NCBI RefSeq assembly: GCF_020164435.1
Contig: NZ_JAIUDQ010000002.1
Coordinates: 248,001 to 312,000 of the forward strand
DNA: 64,000 nt
From: Phyllobacterium lublinensis
Lineage (GTDB): Bacteria > Pseudomonadota > Alphaproteobacteria > Rhizobiales > Rhizobiaceae
Reading direction: 5' to 3'
Shown: in pieces, positions 1 to 64,000 of the stretch
Layout of the letters: every line of letters begins with the position of its first letter
How positions within the stretch are numbered: position 1 is the stretch's first letter
Translations under genes and position numbers: made by a program
The notes under the pieces: generated by a model
What the model was told of the DNA's origin: nothing
What the model saw: the letters and a program-made list of their open reading frames with translations, nothing else
Databases searched by the model: none

Positions 1-45
1 TCTTCCATGGCATCTGCCGGTGGCTGCCGGCGCGCAGGATGCGCA
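1..45. other. Window edge, no gene called
   Basis: This short stretch lies downstream of the hutU stop codon. I see no convincing start, stop or hairpin in it. It may belong to a gene or terminator that continues outside the window. Confidence 0.5.
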
Positions 46-1716
46 TCAGCCGAGAATACCTGGCAGGTTGAGGCCCTTCTCCCTGGCGCATTCAATGGCG
101 ATTTCGTATCCGGCGTCGGCATGACGCATGACCCCGGTGGCCGGGTCATTCCAGAGCACGCGCCCAACCCTCTCGGCGGCATCTTCGGTGCCATCGCAGC
201 AGATGACCATGCCCGAATGCTGCGAATAGCCCATCCCTACGCCGCCACCATGATGCAGCGATACCCAGGTTGCCCCTGAAGCAGTATTGAGCAAGGCATT
301 AAGGAGCGGCCAATCGGACACGGCATCCGATCCGTCCTTCATTGCCTCCGTCTCGCGATTGGGCGAGGCGACCGATCCAGAGTCGAGATGATCGCGGCCA
401 ATCACGATCGGCGCTTTCAACTCGCCATTCTTCACCATCTCATTGAAGGCGAGGCCGAGCCGATGACGGTCGCCGAGCCCCACCCAGCAGATACGGGCTG
501 GCAATCCCTGGAACGCGATACGTTCACGCGCCATATCGAGCCAGTTGTGCAGATGAGTGTTGCCGGGCGTCAGCTCTTTCACCTTGGCGTCTGTCTTGTA
601 AATGTCTTCCGGATCGCCGGAAAGTGCTGCCCAGCGGAAGGGCCCAATGCCGCGGCAGAACAGCGGGCGGATATAGGCGGGAACGAAACCGGGGAAGGCA
701 AAGGCGTTCTCGAGGCCCTCGTCCTTGGCGACCTGGCGTATGTTGTTGCCATAATCGAGCGTCGGGATGCCGCGATCCCAGAATGCGATCATGGCTTCCA
801 CGTGTTCGCGCATTGAGGCGCGCGCCGCTTTCTCCACGGCCTTGGGATCGCTCTCGCGCTTTTCGCGCCATTCCGCCATGGTCCAGCCTTTTGGCAGATA
901 ACCATTGATCGGATCATGTGCGGATGTCTGGTCAGTGACGATGTCTGGCCGTACGCCGCGGCGCACCAGTTCCGGCAGCACTTCGGCGGCATTGCCAAGC
1001 AGGCCGACCGATTTGGCTTCGCCGGCCTGGGTCCAGCGATTGATCATGTCCAGCGCTTCATCCAGCGTCCCGGCCTTGGCGTCGACATAACGTGTGCGCA
1101 GGCGGAAGTCGATGGAGTCAGGATTGCATTCAACCGCAAGGCAGCAGGCGCCGGCCATGACGGCGGCCAGCGGCTGGGCACCACCCATGCCGCCAAGACC
1201 GCCCGTCAGGATCCATTTACCCTTGAGGTTCCCACCATAATGCTGGCGGCCAGCCTCGACAAAGGTCTCGTAGGTGCCCTGCACGATTCCCTGCGTGCCG
1301 ATGTAGATCCAGGAGCCGGCAGTCATCTGGCCGTACATGGCCAGACCTTTCTTGTCGAGTTCGTTGAAATGGTCCCAGGTCGCCCAGTGCGGCACGAGAT
1401 TCGAATTGGCGATCAGGACACGCGGTGCGTTTGCGTGCGTCTTGAAGACACCGACCGGTTTGCCGGACTGGACGAGCAGGGTCTCGTCCTCATTCAGTGT
1501 CTTGAGAGTCGAAACGATCTTGTCGAAATCATCCCATGTGCGTGCGGCGCGGCCAATACCGCCATAGACCACAAGTTCATTGGGATTTTCGGCGACATCG
1601 GGGTCGAGATTGTTCATCAGCATCCGCAGCGGTGCTTCGGTCATCCAGGATTTGGTGTTGAGCTGATTGCCGCGCGGAGCGCGAATTTCCCGGATGTTGT
1701 GCCTTGGATTGTTCAT
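46..1716 (-). CDS. hutU: Urocanate hydratase (urocanase)
   Basis: HutU converts urocanate to imidazolonepropionate with tightly bound NAD+, the second step of histidine breakdown, in the cytoplasm. The 556-residue product has the usual length. It carries the glycine-rich NAD-binding region ([15 protein letters not shown]) and the conserved [12 protein letters not shown] segment holding the active-site cysteine, followed by a [13 protein letters not shown] segment. An upstream in-frame extension to 2001 runs antisense-like through hutG. The ATG at 1716 is preferred because its A is shared with the hutG TAA stop, a coupled overlap. It is the last gene of the hutI-hutH-hutG-hutU operon and is complete. 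Confidence 0.97.
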
Positions 1717-2519
1717 TACCTGCTCCCCAGTTTGATGGCGGTCTGTTCGATGATTTCGAGAATGTCCTTGAGATGCCTGCGCAACTTTTCCGCCTTGCCT
1801 TCGTCGAGTGCGAAAGGCGGTGCCTCCGTGGCCAGATGCGATGACTGTGTCAATTCCATCTGGATCGCATGGATGCCGGATGATGGCTTTCCGTAGTGAC
1901 GCGTCGTCCAGCCGCCCTTGAAGCGGCCATTGATCACCGCGTCGTAGCCGCGCGCCGCGAAAACGATGCGACCAACTGCAGAGGCGATTTCCGGTGAACA
2001 ACTGGCACCCTCATTGGTCCCGATGTTGAAATCCGGCAGCTTGTCTTCGAACAGGAAAGGGATGCGCGAACGGATGGAGTGACAATCGTAGAGAACGACA
2101 AGCCCGTGTTCCTTCCTTACCCTCTTGATCTCCTCATAGAGCGTGTCGTGGTAGGGACGATGGAACTGCTCAAGGCGAAGCTTTGTGTCGGCAGGCGTTG
2201 GTTTCTCGCCATCGCGCCAGATCGGCTTGCCGTCGAAATCCGTCTCAGGGATGAGTCCAGTGGTGTTTTGTCCTGGATAGAGGCTGACACCTTGCGGATC
2301 GCGGTTGGCGTCGATCACGTAGCGATGAAAAGTCGCCCGCACGGTTGTGACATTCGGCAACAACCCGTCGTAAAGCTGATCGATATGCCAGTCCGTGTCC
2401 GCAAGGCGCTGGCCGTTTTCATCAAGCCGGTTCCAGACATCGGCAGGAACGTCGGTTCCCGTATGCGGAAAACCGAGGATGATCGGGGATGACCCCTGTT
2501 TGACTTCGACCACAGTCAT
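1716..2519 (-). CDS. hutG: N-formylglutamate deformylase
   Basis: HutG hydrolyses N-formyl-L-glutamate to glutamate and formate, the last step of the five-step route that also needs HutF. The 267-residue protein starts with a short strand and the [10 protein letters not shown] motif typical of the N-formylglutamate amidohydrolase family. It then shows [13 protein letters not shown], whose Asp and His are likely metal ligands. Start and stop overlap hutH (ATGA) and hutU (TAATG), indicating translational coupling. Having both hutG and hutF shows that this organism uses the Pseudomonas-type formylglutamate route and not the one-step HutG formiminoglutamase route. Confidence 0.95.
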
Positions 2520-4057
2520 AGGCGCGTTTCCAGCATGGGAAGAATGCCAGCGGAGATCGCCGCGTTGAGTGCACCTGATGCGATGAGGTCTGCGATGGCC
2601 TTCAGGTCCGGTGCCATGTAACGGTCGTCATCAAGCGTCGGCACTGTCTCACGAATAACGCCATGCGCACTGGTGAGTTCCGGACTGGTTTGAAGAGGCG
2701 CTCGCAGGTCGATGCCCTGTGCAGCGGTCAGGGCCTCGATGCCGATGATCGAGAAGAGGTTGTCGGTCATCTGCAGCAGGCGGCGCGCGCCATGGCAGGC
2801 CATTGACACGTGATCTTCCTGATTGGCGGATGTGGGTGTTGAATCGACAGAGGCCGGGTGCGACATCTGCTTGTTTTCGGACATCAGCGCCGCAGAGGTG
2901 ACTTCTGCAATCATGAGGCCTGAGTTGAGCCCCGGTTTTCTCGCAAGGAACGCCGGCAGGCCATAGCTCAGAGCCGGGTCAACCAGCAATGCAATGCGAC
3001 GTTGCGCGATCGAGCCAATCTCACAGATCGCGAGGGCAATCTGGTCCGCCGCAAAGGCCACAGGCTCGGCGTGGAAATTGCCACCGGAGACGACCGAACC
3101 ATCGCCGAGCACCAGCGGATTGTCTGTCACCGCATTGGCCTCGATCTCCAGTGTCCGGGCAGCCATGCGCAAAAGGTCCAGGCAGGCACCATCCACCTGC
3201 GGTTGGCACCGGATGCAGTAGGGATCCTGCACGCGCTCATCGCCTTCAATATGACTCATGCGGATAGGGGAATTTTCGAGTAGCTGACGCAGCGCCGAGC
3301 CCGTGTCAATCTGGCCGCGATGGCCGCGCAGGCTATGAATATCGGGATGGAATGGTGCTGATGATCCCATTGCCGCATCGGTGGACATTGCGCCAGTGAC
3401 AAGCGCTGCCTGGCCCGCGCGATGGGCCCGGAACAGACCTGCCAGGGCCAGTGCGGTTGAGACCTGGGTTCCGTTGATGAGCGCAAGGCCTTCCTTTGCG
3501 GCAAGCACGACGGGCAGCAATCCAGCTTCGCGAAGGCCCGCCGCGGCTGGCATCTGCTTGTCATTGAAGACGACGTCGCCTTCGCCGATCATGGCGGCCG
3601 CCATATGTGCGAGCGGTGCCAGGTCACCCGAGGCACCCACGGAACCTTTTTCGGGAATGATCGGGATGACACCCTTCTCGAGCATGGCCTCCAGCAGGTC
3701 GATCAAGTCAAGGCGTACGCCGGAAGCCCCGCGCCCGAGCGAGATCAGCTTCAGCGCCATGATCAGGCGCACGATGTTTTCGGGCAAAGGTTGGCCGACC
3801 CCGCAACAATGCGACAGGATGAGATTACGCTGCAAGGTGCCCACATCCGCGGCATTGATCTTGATTGAAGCAAGCTTGCCGAAACCGGTATTGATGCCAT
3901 AGACCGGTACGTTACCGCCGGCGATTTCCGCAATGCGCCTTGCAGCCGATTTGATGCCTGCCCGAAAGGACGGATCAAGCTTCACGGCTGTACCTTGCCA
4001 ATAGATTGTTTCCAAAGTGGAAATTGGCACGGAGCCGGGATTGAGAACAACGGTCAT
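2516..4057 (-). CDS. hutH: Histidine ammonia-lyase
   Basis: HutH removes ammonia from L-histidine to give trans-urocanate, the first step of the pathway. The 513-residue protein has the family's usual size. The triad Ala142-Ser143-Gly144, inside [12 protein letters not shown], cyclises to the MIO electrophile that replaces a cofactor. Further conserved blocks are the N-terminal YGINTGFG loop and QEDHVSM near the C-terminus. It begins three bases after the hutI stop and overlaps hutG by four bases, so it is the second gene of the minus-strand hut operon. Confidence 0.97.
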
Positions 4058-4060
4058 GGG

Positions 4061-5254
4061 CTATGCTTTCAAGATGAGCTGATGGAGCGGATTGAAGCCG
4101 ATTCGATAGCAGAGCTCCGCTGGTTGCTCTGCATTCCAGATCGCGATTTCGGCGCGTTTGCCAGGCGAGATCGTGCCAATTTCCTTAGACAGGCCAAGCG
4201 CATGCGCGGCCTCCCGCGTCGCGCCCGCAAGCGCTTCTTCCACGGTCAGACGGAACAGCGTGCAAGCCATGTTCATAGTCAGAAGCAGCGAGGTGAGAGG
4301 CGACGTACCCGGGTTGCAATCCGTGGCGACCGCCATGCGCACGCCTGCGTCGCGCAAGATCCTGACTGGAGGTGCTCGCTCTTCTCGCAATGCGTAGAAG
4401 GCCCCTGGCAAGAGCACGGCGACAGTCCCGGCCGCGGCCATGGCTCTCGCTCCATCTTCATCCAGATATTCCAGATGATCGGCGGACAACGCGCCGAACG
4501 ATGCAGCAAGCTTGGCACCCCCGAGGTTCGACAATTGCTCGGCATGAAGCTTCACCGGCAGACCAAGCGCCCTGGCCTTCTCGAAGACGCGCGTGATCTG
4601 CGCAGGCGAGAAGGCAATGCCCTCGCAAAATCCGTCAACGGCATCGACGAGATTTGCCGCATGTGCCGCTTCGAGGCCGGGCAGTACCACTTGCGAAATG
4701 TAGTCGTCGGCGCGGCCGCGATACTCGGGTGGCACCGCATGGGCACCGAGATAGCTTGTCAGTATCCGTACCGGCCGAAGTGCTGCGAGGCGGCGCGCAA
4801 CGCGCAGCATCTTGAGCTCCGCTTCAATGTTCAGGCCATAGCCGGATTTGATTTCAATCGTCGAAATTCCTTCGGCCAGCAGCGTATCCAGCCGGGGCAA
4901 GCTCTGCGCGACAAGTTCGTCCTCACTCAACCCGTTGGTTGCCTTGACGGATGAGACGATACCGCCGCCGGCCCGCGCGATCTCCTCATAGCTTGCACCC
5001 TCCAGCCGCATCTCAAATTCACGGGCACGATTTCCGCCAAAGACAAGATGCGTATGGCAGTCGATCAGCGCCGGGGTGGCCAGCCGGCCGCCGAAGTCGA
5101 GGGATTCAACACCCCTCCAGTCGTTCGGGATATCCTGCGCGATCCAGGCAATGCGCTCGCCATCGATGCCGATCGAGCCATTCTTGACCAGACCATAGGG
5201 CGTATCGGTCTCCTCGAACGTAGCAATCCTCAATCCGGACAGAATTTTCCTCAT
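4061..5254 (-). CDS. hutI: Imidazolonepropionase
   Basis: HutI hydrolyses 4-imidazolone-5-propionate to N-formimino-L-glutamate. The 397-residue amidohydrolase-superfamily protein has the metal motif [10 protein letters not shown], a second metal-binding histidine in [13 protein letters not shown], and the late catalytic aspartate in [11 protein letters not shown]. It is the first gene of the hutIHGU operon. It starts 84 bases from the divergent hutF, so the shared intergenic region with its HutC-type palindrome should control both units. Confidence 0.96.
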
Positions 5255-5338
5255 CGGCCTTGGAAGCCTCCCATTATGCTCTTGCTCATATCATTATTAT
5301 GTATATACATATTATGTCAATCGGGTGAGGGAGAAGAA
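5255..5338. promoter_or_regulatory. Divergent hutI/hutF promoter region with HutC-type operator
   Basis: The only gap between the two hut units holds an AT-rich core with the 14-base perfect palindrome TATGTATATACATA at 5298-5311. Two further matched pairs flank it, at 5296/5313 and 5295/5314. GntR/HutC proteins are known to bind TGTATATACA-like palindromes ahead of hut genes. The location between divergent hut operons and the presence of hutC in the same locus make this the probable operator. Induction by urocanate is inferred from known HutC proteins. Confidence 0.8.
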
Positions 5339-6721
5339 ATGAGCGGAGCCTCGAAATCTGTTTTTGCGCGCAAGGCGCTCGTTGGTGACGGCTGGGAGGA
5401 CAATGTGCGCATCACCATCGATGGCGCCGGCCGGATCAGCTCTGTCGAACCGCAAACCGCAGCAGATTCAAATGCATACACCGTCGACGTATTGCTCCCG
5501 GCGCAATCGAACCTGCACAGCCATACATTCCAGCGCGCCATGGCTGGGCTTTCCGAAGCGCGTAGTCCTGCGGGACGCGACAGCTTCTGGACCTGGCGGG
5601 AGATCATGTACCGCTTTCTTGATATTCTGGATCCCGATGACATCGAGGCGATCGCCGCCTTTGCTTTCGTCGAGATGCTGGAATCCGGCTATGGTAGCGT
5701 CGCCGAGTTTCACTACGTGCATCATCAGCCCGGGGGGCAGCCCTATGCCAATCTTGCGGAGCTTTCGGAGCGCATTGCCGCTGCGGCGAACGCCACTGGC
5801 ATAGGGCTGACGCTCTTGCCCGTCGCCTATGCGCAGGGCGGTGTAGACGGGAGGGCTCTTGCAGGTGGCCAACTGCGCTTCGGAAATGATCTGGAGCGCT
5901 ATGTGCGGTTGGCGCAACTTGCTGAAAAATCTGCAAGAAAAGTAAGCCAGGATGCAGGTTTTGGCGTCGCCCCGCACTCGATCAGGGCCGTGAATGAACG
6001 GGATCTCAAGACCTTGGAGCAGCGGTTCCAGGCCATGCCTTTCCACATCCATATTGCCGAGCAGATTCCGGAGATCGAGGAAGTCCAGGCCGCTTATGGC
6101 CAGCGTTCGATGAGCTGGCTGCTTGATCACCTGCCGGTCAATCAGAGGTGGTGTCTGATCCACTCCACGCATATGACGGCCGAAGAAACGAACCGGGTTG
6201 CAGCAAGTGGTGCGGTCGCCGGGCTTTGCCCGGTCACCGAAGCCAACCTTGGCGACGGGATTTTTAATGGAGTCAACTATTTGAACGCCGGTGGACGCTT
6301 CGGGACCGGCTCGGATTCAAATATCCGCATTTCACCATCGGAAGAACTGCGCCAGCTCGAATACAGTCAGCGGTTGCGAGATGTGTCGCGCGTTACCCTC
6401 TCGGCAACGGGCAAGTCCTGCGGGCGTACGCTCTACGATGCTTCGCTCGCGGGCGGTGCGCAGGCACTCGGGCGTGAATCGGGAAGCCTGGCGCCTGGGC
6501 AATGGGCCGACATGATTGCTCTTGATGTTGAAAATGCTGCACTTTTTGGCCTTGAATATGACAGACTGCTTGACGGATGGATTTTTGCGGGCGACAGACA
6601 GGCGGTCAGCGATGTCTGGTCGGCCGGACGCCACGTGGTGCACGAAGGCCGTCATCGCGACAGAAATGCAATATTTGCAACCTATAAGACGCGACTGGCG
6701 TCGATCTTGGAGAAAGTGTGA
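5339..6721 (+). CDS. hutF: Formimidoylglutamate deiminase
   Basis: HutF converts N-formimino-L-glutamate to N-formyl-L-glutamate and ammonia, feeding HutG. The 460-residue amidohydrolase shows the metal-binding SNLHSHTFQRAMAGL motif, a HIAEQ block, and GTGSDSNIRISP near the catalytic aspartate. An in-frame extension back to 5048 reads across the hutI start and the operator, so I chose the ATG at 5339. It is preceded by GAGGGAGA and is where homology-like sequence begins. The stop overlaps the hutC GTG start by four bases. Confidence 0.95.
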   Translation: MSGASKSVFARKALVGDGWEDNVRITIDGAGRISSVEPQTAADSNAYTVDVLLPAQSNLHSHTFQRAMAGLSEARSPAGRDSFWTWREIMYRFLDILDPDDIEAIAAFAFVEMLESGYGSVAEFHYVHHQPGGQPYANLAELSERIAAAANATGIGLTLLPVAYAQGGVDGRALAGGQLRFGNDLERYVRLAQLAEKSARKVSQDAGFGVAPHSIRAVNERDLKTLEQRFQAMPFHIHIAEQIPEIEEVQAAYGQRSMSWLLDHLPVNQRWCLIHSTHMTAEETNRVAASGAVAGLCPVTEANLGDGIFNGVNYLNAGGRFGTGSDSNIRISPSEELRQLEYSQRLRDVSRVTLSATGKSCGRTLYDASLAGGAQALGRESGSLAPGQWADMIALDVENAALFGLEYDRLLDGWIFAGDRQAVSDVWSAGRHVVHEGRHRDRNAIFATYKTRLASILEKV

Positions 6722-7419
6722 CAGCGGCTGCGCGCAAATCGTTTCATGCCATCAAGGCCGAGATGGCGCGCCGCATCGCCGAGCGCGTCTGGGCGCCAGG
6801 CGGGCTGATCCCCAACGAGGAAGTGCTGGCCATCGAGTTCGGATGTGCGCGCGCCACAGTCAACCGTGCCCTGCAGGAACTGGCGCGCGGCGGTGTGCTC
6901 GTCCGCAAGCGCAAGGCGGGCACGCGCGTGGCGCTGCACCCCATGCGCGAGGCGCGCTTCGTTATCCCAATCGTTCGCCAGGAGATTGAAAACAAAGGGG
7001 GAATTTACCAGTTCCGGCTATTGTCCAATCAGGTGGAACGGGCGCCCCAAACGGTTTACGAGCGCCTCGGCCTCGCCAAGAGCAAGGAGATGCTGCATGT
7101 CCGCAGCCTGCATCTTTCCGACAGCAAGCCGTATCAATATGAAGATCGCTGGGTCAATCTGGACGCTGTTCCTTCGATCCGCCACGAAACCTTCGATTCG
7201 ATCAGCCCCAATGAATGGCTGGTGACCCATTCGCCTTTCTCGCAGGCCGAGATCGTCTTTCATGCCGGTTTGGCGGACCGGGAGGAAGCCGCGATTCTTG
7301 ATGTCGGCGAGAAGGATTCGGTGTTCATCATCGAACGCCTGACCTACCTGCCGCAGAAGCCGATCACCTATGTCCGGATGATCCATCCCGGCTCGCATCG
7401 GATGGTCACGCAACTCTAG
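6718..7419 (+). CDS. hutC: GntR-family histidine utilisation repressor
   Basis: HutC represses the hut genes until urocanate binds. The 233-residue protein has an N-terminal GntR winged helix-turn-helix (about residues 8-75, with the recognition segment ATVNRALQELARGGVLVRKRKAGTRV). A UTRA ligand-binding domain follows (about 95-230). The GTG start at 6718 overlaps the hutF stop (GTGA), so the repressor is made with the enzyme operon and should regulate itself through the operator at 5298-5311. Confidence 0.93.
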   Translation: MTAAARKSFHAIKAEMARRIAERVWAPGGLIPNEEVLAIEFGCARATVNRALQELARGGVLVRKRKAGTRVALHPMREARFVIPIVRQEIENKGGIYQFRLLSNQVERAPQTVYERLGLAKSKEMLHVRSLHLSDSKPYQYEDRWVNLDAVPSIRHETFDSISPNEWLVTHSPFSQAEIVFHAGLADREEAAILDVGEKDSVFIIERLTYLPQKPITYVRMIHPGSHRMVTQL

Positions 7420-7745
7420 ACAACCAAATCGCACCCCAGAGTTACAAAAATGGGTCAGGATTCGCGGATTCCTGCACCAGATTCGGGGTTAACAGGTCTG
7501 ATTTCCCCAAAGTGTGAGCCAAGACCTGGCATTTGGCGCCTGGATGACCGCAGACCGGAGGGGCGACATGGTCAGTCAAACAGCTGGCGCACCTGTTCAT
7601 CGTCAATCCGTGGAGAAATGACCATTGGCGTTTCGTTGCAACTGCATTATTTGAAAGCATCTTCGTGTTACGCAATTCCGGTCGGGAAAACCGCTTCGCA
7701 ATTTTCCTGGAATTGCTCCAAGGAAATGACAGGATTGGAATTGCA
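7420..7745. other. 326-base gap between hutC and mrp
   Basis: Short open frames occur on both strands here but lack good ribosome sites and resemble no family I know. I see no clear terminator hairpin after hutC. The mrp promoter must lie here. The last 80 bases become AT-richer (TGCATTATTTGAAAGCATC), as expected near a promoter, but I cannot assign exact boxes. Confidence 0.4.
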
Positions 7746-8975
7746 ATGGCAGGCGTGACGAAAGACCAGGTTCTGGAACAGTTGAAGACCGTGACGGGTC
7801 CCGACTTCAACAGCAATATTGTCGAACTCGGTCTCGTTTCTGATATTTTCATCGCTGACAGCAAGGTCTTCTTCTCGATCACGGTACCGGTGGACAGGGC
7901 ACAGGAGCTTGAGCCTCTGCGGGCGGCAGCCGAACGGGTGGTAAGGGCCATGCCGGGCGTTGCCGGCGCTGTCGTTGCACTGACTGCCGAGAAGAGGGGC
8001 GGGCCTACCAGCGATGATGCGCCACGCAGGGCTGCCCCCGCCCCGCGCCCGACGCCTCGCCCCGCGCCGGCGGGCGCAGTTCCACCGCAGCGTGTCCCGA
8101 CGCAAGGTGCGCCAGCCCAGGGTGCATCCGCACAGGCGCCGCATGGACATAGCCATGGGGCACCGGTCAAGGCTGGTGTCCCCGGCGTCGGAGCCATCAT
8201 CGCAGTCGCTTCCGGAAAGGGCGGTGTCGGCAAGTCGACTACCGCCGTCAACCTCGCTTTGGGATTGCATGCCAATGGCCACAAGGTCGGCATTCTCGAT
8301 GCGGACATCTATGGCCCCTCCATGCCGCGGCTGCTCGGTATTCACGGCAAGCCGGAAGTCGTGTCGGGCCGCATCCTCAAGCCCATGGAAGGCTATGGCC
8401 TCAAAGTGATGTCGATCGGCTTCCTGGTCGAAGAGGAGACACCGATGATCTGGCGCGGACCGATGGTCATGTCGGCGCTGACGCAAATGCTGCGCGAGGT
8501 GCAGTGGGGCGATCTGGACGTCCTCGTCGTCGATATGCCGCCTGGAACCGGCGATGCGCAATTGACCATGGCTCAGCAAGTCCCGCTCGCCGGTGCCGTC
8601 ATCGTTTCGACTCCGCAGGACCTCGCACTGATCGATGCCCGCAAGGGCCTCAACATGTTCAAGAAGGTCGATGTGCCACTGCTCGGCATCGTCGAAAACA
8701 TGAGCTATTTCATCGCGCCCGATACCGGCGCACGCTACGACATTTTCGGCCATGGCGGAGCGCGCAAGGAAGCGGAGCGCCTGGAAGTGCCCTTCCTTGG
8801 CGAAGTGCCGCTGGTCATGGAAATCCGCGAGACATCGGACTCGGGCAAGCCCGTCGTCGTCAGCAATCCCGATGGCCCGCAGGCGAAGGCCTATCGCGAC
8901 ATCGCGGCAAAGGTCTGGGACCAGCTCGCGGCTGCAAAGGGCGGCAGGGCGGCCCCGGCGATCGTTTTCGAATGA
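7746..8975 (+). CDS. apbC: Mrp/ApbC family iron-sulfur cluster carrier ATPase
   Basis: This P-loop ATPase probably carries iron-sulfur clusters to target enzymes in the cytoplasm. The 409 residues comprise an N-terminal MIP18/DUF59 domain (about 1-90), an Ala/Pro linker with a short His-rich patch (about 95-150), and a ParA-like NTPase domain. The NTPase domain has the deviant Walker A ASGKGGVGKST and the block DMPPGTGDAQLT. ATG 7746 is chosen because MAGVTKDQ begins the DUF59 domain. The CxxC that binds the cluster in E. coli and Salmonella ApbC (after VENMS) is replaced here by IAPDTG. The gene appears to be monocistronic. Confidence 0.93.
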   Translation: MAGVTKDQVLEQLKTVTGPDFNSNIVELGLVSDIFIADSKVFFSITVPVDRAQELEPLRAAAERVVRAMPGVAGAVVALTAEKRGGPTSDDAPRRAAPAPRPTPRPAPAGAVPPQRVPTQGAPAQGASAQAPHGHSHGAPVKAGVPGVGAIIAVASGKGGVGKSTTAVNLALGLHANGHKVGILDADIYGPSMPRLLGIHGKPEVVSGRILKPMEGYGLKVMSIGFLVEEETPMIWRGPMVMSALTQMLREVQWGDLDVLVVDMPPGTGDAQLTMAQQVPLAGAVIVSTPQDLALIDARKGLNMFKKVDVPLLGIVENMSYFIAPDTGARYDIFGHGGARKEAERLEVPFLGEVPLVMEIRETSDSGKPVVVSNPDGPQAKAYRDIAAKVWDQLAAAKGGRAAPAIVFE

Positions 8976-9100
8976 GGACCTGACCCACATCGCATGGATG
9001 TGCCGCCTCAAAATGACAGCGAGGGCAGGGTGGCAGTGGAACCATTCGCGGTCGTGCCCAATAGTGCTACCATCGGCAAACCGTGCTTGAGGGAAATCCT

Positions 9101-9592
9101 ATGAGCAAGCTTTGCCAAGCGGCCGCCCTGACCATGCTGCTCGCAGATCACGTGATCCCGGTACACGCGCAGCAATCCGATCCACCGCCCATGCCTGTCG
9201 CGGGCTGCAGCTACGCCATGAGCCGGCTCGCTCCCGCAATCGATGACTATCGCAGGACAAAGTTCGCATTGGATCGGGCGGTTCAGCTTCTCGCTTCGGC
9301 GCGCTATTCCAGCAGGGTTGGCAGGATGGATATCGATCTTGCCGGCCCGGAAGCCGAAGCCGACGGCGCGATAGCCGCCTATGCCCGATCGATCGGCCCT
9401 GCCTTTGGCGCCATTGCGCTGGTCAACGCCAGTTGCAGGGACGGCGCGGCCAAGCTGGCTGGCAACCGGTTTGGGGCAAAGCTCGACCGCGATGTGGCGA
9501 CCCTGTTGTCCGGCAGCGCAGACAGGTTGGTGGACGACCAGGTGAAGGACATCGAGAATGTGTTCAGCCGCATGAAAGTGCAGCAGAAGTAG
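9101..9592 (+). CDS. Secreted protein of unknown function
   Basis: I do not recognise this 163-residue protein. It begins with a probable Sec signal peptide (MSKLCQAAALTMLLADHV..., cleavage likely after PVHA) and should be periplasmic or exported. The mature part is mostly helical and charged, with two cysteines (in AGCSYAM and NASCRDG) that could form a disulfide. ATG 9101 is preferred to an earlier GTG at 9083 because GAGGG lies eight bases upstream. It converges on the hydrolase gene at 9607 with 14 bases between stop codons. Confidence 0.75.
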   Translation: MSKLCQAAALTMLLADHVIPVHAQQSDPPPMPVAGCSYAMSRLAPAIDDYRRTKFALDRAVQLLASARYSSRVGRMDIDLAGPEAEADGAIAAYARSIGPAFGAIALVNASCRDGAAKLAGNRFGAKLDRDVATLLSGSADRLVDDQVKDIENVFSRMKVQQK

Positions 9593-9606
9593 AAAGCCGG
9601 TGGCGG

Positions 9607-10248
9607 TCAGCCCTGCAACTGGCTCGCCCAGGCCTTTACCGCCTCAGCCATGGTTCTGATGTGATCAGCCGCACTGAAGCCGGAGATGCTCTTGCGTGGC
9701 TTGAGATCATGGTCGCCGTCTTCCAGCCACAGGATCTGGATGTTCTCTGAAAGCGCGTAGCCAACGACGTCCTCGCGCGTGCCAAACTGGTCGCGCGTTC
9801 CTTGGCAGATCAAGGCGGGGGTCACCAGTCCGGCAAGGTGCCTGGTACGCAATTGCGCCGGCTTGCCGGGCGGATGAAACGGATAGCCAAGGCAGACAAG
9901 GCCTGCAACCTTTCCGGCGGAGTGAAGCTCATCGGCAACCATGCTCGCGACCCGCCCGCCCATCGACTTGCCGCCAATGATCAGGGGACCGTTTGCGCCG
10001 AGCTCGGCAACAGCCATCCGATACTCCGGGATGAGCGTTTCCGCACGCGGTGGCGGTTTCCGCTCGCCTGATGTGCGCCGGGTTGCCATGTAGCCGAATT
10101 CAAATCGGGCTACACGAAATCCCTGCGCTGCAAGCGCCGCGGCGCTGGCCGTCATGGCAGGCGAGTCCATTGGCGCTCCCGCCCCGTGAGCAAGCAGGAT
10201 CGTGACTTTGGCATCATGCGGTCCGTCGAACAGAAATCTTTCCAGCAT
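9607..10248 (-). CDS. Alpha/beta-fold hydrolase (Tex30/KANL3-like)
   Basis: This 213-residue protein is a small alpha/beta hydrolase of unknown substrate. It has the oxyanion-side motif LLAHGAGAPMDS, the nucleophile elbow GGKSMGGR, and a C-terminal acid and histidine (CQGTRDQFG and EDGDHDLKPR). The whole matches the dienelactone-hydrolase-like Tex30/KANL3 family. ATG 10248 has GAGGAG just upstream, which argues against a longer start at 10365. It is monocistronic, and no signal peptide is visible, so it is probably cytoplasmic. Confidence 0.85.
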   Translation of the reverse strand: MLERFLFDGPHDAKVTILLAHGAGAPMDSPAMTASAAALAAQGFRVARFEFGYMATRRTSGERKPPPRAETLIPEYRMAVAELGANGPLIIGGKSMGGRVASMVADELHSAGKVAGLVCLGYPFHPPGKPAQLRTRHLAGLVTPALICQGTRDQFGTREDVVGYALSENIQILWLEDGDHDLKPRKSISGFSAADHIRTMAEAVKAWASQLQG

Positions 10249-10399
10249 TGGCTCCTCGCATGCCCCGTTTGCGCCTAATCCGAATTGACTATGCGATAAA
10301 GTGAAAAAAATCTTAAAAGCTCGAGTTGAGTCACGCTTGCGTAACGCCCCGTAACATAATTTCATTAAGTGGTCGTAAGTTCAGCACTGAAATACAACA

Positions 10400-10564
10400 A
10401 TAACAAGCATGCAAGCGGGTGATGAACGAACGAGCAGCGGTGGGGACTAAGCCGCAAATTCTATAGGCAGTTGAGTTGGAATGATGGCTTAGCACTGTGG
10501 ATACTTCAACAGCGACAGGTGAAAGCCCATTACTAGACGCGTCCTTCGGGGCGCGTTTTTCTTT
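10400..10564 (+). ncRNA. Candidate small RNA with UUCG-loop terminator
   Basis: This non-coding stretch lies in an unusually long gap and ends in a textbook plus-strand terminator. No plus-strand coding sequence feeds that terminator: the nearest upstream gene, 9607-10248, is on the minus strand. Inside are the complementary arms CTAAGCC (10447-10453) and GGCTTAG (10486-10492), able to form a stem. The 5' end is uncertain, so 10400 is only a guess. I do not recognise the RNA family, and the call is an inference from structure and context. Confidence 0.4.
10537..10564 (+). terminator. Rho-independent terminator with UUCG tetraloop
   Basis: Arms ACGCGTCC (10537-10544) and GGGCGCGT (10549-10556) pair over eight base pairs, including one G-U. 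They close on the very stable C(UUCG)G tetraloop, and TTTTTCTTTT follows. This is a strong plus-strand terminator with no protein gene directly in front of it. Confidence 0.85.
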
Positions 10565-10904
10565 TGTGCAGGGGCGTGATGAAAAGCGCGCCGGACCCCT
10601 CACTCCAATATCCGATGAACACCGTTTCGGACTGAATCGGCCTCTGTCCGTACCTCTTCTTGTTGGGAGCAGTTCAGTTTCCCGGATGGTCGACGGACCG
10701 GAAACCGGCAAGACCGGGTAATTCCGCCCAAACCATTGTGCGTTACCGTCATCCGAAGCGTAAACATCGGCTGCGGCAATCCCCTTGACCTTGAACCAGA
10801 TTCCCGCCTGCAGAAGGCTTCCACCTCGGCCTGAAAGGCTCTGGTGTATCGCGCCAGTTCGATGCAGACTGTGAACGGAGAACTTGGCTGAGGGAGGATG
10901 GCCG

Positions 10905-12860
10905 ATGCGTTGCTTTACAGTACTTGGACCCTCGCAGACCGGAAAATCCACGCTGGTGGAGAAGCTGGCCTCGCTGGAAGGTGCGCCCAAAAAATCCGTT
11001 TCTCCATATGGATTGAGCCTGACTGAATTCACTTTTGGCCATGAAGCCTGGTGCGGTGTCGACACGTCGGGGTCAGGCGAAGCCATCACTCATGCCCAGG
11101 ACGCGCTGGTCGCAAGCGATGCCTGTATCCTGTGCGTCTCCCCCGTCCCTGAAGAGGCCGTTCTCGCAGCGCCTTACCTTCGCGTGATCGAAGCGTCAGG
11201 GACCCCTTGCATCCTCTTTGTCAACAGGATGGACGAACCGAGAGGACGCTTGCGCGATGTCATCGCTTCACTGCAGGACTACGCCGGTCACACCTTGCTG
11301 CTCCGGCAGATTCCGATCAGGGAAGGCGACAAGATCGTCGGCAGCTGCGATCTGATTTCCGAGCGTGCCTGGCGTTATCGGGAGGGCCAGACCTCATCGT
11401 TGATCGAGATCCCGGCGAGCGAAGTGGAGCGCGAACACGAGGCGCGCGCCGAACTTCTGGAGCATCTTTCCGAATTCGACGACTGGCTGCTGGAAGAACT
11501 CATCGAAGATCGCGAACCGCCGAGCGACGCCATTTATGCGATTTCCTCGCGGGTGCTGCGTGAAAACAAGGTCATTCCGGTTCTAGTCGGTGCCGCCAGC
11601 CACACCAATGGCATGATGCGGCTGATGAAGGCCTTGCGGCACGAGGCTCCGCCAGTCGAATCGCTGCGCCAGCGTCTGGCTGCCGCGGGCAACATCAAGG
11701 AAAACGCGCTAGTCGCAGCGGCCTTTCATGCATATTACCGCCAGAATGTAGGCAAGACTGTCTTTGTGCGCGCACTCGCCGAAGGGCTCAAGCAGGGCGC
11801 CGTGCTGGGCGGTGCGCGATTGGGGCCGGTGCAGGATCCCGGTACCGGACGGCCGATTGCAGCGGAAGCACCGGTACCGGGCTATGTCTTCGCCACGGTC
11901 AAGTCCGACCACCTGCCTGTGCCCTCCTTGCTGACGGCCGATGCTGCAGTGGCCGCGCCGGCATGGACGACGCCGCCAACGCCAATGCTGGAAAGAATAC
12001 TGGTACCGGCCAGCGAACGCGACGAGACGAAGCTCTCGGAGACGCTCGCCAAGCTTTCCGAAACGGACCGGGGGCTGAAGGTCATGCAGGAGGAAGGAAC
12101 CGGCGCGCAATTGATCTGTGCGCAGGGGCCTGTGCATTTGCGCGATGTATGCAAGACATTGGCCGAGGTCTTTCACGTCGAGGTGACGGACAAGATGCCG
12201 AGCCCGGTTTATCGGGAGACAATCTCGAAGTCGTCGGATGTTCACTATCGTCACCGCAAGCAGACGGGGGGCGCTGGCCAGTTTGCCGATGTCAAGCTCA
12301 GCGTCCATCCCAACGGGCGAGGCGATGGTTTCACCTTTGCCGAGACCGTGAAGGGCGGCGCCGTTCCCCGCAACTTCATACCGGCGGTGGAGGCGGGCGC
12401 CCGCGAGGCGATGGAAAAGGGTCCGCTGGGCCTGCGCGTCATCGATGTCGGCGTGACGCTTACGGACGGCCAGCACCATTCGGTCGACAGTTCGGAATTT
12501 GCGTTCCGGGCGGCGGGCAAGATGGGGGTGCGAGACGCGCTTGCCCTGGCCTCCGCGGTTCTGATGCAACCGATATTCCGCGTCGAGATTCATATACCCT
12601 CTGTCTATTCGGGCAGCCTGGTACCGATTGTCTCCGCCTTCAAAGGACAGGTTCTCGGTTTTGACCGGGACGAGGGCGCCAAGGGATGGGACAATTTCCG
12701 CGCGCTCATACCCGGAAGCGCACTGGACGAACTGGCCCGCTCGCTGCGCTCGGCAACCCAGGGCATAGGAACCTTCTCAAAGGCCTTCGATCATTTCGAG
12801 GAGTTGTATGGCAAGGAGGCAGACGCCATCATCACGGCGCATGCATCGCACGCGAACTAG
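10905..12860 (+). CDS. EF-G-like translational GTPase paralogue
   Basis: The 651-residue protein has the elongation factor G domain order: G domain, domain II, then domains III-V (YRETISKSSDVHYRHRKQTGGAGQFADVKL is typical of domain IV). The G domain is altered. The P-loop is GPSQTGKST where EF-G has GHVDHGKT. Switch I is shortened, and G3 reads DTSGSGEA in place of DTPGHVDF, so the catalytic histidine is missing. G4 survives as NRMD (107-110). It is probably not the housekeeping EF-G. ATG 10905 follows GGGAGG by seven bases. Its role on ribosomes is unknown. Confidence 0.88.
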   Translation: MRCFTVLGPSQTGKSTLVEKLASLEGAPKKSVSPYGLSLTEFTFGHEAWCGVDTSGSGEAITHAQDALVASDACILCVSPVPEEAVLAAPYLRVIEASGTPCILFVNRMDEPRGRLRDVIASLQDYAGHTLLLRQIPIREGDKIVGSCDLISERAWRYREGQTSSLIEIPASEVEREHEARAELLEHLSEFDDWLLEELIEDREPPSDAIYAISSRVLRENKVIPVLVGAASHTNGMMRLMKALRHEAPPVESLRQRLAAAGNIKENALVAAAFHAYYRQNVGKTVFVRALAEGLKQGAVLGGARLGPVQDPGTGRPIAAEAPVPGYVFATVKSDHLPVPSLLTADAAVAAPAWTTPPTPMLERILVPASERDETKLSETLAKLSETDRGLKVMQEEGTGAQLICAQGPVHLRDVCKTLAEVFHVEVTDKMPSPVYRETISKSSDVHYRHRKQTGGAGQFADVKLSVHPNGRGDGFTFAETVKGGAVPRNFIPAVEAGAREAMEKGPLGLRVIDVGVTLTDGQHHSVDSSEFAFRAAGKMGVRDALALASAVLMQPIFRVEIHIPSVYSGSLVPIVSAFKGQVLGFDRDEGAKGWDNFRALIPGSALDELARSLRSATQGIGTFSKAFDHFEELYGKEADAIITAHASHAN

Positions 12861-12977
12861 TATAGGTTTGTCCGTTGGCGACTCCTTTGCAGGATGGTCA
12901 GTGCAAACAGCTCTAGAGGCGTTACATCCCCCTCGTTCGGCCGCCGGATGGGGGGCGTTGAACAGGTCAGGGTTGCC

Positions 12978-13220
12978 CTAGTTCGGTGTGAGGATGATTT
13001 CGAGCCGGCGTTCGATCCGATCAAGCCGGTCGTCAGTTCGATCCGACCTGCCCGCCAGACTGGCGAAGTGATTCATTTCAGAAGAAGCGAAGCCTGCTAC
13101 AGCGATCTCAAGTGCGGTCATCCGCGACGTCATCTCCTTTGAATCAGATTTGATCGAGGCAACGTCGGCACGGATTGCACAAAGATGGTCCAGCACCAAA
13201 TTGTAAGTTGTGTTCGTCAT
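12978..13220 (-). CDS. Small coiled-coil protein
   Basis: This 80-residue protein is almost wholly helical with heptad-like spacing (LDHLCAIRADVASIKSD and RTDDRLDRIERRLEIIL). It resembles small coiled-coil proteins that are common and uncharacterised in rhizobia. The function is unknown; oligomerisation or binding to a partner is likely. It lies between the EF-G-like gene and pgm, with no obvious partner gene. The ribosome site is weak. Confidence 0.65.
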   Translation of the reverse strand: MTNTTYNLVLDHLCAIRADVASIKSDSKEMTSRMTALEIAVAGFASSEMNHFASLAGRSDRTDDRLDRIERRLEIILTPN

Positions 13221-13283
13221 TGGAAATCCCGAGCTGAAATTATGCCCGAATTCTGCCAGATCGGATTACAACGTCCAGAGCGA

Positions 13284-14972
<1,689 letters not shown>

Positions 14973-15037
14973 TCAACACGACAGATTTTCGAAGGCGAGG
15001 AATAACAAGCGCAACTTGAGTGTCGCATGGCAATGTA

Positions 15038-15050
15038 GTAACGTAGTTAC
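15038..15050. promoter_or_regulatory. Inverted repeat ahead of toxin-antitoxin genes
   Basis: The sequence GTAAC-GTA-GTTAC lies 18 bases upstream of the antitoxin start, just before its ribosome site AAAGGAGG. Phd/YefM antitoxins usually repress their own operon by binding such short palindromes, so this is a likely operator. Confidence 0.5.
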
Positions 15051-15067
15051 AATCGAAAGGAGGCGTC

Positions 15068-15322
15068 ATGGGCATCACCACAATCTCCAGTAGACAGTTC
15101 AACCAGCACGCCAGTGAGGCAAAAAAGGCGGCGAATGATGGGCCTGTATTCATCACAGACCGTGGCCGGCCAGCGCATGTGCTGTTGAGCATTGAAGAGT
15201 ATCAAAAGCTTACGGGCAAAGGCAAAAGCCTCGCCGATGTGTTAGCCATGCAAGAGGGTGGGGATTTCGACGTCGAGTTTCCCCGTCTTAATATCCGGCT
15301 TAAACCGGCTGATCTTGACTGA
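15068..15322 (+). CDS. Phd/YefM-family antitoxin
   Basis: This 84-residue protein has the Phd/YefM N-terminal DNA-binding fold (ISSRQFNQHASEAKKAANDGPVFITDRGRPAHVLLSIEEYQKL). An acidic, flexible C-terminal tail should wrap the toxin. Its stop overlaps the toxin start (TGATG), giving coupled translation, with a strong AAAGGAGG ribosome site upstream. Together with the PIN-domain gene it forms a type II toxin-antitoxin pair, probably autoregulated at the inverted repeat 15038-15050. Confidence 0.92.
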   Translation: MGITTISSRQFNQHASEAKKAANDGPVFITDRGRPAHVLLSIEEYQKLTGKGKSLADVLAMQEGGDFDVEFPRLNIRLKPADLD

Positions 15323-15735
15323 TGTTCATCTTGGATACCAATTTTCTGTCCGAAATGCGCCGGCAGGACAGGGCTGACGCCAGAGCCATGAAGTGGGCTT
15401 CCACCATTCCATTTGCTGAGTTTTTTCTCTCGTCCATTACGATACTGGAGATACGGCAAGGCCAGCTTCGTGTGGAACGCAGAGACAAAAACCAGGGAGC
15501 AGTCTTGAGTTCCTGGCTTAATGATTGGGTTTTGCGCAATTTCGAAGGAAGGATTCTCGCCGTCGATACTGCGGTGGCACTTCGTTGCGCCGATCTGCAT
15601 GTGCCCGACCCGCGGGCCGAGCGGGACGCGATGATTGCTGCAACAGCGCTTGTCCATGGCATGACTGTCGTTACGCGCAATGTAGCGGATTTCGAATCGA
15701 CCGGCGTCCGGGTCTTCAATCCCTGGAATGCATAA
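15322..15735 (+). CDS. PIN-domain ribonuclease toxin (FitB/VapC type)
   Basis: This 137-residue protein is a PIN-domain endoribonuclease, the toxin of the pair. The acidic metal-binding residues are visible: Asp5 (ILDTN), Glu43 (ILEIRQG), Asp102 (ERDAMIAATAL) and Asp123 after the conserved TRN (118-120). Length and motif spacing fit FitB-like VapC proteins, which cleave RNA when the antitoxin is degraded. All key residues are intact, so the toxin is probably active. Confidence 0.93.
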   Translation: MFILDTNFLSEMRRQDRADARAMKWASTIPFAEFFLSSITILEIRQGQLRVERRDKNQGAVLSSWLNDWVLRNFEGRILAVDTAVALRCADLHVPDPRAERDAMIAATALVHGMTVVTRNVADFESTGVRVFNPWNA

Positions 15736-15755
15736 AGGCCGCTCGAAGGCGGCCT
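15736..15755. terminator. GC-rich hairpin between convergent genes
   Basis: Arms AGGCCGC (15736-15742) and GCGGCCT (15749-15755) pair around a six-base loop just after the toxin stop. No T-run follows, so this is a weak or Rho-assisted terminator between the toxin and the convergent L,D-transpeptidase gene. Confidence 0.5.
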
Positions 15756-15777
15756 CCAGCGTGAATGAAAATCAGCT

Positions 15778-16395
15778 TCAGCGGACGATTACCTTGGCGC
15801 CGACCTGCGCGCGATTGTAGAGGTCGATGATGTCCTGGTTCATCAGGCGGATGCAACCGGAGGACATGGCCTTGCCGATCGACCACCATTCCGGTGTTCC
15901 GTGGAGGCGATAGCCGGTGTCGCCGCCCTTGTTGAAGAGGTAGAGCGCGCGGGCGCCTAGCGGATTGGTGATGCCCGGATCCATGCCATCGCGGAACTTC
16001 GCGAGCACGGGCTGGCGCTGGATCATCTCACGCGGAGGCGTCCATGTTGGCCATTCGCGCTTCATCGCGACACGGGCAGTGCCCGCCCATTCAAAGCCTT
16101 CCTTGCCGACGCCGATGCCGTAGCGCATCGCCTTGCCGCCGCCGAGGACGTAGTAAAGATACTTTGCCTTGGTATCGACGATGATCGTACCCGCCGCTTC
16201 GCCGCCGTCATAATTGACTTCCTGGCGCAGATACTGAGGCGGAACCTTCATGCGCGGTACGGCGGGTATGACATAGCCGGCATCGACGACGGAGTTATAG
16301 GAAGCGGTCGAGTAGCTCAGTCCGATCGTCGAACAGCCAGTCAGAGCAGTTGCACCCATCAGTCCAACCGCCAGGACAATAGTCTTCAATTGCAT
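15778..16395 (-). CDS. L,D-transpeptidase (YkuD domain) lipoprotein
   Basis: The product is a periplasmic, lipid-anchored L,D-transpeptidase that could make 3-3 peptidoglycan cross-links or attach proteins to the wall. A signal peptide ends in the lipobox LTGC (cysteine about residue 21). The catalytic block HGTPEWWSIGKAMSSGCIRLMNQD contains the conserved His and the SxGCxR cysteine. I chose ATG 16395, preceded by CGGGGTG; a GTG at 16401 would add two residues. The length of 205 residues is normal for a single-domain YkuD protein. Confidence 0.93.
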   Translation of the reverse strand: MQLKTIVLAVGLMGATALTGCSTIGLSYSTASYNSVVDAGYVIPAVPRMKVPPQYLRQEVNYDGGEAAGTIIVDTKAKYLYYVLGGGKAMRYGIGVGKEGFEWAGTARVAMKREWPTWTPPREMIQRQPVLAKFRDGMDPGITNPLGARALYLFNKGGDTGYRLHGTPEWWSIGKAMSSGCIRLMNQDIIDLYNRAQVGAKVIVR

Positions 16396-16572
16396 GGTCA
16401 CCCCGTTGAATATTTTGCGAATCCCGAAATGGCATTGTTGTCTGTTTCTCTACTGCCACTATTGTTAATGTCTGATTAACCGTAAAGCGTCGTTTCCTGT
16501 TAACCATGTTTTCTGCAACCTGATAGCGCATTTTTCCGCGCATGGTTGCAGATTTGCCGATATTGTTTCGCC

Positions 16573-17067
16573 ATGCCCCTTGTGATTCCAGGTCAGACAA
16601 ACCCGCTCCTCGACGGACGGCAGTCGGAAAACGCCATGCTGGTGCGCCGCGGCGTGCAGCGACTGTTTCTCGAGCTTGGCCTTGCCGTGATGCCGGAACT
16701 GCCGTTGGCTTCGGGCCGGCGCGCCGATCTCGTGGCCCTGACGCGCAGCGGAGAAATCTGGATTGTCGAGATAAAATCGTCGATCGAGGACTGGCGGGTG
16801 GACCGCAAATGGCCGATCTACCGGGCGCATTGCGACCGGCTGTTCTTCGCCACCCATCCCGGCGTTCCAGCCGATATTTTCCCGCAGGATTGCGGGTTCA
16901 TTCTTTCGGATGGCTACGGTGCCGAGATCATTCGCGACGCGCCTGAGCACAAGCTGGCTGGAAGCACCCGCAGGGCCATGACCTTGCGCTTCGCCCGTGT
17001 CAGTGCGGCACGCATGACGCTGGCCGAACTGTCGGGGATACATTTGCCGGAGACGGATCTGGAGTAG
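16573..17067 (+). CDS. mmcB: MmcB-family DNA repair protein
   Basis: This 164-residue protein belongs to the alphaproteobacterial MmcB family, named from Caulobacter, where it is damage-inducible. It has a PD-(D/E)xK-like nuclease core, with Asp in GRRADLVAL and Glu-x-Lys in IVEIKSS. ATG 16573 is used because an upstream TTG start would add a poor nine-residue extension. I do not see a GTTC-N7-GTTC LexA box in the 180 bases upstream, so SOS control is not supported here. It diverges from the L,D-transpeptidase gene. Confidence 0.85.
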   Translation: MPLVIPGQTNPLLDGRQSENAMLVRRGVQRLFLELGLAVMPELPLASGRRADLVALTRSGEIWIVEIKSSIEDWRVDRKWPIYRAHCDRLFFATHPGVPADIFPQDCGFILSDGYGAEIIRDAPEHKLAGSTRRAMTLRFARVSAARMTLAELSGIHLPETDLE

Positions 17068-17077
17068 GCTCTCAAGG

Positions 17078-17097
17078 GAGCCTGTCGAACCACGCAC
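17078..17097. repeat. Partial copy of dispersed intergenic repeat
   Basis: GAGCCTGTCGAACCACGCAC, just after mmcB, matches the 3' part of the 50-base repeat at 19249-19298 and 28655-28704, except that the few bases between TCG and GAACC are missing. It looks like a short remnant of that repeat family. Confidence 0.6.
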
Positions 17098-17153
17098 AGC
17101 TCATTCAGCCCGATATGAACCCTAACCCGCGCTATCCACCGGAAACGGGGTAT

Positions 17154-17738
17154 CTAGCGCGGTGCGCGCTTGGCCAATATGCGCTGCAGCGTGCGACGAT
17201 GCATGTTGAGGCGGCGGGCCGTCTCGGAGACGTTGCGGTCGCACATTTCATAGACGCGCTGGATATGTTCCCAGCGAACGCGGTCCGCGGACATCGGATT
17301 CTCGGGCGGGGCGATCTTCTCGCCTGTGCGCCGGGTCAGCGCCGCAAATACTTCATCGGCATCAGCGGGTTTCGACAGGTAATCGATTGCGCCGAGCTTG
17401 ACCGCATTGACCGCTGTCGCAATGTTGCCGTAGCCGGTCAGAACGATTGCACGCGTGTCTTCGCGTCGCGCGCGGATGGCTTCGATGATGTCGAGACCAT
17501 TGCCGTCGCCGAGGCGCATGTCGACAACCGCATAGGCGGGCGCCTGTACCTTGACGCTGGCCAGCCCTGCCTCGACCGAGTCGGCGATGGCAACCGTGAA
17601 ACCGCGTGTTTCCATGGCGCGCGCAAGGCGCTGCAAGAAGGGCTTGTCGTCATCAACAAGGAGTAGCGTGCGATCACCGCCGATGGCCGCAATATCGTCC
17701 TGATCCGTGTTTTCCATCAGGTTTTCCTGCTCATTCAT
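17154..17738 (-). CDS. regA: RegA/ActR/PrrA-type response regulator
   Basis: RegA-type regulators control genes for redox balance, respiration and often nitrogen or carbon fixation when phosphorylated by RegB. The 194-residue protein has a receiver domain with Asp pair (LLLVDDD), phospho-acceptor Asp73 (VVDMRLGDG) and Lys123. A short linker and a C-terminal Fis-type helix-turn-helix (SETARRLNMHRRTLQRILAKRAP) follow; that tail is very conserved in this family. An alternative ATG at 17717 has a better ribosome site. The gene lies 49 bases downstream of the sensor gene on the same strand. Confidence 0.93.
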   Translation of the reverse strand: MNEQENLMENTDQDDIAAIGGDRTLLLVDDDKPFLQRLARAMETRGFTVAIADSVEAGLASVKVQAPAYAVVDMRLGDGNGLDIIEAIRARREDTRAIVLTGYGNIATAVNAVKLGAIDYLSKPADADEVFAALTRRTGEKIAPPENPMSADRVRWEHIQRVYEMCDRNVSETARRLNMHRRTLQRILAKRAPR

Positions 17739-17787
17739 ACAAATATATGCCGTTAATGCTTCGCAACGAGCGAAAAGTCAAAGATTA

Positions 17788-19086
17788 TCAATCTGCGGTC
17801 AATTGATTGCGCGGCCATGATACGACAACTTCCGCACCCTGGCCGGGATCATTGCGATTGCGGAAGGTGATCGAGGCCCCCGAGCGCTCCAGCAGCGTCT
17901 TGGCAATGAACAGGCCAAGTCCAAGACCGCCGCCATGTTCGTTGATTTCGCGGTCGCGCCCGGTCGTGTACGGCTCGCCGATACGGTCGAGAATATCCGG
18001 TGCGAACCCCTTGCCGTCATCGCTGATGATGATCTCCATCACCTTGTCGGTCCAGCCCCAGCTGACCTCGATGGTTTCGCGCGCAAAATCGACCGCATTC
18101 TCGACGAGATTGCCAAGCCCGTAGATGATGCCGGGATTGCGGCGGATGACCGGCTCGATGCCTTCGCCGCGCAGTTTCGTCACCTTGATGTTGATGCCGA
18201 AATTGCGGTTCGGCTCGATGACTTCCTCGATGAGCGAGGAAATCTTGAGCCGCGACATATGTTCCTCGCTGGTCGAGGAAAGGCTCGTCAGCCGCTTGAG
18301 GATTTCGCGGCAGCGCTCGGTCTGCGAGCGCAACAGTTCGATATCCTCGGCGTAACGCTCATCCTGCTTCAGGCTGCGCTCCATTTCCTTGGCCACGAGA
18401 GCGATGGTGGCGAGCGGCGTACCAAGTTCATGTGCCGCCGCAGCTGCAAGGCCATCGAGTGCCGAAAGATGCTGCTCGCGCTGCAGGATCAGTTCTGTTG
18501 CAGTCAGGGCATCGGCGAGCTGGCGTGCCTCTTCGGCGACGCGATAGGCATAGACGGCGGTGAAGGCGAGGGCGGAGACGACGGAGCACCAGACACCGGC
18601 AATCAGCACGAAGGGAAGCTGCATGGTTTCGCCAGGGTACCAGGGCAGCGGGAGATAGATATTGGCAAGAAGCGTGGCGCAGATGGTGACAAGCAGGCCG
18701 AGCGCGATGGTCGCATAGGCCGGCAGCGAAGTTGCGGAAATGATGACCGGGACGATCATCAATACGGCAAACGGATTCTGCAATCCGCCGGTCATGTAGA
18801 GTAGTCCGGCCACCTGTAATATGTCGAAGGCGAGGACTGAAATCGCGGCGCGCGGCTCGAGCCGGTGGTTGATCGGATACCGGAATGACATCAGGAGGTT
18901 GAGCCATGCCGAGCAGGCGATCAATGCAAAGCAGATGCTGACGGGAAACGGAAATTTCAGATACAGCGCCACGAACAGCACCGCTATGCTCTGGCCCGCC
19001 ACGGCGAGCCAGCGCAGCCGGATAAGTGTTGTCAGCCGCAACCGGCGCGACAGATAAGACGAGCGTATGCCAAAATCCTGAACCAT
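17788..19086 (-). CDS. regB: RegB/ActS/PrrB-type redox sensor histidine kinase
   Basis: RegB senses membrane redox state and phosphorylates RegA. The 432-residue protein has six predicted membrane segments (about 25-175) that include the quinone-site motif GGLQNPF (100-106). The H-box follows, with His219 in AAAAHELGTPLATIAL. Cys259 (SQTERCREIL) matches the redox-active cysteine of RegB. N and G boxes with HGGGLGLGLFIAKTLLERSGA complete the kinase. All sensing and catalytic residues are present, so it should be functional. Confidence 0.93.
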   Translation of the reverse strand: MVQDFGIRSSYLSRRLRLTTLIRLRWLAVAGQSIAVLFVALYLKFPFPVSICFALIACSAWLNLLMSFRYPINHRLEPRAAISVLAFDILQVAGLLYMTGGLQNPFAVLMIVPVIISATSLPAYATIALGLLVTICATLLANIYLPLPWYPGETMQLPFVLIAGVWCSVVSALAFTAVYAYRVAEEARQLADALTATELILQREQHLSALDGLAAAAAHELGTPLATIALVAKEMERSLKQDERYAEDIELLRSQTERCREILKRLTSLSSTSEEHMSRLKISSLIEEVIEPNRNFGINIKVTKLRGEGIEPVIRRNPGIIYGLGNLVENAVDFARETIEVSWGWTDKVMEIIISDDGKGFAPDILDRIGEPYTTGRDREINEHGGGLGLGLFIAKTLLERSGASITFRNRNDPGQGAEVVVSWPRNQLTAD

Positions 19087-19150
19087 GCCGGAGCTTTAGA
19101 ACAAACGTGGTGGAAATGGAATTGGAGAGTTGCCACCTCCGGGCCCTGGG

Positions 19151-19171
19151 TCCTCGGGTCAAGCCCGAGGA
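19151..19171. repeat. Palindromic repeat (TCCTCGGG-TCAAG-CCCGAGGA)
   Basis: An eight-base perfect inverted repeat around TCAAG lies just upstream of regB. Very similar 'CCTCGGGTCAAGCCCGAGG' units are scattered between genes in many alphaproteobacteria, so this is probably a REP-like element and not a site specific to regB. Confidence 0.65.
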
Positions 19172-19210
19172 TGACGGAGGAGGAGTGCACGATGGGGTTC
19201 AGAGTAAGGA

Positions 19211-19226
19211 GCCCCTTGGCTTTGCC
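19211..19226. repeat. 16-base direct repeat, left copy
   Basis: GCCCCTTGGCTTTGCC occurs here and again at 19325-19340 inside the hrpB 3' end. The two copies bracket the dispersed repeat at 19249-19298 and the hrpB stop codon. This suggests a small duplication or insertion event at the end of hrpB. Confidence 0.6.
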
Positions 19227-19248
19227 TTGCAGTCAATCCTGAACTCCC

Positions 19249-19298
19249 CTCATGGTGAGCTTCATCATAGCGAGCCTGTCGGGCTGCGAACCACGCAC
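19249..19298 (+). repeat. Dispersed 50-base intergenic repeat
   Basis: This 50-base unit starts CTCATGGTGAGC and ends CGAACCACGCAC. It matches the reverse complement of 28655-28704 at 47 of 50 positions, and a shortened copy lies at 17078-17097. It sits between regB and hrpB. No coding function is apparent. Confidence 0.8.
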
Positions 19299-19318
19299 AG
19301 CGCTACAGCGAGATGGAC

Positions 19319-21766
19319 TCACGTGCCCCTTGGCTTTGCCCGGGCCGTGGGTGTTGCGGAAGCCGGGTCCTCCGGCCAGACATGCTTGGGATAGCGGCCG
19401 CGCATGTCGCTGCGCACATCGGCCCAGGAGCCGCGCCAGAAGCCGGGCAGGTCGCGCGTGATCTGGATCGGGCGATGGGCGGGCGACAGCAACTCGAGCA
19501 ATAGCGGGATCGTTCCATCCGCTATCGCGGGGTGCACCGCCAGGCCGAACAGTTCCTGCACGCGCACGGCAAGCACAGGCTCTTCGGCATCATAGCGGAT
19601 AGGAATGTTGGAACCGGTCGGCACTTCGAAATGCGTCGGTGCCAGCGTGTCGATCTTGCGCTGGAGATCATAGGGGACCAGCGATCGCAGCCCTTCGGTC
19701 AACACGTGAGTCGGGATCTGGCCAAGCTGCGAAGAGCCCTTGAGGAAGGGCAGCAACCACTCATCCAGCGTCGCAAGCAGGTGTTCGTCATCCATTGCCG
19801 GCCACGGGCTTCCAAGACCCTGATGCAGCCAGGCGAGACGGCGGCGCAGGATCGATGCTTCCTTCGACCAGGGCAGGATGTCGAGACCATGGGAGCGGAC
19901 GGCAGCGACGACGCCAAGGTTCGCTTCTTCGCTGCCCGGTGCCGGCAAATTCTTCTCCGAAAGGGCAATGGCCCCGATGCGGGTGGCGTCACGCGCCTGC
20001 AGCGCGTTGCGCGCCGCATCGTAGGTGACTTGCCGCCCGCTGACGATACGCCCCTCGAGCGCTTCGCGTATCTCGGCTTCCGTAACCTCGGCAGCAGCGA
20101 GAATGCGCGCGCGGCCGGCGCGCCCGGCAAGATCGGCGACCACAAGCCAGGGCGCCCTGGCCAGCGACGCGGTTGGATCGACTTCGCCGCCCCGCCCATT
20201 TGCGAGCGTGAACTGGCCATTGCCGCGCGCCTTGGCGACCCGGTCAGGATATGCGCCAATGAGCAGGCGGCCGACGCTGTCAAGCTCGGCTGTCGAAGCG
20301 GCTTGTCCGGCAAGCCGCTTTGCGAGGCCGCGGGCGCGCGTGGCACGATCGCCGCGCTCACGCTGGAAACGCAAAAGCCGCACATCGAGATCGATATCGT
20401 TGCCGCCGAGCCCGCGCTCGGTAAGGAGGACGGCAAGCTCCGCGGCGCGGTAAGCCTGCCCGCGGCCGCGTGCGATCAGAACCATGTGTGCCAGCCGGGC
20501 TGGAAGGGCAAGGGCACGCAGGTCATTGCCCATGGGGGTGATGCGCTGGTCTTGGTCCAGCGCGCCGAGATTTTCCAGCAGGGCCTTTGCTTCCTTGATG
20601 GCTGGGGCAGGTGGCCGATCGAGGAAGGCAAGGTTTGCCGGATCGGCAACGCCCCAGGCCGCGGAATCGAGCACGAGGCCAGTGAGGTCCGCCTCGAGAA
20701 TTTCCGGTGGGGCGAAAGCGTCCAGCGCCGCCGTCTGTTCGGCCCGCCACAGGCGCAGGGCAATGCCGGGTTCCGTTCGCCCGGCGCGGCCGGCACGCTG
20801 GTCGACCGCCGCACGCGCAGCGCGAACGGTCTCAAGCCGGGTCAGGCCGGTGGCGGGTTCAAACTTCGGCAACCTTGCAAGGCCGCTGTCGATGACGACG
20901 CGCACGCCATCGATGGTGATGGAGGTTTCGGCAATGGAGGTGGCAAGCACGACCTTGCGCGTGCCCGGTGGTGCGGGCCTGATCGCCGCGTCCTGATCTC
21001 GGCCTTCCAACGCGCCATAAAGCGGCACGATGAGCGTGTCGGCCGGGACGCGCCCCTGCAACGCCTCGGCGGTGCGTTCGATTTCGCGCTGGCCGGGAAG
21101 GAAGGCGAGAATGCTGCCGGTCTCATCAGCCAAGGTGTCTCTGATTGCCTTTGCCATGGCATCTTCGATCCGCTCGTCGGGATTGCGGGGCCGGTAGCGT
21201 ATATCGATGGGAAAGGAGCGGCCCTTGCTTTCAATAACGGGCGCATCGTCCAGCAGACGCGCCACGCGCGCGCCATCGAGCGTTGCGGACATGACCAGCA
21301 GCTTCAGGTCCGGCCGCAGCGCGCCCCTCACGTCGAGCGCCAGCGCCAGACCGAAATCGGCATCGAGGCTGCGTTCGTGGAACTCGTCGAAGAGCACGGC
21401 GGCAATGTCCGTAAGGTCGGGATCGTCGAGAATCATGCGGGCAAAGACGCCCTCGGTGACGACGAGGATGCGGGTCCTTGCCGAGACCTTGCTTTCAAGC
21501 CGCATGCGATAACCGACGGTTGCGCCCACCTCCTCGCCGAGGAGGCTTGCCATGCGGCTGGCGGCGGCGCGGGCTGCAAGACGGCGCGGCTCCAGCAGGA
21601 CAATGGTGCGGTCACCGCGCCACGGCGCGGTAAGGAGATGCAGCGGCACGAGCGTGGTCTTCCCGGCACCCGGCGGCGCCACCAGCACCGCCGCGCCCGC
21701 CGCGCCAAGTGCGCGATCAAGGGAGCTGAGAATCTCGCTAACGGGCAGGGTGGGCAGGGTCTTCAC
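19319..21766 (-). CDS. hrpB: ATP-dependent RNA helicase HrpB
   Basis: HrpB is a DEAH-family helicase-like ATPase of uncertain cellular role; in some bacteria it affects RNA processing. The 815-residue protein has Walker A APPGAGKTTLVPL, Walker B DEFH (VLFDEFHERSLDADFG), SAT (VMSATLD), motif V (ATSIAETSITIDGV) and motif VI (QRAGRAGRTEPG). The HrpB C-terminal domain follows, with VRSDMRGRYPKHVWPEDP. The last ten residues (ARAKPRGT) are encoded by a duplicated 16-base sequence and may be a recent tail change. It is divergent from the GH27 gene. Confidence 0.95.
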   Translation of the reverse strand: MKTLPTLPVSEILSSLDRALGAAGAAVLVAPPGAGKTTLVPLHLLTAPWRGDRTIVLLEPRRLAARAAASRMASLLGEEVGATVGYRMRLESKVSARTRILVVTEGVFARMILDDPDLTDIAAVLFDEFHERSLDADFGLALALDVRGALRPDLKLLVMSATLDGARVARLLDDAPVIESKGRSFPIDIRYRPRNPDERIEDAMAKAIRDTLADETGSILAFLPGQREIERTAEALQGRVPADTLIVPLYGALEGRDQDAAIRPAPPGTRKVVLATSIAETSITIDGVRVVIDSGLARLPKFEPATGLTRLETVRAARAAVDQRAGRAGRTEPGIALRLWRAEQTAALDAFAPPEILEADLTGLVLDSAAWGVADPANLAFLDRPPAPAIKEAKALLENLGALDQDQRITPMGNDLRALALPARLAHMVLIARGRGQAYRAAELAVLLTERGLGGNDIDLDVRLLRFQRERGDRATRARGLAKRLAGQAASTAELDSVGRLLIGAYPDRVAKARGNGQFTLANGRGGEVDPTASLARAPWLVVADLAGRAGRARILAAAEVTEAEIREALEGRIVSGRQVTYDAARNALQARDATRIGAIALSEKNLPAPGSEEANLGVVAAVRSHGLDILPWSKEASILRRRLAWLHQGLGSPWPAMDDEHLLATLDEWLLPFLKGSSQLGQIPTHVLTEGLRSLVPYDLQRKIDTLAPTHFEVPTGSNIPIRYDAEEPVLAVRVQELFGLAVHPAIADGTIPLLLELLSPAHRPIQITRDLPGFWRGSWADVRSDMRGRYPKHVWPEDPASATPTARAKPRGT
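19325..19340. repeat. 16-base direct repeat, right copy
   Basis: This second copy of GCCCCTTGGCTTTGCC lies within the last codons of hrpB, six bases from its stop codon. It pairs with the copy at 19211-19226. Confidence 0.6.
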
Positions 21767-21890
21767 ATGGCGATCCGGTGCTTGCTGAAGCGTGCTTTTG
21801 ACAAGGATTTGACGCGAAAGTCCATAGCGCTGAGACAGTCTGGTGTCCCAGAGACGATCCAGAGTGGATTGCGATCAAACTTTAGACCAA

Positions 21891-21944
21891 TTGACAGGTA
21901 GCGACGTTTGTAAAAGTCATACTTTTCGTAAAAGTCATATTTTT
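21891..21944 (+). promoter_or_regulatory. Promoter region with tandem palindromic operator
   Basis: A TTGACA hexamer at 21891-21896 is a plausible -35 box for the GH27 gene. Directly after it are two copies of one unit 18 bases apart: AAAAGTCATACTTTT (21912-21926), a perfect palindrome around CAT, and AAAAGTCATATTTTT (21930-21944), a near-perfect one. Placed over the expected -10 and start site, they look like paired operator half-turns for a dimeric repressor. The regulator is not encoded next door. Confidence 0.6.
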
Positions 21945-21961
21945 CAAGGGAGGTTACTTTA

Positions 21962-24061
21962 ATGAATTTCAGACTTTTGTCTCTTGCGGGCATGGCTTTT
22001 CTGGCCGCCTGCAATGGCTCGGAGAGTTCCAGGGATGGCCAACTGGAGAGTACTTTTGCTGCGGAGCAAGCGGAGGCCAGAAAAGCTGCCGAGGACGAGA
22101 TCGCGGCATTCAAGAAAGGAGGCATCAATCAAGCCACAACCGAAATAGACCTCATCAAGCAAGACATGAAAACAGCCAAGGCTGAACTGGACCGGCTCAA
22201 GGCTGCGGGCAACGCAAAAGCGAAAGAACTTGAGCAGGCTGAAGAGAGGTACAAAGAAGTAGCAAGGAAATACGCTGGGATACTGCAGGAGCTGGGGCGG
22301 ACTCCGGAAGCGGTTGAGGTTCTCAAGAACGCAGGCCTGACCCAGGAAGCATCGAATTTGATGTCACAGATCGTAATCAAACCTCAGGTTCCCTATGAGC
22401 CGTTCCCCACGCTTTACAAGGTTACTTTTGACGATGGTGCGAAGGGCCTGCCAGCGCCCAAAAGCGCGCCCATGGGATGGAACGCCTGGAACACGTTTAG
22501 GTGCGATGTCACCGAGGCAACGATCCTTGAGATAGCCGACACACTCATAGAAAGCGGGATGGCAAAAGCTGGATATACCTCGGTTAACCTAGACGATTGC
22601 TGGTCTGAAGGGCGTGCAGAAGGTGGCGGCTTGGGCAGGGATGGAGACAACAAGTTGCGCGCGAACTCAAGATTCCCGAGCGGAATAAAAGCGTTGGCTG
22701 AAAAAATCCATGCAAAGGGGTTGAAGCTTGGCATTTACAGCGGAGGAAACAACGGAACTTGTCAGGGGTATCCGGGAAGCCTTGGCTTTGAAGCGATAGA
22801 TGCCCGGACGTTTGCCGAGTGGAAGGTTGACTACGTAAAGTACGATGATTGCGGCGGGCCCGACAACCGGTTAACCTTTGTGCGTATGCGCGACGCTCTC
22901 GCAAAGTCAGGCAGAGAGATATTCTACAGTGGCAATTTCAACAATTTCGCCAATGGTTTCAACAGCAACGCCCGGACTTTTGATCTTCCTCCCGCGATCA
23001 ATATGGATGTCACCACGGTTGCCCACACTGCGCGAGTTGGCGATGACATCCAACCCAATTTCGATTCCATCAAAGCCTTGATCAGGGCGGCAGGAGAACG
23101 GGAAGCCTATTCCACTCCCGGTTTCTGGAATGATCCCGATATGCTTCAGGTAGGAAGATTGCCGACGTTGGAAGAAAACAAGACTCATTTTGCGATGTGG
23201 GCCATGTTGGCGGGCCCGTTGCTAGCCGGAAACGATATCCGCACCCAAAGCGACGATACTTTGAAGATACTAAGCAATGCCGACATTATTGCAGTCAACC
23301 AGGACCGACTGAACATTCAGGCCAGCGTGGTGCGGGAAGATGTGATTGACCGCCAAGTGTGGAGCAAGCCGCTTGAGGAAACGGGCGCGCGAGCTGTTGC
23401 ATTGTTGAATATGACCGACACAGCGGGAACGATCAGCGTTCAGTGGACGGATGTTGCGCTTGCAGACGCACCGGCCAAAGTGCGCAACCTTTCGACCGGC
23501 ACGGATGTCGGCGATGCCGAAATGGGATACAGCACGGTAGTCCCGGCCCACGGTGTTGTTGTCTTGAAGGTTACCGGCAAGGAAATCGGCTTGCCATCCG
23601 GTAGAAGCATTCTGAGCGACCAGCAGCCGATCTATCAGGTTAACGGTTGGGGGCCAGTCGAGAAGGACCAATCGAACGGCGAAGCAATGAGGAATGATGG
23701 TACGCCGCTCCAAATTGGCGATGAAGGATTTGAGAAAGGTCTTGGCGTTGCCGCCCGTTCGCAAGTCATTTACAGAACGGACGGCAGGTGCAGCGACCTT
23801 TCTGTCCATGGCGGTGTCGACCGCTTCTACGCGACCAAATCCGTGCCGGAAAAGAGAGACCATGGCAATGTTTCGTTTGAAATATGGGGTGACGGGAACC
23901 TTCTCGCAGCGAGTGGCGTAATGACACCCGCTGACGGCGCCAAGCGCCTCACGGCTGATCTAACGCATGCTTCAATAGTAAGACTTATTGTAAAGCCGGG
24001 CGGCGATTACGTGAACTACGACTACGCCGATTGGGCCAATCCTGAAATTACCTGCCACTAA
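21962..24061 (+). CDS. GH27 alpha-galactosidase lipoprotein with NPCBM-like module
   Basis: This probably hydrolyses alpha-galactosides at the cell surface or in the periplasm. The 699 residues show a lipoprotein signal (LAAC, Cys17) and a charged coiled coil (about 25-125). A GH27 barrel begins at MGWNAWNTF (171). The expected nucleophile is Asp295 in YVKYDDC, and the expected acid/base is Asp362 in ARVGDDI, with a conserved WNDPDML near 389. A beta-sandwich domain and a C-terminal NPCBM-like carbohydrate-binding module (about 570-699, ending NYDYADWANPEI) follow. G+C is low: 26 of 60 in bases 22681-22740. Both features suggest acquisition. The gene stands alone, with its own operator and terminator. 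Confidence 0.9.
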   Translation: MNFRLLSLAGMAFLAACNGSESSRDGQLESTFAAEQAEARKAAEDEIAAFKKGGINQATTEIDLIKQDMKTAKAELDRLKAAGNAKAKELEQAEERYKEVARKYAGILQELGRTPEAVEVLKNAGLTQEASNLMSQIVIKPQVPYEPFPTLYKVTFDDGAKGLPAPKSAPMGWNAWNTFRCDVTEATILEIADTLIESGMAKAGYTSVNLDDCWSEGRAEGGGLGRDGDNKLRANSRFPSGIKALAEKIHAKGLKLGIYSGGNNGTCQGYPGSLGFEAIDARTFAEWKVDYVKYDDCGGPDNRLTFVRMRDALAKSGREIFYSGNFNNFANGFNSNARTFDLPPAINMDVTTVAHTARVGDDIQPNFDSIKALIRAAGEREAYSTPGFWNDPDMLQVGRLPTLEENKTHFAMWAMLAGPLLAGNDIRTQSDDTLKILSNADIIAVNQDRLNIQASVVREDVIDRQVWSKPLEETGARAVALLNMTDTAGTISVQWTDVALADAPAKVRNLSTGTDVGDAEMGYSTVVPAHGVVVLKVTGKEIGLPSGRSILSDQQPIYQVNGWGPVEKDQSNGEAMRNDGTPLQIGDEGFEKGLGVAARSQVIYRTDGRCSDLSVHGGVDRFYATKSVPEKRDHGNVSFEIWGDGNLLAASGVMTPADGAKRLTADLTHASIVRLIVKPGGDYVNYDYADWANPEITCH

Positions 24062-24068
24062 GTACGAG

Positions 24069-24102
24069 TGGCGGCGTTTCATTTCGAAAGGCCGCCATTT
24101 TT
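24069..24102 (+). terminator. Rho-independent terminator after GH27 gene
   Basis: Arms TGGCGGC (24069-24075) and GCCGCCA (24091-24097) pair over seven bases, and TTTTTG follows. It lies eight bases after the alpha-galactosidase stop codon and should end that single-gene transcript. Confidence 0.85.
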
Positions 24103-24245
24103 GTTGACGATTCCATATGCGATTCTGATAGTACAGGTGCAAATCACCAGGTGTTGACGTTCAGGCGATTGTCTTGAGGTTTTTTCTGCGATCGGGTGCT
24201 CATGAGCGCAGAAGTTTGCCGCACGATGGTTTCCGAAGTCAGCTT

Positions 24246-24266
24246 TTTAGGTTGGCCCGGCCTAAA
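24246..24266. promoter_or_regulatory. Inverted repeat upstream of formaldehyde genes
   Basis: TTTAGG (24246-24251) and CCTAAA (24261-24266) form a perfect inverted repeat around nine GC-rich bases, 37 bases before the class III ADH start. It may be an operator for a formaldehyde-responsive regulator. No FrmR-like gene lies in the window, so the binding protein is unknown. Confidence 0.4.
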
Positions 24267-24302
24267 TCGTAAGACACCTTCCAAAGCATCAGGGAGACAA
24301 TC

Positions 24303-25415
24303 ATGAAATCACGTGCCGCCGTTGCCTGGGAAGCCAAGAAGCCGCTGACCATCGAGACCATCGAGATCGGCGGTCCCAAGCCCGGCGAGGTGCTGGTGGA
24401 GGTCATGGCCACCGGGGTCTGCCATACCGACGCCTATACGCTCTCCGGCCTTGATTCAGAAGGCAAGTTTCCCGCCATCCTTGGCCATGAGGGCGCCGGC
24501 ATCGTGCGTGAACTCGGTGCCGGTGTCACCTCGCTAAAGGTCGGCGATCACGTCATCCCGCTCTACACGCCGGAATGCCGCCAGTGCAAAACCTGCCTGT
24601 CGCAGCGCTCGAACCTGTGCACGTCGATCCGCGCCACGCAAGGGCAGGGCGTCATGCCCGACGGGACCAGCCGCTTCTCCTGCGACGGCGGCGAGGTGTT
24701 CCATTACATGGGTTGCTCGACCTTCTCGAATTTCACTGTCCTGCCGGAGATCGCCCTGGCGAAAGTGCGGGAAGACGCGCCTTTCGACAAGATCTGCTAT
24801 ATCGGCTGCGGCGTCACCACGGGCATCGGCGCGGTCATCTATACGGGCAAGGTCTGGCCGGGTGCCAATGTGGTGGTGTTCGGCCTTGGCGGGATTGGCC
24901 TCAATGTGATCCAGGGTGCGCGCATGGTCGGTGCCGACAAGATCATCGGCGTCGATCTCAATCCCGGCAAGGTGGCGATGGCGGAGAAATTCGGCATGAC
25001 CCACTTCGTCAACCCCAACGATGTAGGGAACGACAAGGTGGTCCAGGCGATCCAGGACCTAACCGATGGCGGCGCCGATTTTTCCTTCGATGCCACCGGC
25101 AACACCAATGTCATGCGCCAGGCGCTCGAATGCTGCCATCGCGGCTGGGGCACCAGCATCGTCATCGGCGTCGCCGAGGCCGGCAAGGAAATCTCGACGC
25201 GTCCGTTCCAGCTCGTCACCGGGCGCAACTGGCGCGGCACCGCCTTTGGCGGCGCGCGTGGCCGCACGGATGTGCCGAAAATTGTCGACTGGTACATGGA
25301 AGGCAAGATAGACATCGATTCGCTCATCACCCACACGATGCCCCTCGAAGAGATCAATACGGCTTTCGACCTGATGCATGAGGGCAAGTCTATCCGCAGC
25401 GTCGTGAGATTTTGA
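24303..25415 (+). CDS. frmA: S-(hydroxymethyl)glutathione dehydrogenase (class III ADH)
   Basis: This zinc- and NAD-dependent enzyme oxidises S-hydroxymethylglutathione, formed from formaldehyde and glutathione, to S-formylglutathione in the cytoplasm. The 370-residue protein has the catalytic zinc region [12 protein letters not shown] and GHEGAG. The structural zinc lobe is [17 protein letters not shown], and the Rossmann motif is [25 protein letters not shown] is typical of class III. It starts after AGGGAGA and heads a four-gene run ending with the hydrolase for its product. Related class III enzymes also reduce S-nitrosoglutathione. Confidence 0.96.
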
Positions 25416-25888
25416 TGAGTTCCGGCACCTACAAGGTCATACTGAGCGGCCTCGACGAACTCTCGCCGCGCGATCTCTACACCATGCTCAAATTGCGGGT
25501 CGATGTCTTTGTGGTCGAGCAGAAATGCCCTTATCCCGAGCTTGACGGCAAGGATGGCGAGGCGCTGCACCTGCGCCTGCTTGCCGGCAAGGAGCTGGTT
25601 GCCAGTGCGCGCATCAGGAAACCGGCGAAGACGGATCCCGCCGCGCGTATCGGCCGCGTCGTCGTTGCGCCGGAACACAGGGGCAAGAAGCTCGGCGACC
25701 GGCTGATGGTGGAGTCGATCGCCCAATGCGAACGGCTCTATCCGCAAAGCCCGATCAAGCTGTCGGCGCAAAGCCATCTGCAGCGCTTCTATGGGTCGTT
25801 CGGGTTCGTACCCGCTTCAGAGGAATATCTCGAGGACGGTATCCCGCATGTCGACATGCAGCGGCCGGCTGCGATTGCGTCGGAATAA
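25415..25888 (+). CDS. GNAT-family acetyltransferase (ElaA-like)
   Basis: The 157-residue protein fits the ElaA type of GNAT N-acetyltransferase. It has an N-terminal LRVDVFVVEQKCPYPELDG segment and the acetyl-CoA pyrophosphate loop RVVVAPEHRGKKLGDRLM. The substrate is unknown. ATG 25415 shares its A with the frmA stop codon (TGATG), so translation is coupled to the formaldehyde dehydrogenase. This suggests a link to formaldehyde or glutathione stress, which is inference from position only. Confidence 0.88.
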   Translation: MSSGTYKVILSGLDELSPRDLYTMLKLRVDVFVVEQKCPYPELDGKDGEALHLRLLAGKELVASARIRKPAKTDPAARIGRVVVAPEHRGKKLGDRLMVESIAQCERLYPQSPIKLSAQSHLQRFYGSFGFVPASEEYLEDGIPHVDMQRPAAIASE

Positions 25889-25894
25889 GCGCCC

Positions 25895-26545
25895 ATGTGG
25901 AAGCGGCACAATCCGTTCTATCTTGCTGCCGCTGCCGGACTGGTCGCCCTCGCTCTCGCGCTGATTTTCGTGCCGGGCATTGCCTATGTCAGCGCGGCCA
26001 ACGTGTTCTTCGCGATCTATCTTGTGCTTTCCATTGCCAAGATCCGAAGATTGACGCCGGACTATCTGCGCCGCAATGCGGCCAAATCCGATGAGCCGGT
26101 ATGGATCATCTTCGTGGTGACTTTCGGCACGGTTGTCGTCGCCGTCAGTTCGCTATTCGTGCTGATCAATTCCGGGGAGGATCCGCATCCGCTTGACCTT
26201 ACCCTGGCGCTGGCCGCGGTGCCCCTCGGCTGGCTGACCGTGCACATGATGGCGGCCATCCACTATGCCCACGTCTATTGGCAGCCGGACGAGACGGCAG
26301 AGGGCGCAAGGCAGGCGCCGCGCAAACATGTTGGCGGGCTGGAATTCCCGGGCGACAATGAACCCGGAGGCTACGATTTTCTCTATTTTTCCTATGTCAT
26401 CGGCATGACTGCCCAGACGTCGGATACCGCCATCACCAGTACCGAAATGCGCAAGGTCAATCTCGTCCACGCCATCGTTTCATTCGTCTTCAACACGGTG
26501 CTCGTTGCCGCAGCGGTCAACGTCATCGTCTCGCTCGGCCAGTAG
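25895..26545 (+). CDS. DUF1345 family membrane protein
   Basis: This 216-residue integral membrane protein has about five hydrophobic segments. It also has the conserved DUF1345 block near residues 140-190 (EFPGDNEPGGYDFLYFSYVIGMTAQTSDTAIT), whose acidic and aromatic residues lie between membrane segments. The family's function is unknown. It starts six bases after the acetyltransferase stop and is followed 26 bases later by fghA, so it is inside the formaldehyde operon. A role in transport or sensing is possible but not shown. Confidence 0.88.
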   Translation: MWKRHNPFYLAAAAGLVALALALIFVPGIAYVSAANVFFAIYLVLSIAKIRRLTPDYLRRNAAKSDEPVWIIFVVTFGTVVVAVSSLFVLINSGEDPHPLDLTLALAAVPLGWLTVHMMAAIHYAHVYWQPDETAEGARQAPRKHVGGLEFPGDNEPGGYDFLYFSYVIGMTAQTSDTAITSTEMRKVNLVHAIVSFVFNTVLVAAAVNVIVSLGQ

Positions 26546-26571
26546 GGTTCAGGAACAAATCAGGGGATTTC

Positions 26572-27405
26572 ATGGAAACGCTATCCATCGCCAAGAGTTT
26601 CGAGGGAATGCAAGGCATCTATCGTCATCGCAGCGATGCCTGCCAGTGTGACATGACGTTTGCCGTGTTCCTGCCACCGCAGGCGAAGGACGGGCCGGTG
26701 CCCCTGCTCTGGTACCTTTCTGGCTTGACCTGCACCCACCAGAACGTCATGGACAAGGGTGAATATCGCCGGGCAGCGGCCGAACTTGGCGTTGCGATCA
26801 TCTGCCCGGACACCAGCCCGCGCGGCGACCATGTGCCGGACGAGAAGGACAATTGGCAGTTCGGAAGCGGCGCCGGCTTTTATCTGGATGCAACGGAACA
26901 ACCCTGGTCGGCAAATTACAACATGGCGACCTATGTCGCCGCGGAACTTCCGGAGTTCGTTGCCGCCAATTTTCCGGTCGATATGCAGCGCCAGAGCATT
27001 TTTGGCCATTCCATGGGCGGGCACGGTGCGATCACGCTGGCGCTGAAGCATCCTGGCCGGTTCAAATCAGTGTCCGCTTTTGCCCCGATCGCCCGGCCCA
27101 TTGTCGCGGGCTGGTCGCGGCCGGCCTTCCAGAAATATCTCGGCGACAACGAGAAGGCCTGGCGCGCCTATGACAGTGTGGCGCTGATCGAGGACGGCCA
27201 CCGCGTGGCGGAACTGCTGGTTGACCAGGGCAAGGCTGACGGCTTTCTGGACGATGGCTTGCGGCCGTGGCTGCTCGAGGAGGCCTGTGCCAAGGCCGGC
27301 ATTCCGCTGCAGCTCAACATGCGCGATGGCTACGATCATTCCTATTTCTTTATTTCCACCTTCATGACGGATCACATCGCCTGGCATGCTCAGCGGCTGG
27401 GGTGA
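26572..27405 (+). CDS. fghA: S-formylglutathione hydrolase
   Basis: FghA splits S-formylglutathione into formate and glutathione, completing glutathione-dependent formaldehyde oxidation begun by frmA. The 277-residue esterase-D-type alpha/beta hydrolase has the nucleophile elbow GHSMGGHGA. The early YLSGLTCTHQNVMDKGE segment and the C-terminal DGYDHSYFFISTF with the catalytic histidine are diagnostic of the family. AGGGG precedes the start. It ends the four-gene formaldehyde run; no clear terminator hairpin follows. Confidence 0.96.
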   Translation: METLSIAKSFEGMQGIYRHRSDACQCDMTFAVFLPPQAKDGPVPLLWYLSGLTCTHQNVMDKGEYRRAAAELGVAIICPDTSPRGDHVPDEKDNWQFGSGAGFYLDATEQPWSANYNMATYVAAELPEFVAANFPVDMQRQSIFGHSMGGHGAITLALKHPGRFKSVSAFAPIARPIVAGWSRPAFQKYLGDNEKAWRAYDSVALIEDGHRVAELLVDQGKADGFLDDGLRPWLLEEACAKAGIPLQLNMRDGYDHSYFFISTFMTDHIAWHAQRLG

Positions 27406-27492
27406 GCCGCCCTGCAGCAGTGACAGGCGAGTGCCTGCCCGCAAAGCATCCTTGCCATCCGGGGTGCTGAAATTTTGACCGTAGACTAGCGC

Positions 27493-28245
27493 CTAGCGCC
27501 CCGACACCCTCGGGTCGCCAGCAAAGGTTGACCGGCTGAATCCAAGCCGCTGCTCGGGGTAATCGCAGATTGCATTGACGCCGTAGCCGGAAAAATGCAG
27601 GCGCCAGGTCGTCATGCGTACTGGACGCGGCATGGCAAAGACACCGCAGGCAAGCAATGCGAAATTGGCACCGCCACCCGGATCACGGACTGAGCGGTAG
27701 CGGATCAGCTCGATGCCAGCCTCTTGCGCCGCGTCGGCAAGGTCGAGGCAGGCGGAATAGTCGGTAGGGTGCATCCAGCGCTCCGCCTGATCGGCGAAGG
27801 GGGCGGCGGTCAGGTCTATTGAATGCGTCGTGGCAAAGCGGGCTTCGAAAGCGGTGAATTCGAGGGCGTTGCGCGGCCATGGGGTGCCGGGGCTCTCGAT
27901 GAAGAAAAGCAGCCTGTAAAAGGCAGTTTCGGCGACGGCCGTCTCCACCATCTCGCTGGCATAGAAGACGCCGGGCGAATAGCCCTCACGCCGGAACCGT
28001 GAATTGCCGGGATAGCGGCCATAGCGGAACGGCGTGGCCAGCAGGTAGTCCAGATGGGCGCAGGCAGGCGGCAGCGGCGGCTTGGTGGCCTCTAGTTCAT
28101 CTTCCAGCAGGGCTTGCTCGTCCAGCGTATCGACAAGCTTCATGGTAGAGACGCGGTGCTGCGCCTCGACGAGGCGCCAGCACGCGCCGTGGCTATTTTT
28201 GGCTTCAGATCGGAGCGCGTCGCGCGTCCAGATAGGCGAGGACAT
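27493..28245 (-). CDS. RES-domain toxin
   Basis: RES-domain toxins such as MbcT and ParT act as NAD phosphorylases or ADP-ribosyl transferases. The 250-residue protein shows WRLVEAQHRVSTMKLVD, the central YGRYPGNSRFR, and an ETAVAETAFYRLLFF segment holding conserved Arg and Glu residues of the family. ATG 28245 (MSSPIWTRDAL) is chosen because it is the only start just before the conserved region. It makes the gene overlap the antitoxin by 41 bases. The closing bases near 27480 are not part of another gene. Confidence 0.88.
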   Translation of the reverse strand: MSSPIWTRDALRSEAKNSHGACWRLVEAQHRVSTMKLVDTLDEQALLEDELEATKPPLPPACAHLDYLLATPFRYGRYPGNSRFRREGYSPGVFYASEMVETAVAETAFYRLLFFIESPGTPWPRNALEFTAFEARFATTHSIDLTAAPFADQAERWMHPTDYSACLDLADAAQEAGIELIRYRSVRDPGGGANFALLACGVFAMPRPVRMTTWRLHFSGYGVNAICDYPEQRLGFSRSTFAGDPRVSGR

Positions 28246-28588
28246 GGGCGAGACCGTCAATGGTTTTGATCCGGTTGAGCGGCTTGCCGCCGAGCATGGT
28301 GTTGTCAGTTCGTATCCATTGCCGCGCCACGGTGTCGTCGCCGCCGACAATCGCATCCAGCGAACGGTAGAGGCGGATGAACAGCAGCGCGAGTTCGTAG
28401 CTCTTGCCGGTCAGCGGTCCGCCGCTCTCGCTGCGCTTGAGCCGGGATATGCTGGGTTCGGAGAGCCCGACGATGGTGGACAGCTCCTTGGCGGTCAGCC
28501 CCAGCAATTCGGACGAACGCAGCAGCGCCTTGGAAACCACGGCGGTTTTGCTAGGCAGGGTGGTCGCGGGGCGAGCCGAGGTTGGCAT
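28205..28588 (-). CDS. Xre/MbcA/ParS-like antitoxin
   Basis: This 127-residue protein is the antitoxin partner. It has a helix-turn-helix (LTAKELSTIVGLSEPSISRLKRSE) followed by the MbcA/ParS toxin-binding domain (GKSYELALLFIRLYRSLDAIVGGDD...WIRTDNTMLGGKPLNRI). ATG 28588 has AAAGGA seven bases upstream and is preferred to 28603. It is first in the operon and probably binds the inverted repeat between the promoter boxes to repress itself and the RES toxin. Confidence 0.9.
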   Translation of the reverse strand: MPTSARPATTLPSKTAVVSKALLRSSELLGLTAKELSTIVGLSEPSISRLKRSESGGPLTGKSYELALLFIRLYRSLDAIVGGDDTVARQWIRTDNTMLGGKPLNRIKTIDGLAHVLAYLDARRAPI

Positions 28589-28611
28589 GGAGTATCCTTT
28601 CATGAGAAAGA

Positions 28612-28640
28612 AATGTATGTCAAATTTCGTGAGAAATCAA
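28612..28640 (-). promoter_or_regulatory. Promoter and operator of the RES/Xre operon
   Basis: On the minus strand TTGATT (28635-28640) and TACATT (28612-28617) are spaced 17 bases apart, a good sigma-70 promoter. The inverted repeat ATTTC-GTGA-GAAAT (28624-28637) overlaps the -35 box and spacer, where antitoxin binding would block transcription. Confidence 0.6.
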
Positions 28641-28654
28641 GATGTGCTTCCGCA

Positions 28655-28790
28655 GTGCGTGGTTCGAAGCTCGACAGGCTCACTATGATGAAGCTCACCA
28701 TGAGGAGAGTCGGTTGTTTGCAGTCTGTTAAAGCCGGCGATGATCATGCAGTCCGCACCCTCATGGTGAGCTTGTCGAACACGCATGGCG
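28655..28790. repeat. Inverted copies of the dispersed repeat
   Basis: The 50 bases 28655-28704 are the reverse complement of the unit at 19249-19298, with three mismatches. A shortened copy in the opposite direction (CTCATGGTGAGCTTGTCGAACACGC) lies at about 28760-28784, so the pair can fold into a long hairpin. The element fills the gap between the antitoxin promoter and the P450 stop codon. Confidence 0.75.
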
Positions 28791-28800
28791 TTACTGCACA

Positions 28801-30183
28801 TCACAGTCGCGGTGTCACCGTCATCGGCAGGCCCTTGTCGGGTTGCGTCGTCAGTTTCTGCACTGGCCATGGCCTGTAATCGCCGGCGGACTCGAACCGG
28901 AAGCGATGGAGCAGGATCGCCAGGGCAATGATCGCCTCCTGCAGGGCGAAGCTCGCGCCGATACAGACACGCGGTCCCGCACCGAAGGGTAGATACTGGA
29001 AGCGATCGATCCGGTCACGATTTTGCGGGTGAAAGCGCGAGGGCATGAACGCTTCCGGGTTTTCCCAGTAGAGCCTGTGCCGGTGGACAGTCCATGGCAT
29101 GACGAGGACAGCGGAGCCCTTCGGCAGGTGGAGATCTTTGTAGTGGTCGTCTTCAATCGGTTCGCGATTGATGGACGGCGCCGGCGGGTAGAGTCGCATC
29201 GCTTCCTCGAAGGCCGCGCGCGTGAGCGGCAGGGCATCGAGCCATTCATGTGGCGGTGGTACATCAGCCTGATCCATGAAGGCATCAATCTCTGCTTCGA
29301 CCAGGTCGCGCTCCCATGACGCCTTTGCAAGAAGGTAGAGGGTCCAGCCAAGCGCCCTGGCCGTCGTTTCATGGCCAGCGCCGATGAAGGTGATGATATT
29401 GTCTTCGATCTCGGCGCGCGACAGACCATCCGGCCCCTCAGCGCGCAGCAGAAGGGTCAGAAAATCATTGGGGACCTTCCCGCCTTCCTGGTCCATGCTA
29501 ACCTTGCGCATCTCGATCGTGTTGGCGACGATCTGCCGGAAGAAGGCGAGGGCGCGGCGGCCGCGAATTTGGGTAAAGCGCGGCAGCCAGCTCGGCGCGC
29601 CAAGGAGATCAAGCGGATCTACCCGGCCCATCGTCTCGAACAGCCGGTCGACTTCGTGGGAGAACTGGTCCGGATCGCCGGCGATTTCGCCGGAGAACAG
29701 CGTCTCGGCCAGAATGTCGTAGGTCAGCATGGTCATGTCACGGGACACATCGGTGGTACCCGTTAGCCCCTCATAACGATCGGCGAAACGGTCCGTCGTG
29801 CGCTTCATCACATTGGCGAAGCCATGAATATGGCGCGGCGTGAACACCGGCGCCATGGCCTTGCGCGAGCGGCGCCAGACCTCGCCCTCTGCGGTCAGCA
29901 GGCCGTCCCGGAGAATGGGGCGCAGGATGCGCTGGCGCACCGCCGCCATCCTGTAGTTCCTGGCATTGTCGACGAGCACGTGGCGGATGAGGCCGGGGTC
30001 GTTGGCAATGATGGTATGGGCGAACGACCAGTCGATGGAAACCCAGGGCTCGTTGTAGGAGGGCTCACCCCACAATTCGAGCGGGTTGCGATAAATGGTG
30101 CGGATCAACCGCAACGTGCCGACCGGACCGGTGCGAGGGATCGGTGCCGGGGGGACAAAAGCGGTTTGCGTGGTGGGTTCCAT
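28801..30183 (-). CDS. Cytochrome P450
   Basis: This 460-residue soluble P450 monooxygenase has all key motifs. The I-helix is FIGAGHETTARALGW, the K-helix ExxR is in AAFEEAMRLYP, and the haem loop FGAGPRVCIGASFA carries the axial cysteine. The substrate cannot be told from sequence; fatty acid or terpenoid oxidation are common for such relatives. No ferredoxin or reductase gene is adjacent. ATG 30183 follows GGAGGCG. The stop lies only about ten bases past a dispersed repeat copy. Confidence 0.94.
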   Translation of the reverse strand: MEPTTQTAFVPPAPIPRTGPVGTLRLIRTIYRNPLELWGEPSYNEPWVSIDWSFAHTIIANDPGLIRHVLVDNARNYRMAAVRQRILRPILRDGLLTAEGEVWRRSRKAMAPVFTPRHIHGFANVMKRTTDRFADRYEGLTGTTDVSRDMTMLTYDILAETLFSGEIAGDPDQFSHEVDRLFETMGRVDPLDLLGAPSWLPRFTQIRGRRALAFFRQIVANTIEMRKVSMDQEGGKVPNDFLTLLLRAEGPDGLSRAEIEDNIITFIGAGHETTARALGWTLYLLAKASWERDLVEAEIDAFMDQADVPPPHEWLDALPLTRAAFEEAMRLYPPAPSINREPIEDDHYKDLHLPKGSAVLVMPWTVHRHRLYWENPEAFMPSRFHPQNRDRIDRFQYLPFGAGPRVCIGASFALQEAIIALAILLHRFRFESAGDYRPWPVQKLTTQPDKGLPMTVTPRL

Positions 30184-30419
30184 TGAGCGCCTCCGCTGGG
30201 GCATGTGGGTATGAACGGCGGCAAAATCCACTCATCGGTCATGAAATGGCTCATGACCGCGATCGGCCCCTTACGACTAATTGCTGCCTTGACGCGGCAA
30301 TCCCGACGGATACTTTTCGGGCTCATTACACCCGGCAACCCGATTTCAGAATTATCAGGCCCTTTTTCTTAGGACATACCGGCAACATTTTGGATTGATA
30401 ATATAAGGATTTTCAGCAA

Positions 30420-32195
30420 ATGAATTTGCGCCTGTGCTGGCTATTGCTGGCCGTACTTCTTGCGTGATGTAGTGGCGAGTCGGATTCGGAGGAAACCTAT
30501 AGCGGGACGTTTCAACCGGCAATTGACAAACCCCAGCTACAAATACCCTACGCTGACAGCAGTACCCGTACACCGCTCTCCAGCGATCCCGACTATGGAC
30601 CTGAGGGCAGGTTTTACGCTCGCGAATTTGATGAAACGCCGAGGAGCAAATTGCAGACGATCTATCTGAATGGCAGTGCGCTGCAGTTCACGGTAGCGGC
30701 AGGACATATCAAGGCGAAAAGTTCCAGCCACGCCTTAGCAAGCAGGTTCGGGCAGGCTGCCATTTTCTATACGGCCTATACGCTTGCGAACCAGCCCAAG
30801 GGCACACGGCCGGTAACTTTCATTTTCAACGGCGGGCCTGGCGGCGCTTCGGCTGTGATGGACGTTGGTTTCCTTGGACCGAAGCGCTACGACTGGGATG
30901 CCCCAAGCTTCGCGCTGAAAGATAACCCCAATACCTTGCTCGACAAAACGGATCTCGTCTTCGTGGATCCAGTCGGAACCGGATATTCCAAGGCGATCTT
31001 TCCCAATCGAAACATTGATTTCTGGAGTGTCGATGAGGACGCAAGCGTGCTCACCGATTTCATCATTCGTTATATCAACGCCAATCAACGCCAGGATTCG
31101 CCCAAATATCTTTACGGCGTTTCGTACGGTGGTATTCGGGTTCCCATTATCGGACGGATGCTGCTTGAGGGCGGCACCACACAATATACTGAAAGGAAGG
31201 ATTCAAAGAATGTCCTTACCGGTCTGATCCTGAACTCGCCCATACTCGACTATGAAGCGGATTGCACAGTCAGTGATGCATCCTGTGGCGGTTCGCTTCC
31301 GACGTATGCGGCAGTTGCGGCCGACTGGGGAAGGTCCATCGAACGCCCCGGCAAGTCTGCCGATACAATTGTGGACGACATTGCGCCGTTCATCTCGACA
31401 TATAACCAACTTTACGTTTCGACATTCAGTGGTGTCGACCGTCGCATGGCCCCCGATAATTCAGAATGGCGAGCCTTCCTCAAGCAATCTGCGGCACAGC
31501 CCTTCCTGGATCGACTGTATCGCCTGACCGGCATCGGCAAGCTTTATGAGCCTGGAGACAGTGCCGCCAACAACCCGTGGATCGCCGATCCGAATATGGA
31601 CAGTATTGAATTTATAAAGGCTTTCGATGCAGGCAAAGATGATCGGGGCAGGGTGAGAAAGCTGTTGCTCGGCGACGGGCGCGCGACCATCGCACTTGAC
31701 GATACCGATTTCGCGATGGACAGAAGATCGGATTTTGATCCGCTTGCCAAACTCTATCAGGAGGAATTTATCGGGTACAATTCCGATTTGAATTATATGG
31801 CGAGTAATGGCGAAATCATCGACAAATGGGATTTCTGGTCGCATCATCCCGATGATCCGGTCGATCCCTCAAGATTGGTATCAAGCGTTCCCGATCTCTC
31901 CCAGAGCTTTACCCTCAAACCTGATTTGAAGGTTCTGGTCCAGCACGGCTATTATGATCTGAACACGCCCTTCTATCAGTCCAAACTTGTCCTTGACGCA
32001 TTGCCGGAACCGGCGAAAGTACCGGTCAAGCTATATGAGGCCGGACACGGTATTGGTCCTGAAAGTGGCCCAAAAGAAAAACTTCCCCTCTATGGTCTCG
32101 TGCTGAACGATCTCAAAATATTTTATGATCAGCCACTGCCCGCTATGGTGTTTACCGCCATGCGTTCGCCTCTTTCTGAAAGGGTACAGCCATGA
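30420..32195 (+). pseudogene. S10-family carboxypeptidase lipoprotein, interrupted by in-frame TGA
   Basis: From ATG 30420 one frame runs 592 codons, broken only by TGA at codon 16 (30465-30467). The frame opens MNLRLCWLLLAVLLA, then the TGA, then CSGESDSEE. A G in place of the first T (GGA, Gly) would give a perfect lipobox LLAGC. The rest is an intact S10 serine carboxypeptidase: oxyanion NGGPGGAS, Ser in YGVSYGG (codon 235), Asp in HGYYDLNTP, and His in EAGHGIGP. The next usable start, TTG 30651, would remove the signal and about 77 residues. It is coupled by ATGA to the EF-hand gene. Bases 31561-31620 are 29/60 G+C, lower than nearby genes. Confidence 0.82.
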
Positions 32196-32641
32196 AAGTT
32201 CGTTTGACCGCGGGAATGACAGCGCTGCTGCTTCTTGGGCAATGGCATGCGGTGCCAGCGATTGCTGCGGAATCCATGGCACGGTTCAAGTCTGAGCGGC
32301 AGTTGCAGGGGCTGTCATTGCGCGCTCTTGTTCCTCCATCCACACGCTCGAAACAAGGCGCGGTTCCCCTTACCCGGGAAAAGGTCGGTTCAGCTGTCGA
32401 CGCCCGTATTCGCGCGATGTATGACAGGGCAATTGACCCGGCAACAAGGCGGGTAACGGTGGCATCTGCCGAAAGAGCGGGCGTGGGTTACTTCGTCGGT
32501 CGGTTCGATGCGATGGATGATGATCGTGACGGCACCCTGACCTTTGGCGAATTCGAGGCTTACCTCGACGCTCAATCGCCAATTGGGAGGCCGGCCGGTA
32601 CGGCACACCCCGAGACCAGGGACATCCAGATCATCCAATAG
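32192..32641 (+). CDS. Secreted EF-hand protein
   Basis: The 149-residue protein has a signal peptide (hydrophobic stretch to AIAA, about residue 26). Near the C-terminus it has one canonical EF-hand loop, DDDRDGTLTFGE, with every calcium-ligand position filled. A helix before it (VGYFVGRFDAM) completes the fold. It should bind calcium in the periplasm or outside the cell. The start overlaps the S10 carboxypeptidase stop (ATGA), so the two were made together. A calcium-dependent partner or inhibitor role is possible but unproven. Confidence 0.82.
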   Translation: MKVRLTAGMTALLLLGQWHAVPAIAAESMARFKSERQLQGLSLRALVPPSTRSKQGAVPLTREKVGSAVDARIRAMYDRAIDPATRRVTVASAERAGVGYFVGRFDAMDDDRDGTLTFGEFEAYLDAQSPIGRPAGTAHPETRDIQIIQ

Positions 32642-35350
<2,709 letters not shown>

Positions 35351-35662
35351 TTAGGCGGCACCTTTCTGAGCAGGTGCTACCTGGAGGCGGGTGCTTCAAG
35401 CAGCCGCCACAACTTGCACGAGATACATAAAAGGGAGCGCAGAAACGCGCCTATCCGTCCGTTGACTAGTGCTCCGCCCAATCAACCTCATGGCGATCCA
35501 AGGCGCGTTTAAGCCTAATCAATCATCGCCGTGGCTTTTTATACTTTTGTACAGCAACTCTCTTGCCTGTTCGCTGGCGTCGTGGTCTTTTGTTGCAAAA
35601 GTGCGAGCGACAACCCGGCAACTGCGCCTGCCTTTTTTGAGTCAATATGATTGGGAATTGAA
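35351..35662. other. 312-base gap with nested inverted repeats
   Basis: The gap after gyrB holds a hairpin GCACCT...AGGTGC (35358-35377) without a T-run, possibly a weak gyrB terminator. Farther on, AAACGCGCCT (35443-35452) and AGGCGCGTTT (35501-35510) are perfectly complementary. They enclose the inner pair GTTGA (35461-35465) and TCAAC (35482-35486). CTTTTG-TTG-CAAAAG (35587-35601) is a further palindrome, 60 bases before the dipeptidase gene, and may be an operator. No protein gene is supported. Confidence 0.5.
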
Positions 35663-36718
35663 ATGCAGCCTGTCTTCGATGGTCACAACGATGTGCTTTA
35701 CCGGTTGTGGAAACATTCAAGAGACGGCGCCGACCCGGTCACCGAATTCATCGAAGGCACCAGCAGCGGTCACATCGACAAGATCAGGGCACATAAAGGC
35801 GGCCTGATTGGTGGATTGTGCGCCATTTACGTTCCCTCCGGCGATCTTGCATTCAAGGCACCCGACGCCAACGGGCATTATTCCACGCCGCTCGCGGCGC
35901 CGCTGGAACGCGCGCCATCCCTGGATATCGCGCTTGAGATGGCCTCCATCGCGCTGAGACTGCAGCGGGCCGGAGGCTGGAAGCTCTGCCGGTCCACCGC
36001 CGAGATCGCCGAATGCATGGACCGCGGCGTTTTTGCTGCCGTCCTTCACATGGAAGGCTGTGAGGCCATTGGCGCGGATCTGGCCGCGCTCGACGTCTTC
36101 TATGCGGCCGGGCTGCGGTCGCTCGGTCCGGTCTGGAGCCGCAACAATATTTTCGCGCATGGCGTTCCCTTTGCCTATCCAATGGATCCGGATACCGGTC
36201 CCGGACTGACGCGGGAAGGCGAGGAACTTGTGGCGGCCTGTAATCGCCTCGGCATCCTCATCGACCTTGCACACATTACGGAGAAGGGCTTCTGGGACGT
36301 CGCCCGCATCAGCGAACAGCCGCTTGTCGCCAGCCACTCCAATGTCCACGCACTGACGCCGGTTGCCCGCAACCTGACGGACAGGCAGCTCGATGCCATA
36401 CGCGAGCGCAAGGGCCTGGTCGGGCTCAATTATGCGGTCGCCATGCTCCGCCCCGATGCGCGCGAGAATGCCGAAACGCCATTGTCGGACATGATTCGCC
36501 ATATAGACTATATGGTGAACCGCATGGGCATCGACTGCGTTGCGCTAGGCTCCGACTTCGACGGTGCAAAAATTCCCGGTGAGATCGGCGATGCCAGCGG
36601 CAACCAGAATCTGGTCGCTGCATTGCGGGATGCCGGGTACCTGGGGGATGATCTGGCAAAAATCTGCCGCGAGAACTGGCTGCGCGTGTTGCGCTCGGCC
36701 TGGCACGAAGAAAACTAA
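35663..36718 (+). CDS. Membrane dipeptidase family (M19) dipeptidase
   Basis: This 351-residue zinc dipeptidase of the renal-dipeptidase family should hydrolyse dipeptides, including forms with a D-residue at the C-terminus. Metal and active-site motifs are present: the DGHNDVLYRLW start, Glu in HMEGCEAIG, LIDLAHITEKGFWDV, SHSNVHALTPVARNLTD and GSDFDGAKIP. No signal peptide is visible, so it is probably cytoplasmic. ATG 35663 is preferred to a TTG at 35651. It heads a run with a peptide ABC transporter, suggesting import followed by hydrolysis. Confidence 0.93.
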   Translation: MQPVFDGHNDVLYRLWKHSRDGADPVTEFIEGTSSGHIDKIRAHKGGLIGGLCAIYVPSGDLAFKAPDANGHYSTPLAAPLERAPSLDIALEMASIALRLQRAGGWKLCRSTAEIAECMDRGVFAAVLHMEGCEAIGADLAALDVFYAAGLRSLGPVWSRNNIFAHGVPFAYPMDPDTGPGLTREGEELVAACNRLGILIDLAHITEKGFWDVARISEQPLVASHSNVHALTPVARNLTDRQLDAIRERKGLVGLNYAVAMLRPDARENAETPLSDMIRHIDYMVNRMGIDCVALGSDFDGAKIPGEIGDASGNQNLVAALRDAGYLGDDLAKICRENWLRVLRSAWHEEN

Positions 36719-36745
36719 AATTGCTCTAAAACAGGGAACAGAACG

Positions 36746-38350
36746 ATGAACCATATCAATGCGAAATTCCGGCTCCTTCTTGGCGGCGCGGCACTTTCCG
36801 CGATCCTGCTTGCCGGTTTGCCGGCTTGGGCGGAAACGCCGGCTGATACGCTCGTCGAAGCCTTTGCGATCGACGATGTCATTACGCTCGATCCTGCCGA
36901 GGCATTCGAGCTCACCATGGGCGAAATCAACGGCAATACCTACGACAAGCTCGTACGGCTTGATATCAACGATCCTTCGAAGATCGTGGCTGATATCGCC
37001 GAGAGCTGGACCGTTTCCGATGATGGCCTGACCTATACGTTCAAGCTGAAGCCGGATCTGAAATTCGCTTCCGGAAACCCGATCACCGCGGAAGATGTCG
37101 CCTATTCGTTCGAGCGCGCCATCAAGCTCGACAAGAGCCCGGCCTTCATACTCACCCAGTTCGGCCTGAAGGCGGACAATGTCACCGAGAAAGCCAAGGC
37201 GGCCGATGCCTCGACCTTCGTCTTCACGGTAGACCAGCCCTATGCGCCGAGCTTCGTCTTGAACTGCCTGACTGCGACAGTCGCCTCGGTCGTCGACAAA
37301 AAACTGATTTCCGAGCATGTGGTTGGCGACGACTATGGCAATGCGTGGATGAAGACCGGCTATGCCGGTTCCGGCCCCATGAAGATCCGCGACTGGCGCG
37401 CCAACGAGATCATCGTCCTCGAGCGCAACGACAATTATTATGGCACGAAGGCCCCGCTCAACCGGGTCATCTATCGCCATGTCAAGGAAAGCGCGGCCCA
37501 GCGGCTCCTGCTTGAGAAGGGCGATATCGATGTTGCCCGTAACCTTGAGCCAAACGACCTCGAACAGGTTGTGAAGAACCAGGACATCACGACGACGAGC
37601 GCCGCGAAAGGCACGATCTACTATTTCAGCCTCAACCAGAAAAACCCGAACCTGGCCAAACCGGAAGTGCGCGAAGCGCTGAAGTATCTGGTCGACTATG
37701 ACGCGATCGGCGAAAAGCTGATCAAGGGCATTGGCGAGATCCACCAGACGTTCCTGCCAAAGGGCATTCTCGGCGAACTCGATGAGAACCCCTACAAGCT
37801 CGATGTCGAGAAGGCGAAGGGACTACTCGAAAAGGCCGGGCTCAAGGACGGCTTCTCCTTCACGATGGATGTTCGCAACAACCAGCCTGTTACCGGCATC
37901 GCTGAATCCGTGCAGCAGACCATGGCGCAGGCTGGCGTGAAGATGGAAATCATCCCTGGCGATGGTAAGCAGACGCTAACCAAATACCGGGCGCGTACAC
38001 ATGATTCCTATATTGGCCAGTGGGGCGTCGATTATTGGGATCCGAATTCCAATGCTGAAACCTTCACGTCCAATCCCGACAATTCCGATGCCGGCACCAA
38101 CAAGACATTGGCCTGGCGCAACGCATGGGATGTGCCGGATCTGACCAAGGAAACCAAGGCAGCCCTGCTCGAGCGCGATGGCGCCAAGCGCGCCCAGATG
38201 TATCAGGACCTGCAGAAGAAGGTGCTGGAAAGCAGCCCGTTCGTGTTGATCTTCCAGCAGACGGAAGTGGCTGGCCTGCGCTCGAATCTGAAGGGCTTCA
38301 AGCTTGGACCTTCGTTCGACACGAATTACGTTTTCACCGTGTCGAAGTAA
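36746..38350 (+). CDS. Peptide ABC transporter substrate-binding protein (family 5)
   Basis: The 534-residue periplasmic binding protein captures di- or oligopeptides for the permease genes that follow. A clear signal peptide (cleavage after PAWA, about residue 30) precedes the family 5 fold. The conserved N-terminal IDDVITLDPAEAFE and YDKLVRLDINDP regions and YTFKLKPDLKFASGNPITAEDVAYSFERA are typical. It begins 27 bases after the dipeptidase. The exact peptide preference cannot be read from sequence. Confidence 0.94.
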   Translation: MNHINAKFRLLLGGAALSAILLAGLPAWAETPADTLVEAFAIDDVITLDPAEAFELTMGEINGNTYDKLVRLDINDPSKIVADIAESWTVSDDGLTYTFKLKPDLKFASGNPITAEDVAYSFERAIKLDKSPAFILTQFGLKADNVTEKAKAADASTFVFTVDQPYAPSFVLNCLTATVASVVDKKLISEHVVGDDYGNAWMKTGYAGSGPMKIRDWRANEIIVLERNDNYYGTKAPLNRVIYRHVKESAAQRLLLEKGDIDVARNLEPNDLEQVVKNQDITTTSAAKGTIYYFSLNQKNPNLAKPEVREALKYLVDYDAIGEKLIKGIGEIHQTFLPKGILGELDENPYKLDVEKAKGLLEKAGLKDGFSFTMDVRNNQPVTGIAESVQQTMAQAGVKMEIIPGDGKQTLTKYRARTHDSYIGQWGVDYWDPNSNAETFTSNPDNSDAGTNKTLAWRNAWDVPDLTKETKAALLERDGAKRAQMYQDLQKKVLESSPFVLIFQQTEVAGLRSNLKGFKLGPSFDTNYVFTVSK

Positions 38351-38377
38351 GCGGGACCTTTGCCCAAGGCTGATAGT

Positions 38378-39445
38378 ATGAGCAGTACCGAACAACAGTT
38401 GGAGTCCAGGCGTTCCGGCGCCTGGGCTTCCAGCTTTCTTTGGGCCACCGGCAGGTTCATCCTGATCGGAGCCGTGACATTCCTCGGACTGCTTGCGGTC
38501 ACGTTCTTCATTGGGAGGGTCATTCCGATTGATCCGGCCCTCGCCATTGTCGGCGACCGCGCGCCCGCTCATGTCGTGGAGCGTGTGCGGGAGGAGTATG
38601 GCCTCAACTTGCCGATCTACCAGCAGTTCCTGATCTATATAAAAGACGCATTGCAAGGCAATTTCGGCAATTCGGTACTGACCACCAACCCCGTCATGAC
38701 GGATATCAGACGGGTATTTCCGGCAACCATGGAACTGGCCACGTTTGGTACGCTGCTAGGGGCTTTGTTCGGCGTGCCGCTCGGCGTGCTGGCCGCGGTG
38801 AAGCGTGGCAGCATCATTGACCAGATTGTGCGAATAATTGGGCTCGTCGGTTACTCGGTGCCGATCTTTTGGCTGGGCCTGCTGGCTCTCCTCGTCTTCT
38901 ATGCCAAGCTGGGCTGGACTTCCGGTCCAGGACGGATCGACGTGGTCTACGAATACACGTTTACCCCGATTACCGGCTTTTATCTCCTTGATGCAATTTT
39001 GCAGGGCAACTGGGAGGCGTTTCGCAACATATTCAGTTTCATCATCCTGCCGGCATCGCTGCTGGGCTATTTCTCGCTTGCCTATATCAGCCGCATGACA
39101 CGCTCTTTCATGCTCAATGAGCTCGAACAGGAATACATCGTTGCTGCCCGGGCGAAGGGTCTATCGGAAACCCGTATCATCTGGGGGCATGCGCTGCGCA
39201 ATGCAGCAGTGCCGCTTGTCACGGTCATCGCGCTTTCCTATGCCGGATTGCTCGAAGGCTCGGTGCTTACGGAAACCGTGTTCTCCTGGCCTGGACTTGG
39301 GCTCTACATCACCAATTCGTTGCAGAATGCAGACATGAATGCGGTGCTGGGAGGGACCATCATCATCGGTACGGTGTTCGTCGCCATCAATCTCCTGTCC
39401 GATGTTTTGTACAGGGCACTCGACCCACGGACTCGCCCACGATGA
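38378..39445 (+). CDS. Peptide ABC transporter permease (DppB-like)
   Basis: This 355-residue inner-membrane permease has about six membrane segments. The permease loop that contacts the ATPase is in YIVAARAKGLSETRIIWGHALRNAAVPL. It begins with a longer cytoplasmic N-terminus than usual DppB. ATG 38378 is used because a TTG at 38360 lacks a better ribosome site. Its stop overlaps the next permease start (ATGA). Confidence 0.92.
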   Translation: MSSTEQQLESRRSGAWASSFLWATGRFILIGAVTFLGLLAVTFFIGRVIPIDPALAIVGDRAPAHVVERVREEYGLNLPIYQQFLIYIKDALQGNFGNSVLTTNPVMTDIRRVFPATMELATFGTLLGALFGVPLGVLAAVKRGSIIDQIVRIIGLVGYSVPIFWLGLLALLVFYAKLGWTSGPGRIDVVYEYTFTPITGFYLLDAILQGNWEAFRNIFSFIILPASLLGYFSLAYISRMTRSFMLNELEQEYIVAARAKGLSETRIIWGHALRNAAVPLVTVIALSYAGLLEGSVLTETVFSWPGLGLYITNSLQNADMNAVLGGTIIIGTVFVAINLLSDVLYRALDPRTRPR

Positions 39446-40374
39446 CAGAAGCCATTTCAAAAGAACGCCCCGTTTCACGCCGCGAATGGCTGATGAGCGA
39501 CCGGCCGCAATCACGCATGCAGGCGAGGCTCGGCCGCGCCTATCTGGTGTGGAGCCGTTTTGCAAGCAACCGCCTTGCGGTCGTCGGTCTCTGCATCATC
39601 ATCGCGCTTCTGCTTGTGGCAATCTTTGCCGGCGTGCTTGCGCCACATTCCCCGGTGGCCGGTGACCTTCGCAATGCGCGCCTCTTGCCGCCGAGCAGCG
39701 AATACCTGCTTGGAACCGACGATCAGGGCCGTGATATCCTGTCGCGTCTGATCTACGGCTCGCGCCTGACGCTTTATGTCGTCATCCTCGTCGCCATTAT
39801 TGCTGCGCCGATCGGACTGCTTGTCGGTACGATCTCCGGCTATGCCGGTGGCTGGGTCGATTCGGTTCTCATGCGCATTACCGACATCTTCCTTGCGTTT
39901 CCCAAGCTTATTCTGGCGCTCGCCTTCGTCGCGGCGCTCGGGCCCGGAATTGAGAATGCAGTCATAGCCATCGCGATCACCTCATGGCCGCCCTATGCGC
40001 GCATTGCCCGTGCCGAAACCCTGACGGTGCGCAATTCGGATTACATTGCTGCGGTACGCCTGATGGGCGCCTCTCCCACGCGCATCGTGCTGCGCCATAT
40101 CATGCCACTGTGCCTGTCATCATTGATCGTGCGGGTAACGCTCGACATGGCGGGGATTATCCTGACCGCGGCAGGGCTGGGTTTCCTCGGCCTCGGTGCA
40201 CAACCGCCACTGCCCGAATGGGGTGCAATGATCGCTTCGGGACGCCGCTTCATCATGGACCAGTGGTGGGTGGCTGCTGCACCCGGTTTCGCCATCCTGA
40301 TCGTCAGCCTCGGGTTCAATCTCCTTGGTGACGGCCTGCGCGACGCCCTCGATCCGCGGGGCAACAACCAATGA
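39442..40374 (+). CDS. Peptide ABC transporter permease (DppC-like)
   Basis: This 310-residue second permease has an N-terminal OppC-type segment (RFASNRLAVVGLCIIIALLLV), then LLGTDDQGRDILSRLIYGSRLTL. The coupling loop is DYIAAVRLMGASPTRIVLRHIMPLC. With the preceding gene it forms the heterodimeric channel. The start overlaps the first permease, and the stop overlaps the first ATPase gene (ATGA in both cases). Confidence 0.94.
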   Translation: MTEAISKERPVSRREWLMSDRPQSRMQARLGRAYLVWSRFASNRLAVVGLCIIIALLLVAIFAGVLAPHSPVAGDLRNARLLPPSSEYLLGTDDQGRDILSRLIYGSRLTLYVVILVAIIAAPIGLLVGTISGYAGGWVDSVLMRITDIFLAFPKLILALAFVAALGPGIENAVIAIAITSWPPYARIARAETLTVRNSDYIAAVRLMGASPTRIVLRHIMPLCLSSLIVRVTLDMAGIILTAAGLGFLGLGAQPPLPEWGAMIASGRRFIMDQWWVAAAPGFAILIVSLGFNLLGDGLRDALDPRGNNQ

Positions 40375-41204
40375 GCACGATGCTTGATGTAGAAGACCTG
40401 CGAGTCCAGTTTCCGACGCGCACCGGTGTCGTTGACGCGGTACGCGGTGTATCGTTCACACTAGGCCGCGAGCGGCTCGGCATTGTCGGGGAATCAGGCT
40501 CCGGCAAATCGCAGACCGGTCGCGCGATCATGGGGCTGACCCCGCCCCATGCCAGGATCACGGCCAAGACACTGAACTTTGACGGGATCGATTTGCTCAC
40601 GGCTTCGGTCAAGGAAAGGCGGGCCCTGCGCGGCAATCGCATCGCCATGATCCTGCAGGATCCCAAATACTCGCTCAACCCGGTCATGAGCATCGGCAGG
40701 CAAATCGTCGAAACACTGCGGACGCACGAAAAAGTCAGCAAGGCCGAGGCACGCAGACGAGCGCTCGACATGCTTACCGCCGTGCAGATCCGCGATCCAG
40801 AGCGGGTGTACGACCTGCATCCGCACGAGGTTTCCGGCGGAATGGGCCAGCGCGCCATGATCGCAATGATGCTGATCACCGGACCCGAACTGCTGATCGC
40901 CGATGAGCCGACCTCGGCACTTGATGTCACTGTCCAGCTCGATGTCCTGCGGATACTCGATAATCTGGTACGGGACCGGGGCATGGGCCTGATCTTCATT
41001 TCCCACGACCTGCGGCTGGTGTCGTCATTCTGCGACAGGGTCATCGTCATGTATGCGGGCCGCATCGTCGAAGAGATCGCTGCCCGGGATCTGCATATGG
41101 CAAAGCATCCCTATACAAGAGGACTGCTGAACTGCATGCCTCAGATCGACAATGACCGGCACCCGCTGCCGGTCCTTGACCGCAAGCCGGAGTGGGCGGC
41201 ATGA
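40371..41204 (+). CDS. Peptide ABC transporter ATP-binding protein (DppD-like)
   Basis: This 277-residue ATPase has Walker A GESGSGKSQTGRAIM, signature VSGGMGQRAMIAMM (a variant of LSGGQ), Walker B LLIADEPTSALD and the switch histidine in ISHDLRLV. It is shorter than E. coli DppD because the C-terminal oligopeptide-transporter extension is largely absent. It overlaps both neighbours by four bases, and it probably pairs with the next ATPase as an asymmetric dimer. Confidence 0.93.
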   Translation: MSTMLDVEDLRVQFPTRTGVVDAVRGVSFTLGRERLGIVGESGSGKSQTGRAIMGLTPPHARITAKTLNFDGIDLLTASVKERRALRGNRIAMILQDPKYSLNPVMSIGRQIVETLRTHEKVSKAEARRRALDMLTAVQIRDPERVYDLHPHEVSGGMGQRAMIAMMLITGPELLIADEPTSALDVTVQLDVLRILDNLVRDRGMGLIFISHDLRLVSSFCDRVIVMYAGRIVEEIAARDLHMAKHPYTRGLLNCMPQIDNDRHPLPVLDRKPEWAA

Positions 41205-41965
41205 CGCATGCGTTGACAACTGAAAATCTTGAGGTGGTGTTCAACCGCTTTCGTGCGTTGCGGGCCGTCAGCATCGACGTTGCGCCTGGCGAGTCTTTCG
41301 GACTTGTTGGCGAGTCCGGTTCCGGGAAATCAACGCTTCTGCGCGCCGTGGCGGGGCTTGCGCCAGTGAGCGGCGGTACGATCACCGTCAATGGCAAGAC
41401 GCTTGGTTCGAAAAGGACCAAAGCATTCTATCGGGAAGTGCAGATGGTCTTCCAGGATCCGTACGGCTCCCTGCATCCGCGCCAGACAGTAGACCGGTTG
41501 CTTCTGGAGCCGTTGGCCGTTCATGGTTTTGGCGATATCGAGAAGCGCATCCTGCGTGCGCTCGATGAGGTGGGGCTCGGATCAAGCTTCCGTTTCCGCT
41601 ACTCGCATCAGCTCTCCGGCGGTCAGCGCCAACGCGTCGCCATCGCCCGCGCGCTGATACTCGAGCCATCGATCGTGCTCCTGGACGAGCCGACCTCGGC
41701 CCTTGATGCCTCGGTACAGGCGGAGGTGCTGAATTTGCTCGAGCAGATTCGCCGCGACCGCAAGCTGACGTTTCTCATGGTCAGTCACGATCTGGCTGTC
41801 ATAACCCATATGTGCGACCGGTTGATGGTGATGCAGAACGGAGCGGAGGTAGAGCGCCTGACGGCTGCCGAGCTCACCAAGCGCAAAGTGAGCCAGGATT
41901 ATACGCGTAACCTGCTCATCGCCAGCCAAGGGTTTGTACGGCCGGAGGTGCCGGCTGGGGGCTGA
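41201..41965 (+). CDS. Peptide ABC transporter ATP-binding protein (DppF-like)
   Basis: This 254-residue second ATPase has Walker A GESGSGKSTLLRAV, signature LSGGQRQRVAIARAL, Walker B IVLLDEPTSALD and switch histidine in VSHDLAVITH. Like its partner it lacks most of the C-terminal extension. ATG 41201 lies inside the ATGA overlap with the previous stop, so a GTG at 41192 is less likely. It closes the dipeptidase-transporter operon. Confidence 0.93.
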   Translation: MTHALTTENLEVVFNRFRALRAVSIDVAPGESFGLVGESGSGKSTLLRAVAGLAPVSGGTITVNGKTLGSKRTKAFYREVQMVFQDPYGSLHPRQTVDRLLLEPLAVHGFGDIEKRILRALDEVGLGSSFRFRYSHQLSGGQRQRVAIARALILEPSIVLLDEPTSALDASVQAEVLNLLEQIRRDRKLTFLMVSHDLAVITHMCDRLMVMQNGAEVERLTAAELTKRKVSQDYTRNLLIASQGFVRPEVPAGG

Positions 41966-42134
41966 AAATCTGACGCTGGCCTGAAGTTCAATTCTTCACC
42001 TGATCTTTACCATTTCGGAAATGACATTGCGGAAAACCTACCTCAGACGTCCGATCGTGAAAATCTGAACGAATTTACTAAGCCGACATTTACGACATGG
42101 ATTCAATGGTTTCGCTCAACGACTGGAGTGGGCC

Positions 42135-43097
42135 ATGAAGCTTTTTCGAGATTTCCTAAAAGACCGCCGCGGCGCAACCGCGATTACATTCGGATTGATG
42201 CTGGTGCCGCTACTGGGCATGACGGGACTCGCCGTCGATTACGGGGTCGCCACCAACGAACGCGGCAGGCTGCAAGATGCAGCTGACGCGGCAGCACTGG
42301 CCGGTGCGTCGGTATTTACTGGCGCGAACCAGCAGGCCGCAGAAACGCGGGCGCGAGCCTATCTCAAGGCCAATCTCGGCACAAAATATGATGCCGTTAC
42401 GGTCAATTTTAGCACGTCGAACCAGCGTGTGACTGTCACCCTTGGCGGCGAGACCAAGACAATGTTCATGCATATCCTTGATCAGGATACAATGAAGATT
42501 GGAGTGAACGCACAGGCGCTGGCTCCGCTGAAACCGTCCAGCGCGGAAATCAACATCGGCGACATGTATGGATACTGGGCGAAGAAAATCTCGATTATCG
42601 TCGTCCGGCCCGGACAGACTGCCGAACAGGTCGTTGGCACAGTGACCTACGAAGCCCAGAGTAAAACCGGCGGCAACGGCCGCGGGACGGGCGTGAAGAC
42701 GATGGACCCGACGAGCGGCAAAATCGTGCTTGGGGAGTACTCGAAGCTCTACATTAAGATGGAAGTGAAGAAGGACGGGTGCAGCTACGGGCGGTACAAC
42801 TCAACGCCAAGTTCGAACTCGGTGTTTACGTGCAAGGATTCAACTGACAGCAAGTACAAGAAGTATGATTCGACGCTGAAGACCAACGATCCGGCTACGG
42901 TCAATCATTTGTTCGTCGATGGCGTCCAGCTGAAACTCGGTTCGACACCGCCGCTGGAAGATCTGCTGAACTGCGATGAAAAATGGCACGATCATGCCTG
43001 GGAGGATGGCGGCGGCTTTGCGCAGCAGGACTTTTTCTACCAGATCAAATCCGCCTGCAAATCGGTCGATGGCGAGAACGTCCGTCTGACACATTGA
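42135..43097 (+). CDS. TadG-like pilus assembly protein
   Basis: The 320-residue protein begins with the TadE/TadG N-terminal domain: RRGATAITFGLMLVPLLGMTGLAVDYG is the single membrane segment, then a helical stretch (LQDAADAAALAGA). The periplasmic part (about 60-320) has no family I know. It includes four cysteines that may form two disulfides (about residues 217, 232, 277 and 308). No tadA, cpaF or flp pilin gene is nearby, so it is an orphan. Secretion or surface-structure roles are inferred from TadG relatives. Confidence 0.86.
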   Translation: MKLFRDFLKDRRGATAITFGLMLVPLLGMTGLAVDYGVATNERGRLQDAADAAALAGASVFTGANQQAAETRARAYLKANLGTKYDAVTVNFSTSNQRVTVTLGGETKTMFMHILDQDTMKIGVNAQALAPLKPSSAEINIGDMYGYWAKKISIIVVRPGQTAEQVVGTVTYEAQSKTGGNGRGTGVKTMDPTSGKIVLGEYSKLYIKMEVKKDGCSYGRYNSTPSSNSVFTCKDSTDSKYKKYDSTLKTNDPATVNHLFVDGVQLKLGSTPPLEDLLNCDEKWHDHAWEDGGGFAQQDFFYQIKSACKSVDGENVRLTH

Positions 43098-43157
43098 GGG
43101 CTCTGACACCCCGGCGGCGCAATTGACTTTGCTGTTGCGCCGCTCCATCATGACTTC

Positions 43158-43246
43158 ATTCCGAGGGGGGCACTGTACAGTGCTGAGATAGCGTCGAGCT
43201 GGACCCTTGAACCTGATCCGGGTCATGCCGGCGTAGGAACGGGAAT
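43158..43246 (+). promoter_or_regulatory. TPP riboswitch (THI element)
   Basis: The THI box is clear: GTGCTGAGATAG at 43180-43191, then ACCCTTGAACCTGATCCGGGTCATGCCGGCGTAGGAA to 43239. The closing stem P1 is ATTCC (43158-43162) with GGAAT (43242-43246). It lies 76 bases upstream of the thiE GTG start. Binding of thiamine pyrophosphate should reduce thiE-thiD expression. The expression platform (terminator or ribosome-site sequester) is not obvious to me. Confidence 0.95.
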
Positions 43247-43322
43247 TGAGCATCCTTCACGCACTCTACCTCTTCTTCGCACATATCCGGATCTCCAACC
43301 TTGACGTGATGGAGACCACACT

Positions 43323-43988
43323 GTGCAACCAAAAGTAGATTTCCGACTGAATGCCATCGTCGATGTCGATGCGATCGGCACCGACAAGGACCTGGGCGAA
43401 CTCGCCCTTGCCGCTGCGCGCGGCGGTGCCACCATCATCCAGTATCGCGACAAGAAATCGCCGACGCGGACCATGGTCGAGCGCGCGCGACAGATCCACG
43501 CCGCCTTGCAGGGAACGGGAGTCCCGCTCGTCGTCAATGACCGCATCGACGTGGCGATGGCGGCCGAGGTAGAGGGCGCGCATATCGGTCGCGAGGACAT
43601 GCGCGTCAACGATGCCCGTTCACTGCTCGGCCCCAATGCCATCATCGGCCTGACCGTCAAGAATGAGGCCGATGCCCGCGATGCCATCGAGGGCGAAATC
43701 GACTATGCCTGTATTGGCGGCCTGTTCGAGACGCTGTGCAAACCCAATCCCGATGGTCCCATTGGTTTTGACGGGTTTGGCCGGCTGGCGCCGATCATCC
43801 GGGTGGTCAAGCCTCACCTGCCAATCGGGGCGATAGCCGGAATCGACCTTGAGCGGACGCCCCATGCAATTGCCGCCGGAGCGGATGGCGTTGCGGTCAT
43901 TTCGGCAATCTTCCGCCAGGCAGATCCCAGGGGCGCGGCCGCTGCCCTGCGCGCGGCGGTTGACCAGTCACTGAAGGAGCGGACATGA
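43323..43988 (+). CDS. thiE: Thiamine phosphate synthase
   Basis: ThiE joins HMP pyrophosphate and thiazole phosphate to make thiamine phosphate. The 221-residue TIM barrel has [30 protein letters not shown] and [11 protein letters not shown]. The phosphate-binding end reads [30 protein letters not shown]. The GTG at 43323 follows GATGGAGA. It is controlled by the TPP riboswitch upstream and overlaps thiD by four bases. Confidence 0.92.
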
Positions 43989-44797
43989 CAGCGATCGCGT
44001 TGACAATTGCCGGCTCCGACAGCGGGGGCGGCGCGGGAATCCAGGCCGATCTGAAGACGTTCTCCGCGCTTGGCGTCTATGGAACGAGTGTGGTGACAGC
44101 CATCACAGCGCAAAATACACGCGGTGTGACAGCCATCGAAAACCTCACACCCAGAATTGTGCGAGCACAGATTGATGCGGTCCTGTCGGATATCGATGTG
44201 AAGGCGATCAAGATCGGCATGGTCTCGACTGTCGAGACCATCGATGCCATTGCAGCCGCAATGCGGCATTGGCGCCGCAGAGTGGTTCTTGATCCCGTCA
44301 TGGTGGCGACCTCCGGCGACCGGCTGCTGGATCCCGAAGCGATCGATGCGCTGCGGCAAAGGCTGTTGCCGCGCGCAATCATACTGACGCCAAACCTTTC
44401 GGAGGCCGCCCTGCTGACCGGGCGGTCCGTAGCGACTGATGAAGCACAGATGGTCCGACAAGGGGAGGAGTTGCTTGACCTCGGGCCGTCCGCGGTACTG
44501 ATCAAGGGCGGTCATGCGGGGGGCGACATGAGCACGGACATCCTGTTGGACGGAGAGACCATGCGCCGGTTCCCGACCAGGCGTATCGTGACACGCCACG
44601 ATCATGGCACCGGTTGCACGCTTGCAGCAGCCATCTGCGCCGGGCTTGCCAAAGGGAAGGATCCGACCGAAGCGGTTGCGGATGCGAAGGATTACCTTAC
44701 GGCAGCAATGGCTGCGGCCGGGAATCTCAGAGTGGGGCTTGGGCGCGGACCCGTCCACCATTTCCACCAGTGGTGGCCGGTGCCGCAAACGTCATGA
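43985..44797 (+). CDS. thiD: Hydroxymethylpyrimidine (phosphate) kinase
   Basis: ThiD phosphorylates HMP and HMP phosphate to give HMP pyrophosphate, the ThiE substrate. The 270-residue ribokinase-fold protein has the start [33 protein letters not shown], and the anion hole with catalytic aspartate near [12 protein letters not shown]. It overlaps thiE by ATGA. Its last 71 bases overlap the 3' end of the convergent lytic transglycosylase gene, which is unusual. Confidence 0.95.
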
Positions 44798-45488
44798 TGT
44801 CCTGCCGCTCGGAAGGCAGCGGAACGACGGAGGGAAGGATGACGCGCTCGTCAGCGAAGGCGAGCTGGGTTGGTGCTGCAACCGCTGTCGTCGCGGCAGC
44901 GGGTCCCGCCGCTGCCATGGAGGGCGCGGCAGCGAAAGCAACGGGAGCAGGATCGACAGGTGTTGCGTCCGGCTCGAGGACATCCAGCATTCCCTTACGC
45001 TTGGCCTGGTAATAGTAGCCGCGCGAGTAAAGCCGGACCGCCTGGTCCGGATTGTTGTCGGCCACCTTGTAGGCGCCAGCCAGATACTTGACGCCATATT
45101 TGAGATTGGTCTCGGCGTCGAGCAAATCCTTGGCGCTGCCATCATGTCCCAGTCCACGCGCCGTTGCAGGCAATAGCTGCATCAGGCCCCAGTACGGACC
45201 GTTGCGCGCTTCAGGATTGAACCTGCTCTCACGTTTCACCACGCGGCGAACCAGCGATTCCGGGACGGCATAGGCGACGGAATACTTGGAAATCAGTCCA
45301 TCCACGGATTTGTCCGACGAATTTGCCGTTACCCGGCCTTGCGTGGCGGCGGCGATGCGCGGTGCGGGCTCGGGAACAGGAGCGGAGGCCGCCGTGGGCA
45401 ATTTCGGGTCGGTTGTCGTGCAGGCGCCAAGGGAGAAAGCCAGGCTCACGCAGGCGAAAGCGCGGAACAATCGAAATTCAAACAGCAT
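44727..45488 (-). CDS. Lytic transglycosylase lipoprotein
   Basis: This 253-residue lipoprotein (lipobox SLGAC, Cys23) should cut peptidoglycan between MurNAc and GlcNAc. The SLT domain (about 70-165) has the catalytic Glu in VVKRESRFNPEA, the GLMQLLPATARGLG block and NLKYGVKYLAGAY. An Ala/Pro-rich tail without known fold follows and is encoded partly opposite thiD. The gene is single and convergent with thiD, which it overlaps by 71 bases. Confidence 0.92.
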   Translation of the reverse strand: MLFEFRLFRAFACVSLAFSLGACTTTDPKLPTAASAPVPEPAPRIAAATQGRVTANSSDKSVDGLISKYSVAYAVPESLVRRVVKRESRFNPEARNGPYWGLMQLLPATARGLGHDGSAKDLLDAETNLKYGVKYLAGAYKVADNNPDQAVRLYSRGYYYQAKRKGMLDVLEPDATPVDPAPVAFAAAPSMAAAGPAAATTAVAAPTQLAFADERVILPSVVPLPSERQDIMTFAAPATTGGNGGRVRAQAPL

Positions 45489-45617
45489 TGGTCACCGGAT
45501 TGAAGAGGCGGATGTCGGCTTCTCATAGCTTGTTCGGAGCGGGCAGCGGCAATCACTTTCCAATACAGACCGTTACAATCAGTATGGCGATGGTCATGAT
45601 GGGGAAAAATGGCCGGG

Positions 45618-45674
45618 TTGACTCTATCATATATATCAATGTATCAGTTACATATTGGTAAGGCCAGTTTACCA
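45618..45674 (+). promoter_or_regulatory. Promoter and operator of the TRAP operon
   Basis: TTGACT at 45618-45623 and GTATCA at 45641-45646 are spaced 17 bases apart as possible promoter boxes. Just downstream TGGTAA (45656-45661) and TTACCA (45669-45674) form a perfect inverted repeat around seven bases, matching the TGGT...ACCA half-sites usual for FadR-type GntR regulators. It lies 39 bases before the regulator gene and should mediate its autocontrol. Confidence 0.6.
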
Positions 45675-45712
45675 GTCTAGCGCGAGGAGGGAGACTCGTG
45701 CGGGGAGGATCA

Positions 45713-46465
45713 ATGTTCGCAGCAATTCAGCCACGCCGGCTCTACCGGCAGGTGGCAGACCAGATCCGCACGTTGATCGAGGACGGCAAATTCGCCGTGG
45801 GCGAACGGCTGCCGGGTGAACGCGAGCTTGCAGAGGAGCTGGGTGTTTCCCGTCCAACCGTTCGTGAAGCTCTGATCGCCCTGGAAGTGGAAGGCCTTGT
45901 GCATATCCGTATGGGTTCAGGCATCTATGTCACGGGCCAACAGCGCGAGAAGCAATCGCTGACGCAGTCCGACGATCTGGAGGGGCCGTTCGAACTTCTG
46001 CGCGCCCGGTCGCTGATCGAATGCGCCATTGCAGAAGAGGCCGCGAAGGTTATAACGCCGGCCCATATCGATGCCATGGACGCGGTGCTGACAAAGATGG
46101 CCCAGACATTCAACAGTCCGCGAACGTCGATCGCGCTCGACAGGACGTTCCATACCACGATCGCCGGTATCATCGAGAATTCCGCGCTCAACCGTTTTGT
46201 CGGGGAACTTTTCGATCAGCGCATGTCGCCCTATTTCGAAAAGCTCGCGAGCTATTTCGAGAGCGCCGCCTCATGGCGTGAGGCATTCGAAGAGCACCGC
46301 GCCATTCGCGACGCGATCGCCTCGGGTGATGCGGCTCGCGCCAAGGAAGCCATGCGGTATCACCTGCAGCAATCGCAATCGAGATTTTCCAGGAGCTTCG
46401 ATGAAGACCTGGAAAGCGAGAAGGGTCGTCCTTTGAGGGGCGGTCAGGACGGAAAAAAGGTCTGA
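45713..46465 (+). CDS. GntR/FadR-family transcriptional regulator
   Basis: The 250-residue protein has an N-terminal winged helix (about 5-75, with GERLPGERELAEELGVSRPTVREALIALEVEGLVHIRMGSGIYV) and an all-helical FCD ligand domain. The ligand domain carries conserved His and Asp residues (DRTFHTTIAG, EEHRAIRDAI) that bind a metal and acid ligand. Relatives such as UxuR/ExuR respond to sugar acids. ATG 45713 follows GGGGAGGA. It is the first gene of the TRAP operon and is likely to repress it until its sugar-acid ligand appears. Confidence 0.9.
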   Translation: MFAAIQPRRLYRQVADQIRTLIEDGKFAVGERLPGERELAEELGVSRPTVREALIALEVEGLVHIRMGSGIYVTGQQREKQSLTQSDDLEGPFELLRARSLIECAIAEEAAKVITPAHIDAMDAVLTKMAQTFNSPRTSIALDRTFHTTIAGIIENSALNRFVGELFDQRMSPYFEKLASYFESAASWREAFEEHRAIRDAIASGDAARAKEAMRYHLQQSQSRFSRSFDEDLESEKGRPLRGGQDGKKV

Positions 46466-46489
46466 TTTCAATCTGGGAGGAGAAACACA

Positions 46490-47467
46490 GTGAAGATCAA
46501 ACTGACAGCAATTCTGGGTGCGGTTGCCGCGCTTGCATTATCGGCCGCGGCGGCGCAGGCACAAACTGCGCTGAAATGGGCACATGTGTATGAAACATCG
46601 GAGCCGTTCCACACCGAATCCGTATGGGCAGCCGAAGAGATCAACAAGCGGACCAATGGCCGCTACAAGATCGACGTTTTCCCTGCCTCGCAGCTCGGCA
46701 AGGAAGCCGACATCAATCAGGGCCTGAAGCTCGGCACTGTGGACATCATCATCTCCGGGTCGAGCTTTGCGGCACGTGATTTCAAGCCGATCGGCGTTAC
46801 ATACTTCCCCTATATTTTTCGTGGGCCTGGTCACCTCATCGCCTATACGAAGAGCGACGTGTTCAAGCGGCTCGCAGCTGGATATGAGGAAAAGACCGGC
46901 AATCACATTGCTGCCGTCAGCTATTATGGCACACGCCAAACTACTTCGAACAAGCCGATCGCCAAATGTTCGGACATGGAAGGCCTGAAGATTCGAGTAC
47001 CGGACGTTCCGGCCTATCTCGCCATGCCGCGAGCCTGCGGTGCCAACACCACACCGATTGCCTTCGCCGAAGTCTATCTGGCGCTGCAGAACGGTACCGT
47101 CGAGGCGCAGGAGAATCCGCTGACCACCATCGAAGCCAAAAAATTCTTCGAGGTGCAGAAGAACATCATCCTGACCGGCCACATCGTCGATCACCTCAAT
47201 ACGGTGGTTTCCAAGCAGCTTTGGTCGAGCCTTTCCGACGAAGACAAGAAAATCTTCGGGGATGTGATGCAGGAAGCCGCTGAACGGACCACGAAAATCA
47301 TTGAGGGCAAGGAAACGGCACTTGTTACCGGCTTCAAGGAAAAGGGCCTGAACGTGACTGAAATCGACAAAGCCGATTTCGAGAAGAACGTCATGGAAAA
47401 GGTGAAGTTCGAGGATTTCGGCTACGAGAAGTCCGATTGGGAAGCCATTCGCGCCATCAAGGAATAA
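46490..47467 (+). CDS. dctP: TRAP transporter substrate-binding protein (DctP family)
   Basis: This 325-residue periplasmic protein captures the substrate for the TRAP transporter. A signal peptide ends at AAAQAQ (about residue 23). DctP motifs include LKWAHVYETSEPFHT, the conserved carboxylate-binding arginine in GLKIRVPDVPAY, and VYLALQNGTVEAQENPL. A GTG start lies after GGGAGGAGA. A sugar-acid ligand such as L-idonate is suggested by the dehydrogenase at the end of the operon, but this is inference. Confidence 0.93.
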   Translation: MKIKLTAILGAVAALALSAAAAQAQTALKWAHVYETSEPFHTESVWAAEEINKRTNGRYKIDVFPASQLGKEADINQGLKLGTVDIIISGSSFAARDFKPIGVTYFPYIFRGPGHLIAYTKSDVFKRLAAGYEEKTGNHIAAVSYYGTRQTTSNKPIAKCSDMEGLKIRVPDVPAYLAMPRACGANTTPIAFAEVYLALQNGTVEAQENPLTTIEAKKFFEVQKNIILTGHIVDHLNTVVSKQLWSSLSDEDKKIFGDVMQEAAERTTKIIEGKETALVTGFKEKGLNVTEIDKADFEKNVMEKVKFEDFGYEKSDWEAIRAIKE

Positions 47468-47477
47468 CGAATGCTGG

Positions 47478-47501
47478 CCGGGCGGGCCTGTGCTCGCCCG
47501 G
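47478..47501 (+). repeat. Intercistronic hairpin after dctP
   Basis: CCGGGCG (47478-47484) and CGCCCGG (47495-47501) pair over seven bases between dctP and dctQ, with no T-run. Such hairpins often protect the binding-protein mRNA from decay, so that dctP is made in excess over the membrane genes. Confidence 0.55.
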
Positions 47502-47531
47502 TCACCCGAGGCCGATGACCGGAGACACCCC

Positions 47532-48104
47532 ATGTCAAATGAAGTGCACACACAGATTACCGCCGAGGAACTCGCACACTCGTTCGAGGATGCAGCGCCG
47601 GTTGCCAATATTGCCGATTATGCCATTGAGGATTGGCTGACGCTCATCATCTTCTGGCTGATGACCGGCTGTGTCTTCCTGCAGTTCTTCACGCGCTACG
47701 TCATGAACGACAGCTACGCCTGGACCGAGGAGATTGCCATCAATTGCTTGATCGGCGTCGTGTTTCTTGGGTCGGTGATGTGCGTGCGTGTTTCCCGCCA
47801 TATTCAAGTGGACGTGCTCTACCACTATGTCCCGGCCCCCGTGGCACGCGTCCTGTCGGTCTTTGTCGATCTCGTGCGTATCGGTTTCTTTATCTACGCC
47901 GTCTGGTTGATGTGGCGGTACGTGGAAATTGTCGCCGATGAGCGGATGGTCACTGTGGACCTGCCGCGCAACATTGTTTTCTACGGCGTCCTTCTCGCCT
48001 TCGTCCTGATGCTGTTCCGCTCCATTCAGGTTTTCATCAGCAATATTCGCCGCGGCTATTCCGTTCTGGAACGTCCCGAAGAATTCCAGAAGATCGAGGA
48101 TTGA
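47532..48104 (+). CDS. dctQ: TRAP transporter small permease (DctQ family)
   Basis: This 190-residue membrane protein has four hydrophobic segments and the DctQ signature FFTRYVMNDSYAWTEEIAINCLIGVVFLG. It works with DctM to import the substrate delivered by DctP using an ion gradient. ATG 47532 (MSNEVHTQ) is chosen because the upstream in-frame start at 47490 reads through a hairpin. It ends three bases before dctM. Confidence 0.92.
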   Translation: MSNEVHTQITAEELAHSFEDAAPVANIADYAIEDWLTLIIFWLMTGCVFLQFFTRYVMNDSYAWTEEIAINCLIGVVFLGSVMCVRVSRHIQVDVLYHYVPAPVARVLSVFVDLVRIGFFIYAVWLMWRYVEIVADERMVTVDLPRNIVFYGVLLAFVLMLFRSIQVFISNIRRGYSVLERPEEFQKIED

Positions 48105-48107
48105 TCA

Positions 48108-49514
48108 ATGTTATTGCTTGTCGGAACATTCCTGGTTCTCATGCTCATCGGCGTGCCGGTCGCCATCTCAATGGCCGTCGCTTCGGTCCTCTATCTCGTT
48201 TTCTTCGGCGTGGCTCCCGATATCATCGTCGCGCAGCGAATGATTGCCGGCGTTGAAAGCTTTCCGTTGCTCGCGGTACCCTTCTTCATTCTCGCAGGCA
48301 ACCTGATGAACTCGGCGGGCGTCACAGGCCGCATCTATTCCTTCGCTGTTGCGCTTGTCGGCTGGATGAAGGGCGGACTGGCGCAGGTCAACATCATCGG
48401 TTCGGTCATCTTCTCCGGCATGTCCGGGACGGCGCTTGCCGACGCGGCGGGCATCGGCACGATCGAAATCAAGGCGATGAAGGATCATGGCTATCCGGTC
48501 GAAGCTGCTGTCGGCGTGACGGCGGCGTCCGCAACGCTTGGCCCGATCTTCCCGCCGTCGCTGCCCTTCGTTATTTACGGCATGATGGCCAATGTCTCCA
48601 TCGGCGCCCTTTTCATGGCCGGAATTGTGCCAGGCGTCGTCATGACAGTCCTGATGATGGTTACTGTTGCAATTTTCGCCTTTATCAAAAGATGGGGCTC
48701 CGACGCACCGTTTGAGATAAAGCAGCTCCTGGAAGCCTCGCTTGAAATCGTCGTCGTCCTCGCGGTTCCGCTGCTGATCTATCTGTTGACGTTGACCGGC
48801 CTTTCCATCAACGCCTCTGTCGGGATCGCTCTCGTTATCCTGATTGGGCTCGACTGGTACTTCGACTTCTCGGCCGTCATGGCATTGATGACCCCCGTCA
48901 TCCTGATCGGCGGCATGACGATGGGCTGGTTCACCCCAACGGAAGCTGCGGTTGCCGCCGTGCTCTGGTCACTGTTTCTTGGTCTCGTCCGATACCGCAC
49001 GATGACGCTGTCCAGCCTTGCCAAGGCGAGTTTCGACACGATCGAAACCACCGCATCCGTCCTGTTCATCGTGACGGCCGCCTCGGTCTTTGCCTGGCTG
49101 CTGACGGTGAGCCAGGCGGCGCAGCTGTTGTCGACGGCCATTCTTTCGATCACCGAGAACAAGTGGGTATTCCTCATTCTCGTCAATCTACTGATGCTGT
49201 TCGTCGGCTGTTTCCTCGATACGATTGCCGCCATCACTATCCTGGTTCCGATTCTCTTGCCGCTTGTGTTGAAATTCGGCATCGATCCGGTCCATTTTGG
49301 CCTGATCATGACGCTGAACCTGATGATCGGCCTTCTTCATCCGCCGCTAGGCATGGTATTGTTCGTGCTGTCGCGGGTGGCCAAGCTTTCCGTCGAGCGC
49401 ACAACCATGGCGATCCTGCCGTGGCTGGTCCCGCTCTTTATCGCCTTGATCGCAATCACATTCATCCCGGCGATCACCCTCTGGCTGCCAACACAACTGG
49501 GTCTGATCAAATGA
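48108..49514 (+). CDS. dctM: TRAP transporter large permease (DctM family)
   Basis: This 468-residue transport subunit has 11-13 membrane segments. DctM blocks include GVPVAISMAVAS, the central FSGMSGTALADAAGIGTIEIKAM and TLGPIFPPSLPFVIYGMMANVSIGALFMAG. NLMIGLLHPPLGMVLFVLSRVAK closes it. It overlaps the dehydrogenase gene by ATGA, so all operon genes are coupled. Confidence 0.95.
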   Translation: MLLLVGTFLVLMLIGVPVAISMAVASVLYLVFFGVAPDIIVAQRMIAGVESFPLLAVPFFILAGNLMNSAGVTGRIYSFAVALVGWMKGGLAQVNIIGSVIFSGMSGTALADAAGIGTIEIKAMKDHGYPVEAAVGVTAASATLGPIFPPSLPFVIYGMMANVSIGALFMAGIVPGVVMTVLMMVTVAIFAFIKRWGSDAPFEIKQLLEASLEIVVVLAVPLLIYLLTLTGLSINASVGIALVILIGLDWYFDFSAVMALMTPVILIGGMTMGWFTPTEAAVAAVLWSLFLGLVRYRTMTLSSLAKASFDTIETTASVLFIVTAASVFAWLLTVSQAAQLLSTAILSITENKWVFLILVNLLMLFVGCFLDTIAAITILVPILLPLVLKFGIDPVHFGLIMTLNLMIGLLHPPLGMVLFVLSRVAKLSVERTTMAILPWLVPLFIALIAITFIPAITLWLPTQLGLIK

Positions 49515-50557
49515 GTAATACGGGCATTGCGGCAACTCTCTTCGGCGCGGAGGATCTTCGGGTCGTGGATGTGGAACTTGGCGAACTCGAACCGAACATG
49601 GTGCGGGTCAGGTTTGGCGCGGGCGGCATCTGCGGTTCGGACATGCACTACTTCCGCCATGCCAGGACCGGTGATTTCGTCGTGACTTCGCCGCTGATAC
49701 TTGGTCACGAGGTTGCCGGCGAAATCATCGAAACCGGCAGCAACGTCAGCGGATTGGCGGTGGGCGAGCGGGTCGCTGTCAATCCTTCGCGCTGGTGCGA
49801 ACGGTGCGTCTACTGCCATGAGGGACGCGCCAATCTCTGTGAGAACATCTACTTCATGGGCTCCGCCTCGAAGACGCCGCATATGCAAGGTGGCTTCGCC
49901 AGCGTTTTCGATGCAACGGCAGCACAGTGCGTCCGGGTGCCGGCGGACCTGCCATTCGAGGCCGCAGCACTGGCCGAGCCACTGGCTGTCTGCCTGCATG
50001 CCGTCCGCCGCGCCGGTCACGTCAAGGGCTTCTCGACCATTGTCTTCGGCGCAGGTCCCATCGGCCTTCTCACCATGCTTGCGCTCAAACATGCCGATGC
50101 GGGTTCGGTCACCATGGTCGACGTTGCAGCAGCTCCTCTGAAATTTGCTGAAGAGCTTGGCGCTGACCAGATCGTTGATCTGTCACAGGGCGAGGATCAA
50201 CTGACCCAATTGGCGGCGGTAACGCCTTTCGACATTGCCTTTGAAATATCCGGAACTGCGGCAGGCCTTGCCTCGGCCATCCGAACGGTACGGCGGGGCG
50301 GCACGGTGGTGCAGGTCGGCAACCTTGCTGGCGGGACGATCCCTGTGCCCGCAAACGCGGTGATGGCGAAGGAACTCGACCTTGTTGGCACCTTCCGCTT
50401 TGGCGAAGAATTCTTCGAGGCTGTCGAATTGATCGTGGAGGGGAAGATCGATGTGCTGCGGCTGGTGACAGGCAAATACAAGCTTTCGGAAGCACCGGAG
50501 GCGTTCAGGACAGCACTCGACCGGTCGCGCAGCGTTAAGGTGGTGCTGACTGCGTAG
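49511..50557 (+). CDS. idnD: L-idonate 5-dehydrogenase-like zinc alcohol dehydrogenase
   Basis: This 348-residue medium-chain dehydrogenase most resembles L-idonate 5-dehydrogenase, which oxidises L-idonate to 5-ketogluconate. The catalytic zinc motifs are GGICGSDMHYFRHARTGDFV and GHEVAG. The structural zinc lobe is CERCVYCHEGRANLC, then YFMGSASKTPHMQGGF typical of IdnD, and a Rossmann motif VFGAGPIGLLTMLA. ATG 49511 overlaps dctM (ATGA). The family assignment rests on residues I recall, so other polyols or sugar acids remain possible. It ends the operon. Confidence 0.8.
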   Translation: MSNTGIAATLFGAEDLRVVDVELGELEPNMVRVRFGAGGICGSDMHYFRHARTGDFVVTSPLILGHEVAGEIIETGSNVSGLAVGERVAVNPSRWCERCVYCHEGRANLCENIYFMGSASKTPHMQGGFASVFDATAAQCVRVPADLPFEAAALAEPLAVCLHAVRRAGHVKGFSTIVFGAGPIGLLTMLALKHADAGSVTMVDVAAAPLKFAEELGADQIVDLSQGEDQLTQLAAVTPFDIAFEISGTAAGLASAIRTVRRGGTVVQVGNLAGGTIPVPANAVMAKELDLVGTFRFGEEFFEAVELIVEGKIDVLRLVTGKYKLSEAPEAFRTALDRSRSVKVVLTA

Positions 50558-50580
50558 GGTTCTTTCCCTACATCTTTTTG
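50554..50580 (+). terminator. Rho-independent terminator of the TRAP operon
   Basis: GTAGGG (50554-50559) and CCCTAC (50566-50571) form a six-base-pair stem with loop TTCTTT, followed by ATCTTTTT. It overlaps the TAG stop of the dehydrogenase and should end the operon transcript. Confidence 0.8.
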
Positions 50581-50731
50581 GCGAGAGGACAGGCAGCGAC
50601 AATTTGTTGTAGAAACACTCGCTTGGCGTGGCGGTCCAAATCGGCTAACAAGCGCGGGTAAAACTGAATTTTTAACCATCCTGCGCTAGATATTCTATTC
50701 TTTCGCATGCTCAGATATCCGGAAAATAAAC

Positions 50732-51601
50732 GTGCCGCGAGTATATATGTCGTTGTATTCACTTCCGAAAGTAATGGCATTGATGGGGTTGATCGTAGGC
50801 GTGGCGAGCGGTTGTACGACTGCTGCGACACTCGATCCGGTTACGGTATCTGCTCCGGTTTCGGAGAAGTCCGCGTCCATCGTCGTCGACGGCAGCACGG
50901 GCGTCGTGCTCTATCAGTCCAGCGCCGACCTGCCGCGCATTCCGGCATCGCTGACCAAGATGATGACGCTGTACCTGACGTTCGAGGCACTGGAGTCCGG
51001 GCGTATTACCAAATCGACGCGTATTCCGATGTCGGCCCACGCCGCATCGCAGGCACCGAGCAAGCTCGGCGTCAGGCCGGGCCAGACCATCGACGTCGAT
51101 ACGGCGATCAAGGCGATCGTGGTAAAATCCGCCAATGATGTCGCGGCGGCGCTAGGTGAATATCTAGGCGGAACCGAAGAACAGTTTGCTGCGCAAATGA
51201 CTGCAAAGGCGCGTCGTCTCGGCATGAGGGGGACGACGTTCCACAATGCTTCGGGCTTGCCTGACCCGCAGCAGGTGACAACGGCGCGCGACATGGCACT
51301 CCTTGGTCTCGCCCTGAGGAGGCATTACCCGCAGCATTACTACTATTTCGCCACCCAGGATTTTGCCTTCAATGGAAGGTTGATCCGCGGCCACAACCGG
51401 GTGCTGAGCCAGGTTAATGGCGCCGACGGCATCAAGACGGGTTATGTGCGCGCTTCCGGCTTCAACATCGTAACATCTGTCAGTTACAATGGCCGCCAGC
51501 TGGTCGCCGTCGTCATGGGGGGCAACACTGCGAAAACGCGTGATGCCCAGGTCGTCAGCCTGGTGAACACCTATCTGCCGCGCGTTGCCTCGCGCTTTTG
51601 A
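50732..51601 (+). CDS. D-alanyl-D-alanine carboxypeptidase (S11, DacC-like)
   Basis: This 289-residue penicillin-binding protein should trim the terminal D-Ala from peptidoglycan pentapeptides in the periplasm. It has a lipobox-like signal segment (VASGC) and the three S11 motifs: SLTK with the active serine, SAN in VVKSANDVAAAL, and KTG in GADGIKTGYVRASG. It lacks the long C-terminal amphipathic anchor of E. coli PBP5. GTG 50732 has GGAA eight bases upstream; ATG 50747 is an alternative start. Confidence 0.92.
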   Translation: MPRVYMSLYSLPKVMALMGLIVGVASGCTTAATLDPVTVSAPVSEKSASIVVDGSTGVVLYQSSADLPRIPASLTKMMTLYLTFEALESGRITKSTRIPMSAHAASQAPSKLGVRPGQTIDVDTAIKAIVVKSANDVAAALGEYLGGTEEQFAAQMTAKARRLGMRGTTFHNASGLPDPQQVTTARDMALLGLALRRHYPQHYYYFATQDFAFNGRLIRGHNRVLSQVNGADGIKTGYVRASGFNIVTSVSYNGRQLVAVVMGGNTAKTRDAQVVSLVNTYLPRVASRF

Positions 51602-51670
51602 CCGGTTCATGCCGGGGCAGACGGGCGCCAGTATGCTCCACATTCTGAACCTGTACAGTAAATGCCAATT

Positions 51671-51700
51671 AGGTCAGCATGAAGAATCTCATGCTGACCT
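51671..51700. terminator. Strong hairpin between convergent genes
   Basis: AGGTCAGCATGA (51671-51682) and TCATGCTGACCT (51689-51700) are perfectly complementary over 12 bases with a six-base loop. It lies between the convergent carboxypeptidase and aldo/keto reductase genes and may terminate both, although no long T-run follows on either strand. Confidence 0.65.
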
Positions 51701-51725
51701 TGACGAATTCCGATACTGAAGGGGC

Positions 51726-52550
51726 CTAGTCCCAAGCTGGTGCGAGTTGACCCGGATTGACGATGCGGCCGCCAGGTCTTGCTAGCGCGTGAAGTGCCTT
51801 CATCTCATCTGATGACAGTTCGAAATCGAAGATCTCGAAGTTGCCTTTCGCACGTTCCTCACTGACCGTTTTCGAAAGGGCAACAACGCCGTCCTGTTGT
51901 ACGAGCCAGCGGAGCACCACCTGTGCCTCGCTTTTGCCATGGGCCGCTGCGATCTCCTTGATGGCTGGGTCGCCAATTACCTTGCCGTCGGCCATGGCAT
52001 AGTAGGCAGTGATGCTCATGCCAGCCTTGCGCGCCGCATCGAGCACAGGAGTCTGGTCCAGGTAGGGATGATATTCGACCTGATTGGTTACGATCGGTGC
52101 CTCGCTCAGTGCAGCCGATTCCGCCATGAGCACCGTGTTGAAATTGCTAACGCCGATATGGCGGACCTTGCCGGCATCACGAACCTCGTTCAGTGCGCCG
52201 ATGCGTTCGGCCAGTGGCACGTCACTTTTCGGCCAGTGAAGCAGAAGGAGGTCGACATAGTCCGTGTTCAGCTTCTTCAGGCTCTCGTCGACGGATTGGA
52301 TGAAGGCATCGTGCCGATATTTGTCGACCCAAATCTTGGTGGTGAGGAAAATATCGGCGCGAGCAACGTCCGAGCTCGCGATCGCCTCGCCAACTTCGGC
52401 CTCGTTGCCATAGATCTGCGCCGTATCGACGTGGCGATAGCCGAGTTTCAAGACTGCAGGGACCATGCGGAGCACATCTGCACCCGGCATCCGGAAAGTA
52501 CCGAAGCCTATTGCGGGGATCTTTGCGCCATTGGCGTTAACATTGAACAT
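51726..52550 (-). CDS. Aldo/keto reductase
   Basis: This 274-residue NADPH-dependent reductase has the catalytic tetrad regions: Asp and Tyr in HVDTAQIYGNEAEVG, Lys in FLTTKIW and His in LLLLHWP. IGVSNFN is also conserved. It resembles 2,5-diketo-D-gluconate reductases, but the true substrate is unknown. ATG 52550 follows AAGGAAAC, and a longer frame to 52667 overlaps the neighbouring gene. It is 17 bases downstream of an MFS exporter on the same strand. Confidence 0.92.
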   Translation of the reverse strand: MFNVNANGAKIPAIGFGTFRMPGADVLRMVPAVLKLGYRHVDTAQIYGNEAEVGEAIASSDVARADIFLTTKIWVDKYRHDAFIQSVDESLKKLNTDYVDLLLLHWPKSDVPLAERIGALNEVRDAGKVRHIGVSNFNTVLMAESAALSEAPIVTNQVEYHPYLDQTPVLDAARKAGMSITAYYAMADGKVIGDPAIKEIAAAHGKSEAQVVLRWLVQQDGVVALSKTVSEERAKGNFEIFDFELSSDEMKALHALARPGGRIVNPGQLAPAWD

Positions 52551-52567
52551 TTGTGTTTCCTTTTGGT

Positions 52568-53752
52568 TCAGCAAGAGGCCAGAGCTTCGGCGGAGGAGCG
52601 CCGATCGAGCATCTGGCTCCATAGGGTCAGGCCGAGCGCGCCGGCAACAAGGAGGGCACCGACCCAAGGCGTTGCACCCAGGCCGAGCGGCGAGGCGACA
52701 ATGATTCCGCCAAGAAAGGCACCGCCGGCAATCCCGAGATTGAAGGCAGCAATATTGAGCGCCGAAGCCACATCCACGGTATCAGGCGTGTGGATCTTGG
52801 CAAGTTGAACGACGTAGAGCTGCAATCCCGGCACGTTGGCGAACGACAGCGCGCCGAGAGCGGCGAGCGTTACCAATGCCCATACTGGCGATACGGCTGT
52901 AAAGGTAAACAACGCCAGAACCATTGCCTGCAGCAGGAACATCACGCTCAGCGCAGCAACGGGATTGCCATCGGCAACGCGCCCGCCAACCATATTGCCG
53001 ATCGCGATGGACAAGCCATAAAGGACCAGAATCAGGCTGACCGTCGACCCGGCAAAGCCGGTGATTTCCTGAAGTACCGGTGCGAGGAACGTGAACATCA
53101 CAAAGGTACCGCCATAGCCGAAGGCCGTCATGGCAAACGCGAGCAGCAGGCGGCCGCTGGCGAGCACACGGACCTGGTCTATCAGCCGCGCCGGTGCTGC
53201 CTTTGCGATCTGCGAAGGCAGCAGGAAGGCAATCGCAGCGAATGCAATAATGCCAAGTCCGGAAACAGCCCAGAAGGTCGCGCGCCATCCAAGCTGCTGG
53301 CCGATGAAGGTACCGAGCGGCACACCGGTGACGATGGCGACCGTCAGGCCCAAAAACATCATGGCAATGGCCGAAGCCCTGCGGTTGGGGGCGACGAGAT
53401 CGGCTGCAATGGTGGCGCCGACGGAGAAGAATACGCCATGGGCGAAGGCGCTGAGCACGCGGGCAACAAGCAGCAGTTCATAGTTTGGCGCGAGCGCCGC
53501 CGCGGTATTGCCGACTATAAACAGTGCCATCAGGCCGAGCAGGAGCGGTTTGCGCTCTATGCGGCCGGTGAGCGCGGTAAGTATCGGTGCACCGAAGGTA
53601 ACACCGAGCGCATAGACGCTGACGATGAGGCCGGCCAGGGGTAGGGAGATATTGAGATCTCCGGCAACGGTCGGAAGAAGGCCAACGATGACGAATTCCG
53701 TCGTACCGATGGCATAGGCGCTGATTGTCAACGCCAGAAGAGCGAGAGGCAT
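52568..53752 (-). CDS. MFS transporter (DHA1/AraJ-like exporter)
   Basis: The 394-residue protein has 12 predicted membrane segments. The drug/H+ antiporter signature between segments 2 and 3 reads APILTALTGRIERKPLLLGL. A VTGVPLGTFIGQQLGWR motif C follows in segment 5. It should export a sugar or drug-like compound using the proton gradient. It shares an operon with the aldo/keto reductase and diverges from a LysR regulator gene, which probably controls it. Confidence 0.92.
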   Translation of the reverse strand: MPLALLALTISAYAIGTTEFVIVGLLPTVAGDLNISLPLAGLIVSVYALGVTFGAPILTALTGRIERKPLLLGLMALFIVGNTAAALAPNYELLLVARVLSAFAHGVFFSVGATIAADLVAPNRRASAIAMMFLGLTVAIVTGVPLGTFIGQQLGWRATFWAVSGLGIIAFAAIAFLLPSQIAKAAPARLIDQVRVLASGRLLLAFAMTAFGYGGTFVMFTFLAPVLQEITGFAGSTVSLILVLYGLSIAIGNMVGGRVADGNPVAALSVMFLLQAMVLALFTFTAVSPVWALVTLAALGALSFANVPGLQLYVVQLAKIHTPDTVDVASALNIAAFNLGIAGGAFLGGIIVASPLGLGATPWVGALLVAGALGLTLWSQMLDRRSSAEALASC

Positions 53753-53864
53753 TGTCCTGTCCTTGGAATGGGGGCTGCCTTGGAGGAAGCCTGATTGGGA
53801 AAATGATGGAACGAGTCCGATTGGGCTGAATATGAGCCATCCCCATTACCTTGATAATTGCCTC

Positions 53865-53896
53865 GTATTGCTCAATACTTGTGAACTGAATTCACA
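53865..53896. promoter_or_regulatory. Two adjacent inverted repeats for the LysR regulator
   Basis: GTATTG-CT-CAATAC (53865-53878) is a perfect palindrome. Next to it lies TGTGAA-CTGAA-TTCACA (53880-53896), with a T-N-A pattern like a LysR box. Both sit between the divergent MFS exporter and LysR genes. They are good candidates for the regulator's recognition and activation sites. Confidence 0.6.
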
Positions 53897-53912
53897 GATG
53901 AGTTGGGCGAAC

Positions 53913-54857
53913 ATGGACAACCGGGCAGGCGAGATGGACGTCTTTGTGCAGGCCGTCGAGCACAACAGCTTCTCGGCCGCAGGACGCAAGCTTGGACTGT
54001 CGCCGTCCGCGGTCAGCAAGATCATCACCCGGATCGAGGAACGGCTTGGCACGCGTCTGCTCGTGCGGTCTACGCGTACCCTGCAATTGACGCCGGAAGG
54101 GGAGATCTATCACCAGCGAGCCCTTCGTATCATTGCGGAGATCGAGGAGGCAGAGCGCGCCGTCGCCTTTGGCGCGTCCGCCGCCCCCCGGGGGTTGTTG
54201 CGGGTCAATTCGTCCGTGCCGGTCGGAGTTTGCTGCATCCTGCCGCTCGTGCCGAAGTTCCTCGAATGCTATCCCGAGGTGGAACTCGACGTTTCGCTGA
54301 GCGATGGAGTTGTCGACCTGATCGAGGAGCGGGCGGATATTGCCATTCGGGTCGGACCAATGCGCGATTCCAGCCTGAAGGCCCGCAAGCTTTTTGAGAG
54401 CCGGATGGTCGTGGTTGCCGCACCCGACTACCTGGTCAGACATGGCATGCCTGCATATCCCCGCGATCTTGGCGCACACAATTGCCTGAACTTCAATTTC
54501 CGCAGAATGCGCGAAGAGTGGCCATTCAAGGATCCGAGCTCTGGTGAAACGGAGATGTTGACCGTGTCGGGTAATTTCCTCGCCAACAACGGCGTAACCG
54601 TTCAACAGATGTGCGTTGCGGGGCTCGGCGTTGCCCGACTGGGTCTGTTCCATGTGCGTGAGGATCTTATCAAAGGCCGGCTTGTTGCCCTTCTCGAAGC
54701 CTATAACCCCGGCGACATGGAGATGACCCATGCCGTTTTTGTCGGACATGAATACCTCGCCGCACGGGTACGAAGTTTTGTTGATTTCCTGTCCGACAAT
54801 ATTGGTTCTTGCGCCGATGTGCCGATGCCCTTGACGAATGGCTATACCGGTTCATGA
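53913..54857 (+). CDS. LysR-family transcriptional regulator
   Basis: The 314-residue protein has an N-terminal winged helix-turn-helix (MDVFVQAVEHNSFSAAGRKLGLSPSAVSKIITRIEERLGTRLLVRSTRTLQLTPEG) and a periplasmic-binding-like effector domain. ATG 53913 is preferred because earlier starts (53898 and before) run through the inverted repeats. The family usually activates a divergent gene, here the MFS exporter and aldo/keto reductase. The effector is unknown. Confidence 0.92.
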   Translation: MDNRAGEMDVFVQAVEHNSFSAAGRKLGLSPSAVSKIITRIEERLGTRLLVRSTRTLQLTPEGEIYHQRALRIIAEIEEAERAVAFGASAAPRGLLRVNSSVPVGVCCILPLVPKFLECYPEVELDVSLSDGVVDLIEERADIAIRVGPMRDSSLKARKLFESRMVVVAAPDYLVRHGMPAYPRDLGAHNCLNFNFRRMREEWPFKDPSSGETEMLTVSGNFLANNGVTVQQMCVAGLGVARLGLFHVREDLIKGRLVALLEAYNPGDMEMTHAVFVGHEYLAARVRSFVDFLSDNIGSCADVPMPLTNGYTGS

Positions 54858-54874
54858 TCATGACAGGTTGACAC

Positions 54875-55741
54875 ATGATTGATGCGGAAAAACTAGCAGC
54901 CGTACGTCGCGCTTATGCCAAGCAAATCCTGGCCAGCGTTGGAGTCGAGGATGCGCGCATCGAACAGGCCTTTGCACAAGTGCCACGTGAGGATTTCCTC
55001 GGTCCGGGACCGTGGCCGATCAGCCGGTTCGGCCTCGGCTACGTCTATAGCCCGAGTGCCGATCCCGCCTATATCTACACCGACGATCTGGTAGGAATTG
55101 CACCGGAAAGGCACATCAACAACGGAGAGCCGTCCCTGCACGCACACCTGTTATGGTACGCGCAGATTGCCGAGGGCGAGCATGTGGTGCATGTGGGTAC
55201 CGGAACCGGCTACTACACGGCAATCATGGCGTATCTGGCTGGCACTTCCGGGCATGTGACAGGCATCGAACTGGAGCCCGATCTGGCAGCCCGGGCACGG
55301 AGTTACCTGGCCGCCCATGTAAATGTCGAAATCGTCGAAGGCGATGGCACGGCAGTCCCGTTCGCGCCAGCTGACGTGATCTACGTCAATGCCGGCGCAA
55401 CACGGCTTGGGAACATTTGGCTGGACCGCCTCAAGGATGGCGGTCGACTTTTGCTGCCACTGACGACGGACGATGGGTATTCAATGCTTGGCCGCGGCAA
55501 CCGTCCCCGTGGCGCCGTATTCTTGATAACGCGTGAGGGAGATGGTTTTTCCGCGCGCAGTGTATCCGGCGTGGCCATCTACCCCTGCGCCGGAATGCGG
55601 GATGCACAATCGGAGCAGGCGCTTGCATCGGCTTTTGCCGATGCTGATTTGCGACGCGTTTCGCGCCTCTACAGAACCGATGACATCCCCGACGAACGCT
55701 GCTGGCTCAAGGGAGATGGCTGGTGTCTTGCCTATGATTGA
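54875..55741 (+). CDS. PCMT-family (protein-L-isoaspartate-like) methyltransferase
   Basis: This 288-residue SAM-dependent methyltransferase resembles protein-L-isoaspartate O-methyltransferase. It has VPREDFLGPG at the N-terminus, the glycine-rich SAM loop VHVGTGTGYYTAIMA and TGIELEPDLA. True PCMT repairs damaged aspartyl residues. This protein is longer than the usual 210-220 residues and lacks an obvious SxPH start motif, so another methyl acceptor is possible. It is 17 bases after the LysR gene and overlaps the convergent transporter gene by ten bases. Confidence 0.85.
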   Translation: MIDAEKLAAVRRAYAKQILASVGVEDARIEQAFAQVPREDFLGPGPWPISRFGLGYVYSPSADPAYIYTDDLVGIAPERHINNGEPSLHAHLLWYAQIAEGEHVVHVGTGTGYYTAIMAYLAGTSGHVTGIELEPDLAARARSYLAAHVNVEIVEGDGTAVPFAPADVIYVNAGATRLGNIWLDRLKDGGRLLLPLTTDDGYSMLGRGNRPRGAVFLITREGDGFSARSVSGVAIYPCAGMRDAQSEQALASAFADADLRRVSRLYRTDDIPDERCWLKGDGWCLAYD

Positions 55742-56628
55742 GGCAGCGAGGCGGGAATGTCGGCCTTGGCCTGCCCGGCCCGGTTCTTGAGATTGAGAAG
55801 GTTGCCGGAAAGGATCAGGGCGGCACCGACGGCCGTAAACATGTCGATGCGCTCCGCGTAAATCAGCCAGCCGAGCACGGCCATCAGCGGTACGCGCAGG
55901 AAGTCCATCGGGATGACGACCGTGGCATCGGCGTATTGCAGGGCTTTTGCCATGCAAAAATGCGAGAAAGTACCAGTAAAGGCGATCACGACGACCCAGG
56001 GCAGCGTGTGAATGGACGGCCACTGCCAGACGTGCAATGCGGGCAGGAGGCCGATCGCCGACTGGATCACCAGCATCCAGAAGATGATTTTTACCACGCT
56101 GTCGGTACGGGTCAGCGATTTGACCATGGTGAACGATATGCCGAAGGTGAAGGCCGCACCGAGGACGATCAATTGCCCGATTTCGACAGTGCCAACCCCT
56201 GGGCGGACGATGATGACGACGCCGATAATGCCGAGGGCGATCGTAAGCACCCGCCAGATGTTCAACCGTTCTCCAAGAAATGCAACCGCCATCAGGGCAG
56301 TCCAGGCAGGCGTCGTGAATTCGATGGCTATGACCTGTGCCAGAGGGATCATCGACAGGGCCTTGAGCCAGGCAAACTGCCCGGCATAATGTGCGCTGTT
56401 GCGCCCCAGATGTTGCCAGATGCGGCTGGTCTTCATCGCCCTGAAGCCGCCAGACGAACGGATCAATGGATAGAGCATGGCGAGGCCAATGACCGAGCGC
56501 ATCTCCATGATCTGGAAGACGTCCAATTCCCTGGAAGCTTCACGGCCGGAAACCGCCATCATTAGGATGGCGGTGAGCGATCCCATCATCCAGATCGCCG
56601 CTCTCAGGTTGGATTGCTGCATTTCCAT
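55732..56628 (-). CDS. EamA/DMT-family transporter
   Basis: This 298-residue inner-membrane protein has ten hydrophobic segments in two EamA repeats (for example FTTPAWTALMAVAFLGERLNIWRVLTIALGIIGVVIIVRPG). It should export a small metabolite, such as an amino acid, but the substrate is unknown. ATG 56628 (MEMQQSNLRAAIW) is favoured over the longer frame to 56817, which runs into the VOC gene. Its 3' end overlaps the methyltransferase gene. Confidence 0.9.
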   Translation of the reverse strand: MEMQQSNLRAAIWMMGSLTAILMMAVSGREASRELDVFQIMEMRSVIGLAMLYPLIRSSGGFRAMKTSRIWQHLGRNSAHYAGQFAWLKALSMIPLAQVIAIEFTTPAWTALMAVAFLGERLNIWRVLTIALGIIGVVIIVRPGVGTVEIGQLIVLGAAFTFGISFTMVKSLTRTDSVVKIIFWMLVIQSAIGLLPALHVWQWPSIHTLPWVVVIAFTGTFSHFCMAKALQYADATVVIPMDFLRVPLMAVLGWLIYAERIDMFTAVGAALILSGNLLNLKNRAGQAKADIPASLPQS

Positions 56629-56642
56629 GGGCGAAGGCGGAA

Positions 56643-57056
56643 CTACTTTGCGTAAACCGAGGCGAAATCGGCGAAGCCCTTGACTTCGATGGGATTGCCG
56701 GACGGATCCCTGAAAAACATCGTCCATTGCTCGCCCGGCTCGCCCTTGAAGCGGACCAATGGCGGCATGACGAAATCGACTTCGGCCTCTTTCAGGCGCT
56801 CGGCAAGCACATTCCAATCGTCAAGCGGCAGGATGACCCCGAGATGCGGCATCGGAACCATGTGGTCACCAACCTTGCCGGTATTCGTCGTCTCAAACGG
56901 CTTTCCAAGGTGCAATGAAATCTGATGGCTGAAGAAATCGAAATCCACCCAGGTTTCGGTGCTGCGACCTTCCTTGCAACCCAATACCCCACCGTAGAAG
57001 CGGCGTGCTTCGTCCAGATCGGTCACGTGATAGGCAAAGTGAAACAGCGAGCGCAT
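56643..57056 (-). CDS. VOC-family (glyoxalase-like) protein
   Basis: This 137-residue metal-binding vicinal-oxygen-chelate protein has FHFAYHVTDLDEARRFYGGVLGC, with a first metal histidine, and MFFRDPSGNPIEVKGF, with a conserved C-terminal glutamate. The specific reaction is unknown; such proteins include dioxygenases and antibiotic-resistance enzymes. ATG 57056 starts at the conserved region. It is the first gene of a pair with the EamA transporter, 14 bases apart. Confidence 0.88.
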   Translation of the reverse strand: MRSLFHFAYHVTDLDEARRFYGGVLGCKEGRSTETWVDFDFFSHQISLHLGKPFETTNTGKVGDHMVPMPHLGVILPLDDWNVLAERLKEAEVDFVMPPLVRFKGEPGEQWTMFFRDPSGNPIEVKGFADFASVYAK

Positions 57057-57196
57057 GGGATATCCTGATTGGGCGGCGGGAGTGAGCCGGACCCTAGCAG
57101 CAAGGCCATGGCGAGACAATGAGCGGTTGAGGCTGCAGCCATGTTTCATTCCTGGCCGCAACCCACGCATTCACAAAACCCGATCGTATGCCCGTC

Positions 57197-58630
57197 TTAG
57201 CCGGTTGTCCTCTGCGGTTTGACATTCTGGTTGAGCCGAAAGAGGTTTCCAGGGTCGTACTTGGCTTTGATCGAAGCCAACCGGTCGTGATTGCCACCAT
57301 ACGCCTGTGCTACTCGGTCCGTCTCGTCTGCCGGCATGAAATTCACGTAGACACCTCCGGTCGCATGGGGCGCAGTGGCCGCAAAGAGGTTTCTTGCCCA
57401 TTTGATTGACGCTTGCTCGTCGTTCCGGTCACGCCACCTGGTGTGAACGTTCATGACGAAGTTGGCCTCGCGATGAGGATAGGCCGTTGCGTTGGGAGCT
57501 ACACGGTTGCTTGCACCGCCCAGCTGTCCGATAAAGATCTCGCACTCCCCGGTTGGCAATGTTCCAACGAATTCGATCAGAATGTCGATCAAGCCATCGC
57601 TCAGAGCCGTGAAATTGTGCGACTTCCAGTAATTGAAAGCCCCCGGCGTGAGCAGGGGATCGAACGCCGTCTGCCAGGCTGTATATGGCTGCACGCCGAT
57701 TACATCAGCAACCGGTTCGCCAAGTGCTCGAAGCGGGGCAAGAGCGCCTTCAGCTTTGCTGGGCTCCCCGGCATAGCAGACGGCGAAGACCAGAATCTCC
57801 TTGCCGTGCATCTCCTCAGGCAGGAAGGGCAAAGGTGGTGCCTTACGCAACACTGCCCACACGGTAAGATCGTCGGGACAGGCTGCTGCCACGTCGCGAT
57901 AGCCCATCAGCAGTTGGCGGGCTTGGGTAAATGGATGGACGATCAACCCGGATACAAGATCGGGACCAACTGGATGCAGCTTGAACTCGAACGATGTGAT
58001 CACTCCGAAATTTCCGCCACCACCGCGGATTGCCCAAAACAGATCCGAATTCTCGGTGGCGCTTGCCTGAACCAACTCGCCATTGTAGGTAACCACATCT
58101 GCGGCCAACAGATTGTCGACCGTGAACCCGTATTTGCGGCTGAGCCACCCGAAGCCTCCGCCAAGCGCGAGGCCGGCTACCCCGGTTGTCGAATTGATGC
58201 CGAGCGGAGTGGCGAGGCCGAAGGCTTGTGCCTCCTTGTCGAAACCACCGAGCGTTACCCCAGGTTCTACCCGGGCGGTGCGCGCCCTTGGATCGACGCG
58301 CACGGACTGCATCGGCGAAAGGTCGATCATAATGCCACCTTCGCAAACGGCATTGCCGGAAATGTTGTGACCGCCACCGCGCACCGAGAGGAGCAATCTG
58401 TTGTCACGGGCGAAGTTCACCGCCTGGATGACGTCGCTCGCTCCATGGCAGCGCACCACAACGCCCGGTCTCCGATCGATCATGGCGTTCCAGATCGTTC
58501 TGGCCTCGTCGTACCCGGCATCTTCCGGCAGGCACACCTGCCCGCGACATTGTGCTTGAAGTGCCGTCAGCATATCGCTTGAAAGGTCGATCTTTTCGCC
58601 TTGAAGCCCGTTAAATTGAACGTTGGTCAT
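57197..58630 (-). CDS. FAD-binding oxidoreductase (BBE-like)
   Basis: This 477-residue flavoprotein has the FAD-binding PCMH domain, with the covalent-flavin histidine in SVRGGGHNISGNAV. The C-terminal berberine-bridge domain (YVNFMPADETDRVAQAYGGNHDRLASIKAKYDPGNLFRLNQN) is also present. The cysteine that makes a second flavin bond in bicovalent members is absent (GINSTTGVAGLALGGGFG), so attachment is likely to be through His only. Substrates of relatives are sugars or alkaloid-like alcohols. A long 200-base leader links it to an HxlR-like site at 58830-58845. Confidence 0.9.
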   Translation of the reverse strand: MTNVQFNGLQGEKIDLSSDMLTALQAQCRGQVCLPEDAGYDEARTIWNAMIDRRPGVVVRCHGASDVIQAVNFARDNRLLLSVRGGGHNISGNAVCEGGIMIDLSPMQSVRVDPRARTARVEPGVTLGGFDKEAQAFGLATPLGINSTTGVAGLALGGGFGWLSRKYGFTVDNLLAADVVTYNGELVQASATENSDLFWAIRGGGGNFGVITSFEFKLHPVGPDLVSGLIVHPFTQARQLLMGYRDVAAACPDDLTVWAVLRKAPPLPFLPEEMHGKEILVFAVCYAGEPSKAEGALAPLRALGEPVADVIGVQPYTAWQTAFDPLLTPGAFNYWKSHNFTALSDGLIDILIEFVGTLPTGECEIFIGQLGGASNRVAPNATAYPHREANFVMNVHTRWRDRNDEQASIKWARNLFAATAPHATGGVYVNFMPADETDRVAQAYGGNHDRLASIKAKYDPGNLFRLNQNVKPQRTTG

Positions 58631-58829
58631 TTTATCCCTCCCTTGCTGCGCAATGGATGCCGCGTCAGAAAGCGTTGCAATCTCGAAGAGGACGTAAGAG
58701 CGCTCTATGTCGTTCGCTTGTCTGACGCTTTGGCCGACCTGATCTTGAAGCAGCGAAGGGCGCTAAACTTGCCTGCTGGATCGCGGTCTCGGCTTCCGAC
58801 AAGTATCGCGCTAGCGGATCGAGACGGCT

Positions 58830-58845
58830 AGTGTAGAAACTGTAG
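58830..58845 (-). promoter_or_regulatory. HxlR-type site, copy upstream of the BBE-like gene
   Basis: AGTGTAGAAACTGTAG (plus strand) lies 200 bases upstream of the flavoprotein gene. One base differs from 59594-59609, upstream of the HxlR gene. A shared motif ahead of both genes suggests a common regulator, probably HxlR itself. Confidence 0.5.
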
Positions 58846-58863
58846 CGGTGGCAATCCTTTAAA

Positions 58864-59544
58864 TCAGCATTGGGCAAAGGAACTGCGGCCCAGCCACTTT
58901 TCAATGGAAGTCGCGATCGACATATCACCGATCAATGAAATCGTTCCGCGTGATATTTCCGTTCTCAACGTAGACAGGCCTATCCAGGCCGAGGTCATGG
59001 CCTTGAGATCGGCCGAAACGTAGAGGTCGACGTCATGACCGGGATCGAGCGCACACAGGTCAACAGGCATGCCGGGTTTCGATACCAGCCAAAAATTCTG
59101 CTCAGCCTTTGGCAATTCCGGATAAGTGAATTCGATGACACTGCGTCTGGCCGGCAGTGCGCTGGAATCAATCTTGCGACGCATGTTCCACATGAGAAGT
59201 TTGGCATCAAGCTTTTCCAGCGTCACCTCGGCATCGACATTGCGGTGTGCCCATTTGCCCAGCTCGTAGACAATCGGCTCGAGCTCATCGGCGACCTTCG
59301 TGGTGGTGTAGCTGATTTCACCTGTCGAATGGTTTTCCGTGCGTTCCACGAGACCATTCGCTTCCATCTCCCGAAGCCGCTTTGACATAAGCGTTGGCGA
59401 CATGCCGGGTACACCGCGGTGAATTTCGTTGAAGTGTATCGACCCTGACCACATTTCGCAGAGGAGCAGCAGCGTCCAACGCGGTTCCAGGACTTCGCAC
59501 GCTTTCGACACTGGACAGTATTGGTTATAGCCGTCGCTTGCCAT
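58864..59544 (-). CDS. HxlR-family transcriptional regulator with SCP2-like domain
   Basis: The 226-residue protein starts with an HxlR winged helix: YCPVSKACEVLEPRWTLLLLCEM...FNEIHRGVPGMSPTLMSKRLREMEANGLVERTEN. The early cysteine is often redox- or aldehyde-reactive in the family. An extra C-terminal region (about 110-226) resembles sterol-carrier-protein-2-like domains seen in some HxlR regulators. ATG 59544 follows GGGAG. It lies upstream of the BBE-type flavoprotein gene and probably controls it. Confidence 0.85.
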   Translation of the reverse strand: MASDGYNQYCPVSKACEVLEPRWTLLLLCEMWSGSIHFNEIHRGVPGMSPTLMSKRLREMEANGLVERTENHSTGEISYTTTKVADELEPIVYELGKWAHRNVDAEVTLEKLDAKLLMWNMRRKIDSSALPARRSVIEFTYPELPKAEQNFWLVSKPGMPVDLCALDPGHDVDLYVSADLKAMTSAWIGLSTLRTEISRGTISLIGDMSIATSIEKWLGRSSFAQC

Positions 59545-59593
59545 CGGACGATCTCCCAAAGCTGAAATATGCGGACTAACTCCAAGCTCGTCC

Positions 59594-59609
59594 AGTATAG
59601 AAACTGTAG
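59594..59609 (-). promoter_or_regulatory. HxlR-type site, copy upstream of its own gene
   Basis: AGTATAGAAACTGTAG (plus strand) lies 50 bases upstream of the HxlR start. Read on the minus strand it contains CAGT-N6-ACTG, a half-palindrome. The match with 58830-58845 (15 of 16) supports autoregulation. Confidence 0.5.
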
Positions 59610-59725
59610 TGGCCGAAACGCTGTGGCGTGCGGAAACACCTGAACCTCCGTTTGAAGGAACCAACTCGGCCAACTGGGAGTTGTAGGAGGCTACACTCTC
59701 GGAATCCCAAAACAGGAAGTTTGAA

Positions 59726-59887
59726 ATGTCAATTTTGATCAGTCTCCTGATCACCGTTCTGGTGATCTTTCTCGTGCTCTACCTCATTCAGATGCTGCCG
59801 CTGGATGGCCGCGCCAAACAGATCGTGCAGGTTATCGTTATCGTGATTGGTATTATCTCACTGCTGCGTTATCTCGCAGTCTTCTAG
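59726..59887 (+). CDS. Small two-helix membrane protein (Thivi_2564-like)
   Basis: A 53-residue protein (MSILISLLITVLVIFLVLYL..., ending LLRYLAVF) has two membrane segments joined by the short loop PLDGRAKQ. Such two-helix proteins, often named Thivi_2564 family, are common and uncharacterised. It starts after AGGAAG with good spacing and stops at TAG 59885-59887. It is divergent from the HxlR gene. I call it real because of the hydrophobic pattern and start site. Confidence 0.75.
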   Translation: MSILISLLITVLVIFLVLYLIQMLPLDGRAKQIVQVIVIVIGIISLLRYLAVF

Positions 59888-59923
59888 CGCGAGTGAGAGT
59901 GAACGGCGGGGCTTCACTCTCGT

Positions 59924-60805
59924 CTACCTCTCCTCCAGTTGGCCAAGCAGCCAGTCCCGGAAGGCGCGGATCTTCGGCACATTGCGCCGTGCCTCCGGAT
60001 AGACAAGCCAGTAGAAGTGGTCGGCCGTGCCGACAATATCGAATGGTTGGATAAGCTGGCCTTGTGCCAGCTCTGTCTCATAGAATGCGGGTGTCAGGAT
60101 GCCGACACCCTGCCCGGCGATAACGGCCTTCCCCTCAAGATGCTGGTCGCCATACCGGCTGCGTGGATCTCCGCGCAAATCCGGCTCCGGAATTCCCGCT
60201 GCGGCGAACCAGAGCTGCCACCAGGGATCGCTCGGATCGACAATTGGCAGCTTGAGCAGATCAGCCGGAGTTTTCACACCGCCGATCGATGCCGCAAGCG
60301 CCGGATTGAGCATCGGCGTAAAATCGGCGTCGAATATCTTGTGCGCGATCATGCCCGGCCATCGTCCGCTGCCGGAGCGAATGCCGACGTCAGCATCTTG
60401 TCTTGAAAAATCAACAATTTCGCGGGTTGCTTGCAGCCGGACAGCGAGTGCGGGCTGGGCGAGCTGGAATGAGCCAAGGCGAGGAACCAGCCAGTTCGCA
60501 GCGAAGGTTGGAATTGTCGTAATGGTCAGAACACCGTCGGCATTCTCGCGAGTCGCGGCAATGGCCGCGCGCATCATGTCGAAAGCCTCGCTGATGACGG
60601 GCGATAGCCGCGCCCCGATCTCCGTCAGGGTGACCTGGCGGGGACGCCGCAGGAAAAGGGCCGTTCCGATCCGTTCCTCAAGGAGCTTGATCTGATAGCT
60701 GACCGCGGCCTGGGTCATGCTCAGCTCTTCGGCTGCCTTGGTGAAGCTGCCATGGCGGGCAGCCGCCTCAAAGGCACGGATTGCGGCAAGTGGCGGAAGG
60801 TTCAT
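59924..60805 (-). CDS. LysR-family regulator (GcvA-like)
   Basis: The 293-residue protein begins MNLPPLAAIRAFEAAARHGSFTKAAEELSMTQAAVSYQIKLLEERIGTALFLRRPRQVTLTEIG, typical of the GcvA subgroup. A substrate-binding domain with the conserved DVGIRSGSGRWPG follows. GcvA controls glycine cleavage in E. coli, but rhizobia have many GcvA-like regulators of other genes. ATG 60805 is preferred to GTG 60817. It diverges from a small basic protein gene, its most likely target. Confidence 0.9.
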   Translation of the reverse strand: MNLPPLAAIRAFEAAARHGSFTKAAEELSMTQAAVSYQIKLLEERIGTALFLRRPRQVTLTEIGARLSPVISEAFDMMRAAIAATRENADGVLTITTIPTFAANWLVPRLGSFQLAQPALAVRLQATREIVDFSRQDADVGIRSGSGRWPGMIAHKIFDADFTPMLNPALAASIGGVKTPADLLKLPIVDPSDPWWQLWFAAAGIPEPDLRGDPRSRYGDQHLEGKAVIAGQGVGILTPAFYETELAQGQLIQPFDIVGTADHFYWLVYPEARRNVPKIRAFRDWLLGQLEER

Positions 60806-60932
60806 GGGAAATCTCACATAAGCTGTACTTATGCATGATACTTGGCGTTTTGTTGGAAAACAAGCTGAGCAAGGTGCATCTAGTACTCAACTTTAGAGAC
60901 GCAGAGCGTCGCCAACATTCGGAGTTGAGGTC

Positions 60933-61175
60933 ATGAACACTGTATCGTCACCAGTTTCGCAAGCCGCCAGCCACGTAATCTGGTGGAGCAGGATTGCCCA
61001 TCAAGGCAAATCCGAAGTCAGGCGCGAAACTCCACCTCATATCGACACCGACGAATTTTCGGATCACATGTTGCGCGATGTCGGGTTGCGCGATGGCCGG
61101 CCCGTACGGGGCGACCGGTCGGATCCAGACGATCTGAATTCCGTGCTTAGGGACTACACCAAACGGTCGCTGTAA
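60933..61175 (+). CDS. Small DUF1127-like protein
   Basis: This 80-residue protein has a C-terminal region (DHMLRDVGLRDGRPV) reminiscent of DUF1127 proteins, some of which affect phosphate and carbon metabolism or bind RNA in rhizobia. It lacks the usual arginine-rich end, so the assignment is uncertain. GGAG precedes the start. It is divergent from the GcvA-like LysR gene and may be its target. Confidence 0.6.
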   Translation: MNTVSSPVSQAASHVIWWSRIAHQGKSEVRRETPPHIDTDEFSDHMLRDVGLRDGRPVRGDRSDPDDLNSVLRDYTKRSL

Positions 61176-61187
61176 CGGTGAAAGGTT

Positions 61188-61376
61188 TCAGGAGTCGAAA
61201 TCGGTTTCGAGCCGCTTTTCGAGAGCAACAAGGTCATCGGGAAGCGGCATGCCCATGGCCTTGAGCTCATTCAGTTGTTCGCGCAGGTTCTCATGGATCT
61301 CATGGGCATCCGTTGGCCGCTGGACCATCGCTTCAAGCAGGAGGGCAATCCGTGCCTTGATGTCTTCGAATGCCAT
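61188..61376 (-). CDS. Small conserved protein of unknown function
   Basis: The 62-residue protein (MAFEDIKARIALLLEAMVQRP...) is helical and resembles conserved rhizobial small proteins with an ELKAMGMPLPDDL segment. Its function is unknown. ATG 61376 follows AAAGGAAG and is preferred to 61391. It converges on the DUF1127-like gene and precedes no obvious partner. Confidence 0.65.
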   Translation of the reverse strand: MAFEDIKARIALLLEAMVQRPTDAHEIHENLREQLNELKAMGMPLPDDLVALEKRLETDFDS

Positions 61377-61420
61377 GACGCTTCCTTTCACACAGGCTGT
61401 AACCGGCCCATGGTAACAGA

Positions 61421-61822
61421 TTATGCATCGCCGGAATATTGCGTATCAGAGACCTTTTCCATCCAATCCGCCGATTTGCCTTCCACCATTTCCTGCATGG
61501 CGATGTGGGCCATGGTCGTTGTGGGGCCAGCGCCGTGCCAGTGTTTTTCGCCGGGTGGAATCCACACTGTGTCGCCAGCCTTGATTTCGCGCAACGGCTC
61601 GCCCCAGACCTGAACACGCCCCGCGCCGGAGACGACATGGAGTGTCTGGCCCAGCGGATGCGAATGCCAGGCCGTGCGCGCTCCAGGCTCGAACCTGACG
61701 ATCACCGCCTGAATCCGGGCCGGTGCGGGTGTCTCGATGATAGGGTCCTGCCACACCGTTCCAGTGAACCAGTCGGACGGTGCCCGGCGGGACGGAACTG
61801 TGCCAGCTGCCTTGATCTCCAT
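61421..61822 (-). CDS. Cupin-domain protein
   Basis: This 133-residue single cupin has motif 1 [20 protein letters not shown] (two His and Gln) and motif 2 [15 protein letters not shown]. These metal-binding histidines fit a dioxygenase, isomerase or small-molecule sensor. The reaction is unknown. Its start overlaps the ArsR stop (TGATG), so it is made with that repressor. Confidence 0.88.
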
Positions 61823-62187
61823 CACGCTTCTCCCGTTGATTCCGGTACCGCCTCTTGATCCCCGGATGCCGATTTCGCCATCGCTGATGCTACCACCGAA
61901 TCGAGAAATCCCGGAAAACGTTTTTCCAGATCCTCGCGCCGCAATGTGAGCAGGCGTTTGGTTCCGTCGGGCCGGACGCGAATGACGCCCGCCTCGCGCA
62001 GTTTTGCCACGTGATAGCTTAGCGCGGTCTTCGAGCCGAGCTGAAGGAACTGGCCGCATGTCATGGCCCTTTCACTGTTGCTGGCAAGAATGGCAATCAT
62101 CGCAAGGCGCGTTTCATCGCCAAGCGCTGTCAGGACGGCGGGGAAAGTGATGTCCTCGGTCGCAGGGTGAGGCAGGTAATTTGTCAT
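61822..62187 (-). CDS. ArsR-family transcriptional repressor
   Basis: This 121-residue winged-helix repressor has LTALGDETRLAMIAILASNSERAMTCGQFLQLGSKTALSYHVAKLREAGVIRVRPDGTKRLL. Metal-binding cysteine pairs of classical ArsR are not apparent, so it may sense an organic ligand. It is divergent from an MFS exporter gene, and two perfect inverted repeats lie between. It probably represses both the cupin operon and the exporter. Confidence 0.9.
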   Translation of the reverse strand: MTNYLPHPATEDITFPAVLTALGDETRLAMIAILASNSERAMTCGQFLQLGSKTALSYHVAKLREAGVIRVRPDGTKRLLTLRREDLEKRFPGFLDSVVASAMAKSASGDQEAVPESTGEA

Positions 62188-62223
62188 GGGCGTTTAATAG
62201 CAATTGGTAGCAGAGATTTCAAT

Positions 62224-62241
62224 GTTCAACGTTTATTGAAC
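62224..62241. promoter_or_regulatory. ArsR operator, site 1 (GTTCAA-N6-TTGAAC)
   Basis: A perfect inverted repeat with six-base arms GTTCAA and TTGAAC around CGTTTA lies 37 bases upstream of the ArsR start codon. It has the same arms as site 2 at 62276-62293. Confidence 0.75.
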
Positions 62242-62248
62242 TTTCCGC

Positions 62249-62293
62249 TTGACTTTCGCCGGAGAAGCTCGCTTAGTTCAAGGATCATTGAAC
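62249..62293 (+). promoter_or_regulatory. MFS gene promoter with ArsR operator site 2
   Basis: TTGACT (62249-62254) and TTAGTT (62273-62278) are spaced 18 bases apart, a plausible promoter for the MFS exporter. GTTCAA-GGATCA-TTGAAC (62276-62293), the second identical-arm operator, overlaps the -10 box, so bound ArsR would block it. Confidence 0.65.
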
Positions 62294-62308
62294 ATTAGAG
62301 TGGCTCCC

Positions 62309-63484
62309 ATGGATATTCGTCTTATCGGATTGGCGCTTGGCGCATTTGCAATTGGCATTGAAGGGTTTGTGGTCGCCAGCCTCCTGCCACAAATTGCCGG
62401 CGACACCGGTGTCACGCTGATCGAGGCGGGCTATCTCGTTGTTACATATGCCTTTGCCTACGCGATCGGCTCTCCGGTTGTTGCCGCGCTTACCGGATCG
62501 CTGGACAGGCGATCCGTGCTGATCGGCGGCACACTCGTTTTCGTCGCCGGTGCATTGCTGGCCGCAGTTTCCCCAACCTATCTGATGCTGATGGCAGCGC
62601 GTCTGCTGATTGCCGTGATGGCCGGCCTATATGCTGCCACGGCGCAGGCGACCGCCGTTGCGATTTCCGAACCGCATCACCGCGCTCGCGCAATTGCCGC
62701 CATAGTAGGTGGAACTACCCTTGCGGTGGCATTCGGTGCGCCACTTGGGGCATTTATCAGCGGGCTTTTCGGATGGCGGGGTACCTACCTGTTCATTGCT
62801 CTGGTTGGAACGTTTGCAGCAGTTGTCGTCTGGTTCGTGCTGCCGCGTGGTCTTTACGCCGACCGGCTAACGATTGCGCAGCGGCTTGGCGTCCTTCGCC
62901 ACCCGGGCCTGCTGCCGGCGCTCTTGACCATGCTGCTCTACATGACCGGTCCGTTTGCCGTATACACCTACATCGCGGCCGTTGCCGTCGACGGTACGGG
63001 ATTGAGCCACTCGCTGTTACCCGTTGTGCTCCTTGCCTTCGGTATCGGCGCGGCCATCGGAAATGTGCTCGGCGGCCAGCTGTCCGACCGCTTTGGTGCA
63101 ACGCGAACTGTCGTGATGGCGTCGGTCCTCAATGCTGGCGTGTTGATGTCGGTGAGCTGGATCATGACGCTGCCCGATGACGTCGCCGGACCGAGCCTGG
63201 TTGCGATCATGGTATTATGGGGTGTCATCGCCTGGATGTTCCCGCCAGCTCAGGCGAGCCGGGTTCTGGCCATAGCTCCGGAGGGTGCACCACTTGCCCT
63301 GTCGCTGAATTACTCGGCCCTTTACCTAGGCGTGGCTTTCGGTTCGATAATAGGCGGGCAGATTATTGCCCATATCGGCCTTGCATATCTTGGCTGGATC
63401 GGCGGCCTCTTTCCGCTGTTGGGTCTGGCGGTCATGCGGATCGCAAAGACCAACGTCCGCAAGGAGGAACTGTCGCTCGCATGA
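62309..63484 (+). CDS. MFS transporter (DHA1 family exporter)
   Basis: This 391-residue protein has 12 membrane segments and the motif between segments 2 and 3 AIGSPVVAALTGSLDRRSVLIGG. The motif C-like region reads AVAFGAPLGAFISGLFGWRGTYL. It should be a proton-driven efflux pump. ATG 62309 (MDIRLIG) is chosen because an earlier frame from 62249 would read through the operator. It is controlled by the divergent ArsR repressor. Confidence 0.92.
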   Translation: MDIRLIGLALGAFAIGIEGFVVASLLPQIAGDTGVTLIEAGYLVVTYAFAYAIGSPVVAALTGSLDRRSVLIGGTLVFVAGALLAAVSPTYLMLMAARLLIAVMAGLYAATAQATAVAISEPHHRARAIAAIVGGTTLAVAFGAPLGAFISGLFGWRGTYLFIALVGTFAAVVVWFVLPRGLYADRLTIAQRLGVLRHPGLLPALLTMLLYMTGPFAVYTYIAAVAVDGTGLSHSLLPVVLLAFGIGAAIGNVLGGQLSDRFGATRTVVMASVLNAGVLMSVSWIMTLPDDVAGPSLVAIMVLWGVIAWMFPPAQASRVLAIAPEGAPLALSLNYSALYLGVAFGSIIGGQIIAHIGLAYLGWIGGLFPLLGLAVMRIAKTNVRKEELSLA

Positions 63485-63499
63485 CGCCGTTGCAGCGGG

Positions 63500-63952
63500 C
63501 TATTCGCCCTTTTCGGTCTTGTGCCCGCTGGTTTCGGTGATGGCGATGCGAAAGTAGACTGGCTCCAGCGAACGCTCGTGCTCTTTGACGATGGTTTTTA
63601 CGTAGCCGGGCTGCCACCATTCTGCTTTCTTGCTGAGAAGTGCATGGGCAGTACTTCTCGCATCAATGTCGTCTGGCCCTTTTGTCAGCTCCTCGAAGCG
63701 GCCAATGACGACGACACTCTGCCACTGGTTGGTCGCGGAAATCTCATCGAACTCGACACAGACACGTGGGTTGGCACGCATGTAGTCAACCTTTTGACCG
63801 GACGTCGTGAAGGAATAGAGATATACGCCGTTATAGGCGAACGATAGCGGCACGACGTATGGCTGGTCATCCTTGGCGCAAGCAAGTCTGCCGATCGTGG
63901 CCCGTTCAAGCAACTCCCGTATTTCCTGCCGTGTCATTTCTGTGATGATCAT
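63500..63952 (-). CDS. Pyridoxamine 5'-phosphate oxidase-like FMN-binding protein
   Basis: This 150-residue split-barrel protein begins MTRQEIRELLERATIGRLACAKDDQPYVVPLSFAYNGVYLYSFTTSGQKVDYMRANPRVCVEFDEI. That pattern is typical of flavin/deazaflavin-binding reductases annotated as pyridoxamine-phosphate-oxidase-like. The substrate is unknown. It converges on the MFS gene with 15 bases between stops. Its upstream region is near the window edge, so operon partners may lie beyond 64000. Confidence 0.88.
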   Translation of the reverse strand: MIITEMTRQEIRELLERATIGRLACAKDDQPYVVPLSFAYNGVYLYSFTTSGQKVDYMRANPRVCVEFDEISATNQWQSVVVIGRFEELTKGPDDIDARSTAHALLSKKAEWWQPGYVKTIVKEHERSLEPVYFRIAITETSGHKTEKGE

Positions 63953-64000
63953 GATGCGCGCTCCAACGACAGAATTTCAGTCCCGCGAACGACCGTCAAG

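Follow-up and report, generated by a model that had tools for sequence, protein, structure and literature searches.

The stretch analysed here (the window, 64,000 nucleotides of DNA from Phyllobacterium lublinensis, a bacterium of soil and plants; positions 248001-312000 of contig C12) carries, between a cytochrome P450 gene on the reverse strand (28801-30231) and gyrB on the forward strand (32909-35350), a two-gene cassette read in the forward direction. Its first member is an interrupted gene for an S10 carboxypeptidase lipoprotein, probably a pseudogene (30420-32195); its second is a partner gene (32192-32641) whose start overlaps the S10 stop and whose 149-residue product has one EF-hand-like loop scoring below the Pfam cut-off. 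Translated, 30420-32195 is a single frame that begins MNLRLCWLLLAVLLA*CSGESD... and is interrupted once, by the TGA at 30465-30467; downstream of the TGA lie 575 sense codons and then the terminal stop, which is counted in the figure of 592 codons given in a preliminary description of this DNA. No second stop or frameshift was found in these 575 codons of the S10 body. The preliminary description of the frame as open except for this one codon is thereby confirmed, and two of its further statements hold as well, namely that the TGA occupies the residue position immediately preceding the lipobox cysteine (30468-30470) and that the next usable start is the TTG at 30651. This TTG is the first in-frame ATG, GTG or TTG past the TGA, has a purine-rich GAGGAG four bases upstream, and opens the longest remaining frame with such a start (30651-32195, forward strand, 514 amino acids), which lacks a signal peptide. 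Restart at the ATG that overlaps the stop (TGATG) was considered and rejected, since a TAG comes directly after it and the S10 frame cannot resume there.

The relatives support the ATG at 30420 as the true start and the lipobox as real: in all 14 same-locus orthologues from other Phyllobacterium species, the signal peptide closes with [SA]-C-[SD]-G; the lipobox cysteine is conserved in every one of them, and in the window copy alone the signal peptide and lipobox are broken by the TGA. The residue before this cysteine is serine in ten relatives (G009, G002, G008, G007, G010, G017, G005, G006, G004, and G014) and alanine in four (G003, G001, G013, and G011), with neither glycine nor a stop at that position in any of the 14. 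The early in-frame stop, which would mark a pseudogene, is therefore specific to the source genome among the genomes compared. It had been proposed that a glycine codon (GGA) was lost here, a proposal that the serine and alanine residues of the orthologues do not support. The preliminary description would also have been refuted by homologues that lack the stop and begin at another position: the orthologues do lack the stop, but their start lies at the same place.

The S10 identity of the encoded protein is indicated by a match of its body to Peptidase_S10 (PF00450) at 56.6 bits against a curated cut-off of 21.9 (E 3.8e-15), a match that spans only residues 96-266 of the body. The open frame cannot be attributed to chance, given that the body and an orthologue share 72% identity across 575 residues. 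When the window body is aligned with its relatives in 13 rows, 12 of the 14 being used and two visibly broken copies (G007 and G014) omitted, the GGPG motif (122-125), S219 within GVSYGG, D497, and H527 are invariant, as are C266 and C273; by analogy with the Ser-Asp-His triad of the S10 family, we take D497 and H527 to be its Asp and His. The profile built from the same rows has a single match among solved structures, yeast KEX1 (1ac5, E 3.6e-7), at profile positions 74-238, a link to a solved S10 enzyme that covers the serine region only, and the single S10 sequence gave no match to solved structures at E 0.001 and none to NCBIfam at 0.01. The earlier description of an S10 lipoprotein is supported. 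With its Pfam match, its 1ac5 profile match, and its GGPG and GxSYxG motifs, the window gene resembles KEX1 and the serine carboxypeptidases of PF00450, from which it differs in being a bacterial lipoprotein form, and an interrupted one. Judging from the signal peptide, lipobox, and motifs, the intact gene in the relatives would make a Sec-exported, lipid-anchored S10 hydrolase, and the invariant C266 and C273 suggest that it resides in an oxidising compartment.

The wider setting of the cassette was compared across 20 Phyllobacterium genomes (the source and 19 others, one per species) over 12 kb upstream of and across gyrB. The order P450, S10, EF-hand-like gene, gyrB is found in 15 of the 20, and all 15 genomes that carry the S10 gene have an EF match beside gyrB; in the remaining five (G012, G015, G016, G018, and G019) the P450 gene adjoins gyrB with no cassette there. 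One of these empty sites belongs to G019, the gyrB sister of the source genome (support 99/99), and permits an approximate delimitation of the cassette: positions 1-161 of the G019 intergene match the window up to 30244 and positions 155-304 match it from 32761, which leaves 30245-32760 as the extent missing from G019. In the S10 tree, the window copy groups with those of G007, G009, G002, and G008 (100/100), and in the gyrB tree G002 and G008 fall in a clade with G014, G010, and G018 (100/100); because the two groupings of G002 and G008 differ, exchange of the cassette between Phyllobacterium lineages is probable. The P450-gyrB interval (30232-30419 and 32642-32908 in the window) is the site at which the cassette's presence, absence, and probable exchange are seen. 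Its partner gene, intact in the window, is proposed to encode a small secreted protein alongside the S10 lipoprotein. Judged by a loose sequence pattern, an EF-hand-like loop occurs within about 400 bases downstream in 10 of the 15 gyrB-side S10 copies and in 8 of 13 other S10-like loci, some of which had little downstream sequence; such a pairing of a peptidase with a calcium-binding protein may constitute a genuine module in Phyllobacterium. S10-like genes are clustered and expanded in several genomes of the genus (G013:C1:1020920-1048622, G002:C21:2448-9518, and G006:C4 and C5), with up to 12 S10-like matching pieces per genome, and the source genome has only one other, on its contig C1.

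Twelve of the 15 gyrB-side S10 copies appear undamaged at the start and along the body, and the three broken copies are each broken differently. Besides the window copy with its TGA, that of G007 has its lipobox part and its S10 body in different frames, and the end of the S10 gene is there fused to the EF-hand-like gene in one 713-codon frame, in which the latter lacks its first 43 residues. A frame change is also present in an unrelated G007 gene, so part of the S10/EF lesion in that genome could be an assembly error. A fragment resembling the start of the P450 gene lies between the EF-hand-like gene and gyrB of G007. In G014, the S10 gene is interrupted at about residue 200 by an insertion of approximately 1 kb (G014:C5, L034:3488-4537) with 32-nt imperfect inverted ends and a 321-residue IS481-type transposase frame (PF13011, E 7.6e-19). 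Since some genomes have no such pair and two others carry it with lesions of other kinds, the S10 gene is, to all appearances, dispensable in the genus.

The G+C content of the S10 gene, at 52.4% against 58.8% for the window, is low, as the preliminary description had stated, but its suggestion that the DNA was acquired does not follow. The open frames of 12 of the 14 relatives, one of them represented by a C-terminal piece only, have 46.7-54.5% G+C, the other two having 56.1% and 60.8%. Low G+C is thus usual in the cassette's orthologues, which occupy the same locus in most of the genus, and is therefore no mark of recent acquisition by the source genome.

The history of the S10 body bears on the age of the stop. 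Pairwise dN/dS between the window copy and its nearest relatives, which averages over both lineages, is 0.199 with G007, 0.233 with G009, 0.197 with G002, and 0.224 with G008, ratios which say that most of the divergence arose under selection. Under neutrality along the whole terminal branch, one would expect 9.9-23.9 additional stops, given an assumed branch length of 0.2 or 0.38 per site together with transition bias, and none is observed; on these branch lengths, the neutral share of the terminal branch is bounded at approximately 0.13-0.30. Amino-acid changes unique to the window copy number 58 against 42 for G009 (p 0.13) and 51 against 55 for G007, with an S10 tree that lends no support to the outgroups used, and these counts give no clear sign of acceleration in the window copy. 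The dN/dS of around 0.2, taken with the lack of a second lesion, leads to the view that the stop is young.

The S10 gene of the window is thus quite likely a pseudogene of recent origin, an accessory gene for an S10-type serine carboxypeptidase lipoprotein that a recent nonsense mutation inactivated. A point change would have turned the codon before the lipobox cysteine into TGA, translation from the ATG at 30420 would then end after 15 residues, and no lipoprotein would be made; we infer that the TGA is genuine and that nothing functional is produced. It tells against this reading that the body looks as though it were still under selection, which fits a sequencing or assembly error equally well. 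Under that main rival, which we regard as rather unlikely, the genome itself would have a sense codon and the gene would be intact, as might be suspected of a lone lesion in an otherwise clean, selected frame. The source assembly (4.53 Mb in 44 contigs, 0.17% contaminated) is 88.01% complete, against 94-100% for the 19 congeners, and its quality may therefore be lower. The TGA is, however, a base reading and not an indel, and a crude screen of syntenic genes against the window does not clearly point to frequent errors, a result with which a single error is still compatible. In G019, 9 of 55 genes drew a stop or frame flag, as did 7 of 59 in G007. Most of those looked at came from reading frames that run further upstream than the likely start codon, or from the paralogues at 40371 and 41192 hitting each other; one G007 flag was the S10/EF locus itself, and at least two flags (G019_25537_26382 and G019_69885_70535) had no such explanation. 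The paralogues in question (40371-41204 and 41192-41965 in the window) are overlapping neighbours, each approximately 37% identical to the other's orthologues. Recent nonsense mutation and sequencing error had already been among the readings offered in the preliminary description, and they are supported as the leading ones.

The position of the stop raises a different objection to the pseudogene reading, in that a random mutation would by coincidence have struck one particular codon of 591. The objection is weakened by the fact that any early stop would have attracted notice, and chance is the best account of its exact position at the lipobox. That same position of the stop, with the frame preserved beyond it, is what would favour readthrough or recoding of the UGA (by selenocysteine, a suppressor tRNA, or a leaky stop), with export depending on it, as had been suggested earlier; we hold this to be exceedingly improbable. 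The window gene has in common with selenocysteine genes and programmed UGA readthrough genes an in-frame UGA with the frame open on both sides, but its UGA is conserved in none of the 14 orthologues, and neither selenocysteine machinery, a UGA-reading tRNA, nor a downstream hairpin was found in a genome that is 88% complete. In detail, the SelA candidate (23.6 bits with its neighbours, cut-off 22.8) is a SufS cysteine desulfurase, a second SelA match is a Cys/Met-metabolism enzyme, the best SelB match (188.2 bits, cut-off 242.25) is EF-Tu, and the best tRNA-Sec match (46.7 bits, gathering threshold 47) is a tRNA-Ser with a UGA anticodon. ARAGORN placed no UCA anticodon, as a suppressor tRNA would have, at any of 41 tRNA places, Rfam had no match in window positions 30000-33000, and the 60 nt after the UGA form no hairpin (z 1.08, with 173 of 200 shuffles folding at least as well). 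As the genome is incomplete, the absence of UGA-decoding machinery is not absolute; the lack of UGA conservation, which would count against readthrough whatever the completeness of the genome, stands by itself.

A shorter, unexported S10 protein made from the TTG at 30651 would likewise spare the enzyme, and the GAGGAG before this codon could permit such an internal start, which, with the intact partner gene, tells against simple inactivation. The 514-residue frame is open and retains all the S10 motifs. We nevertheless think an internal start very unlikely: the 12 unbroken orthologues keep the signal peptide and lipobox, the invariant cysteine pair suggests an exported product, and the TTG is not conserved, its codon specifying Val or Ile in the two nearest relatives. 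Very little credence is also given to a broader version, in which the stop would be a real, kept switch, low-level UGA readthrough or the internal TTG start would yield a rare or cytoplasmic enzyme instead of a surface lipoprotein peptidase, and the cassette would be repeatedly gained, swapped, broken, and lost beside gyrB. A genuine TGA that was nevertheless translated would represent a rare instance of a stop codon located at an export signal.

The S10 gene looks like an ordinary, recently disabled copy, not like a novel form of decoding. It shares with ordinary pseudogenes, the products of nonsense mutation, frameshift, or IS insertion, a single lineage-specific stop, and its sister loci are broken by frameshift or deletion and by the IS481-type insertion; it differs from them in that its stop coincides with the position just ahead of the lipobox cysteine. 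In the accessible part of the literature, no paper was found that joins Phyllobacterium with serine carboxypeptidase, or that combines at least three of peptidase S10, EF-hand, lipoprotein, and Rhizobiales. For annotation, "probable pseudogene" is the appropriate label for the S10 gene, and "readthrough candidate" is not. As a whole, the locus illustrates, on a small scale, frequent turnover of an accessory cassette that encodes an exported hydrolase, lacking from 5 of 20 genomes and broken in 3 of 15 copies.
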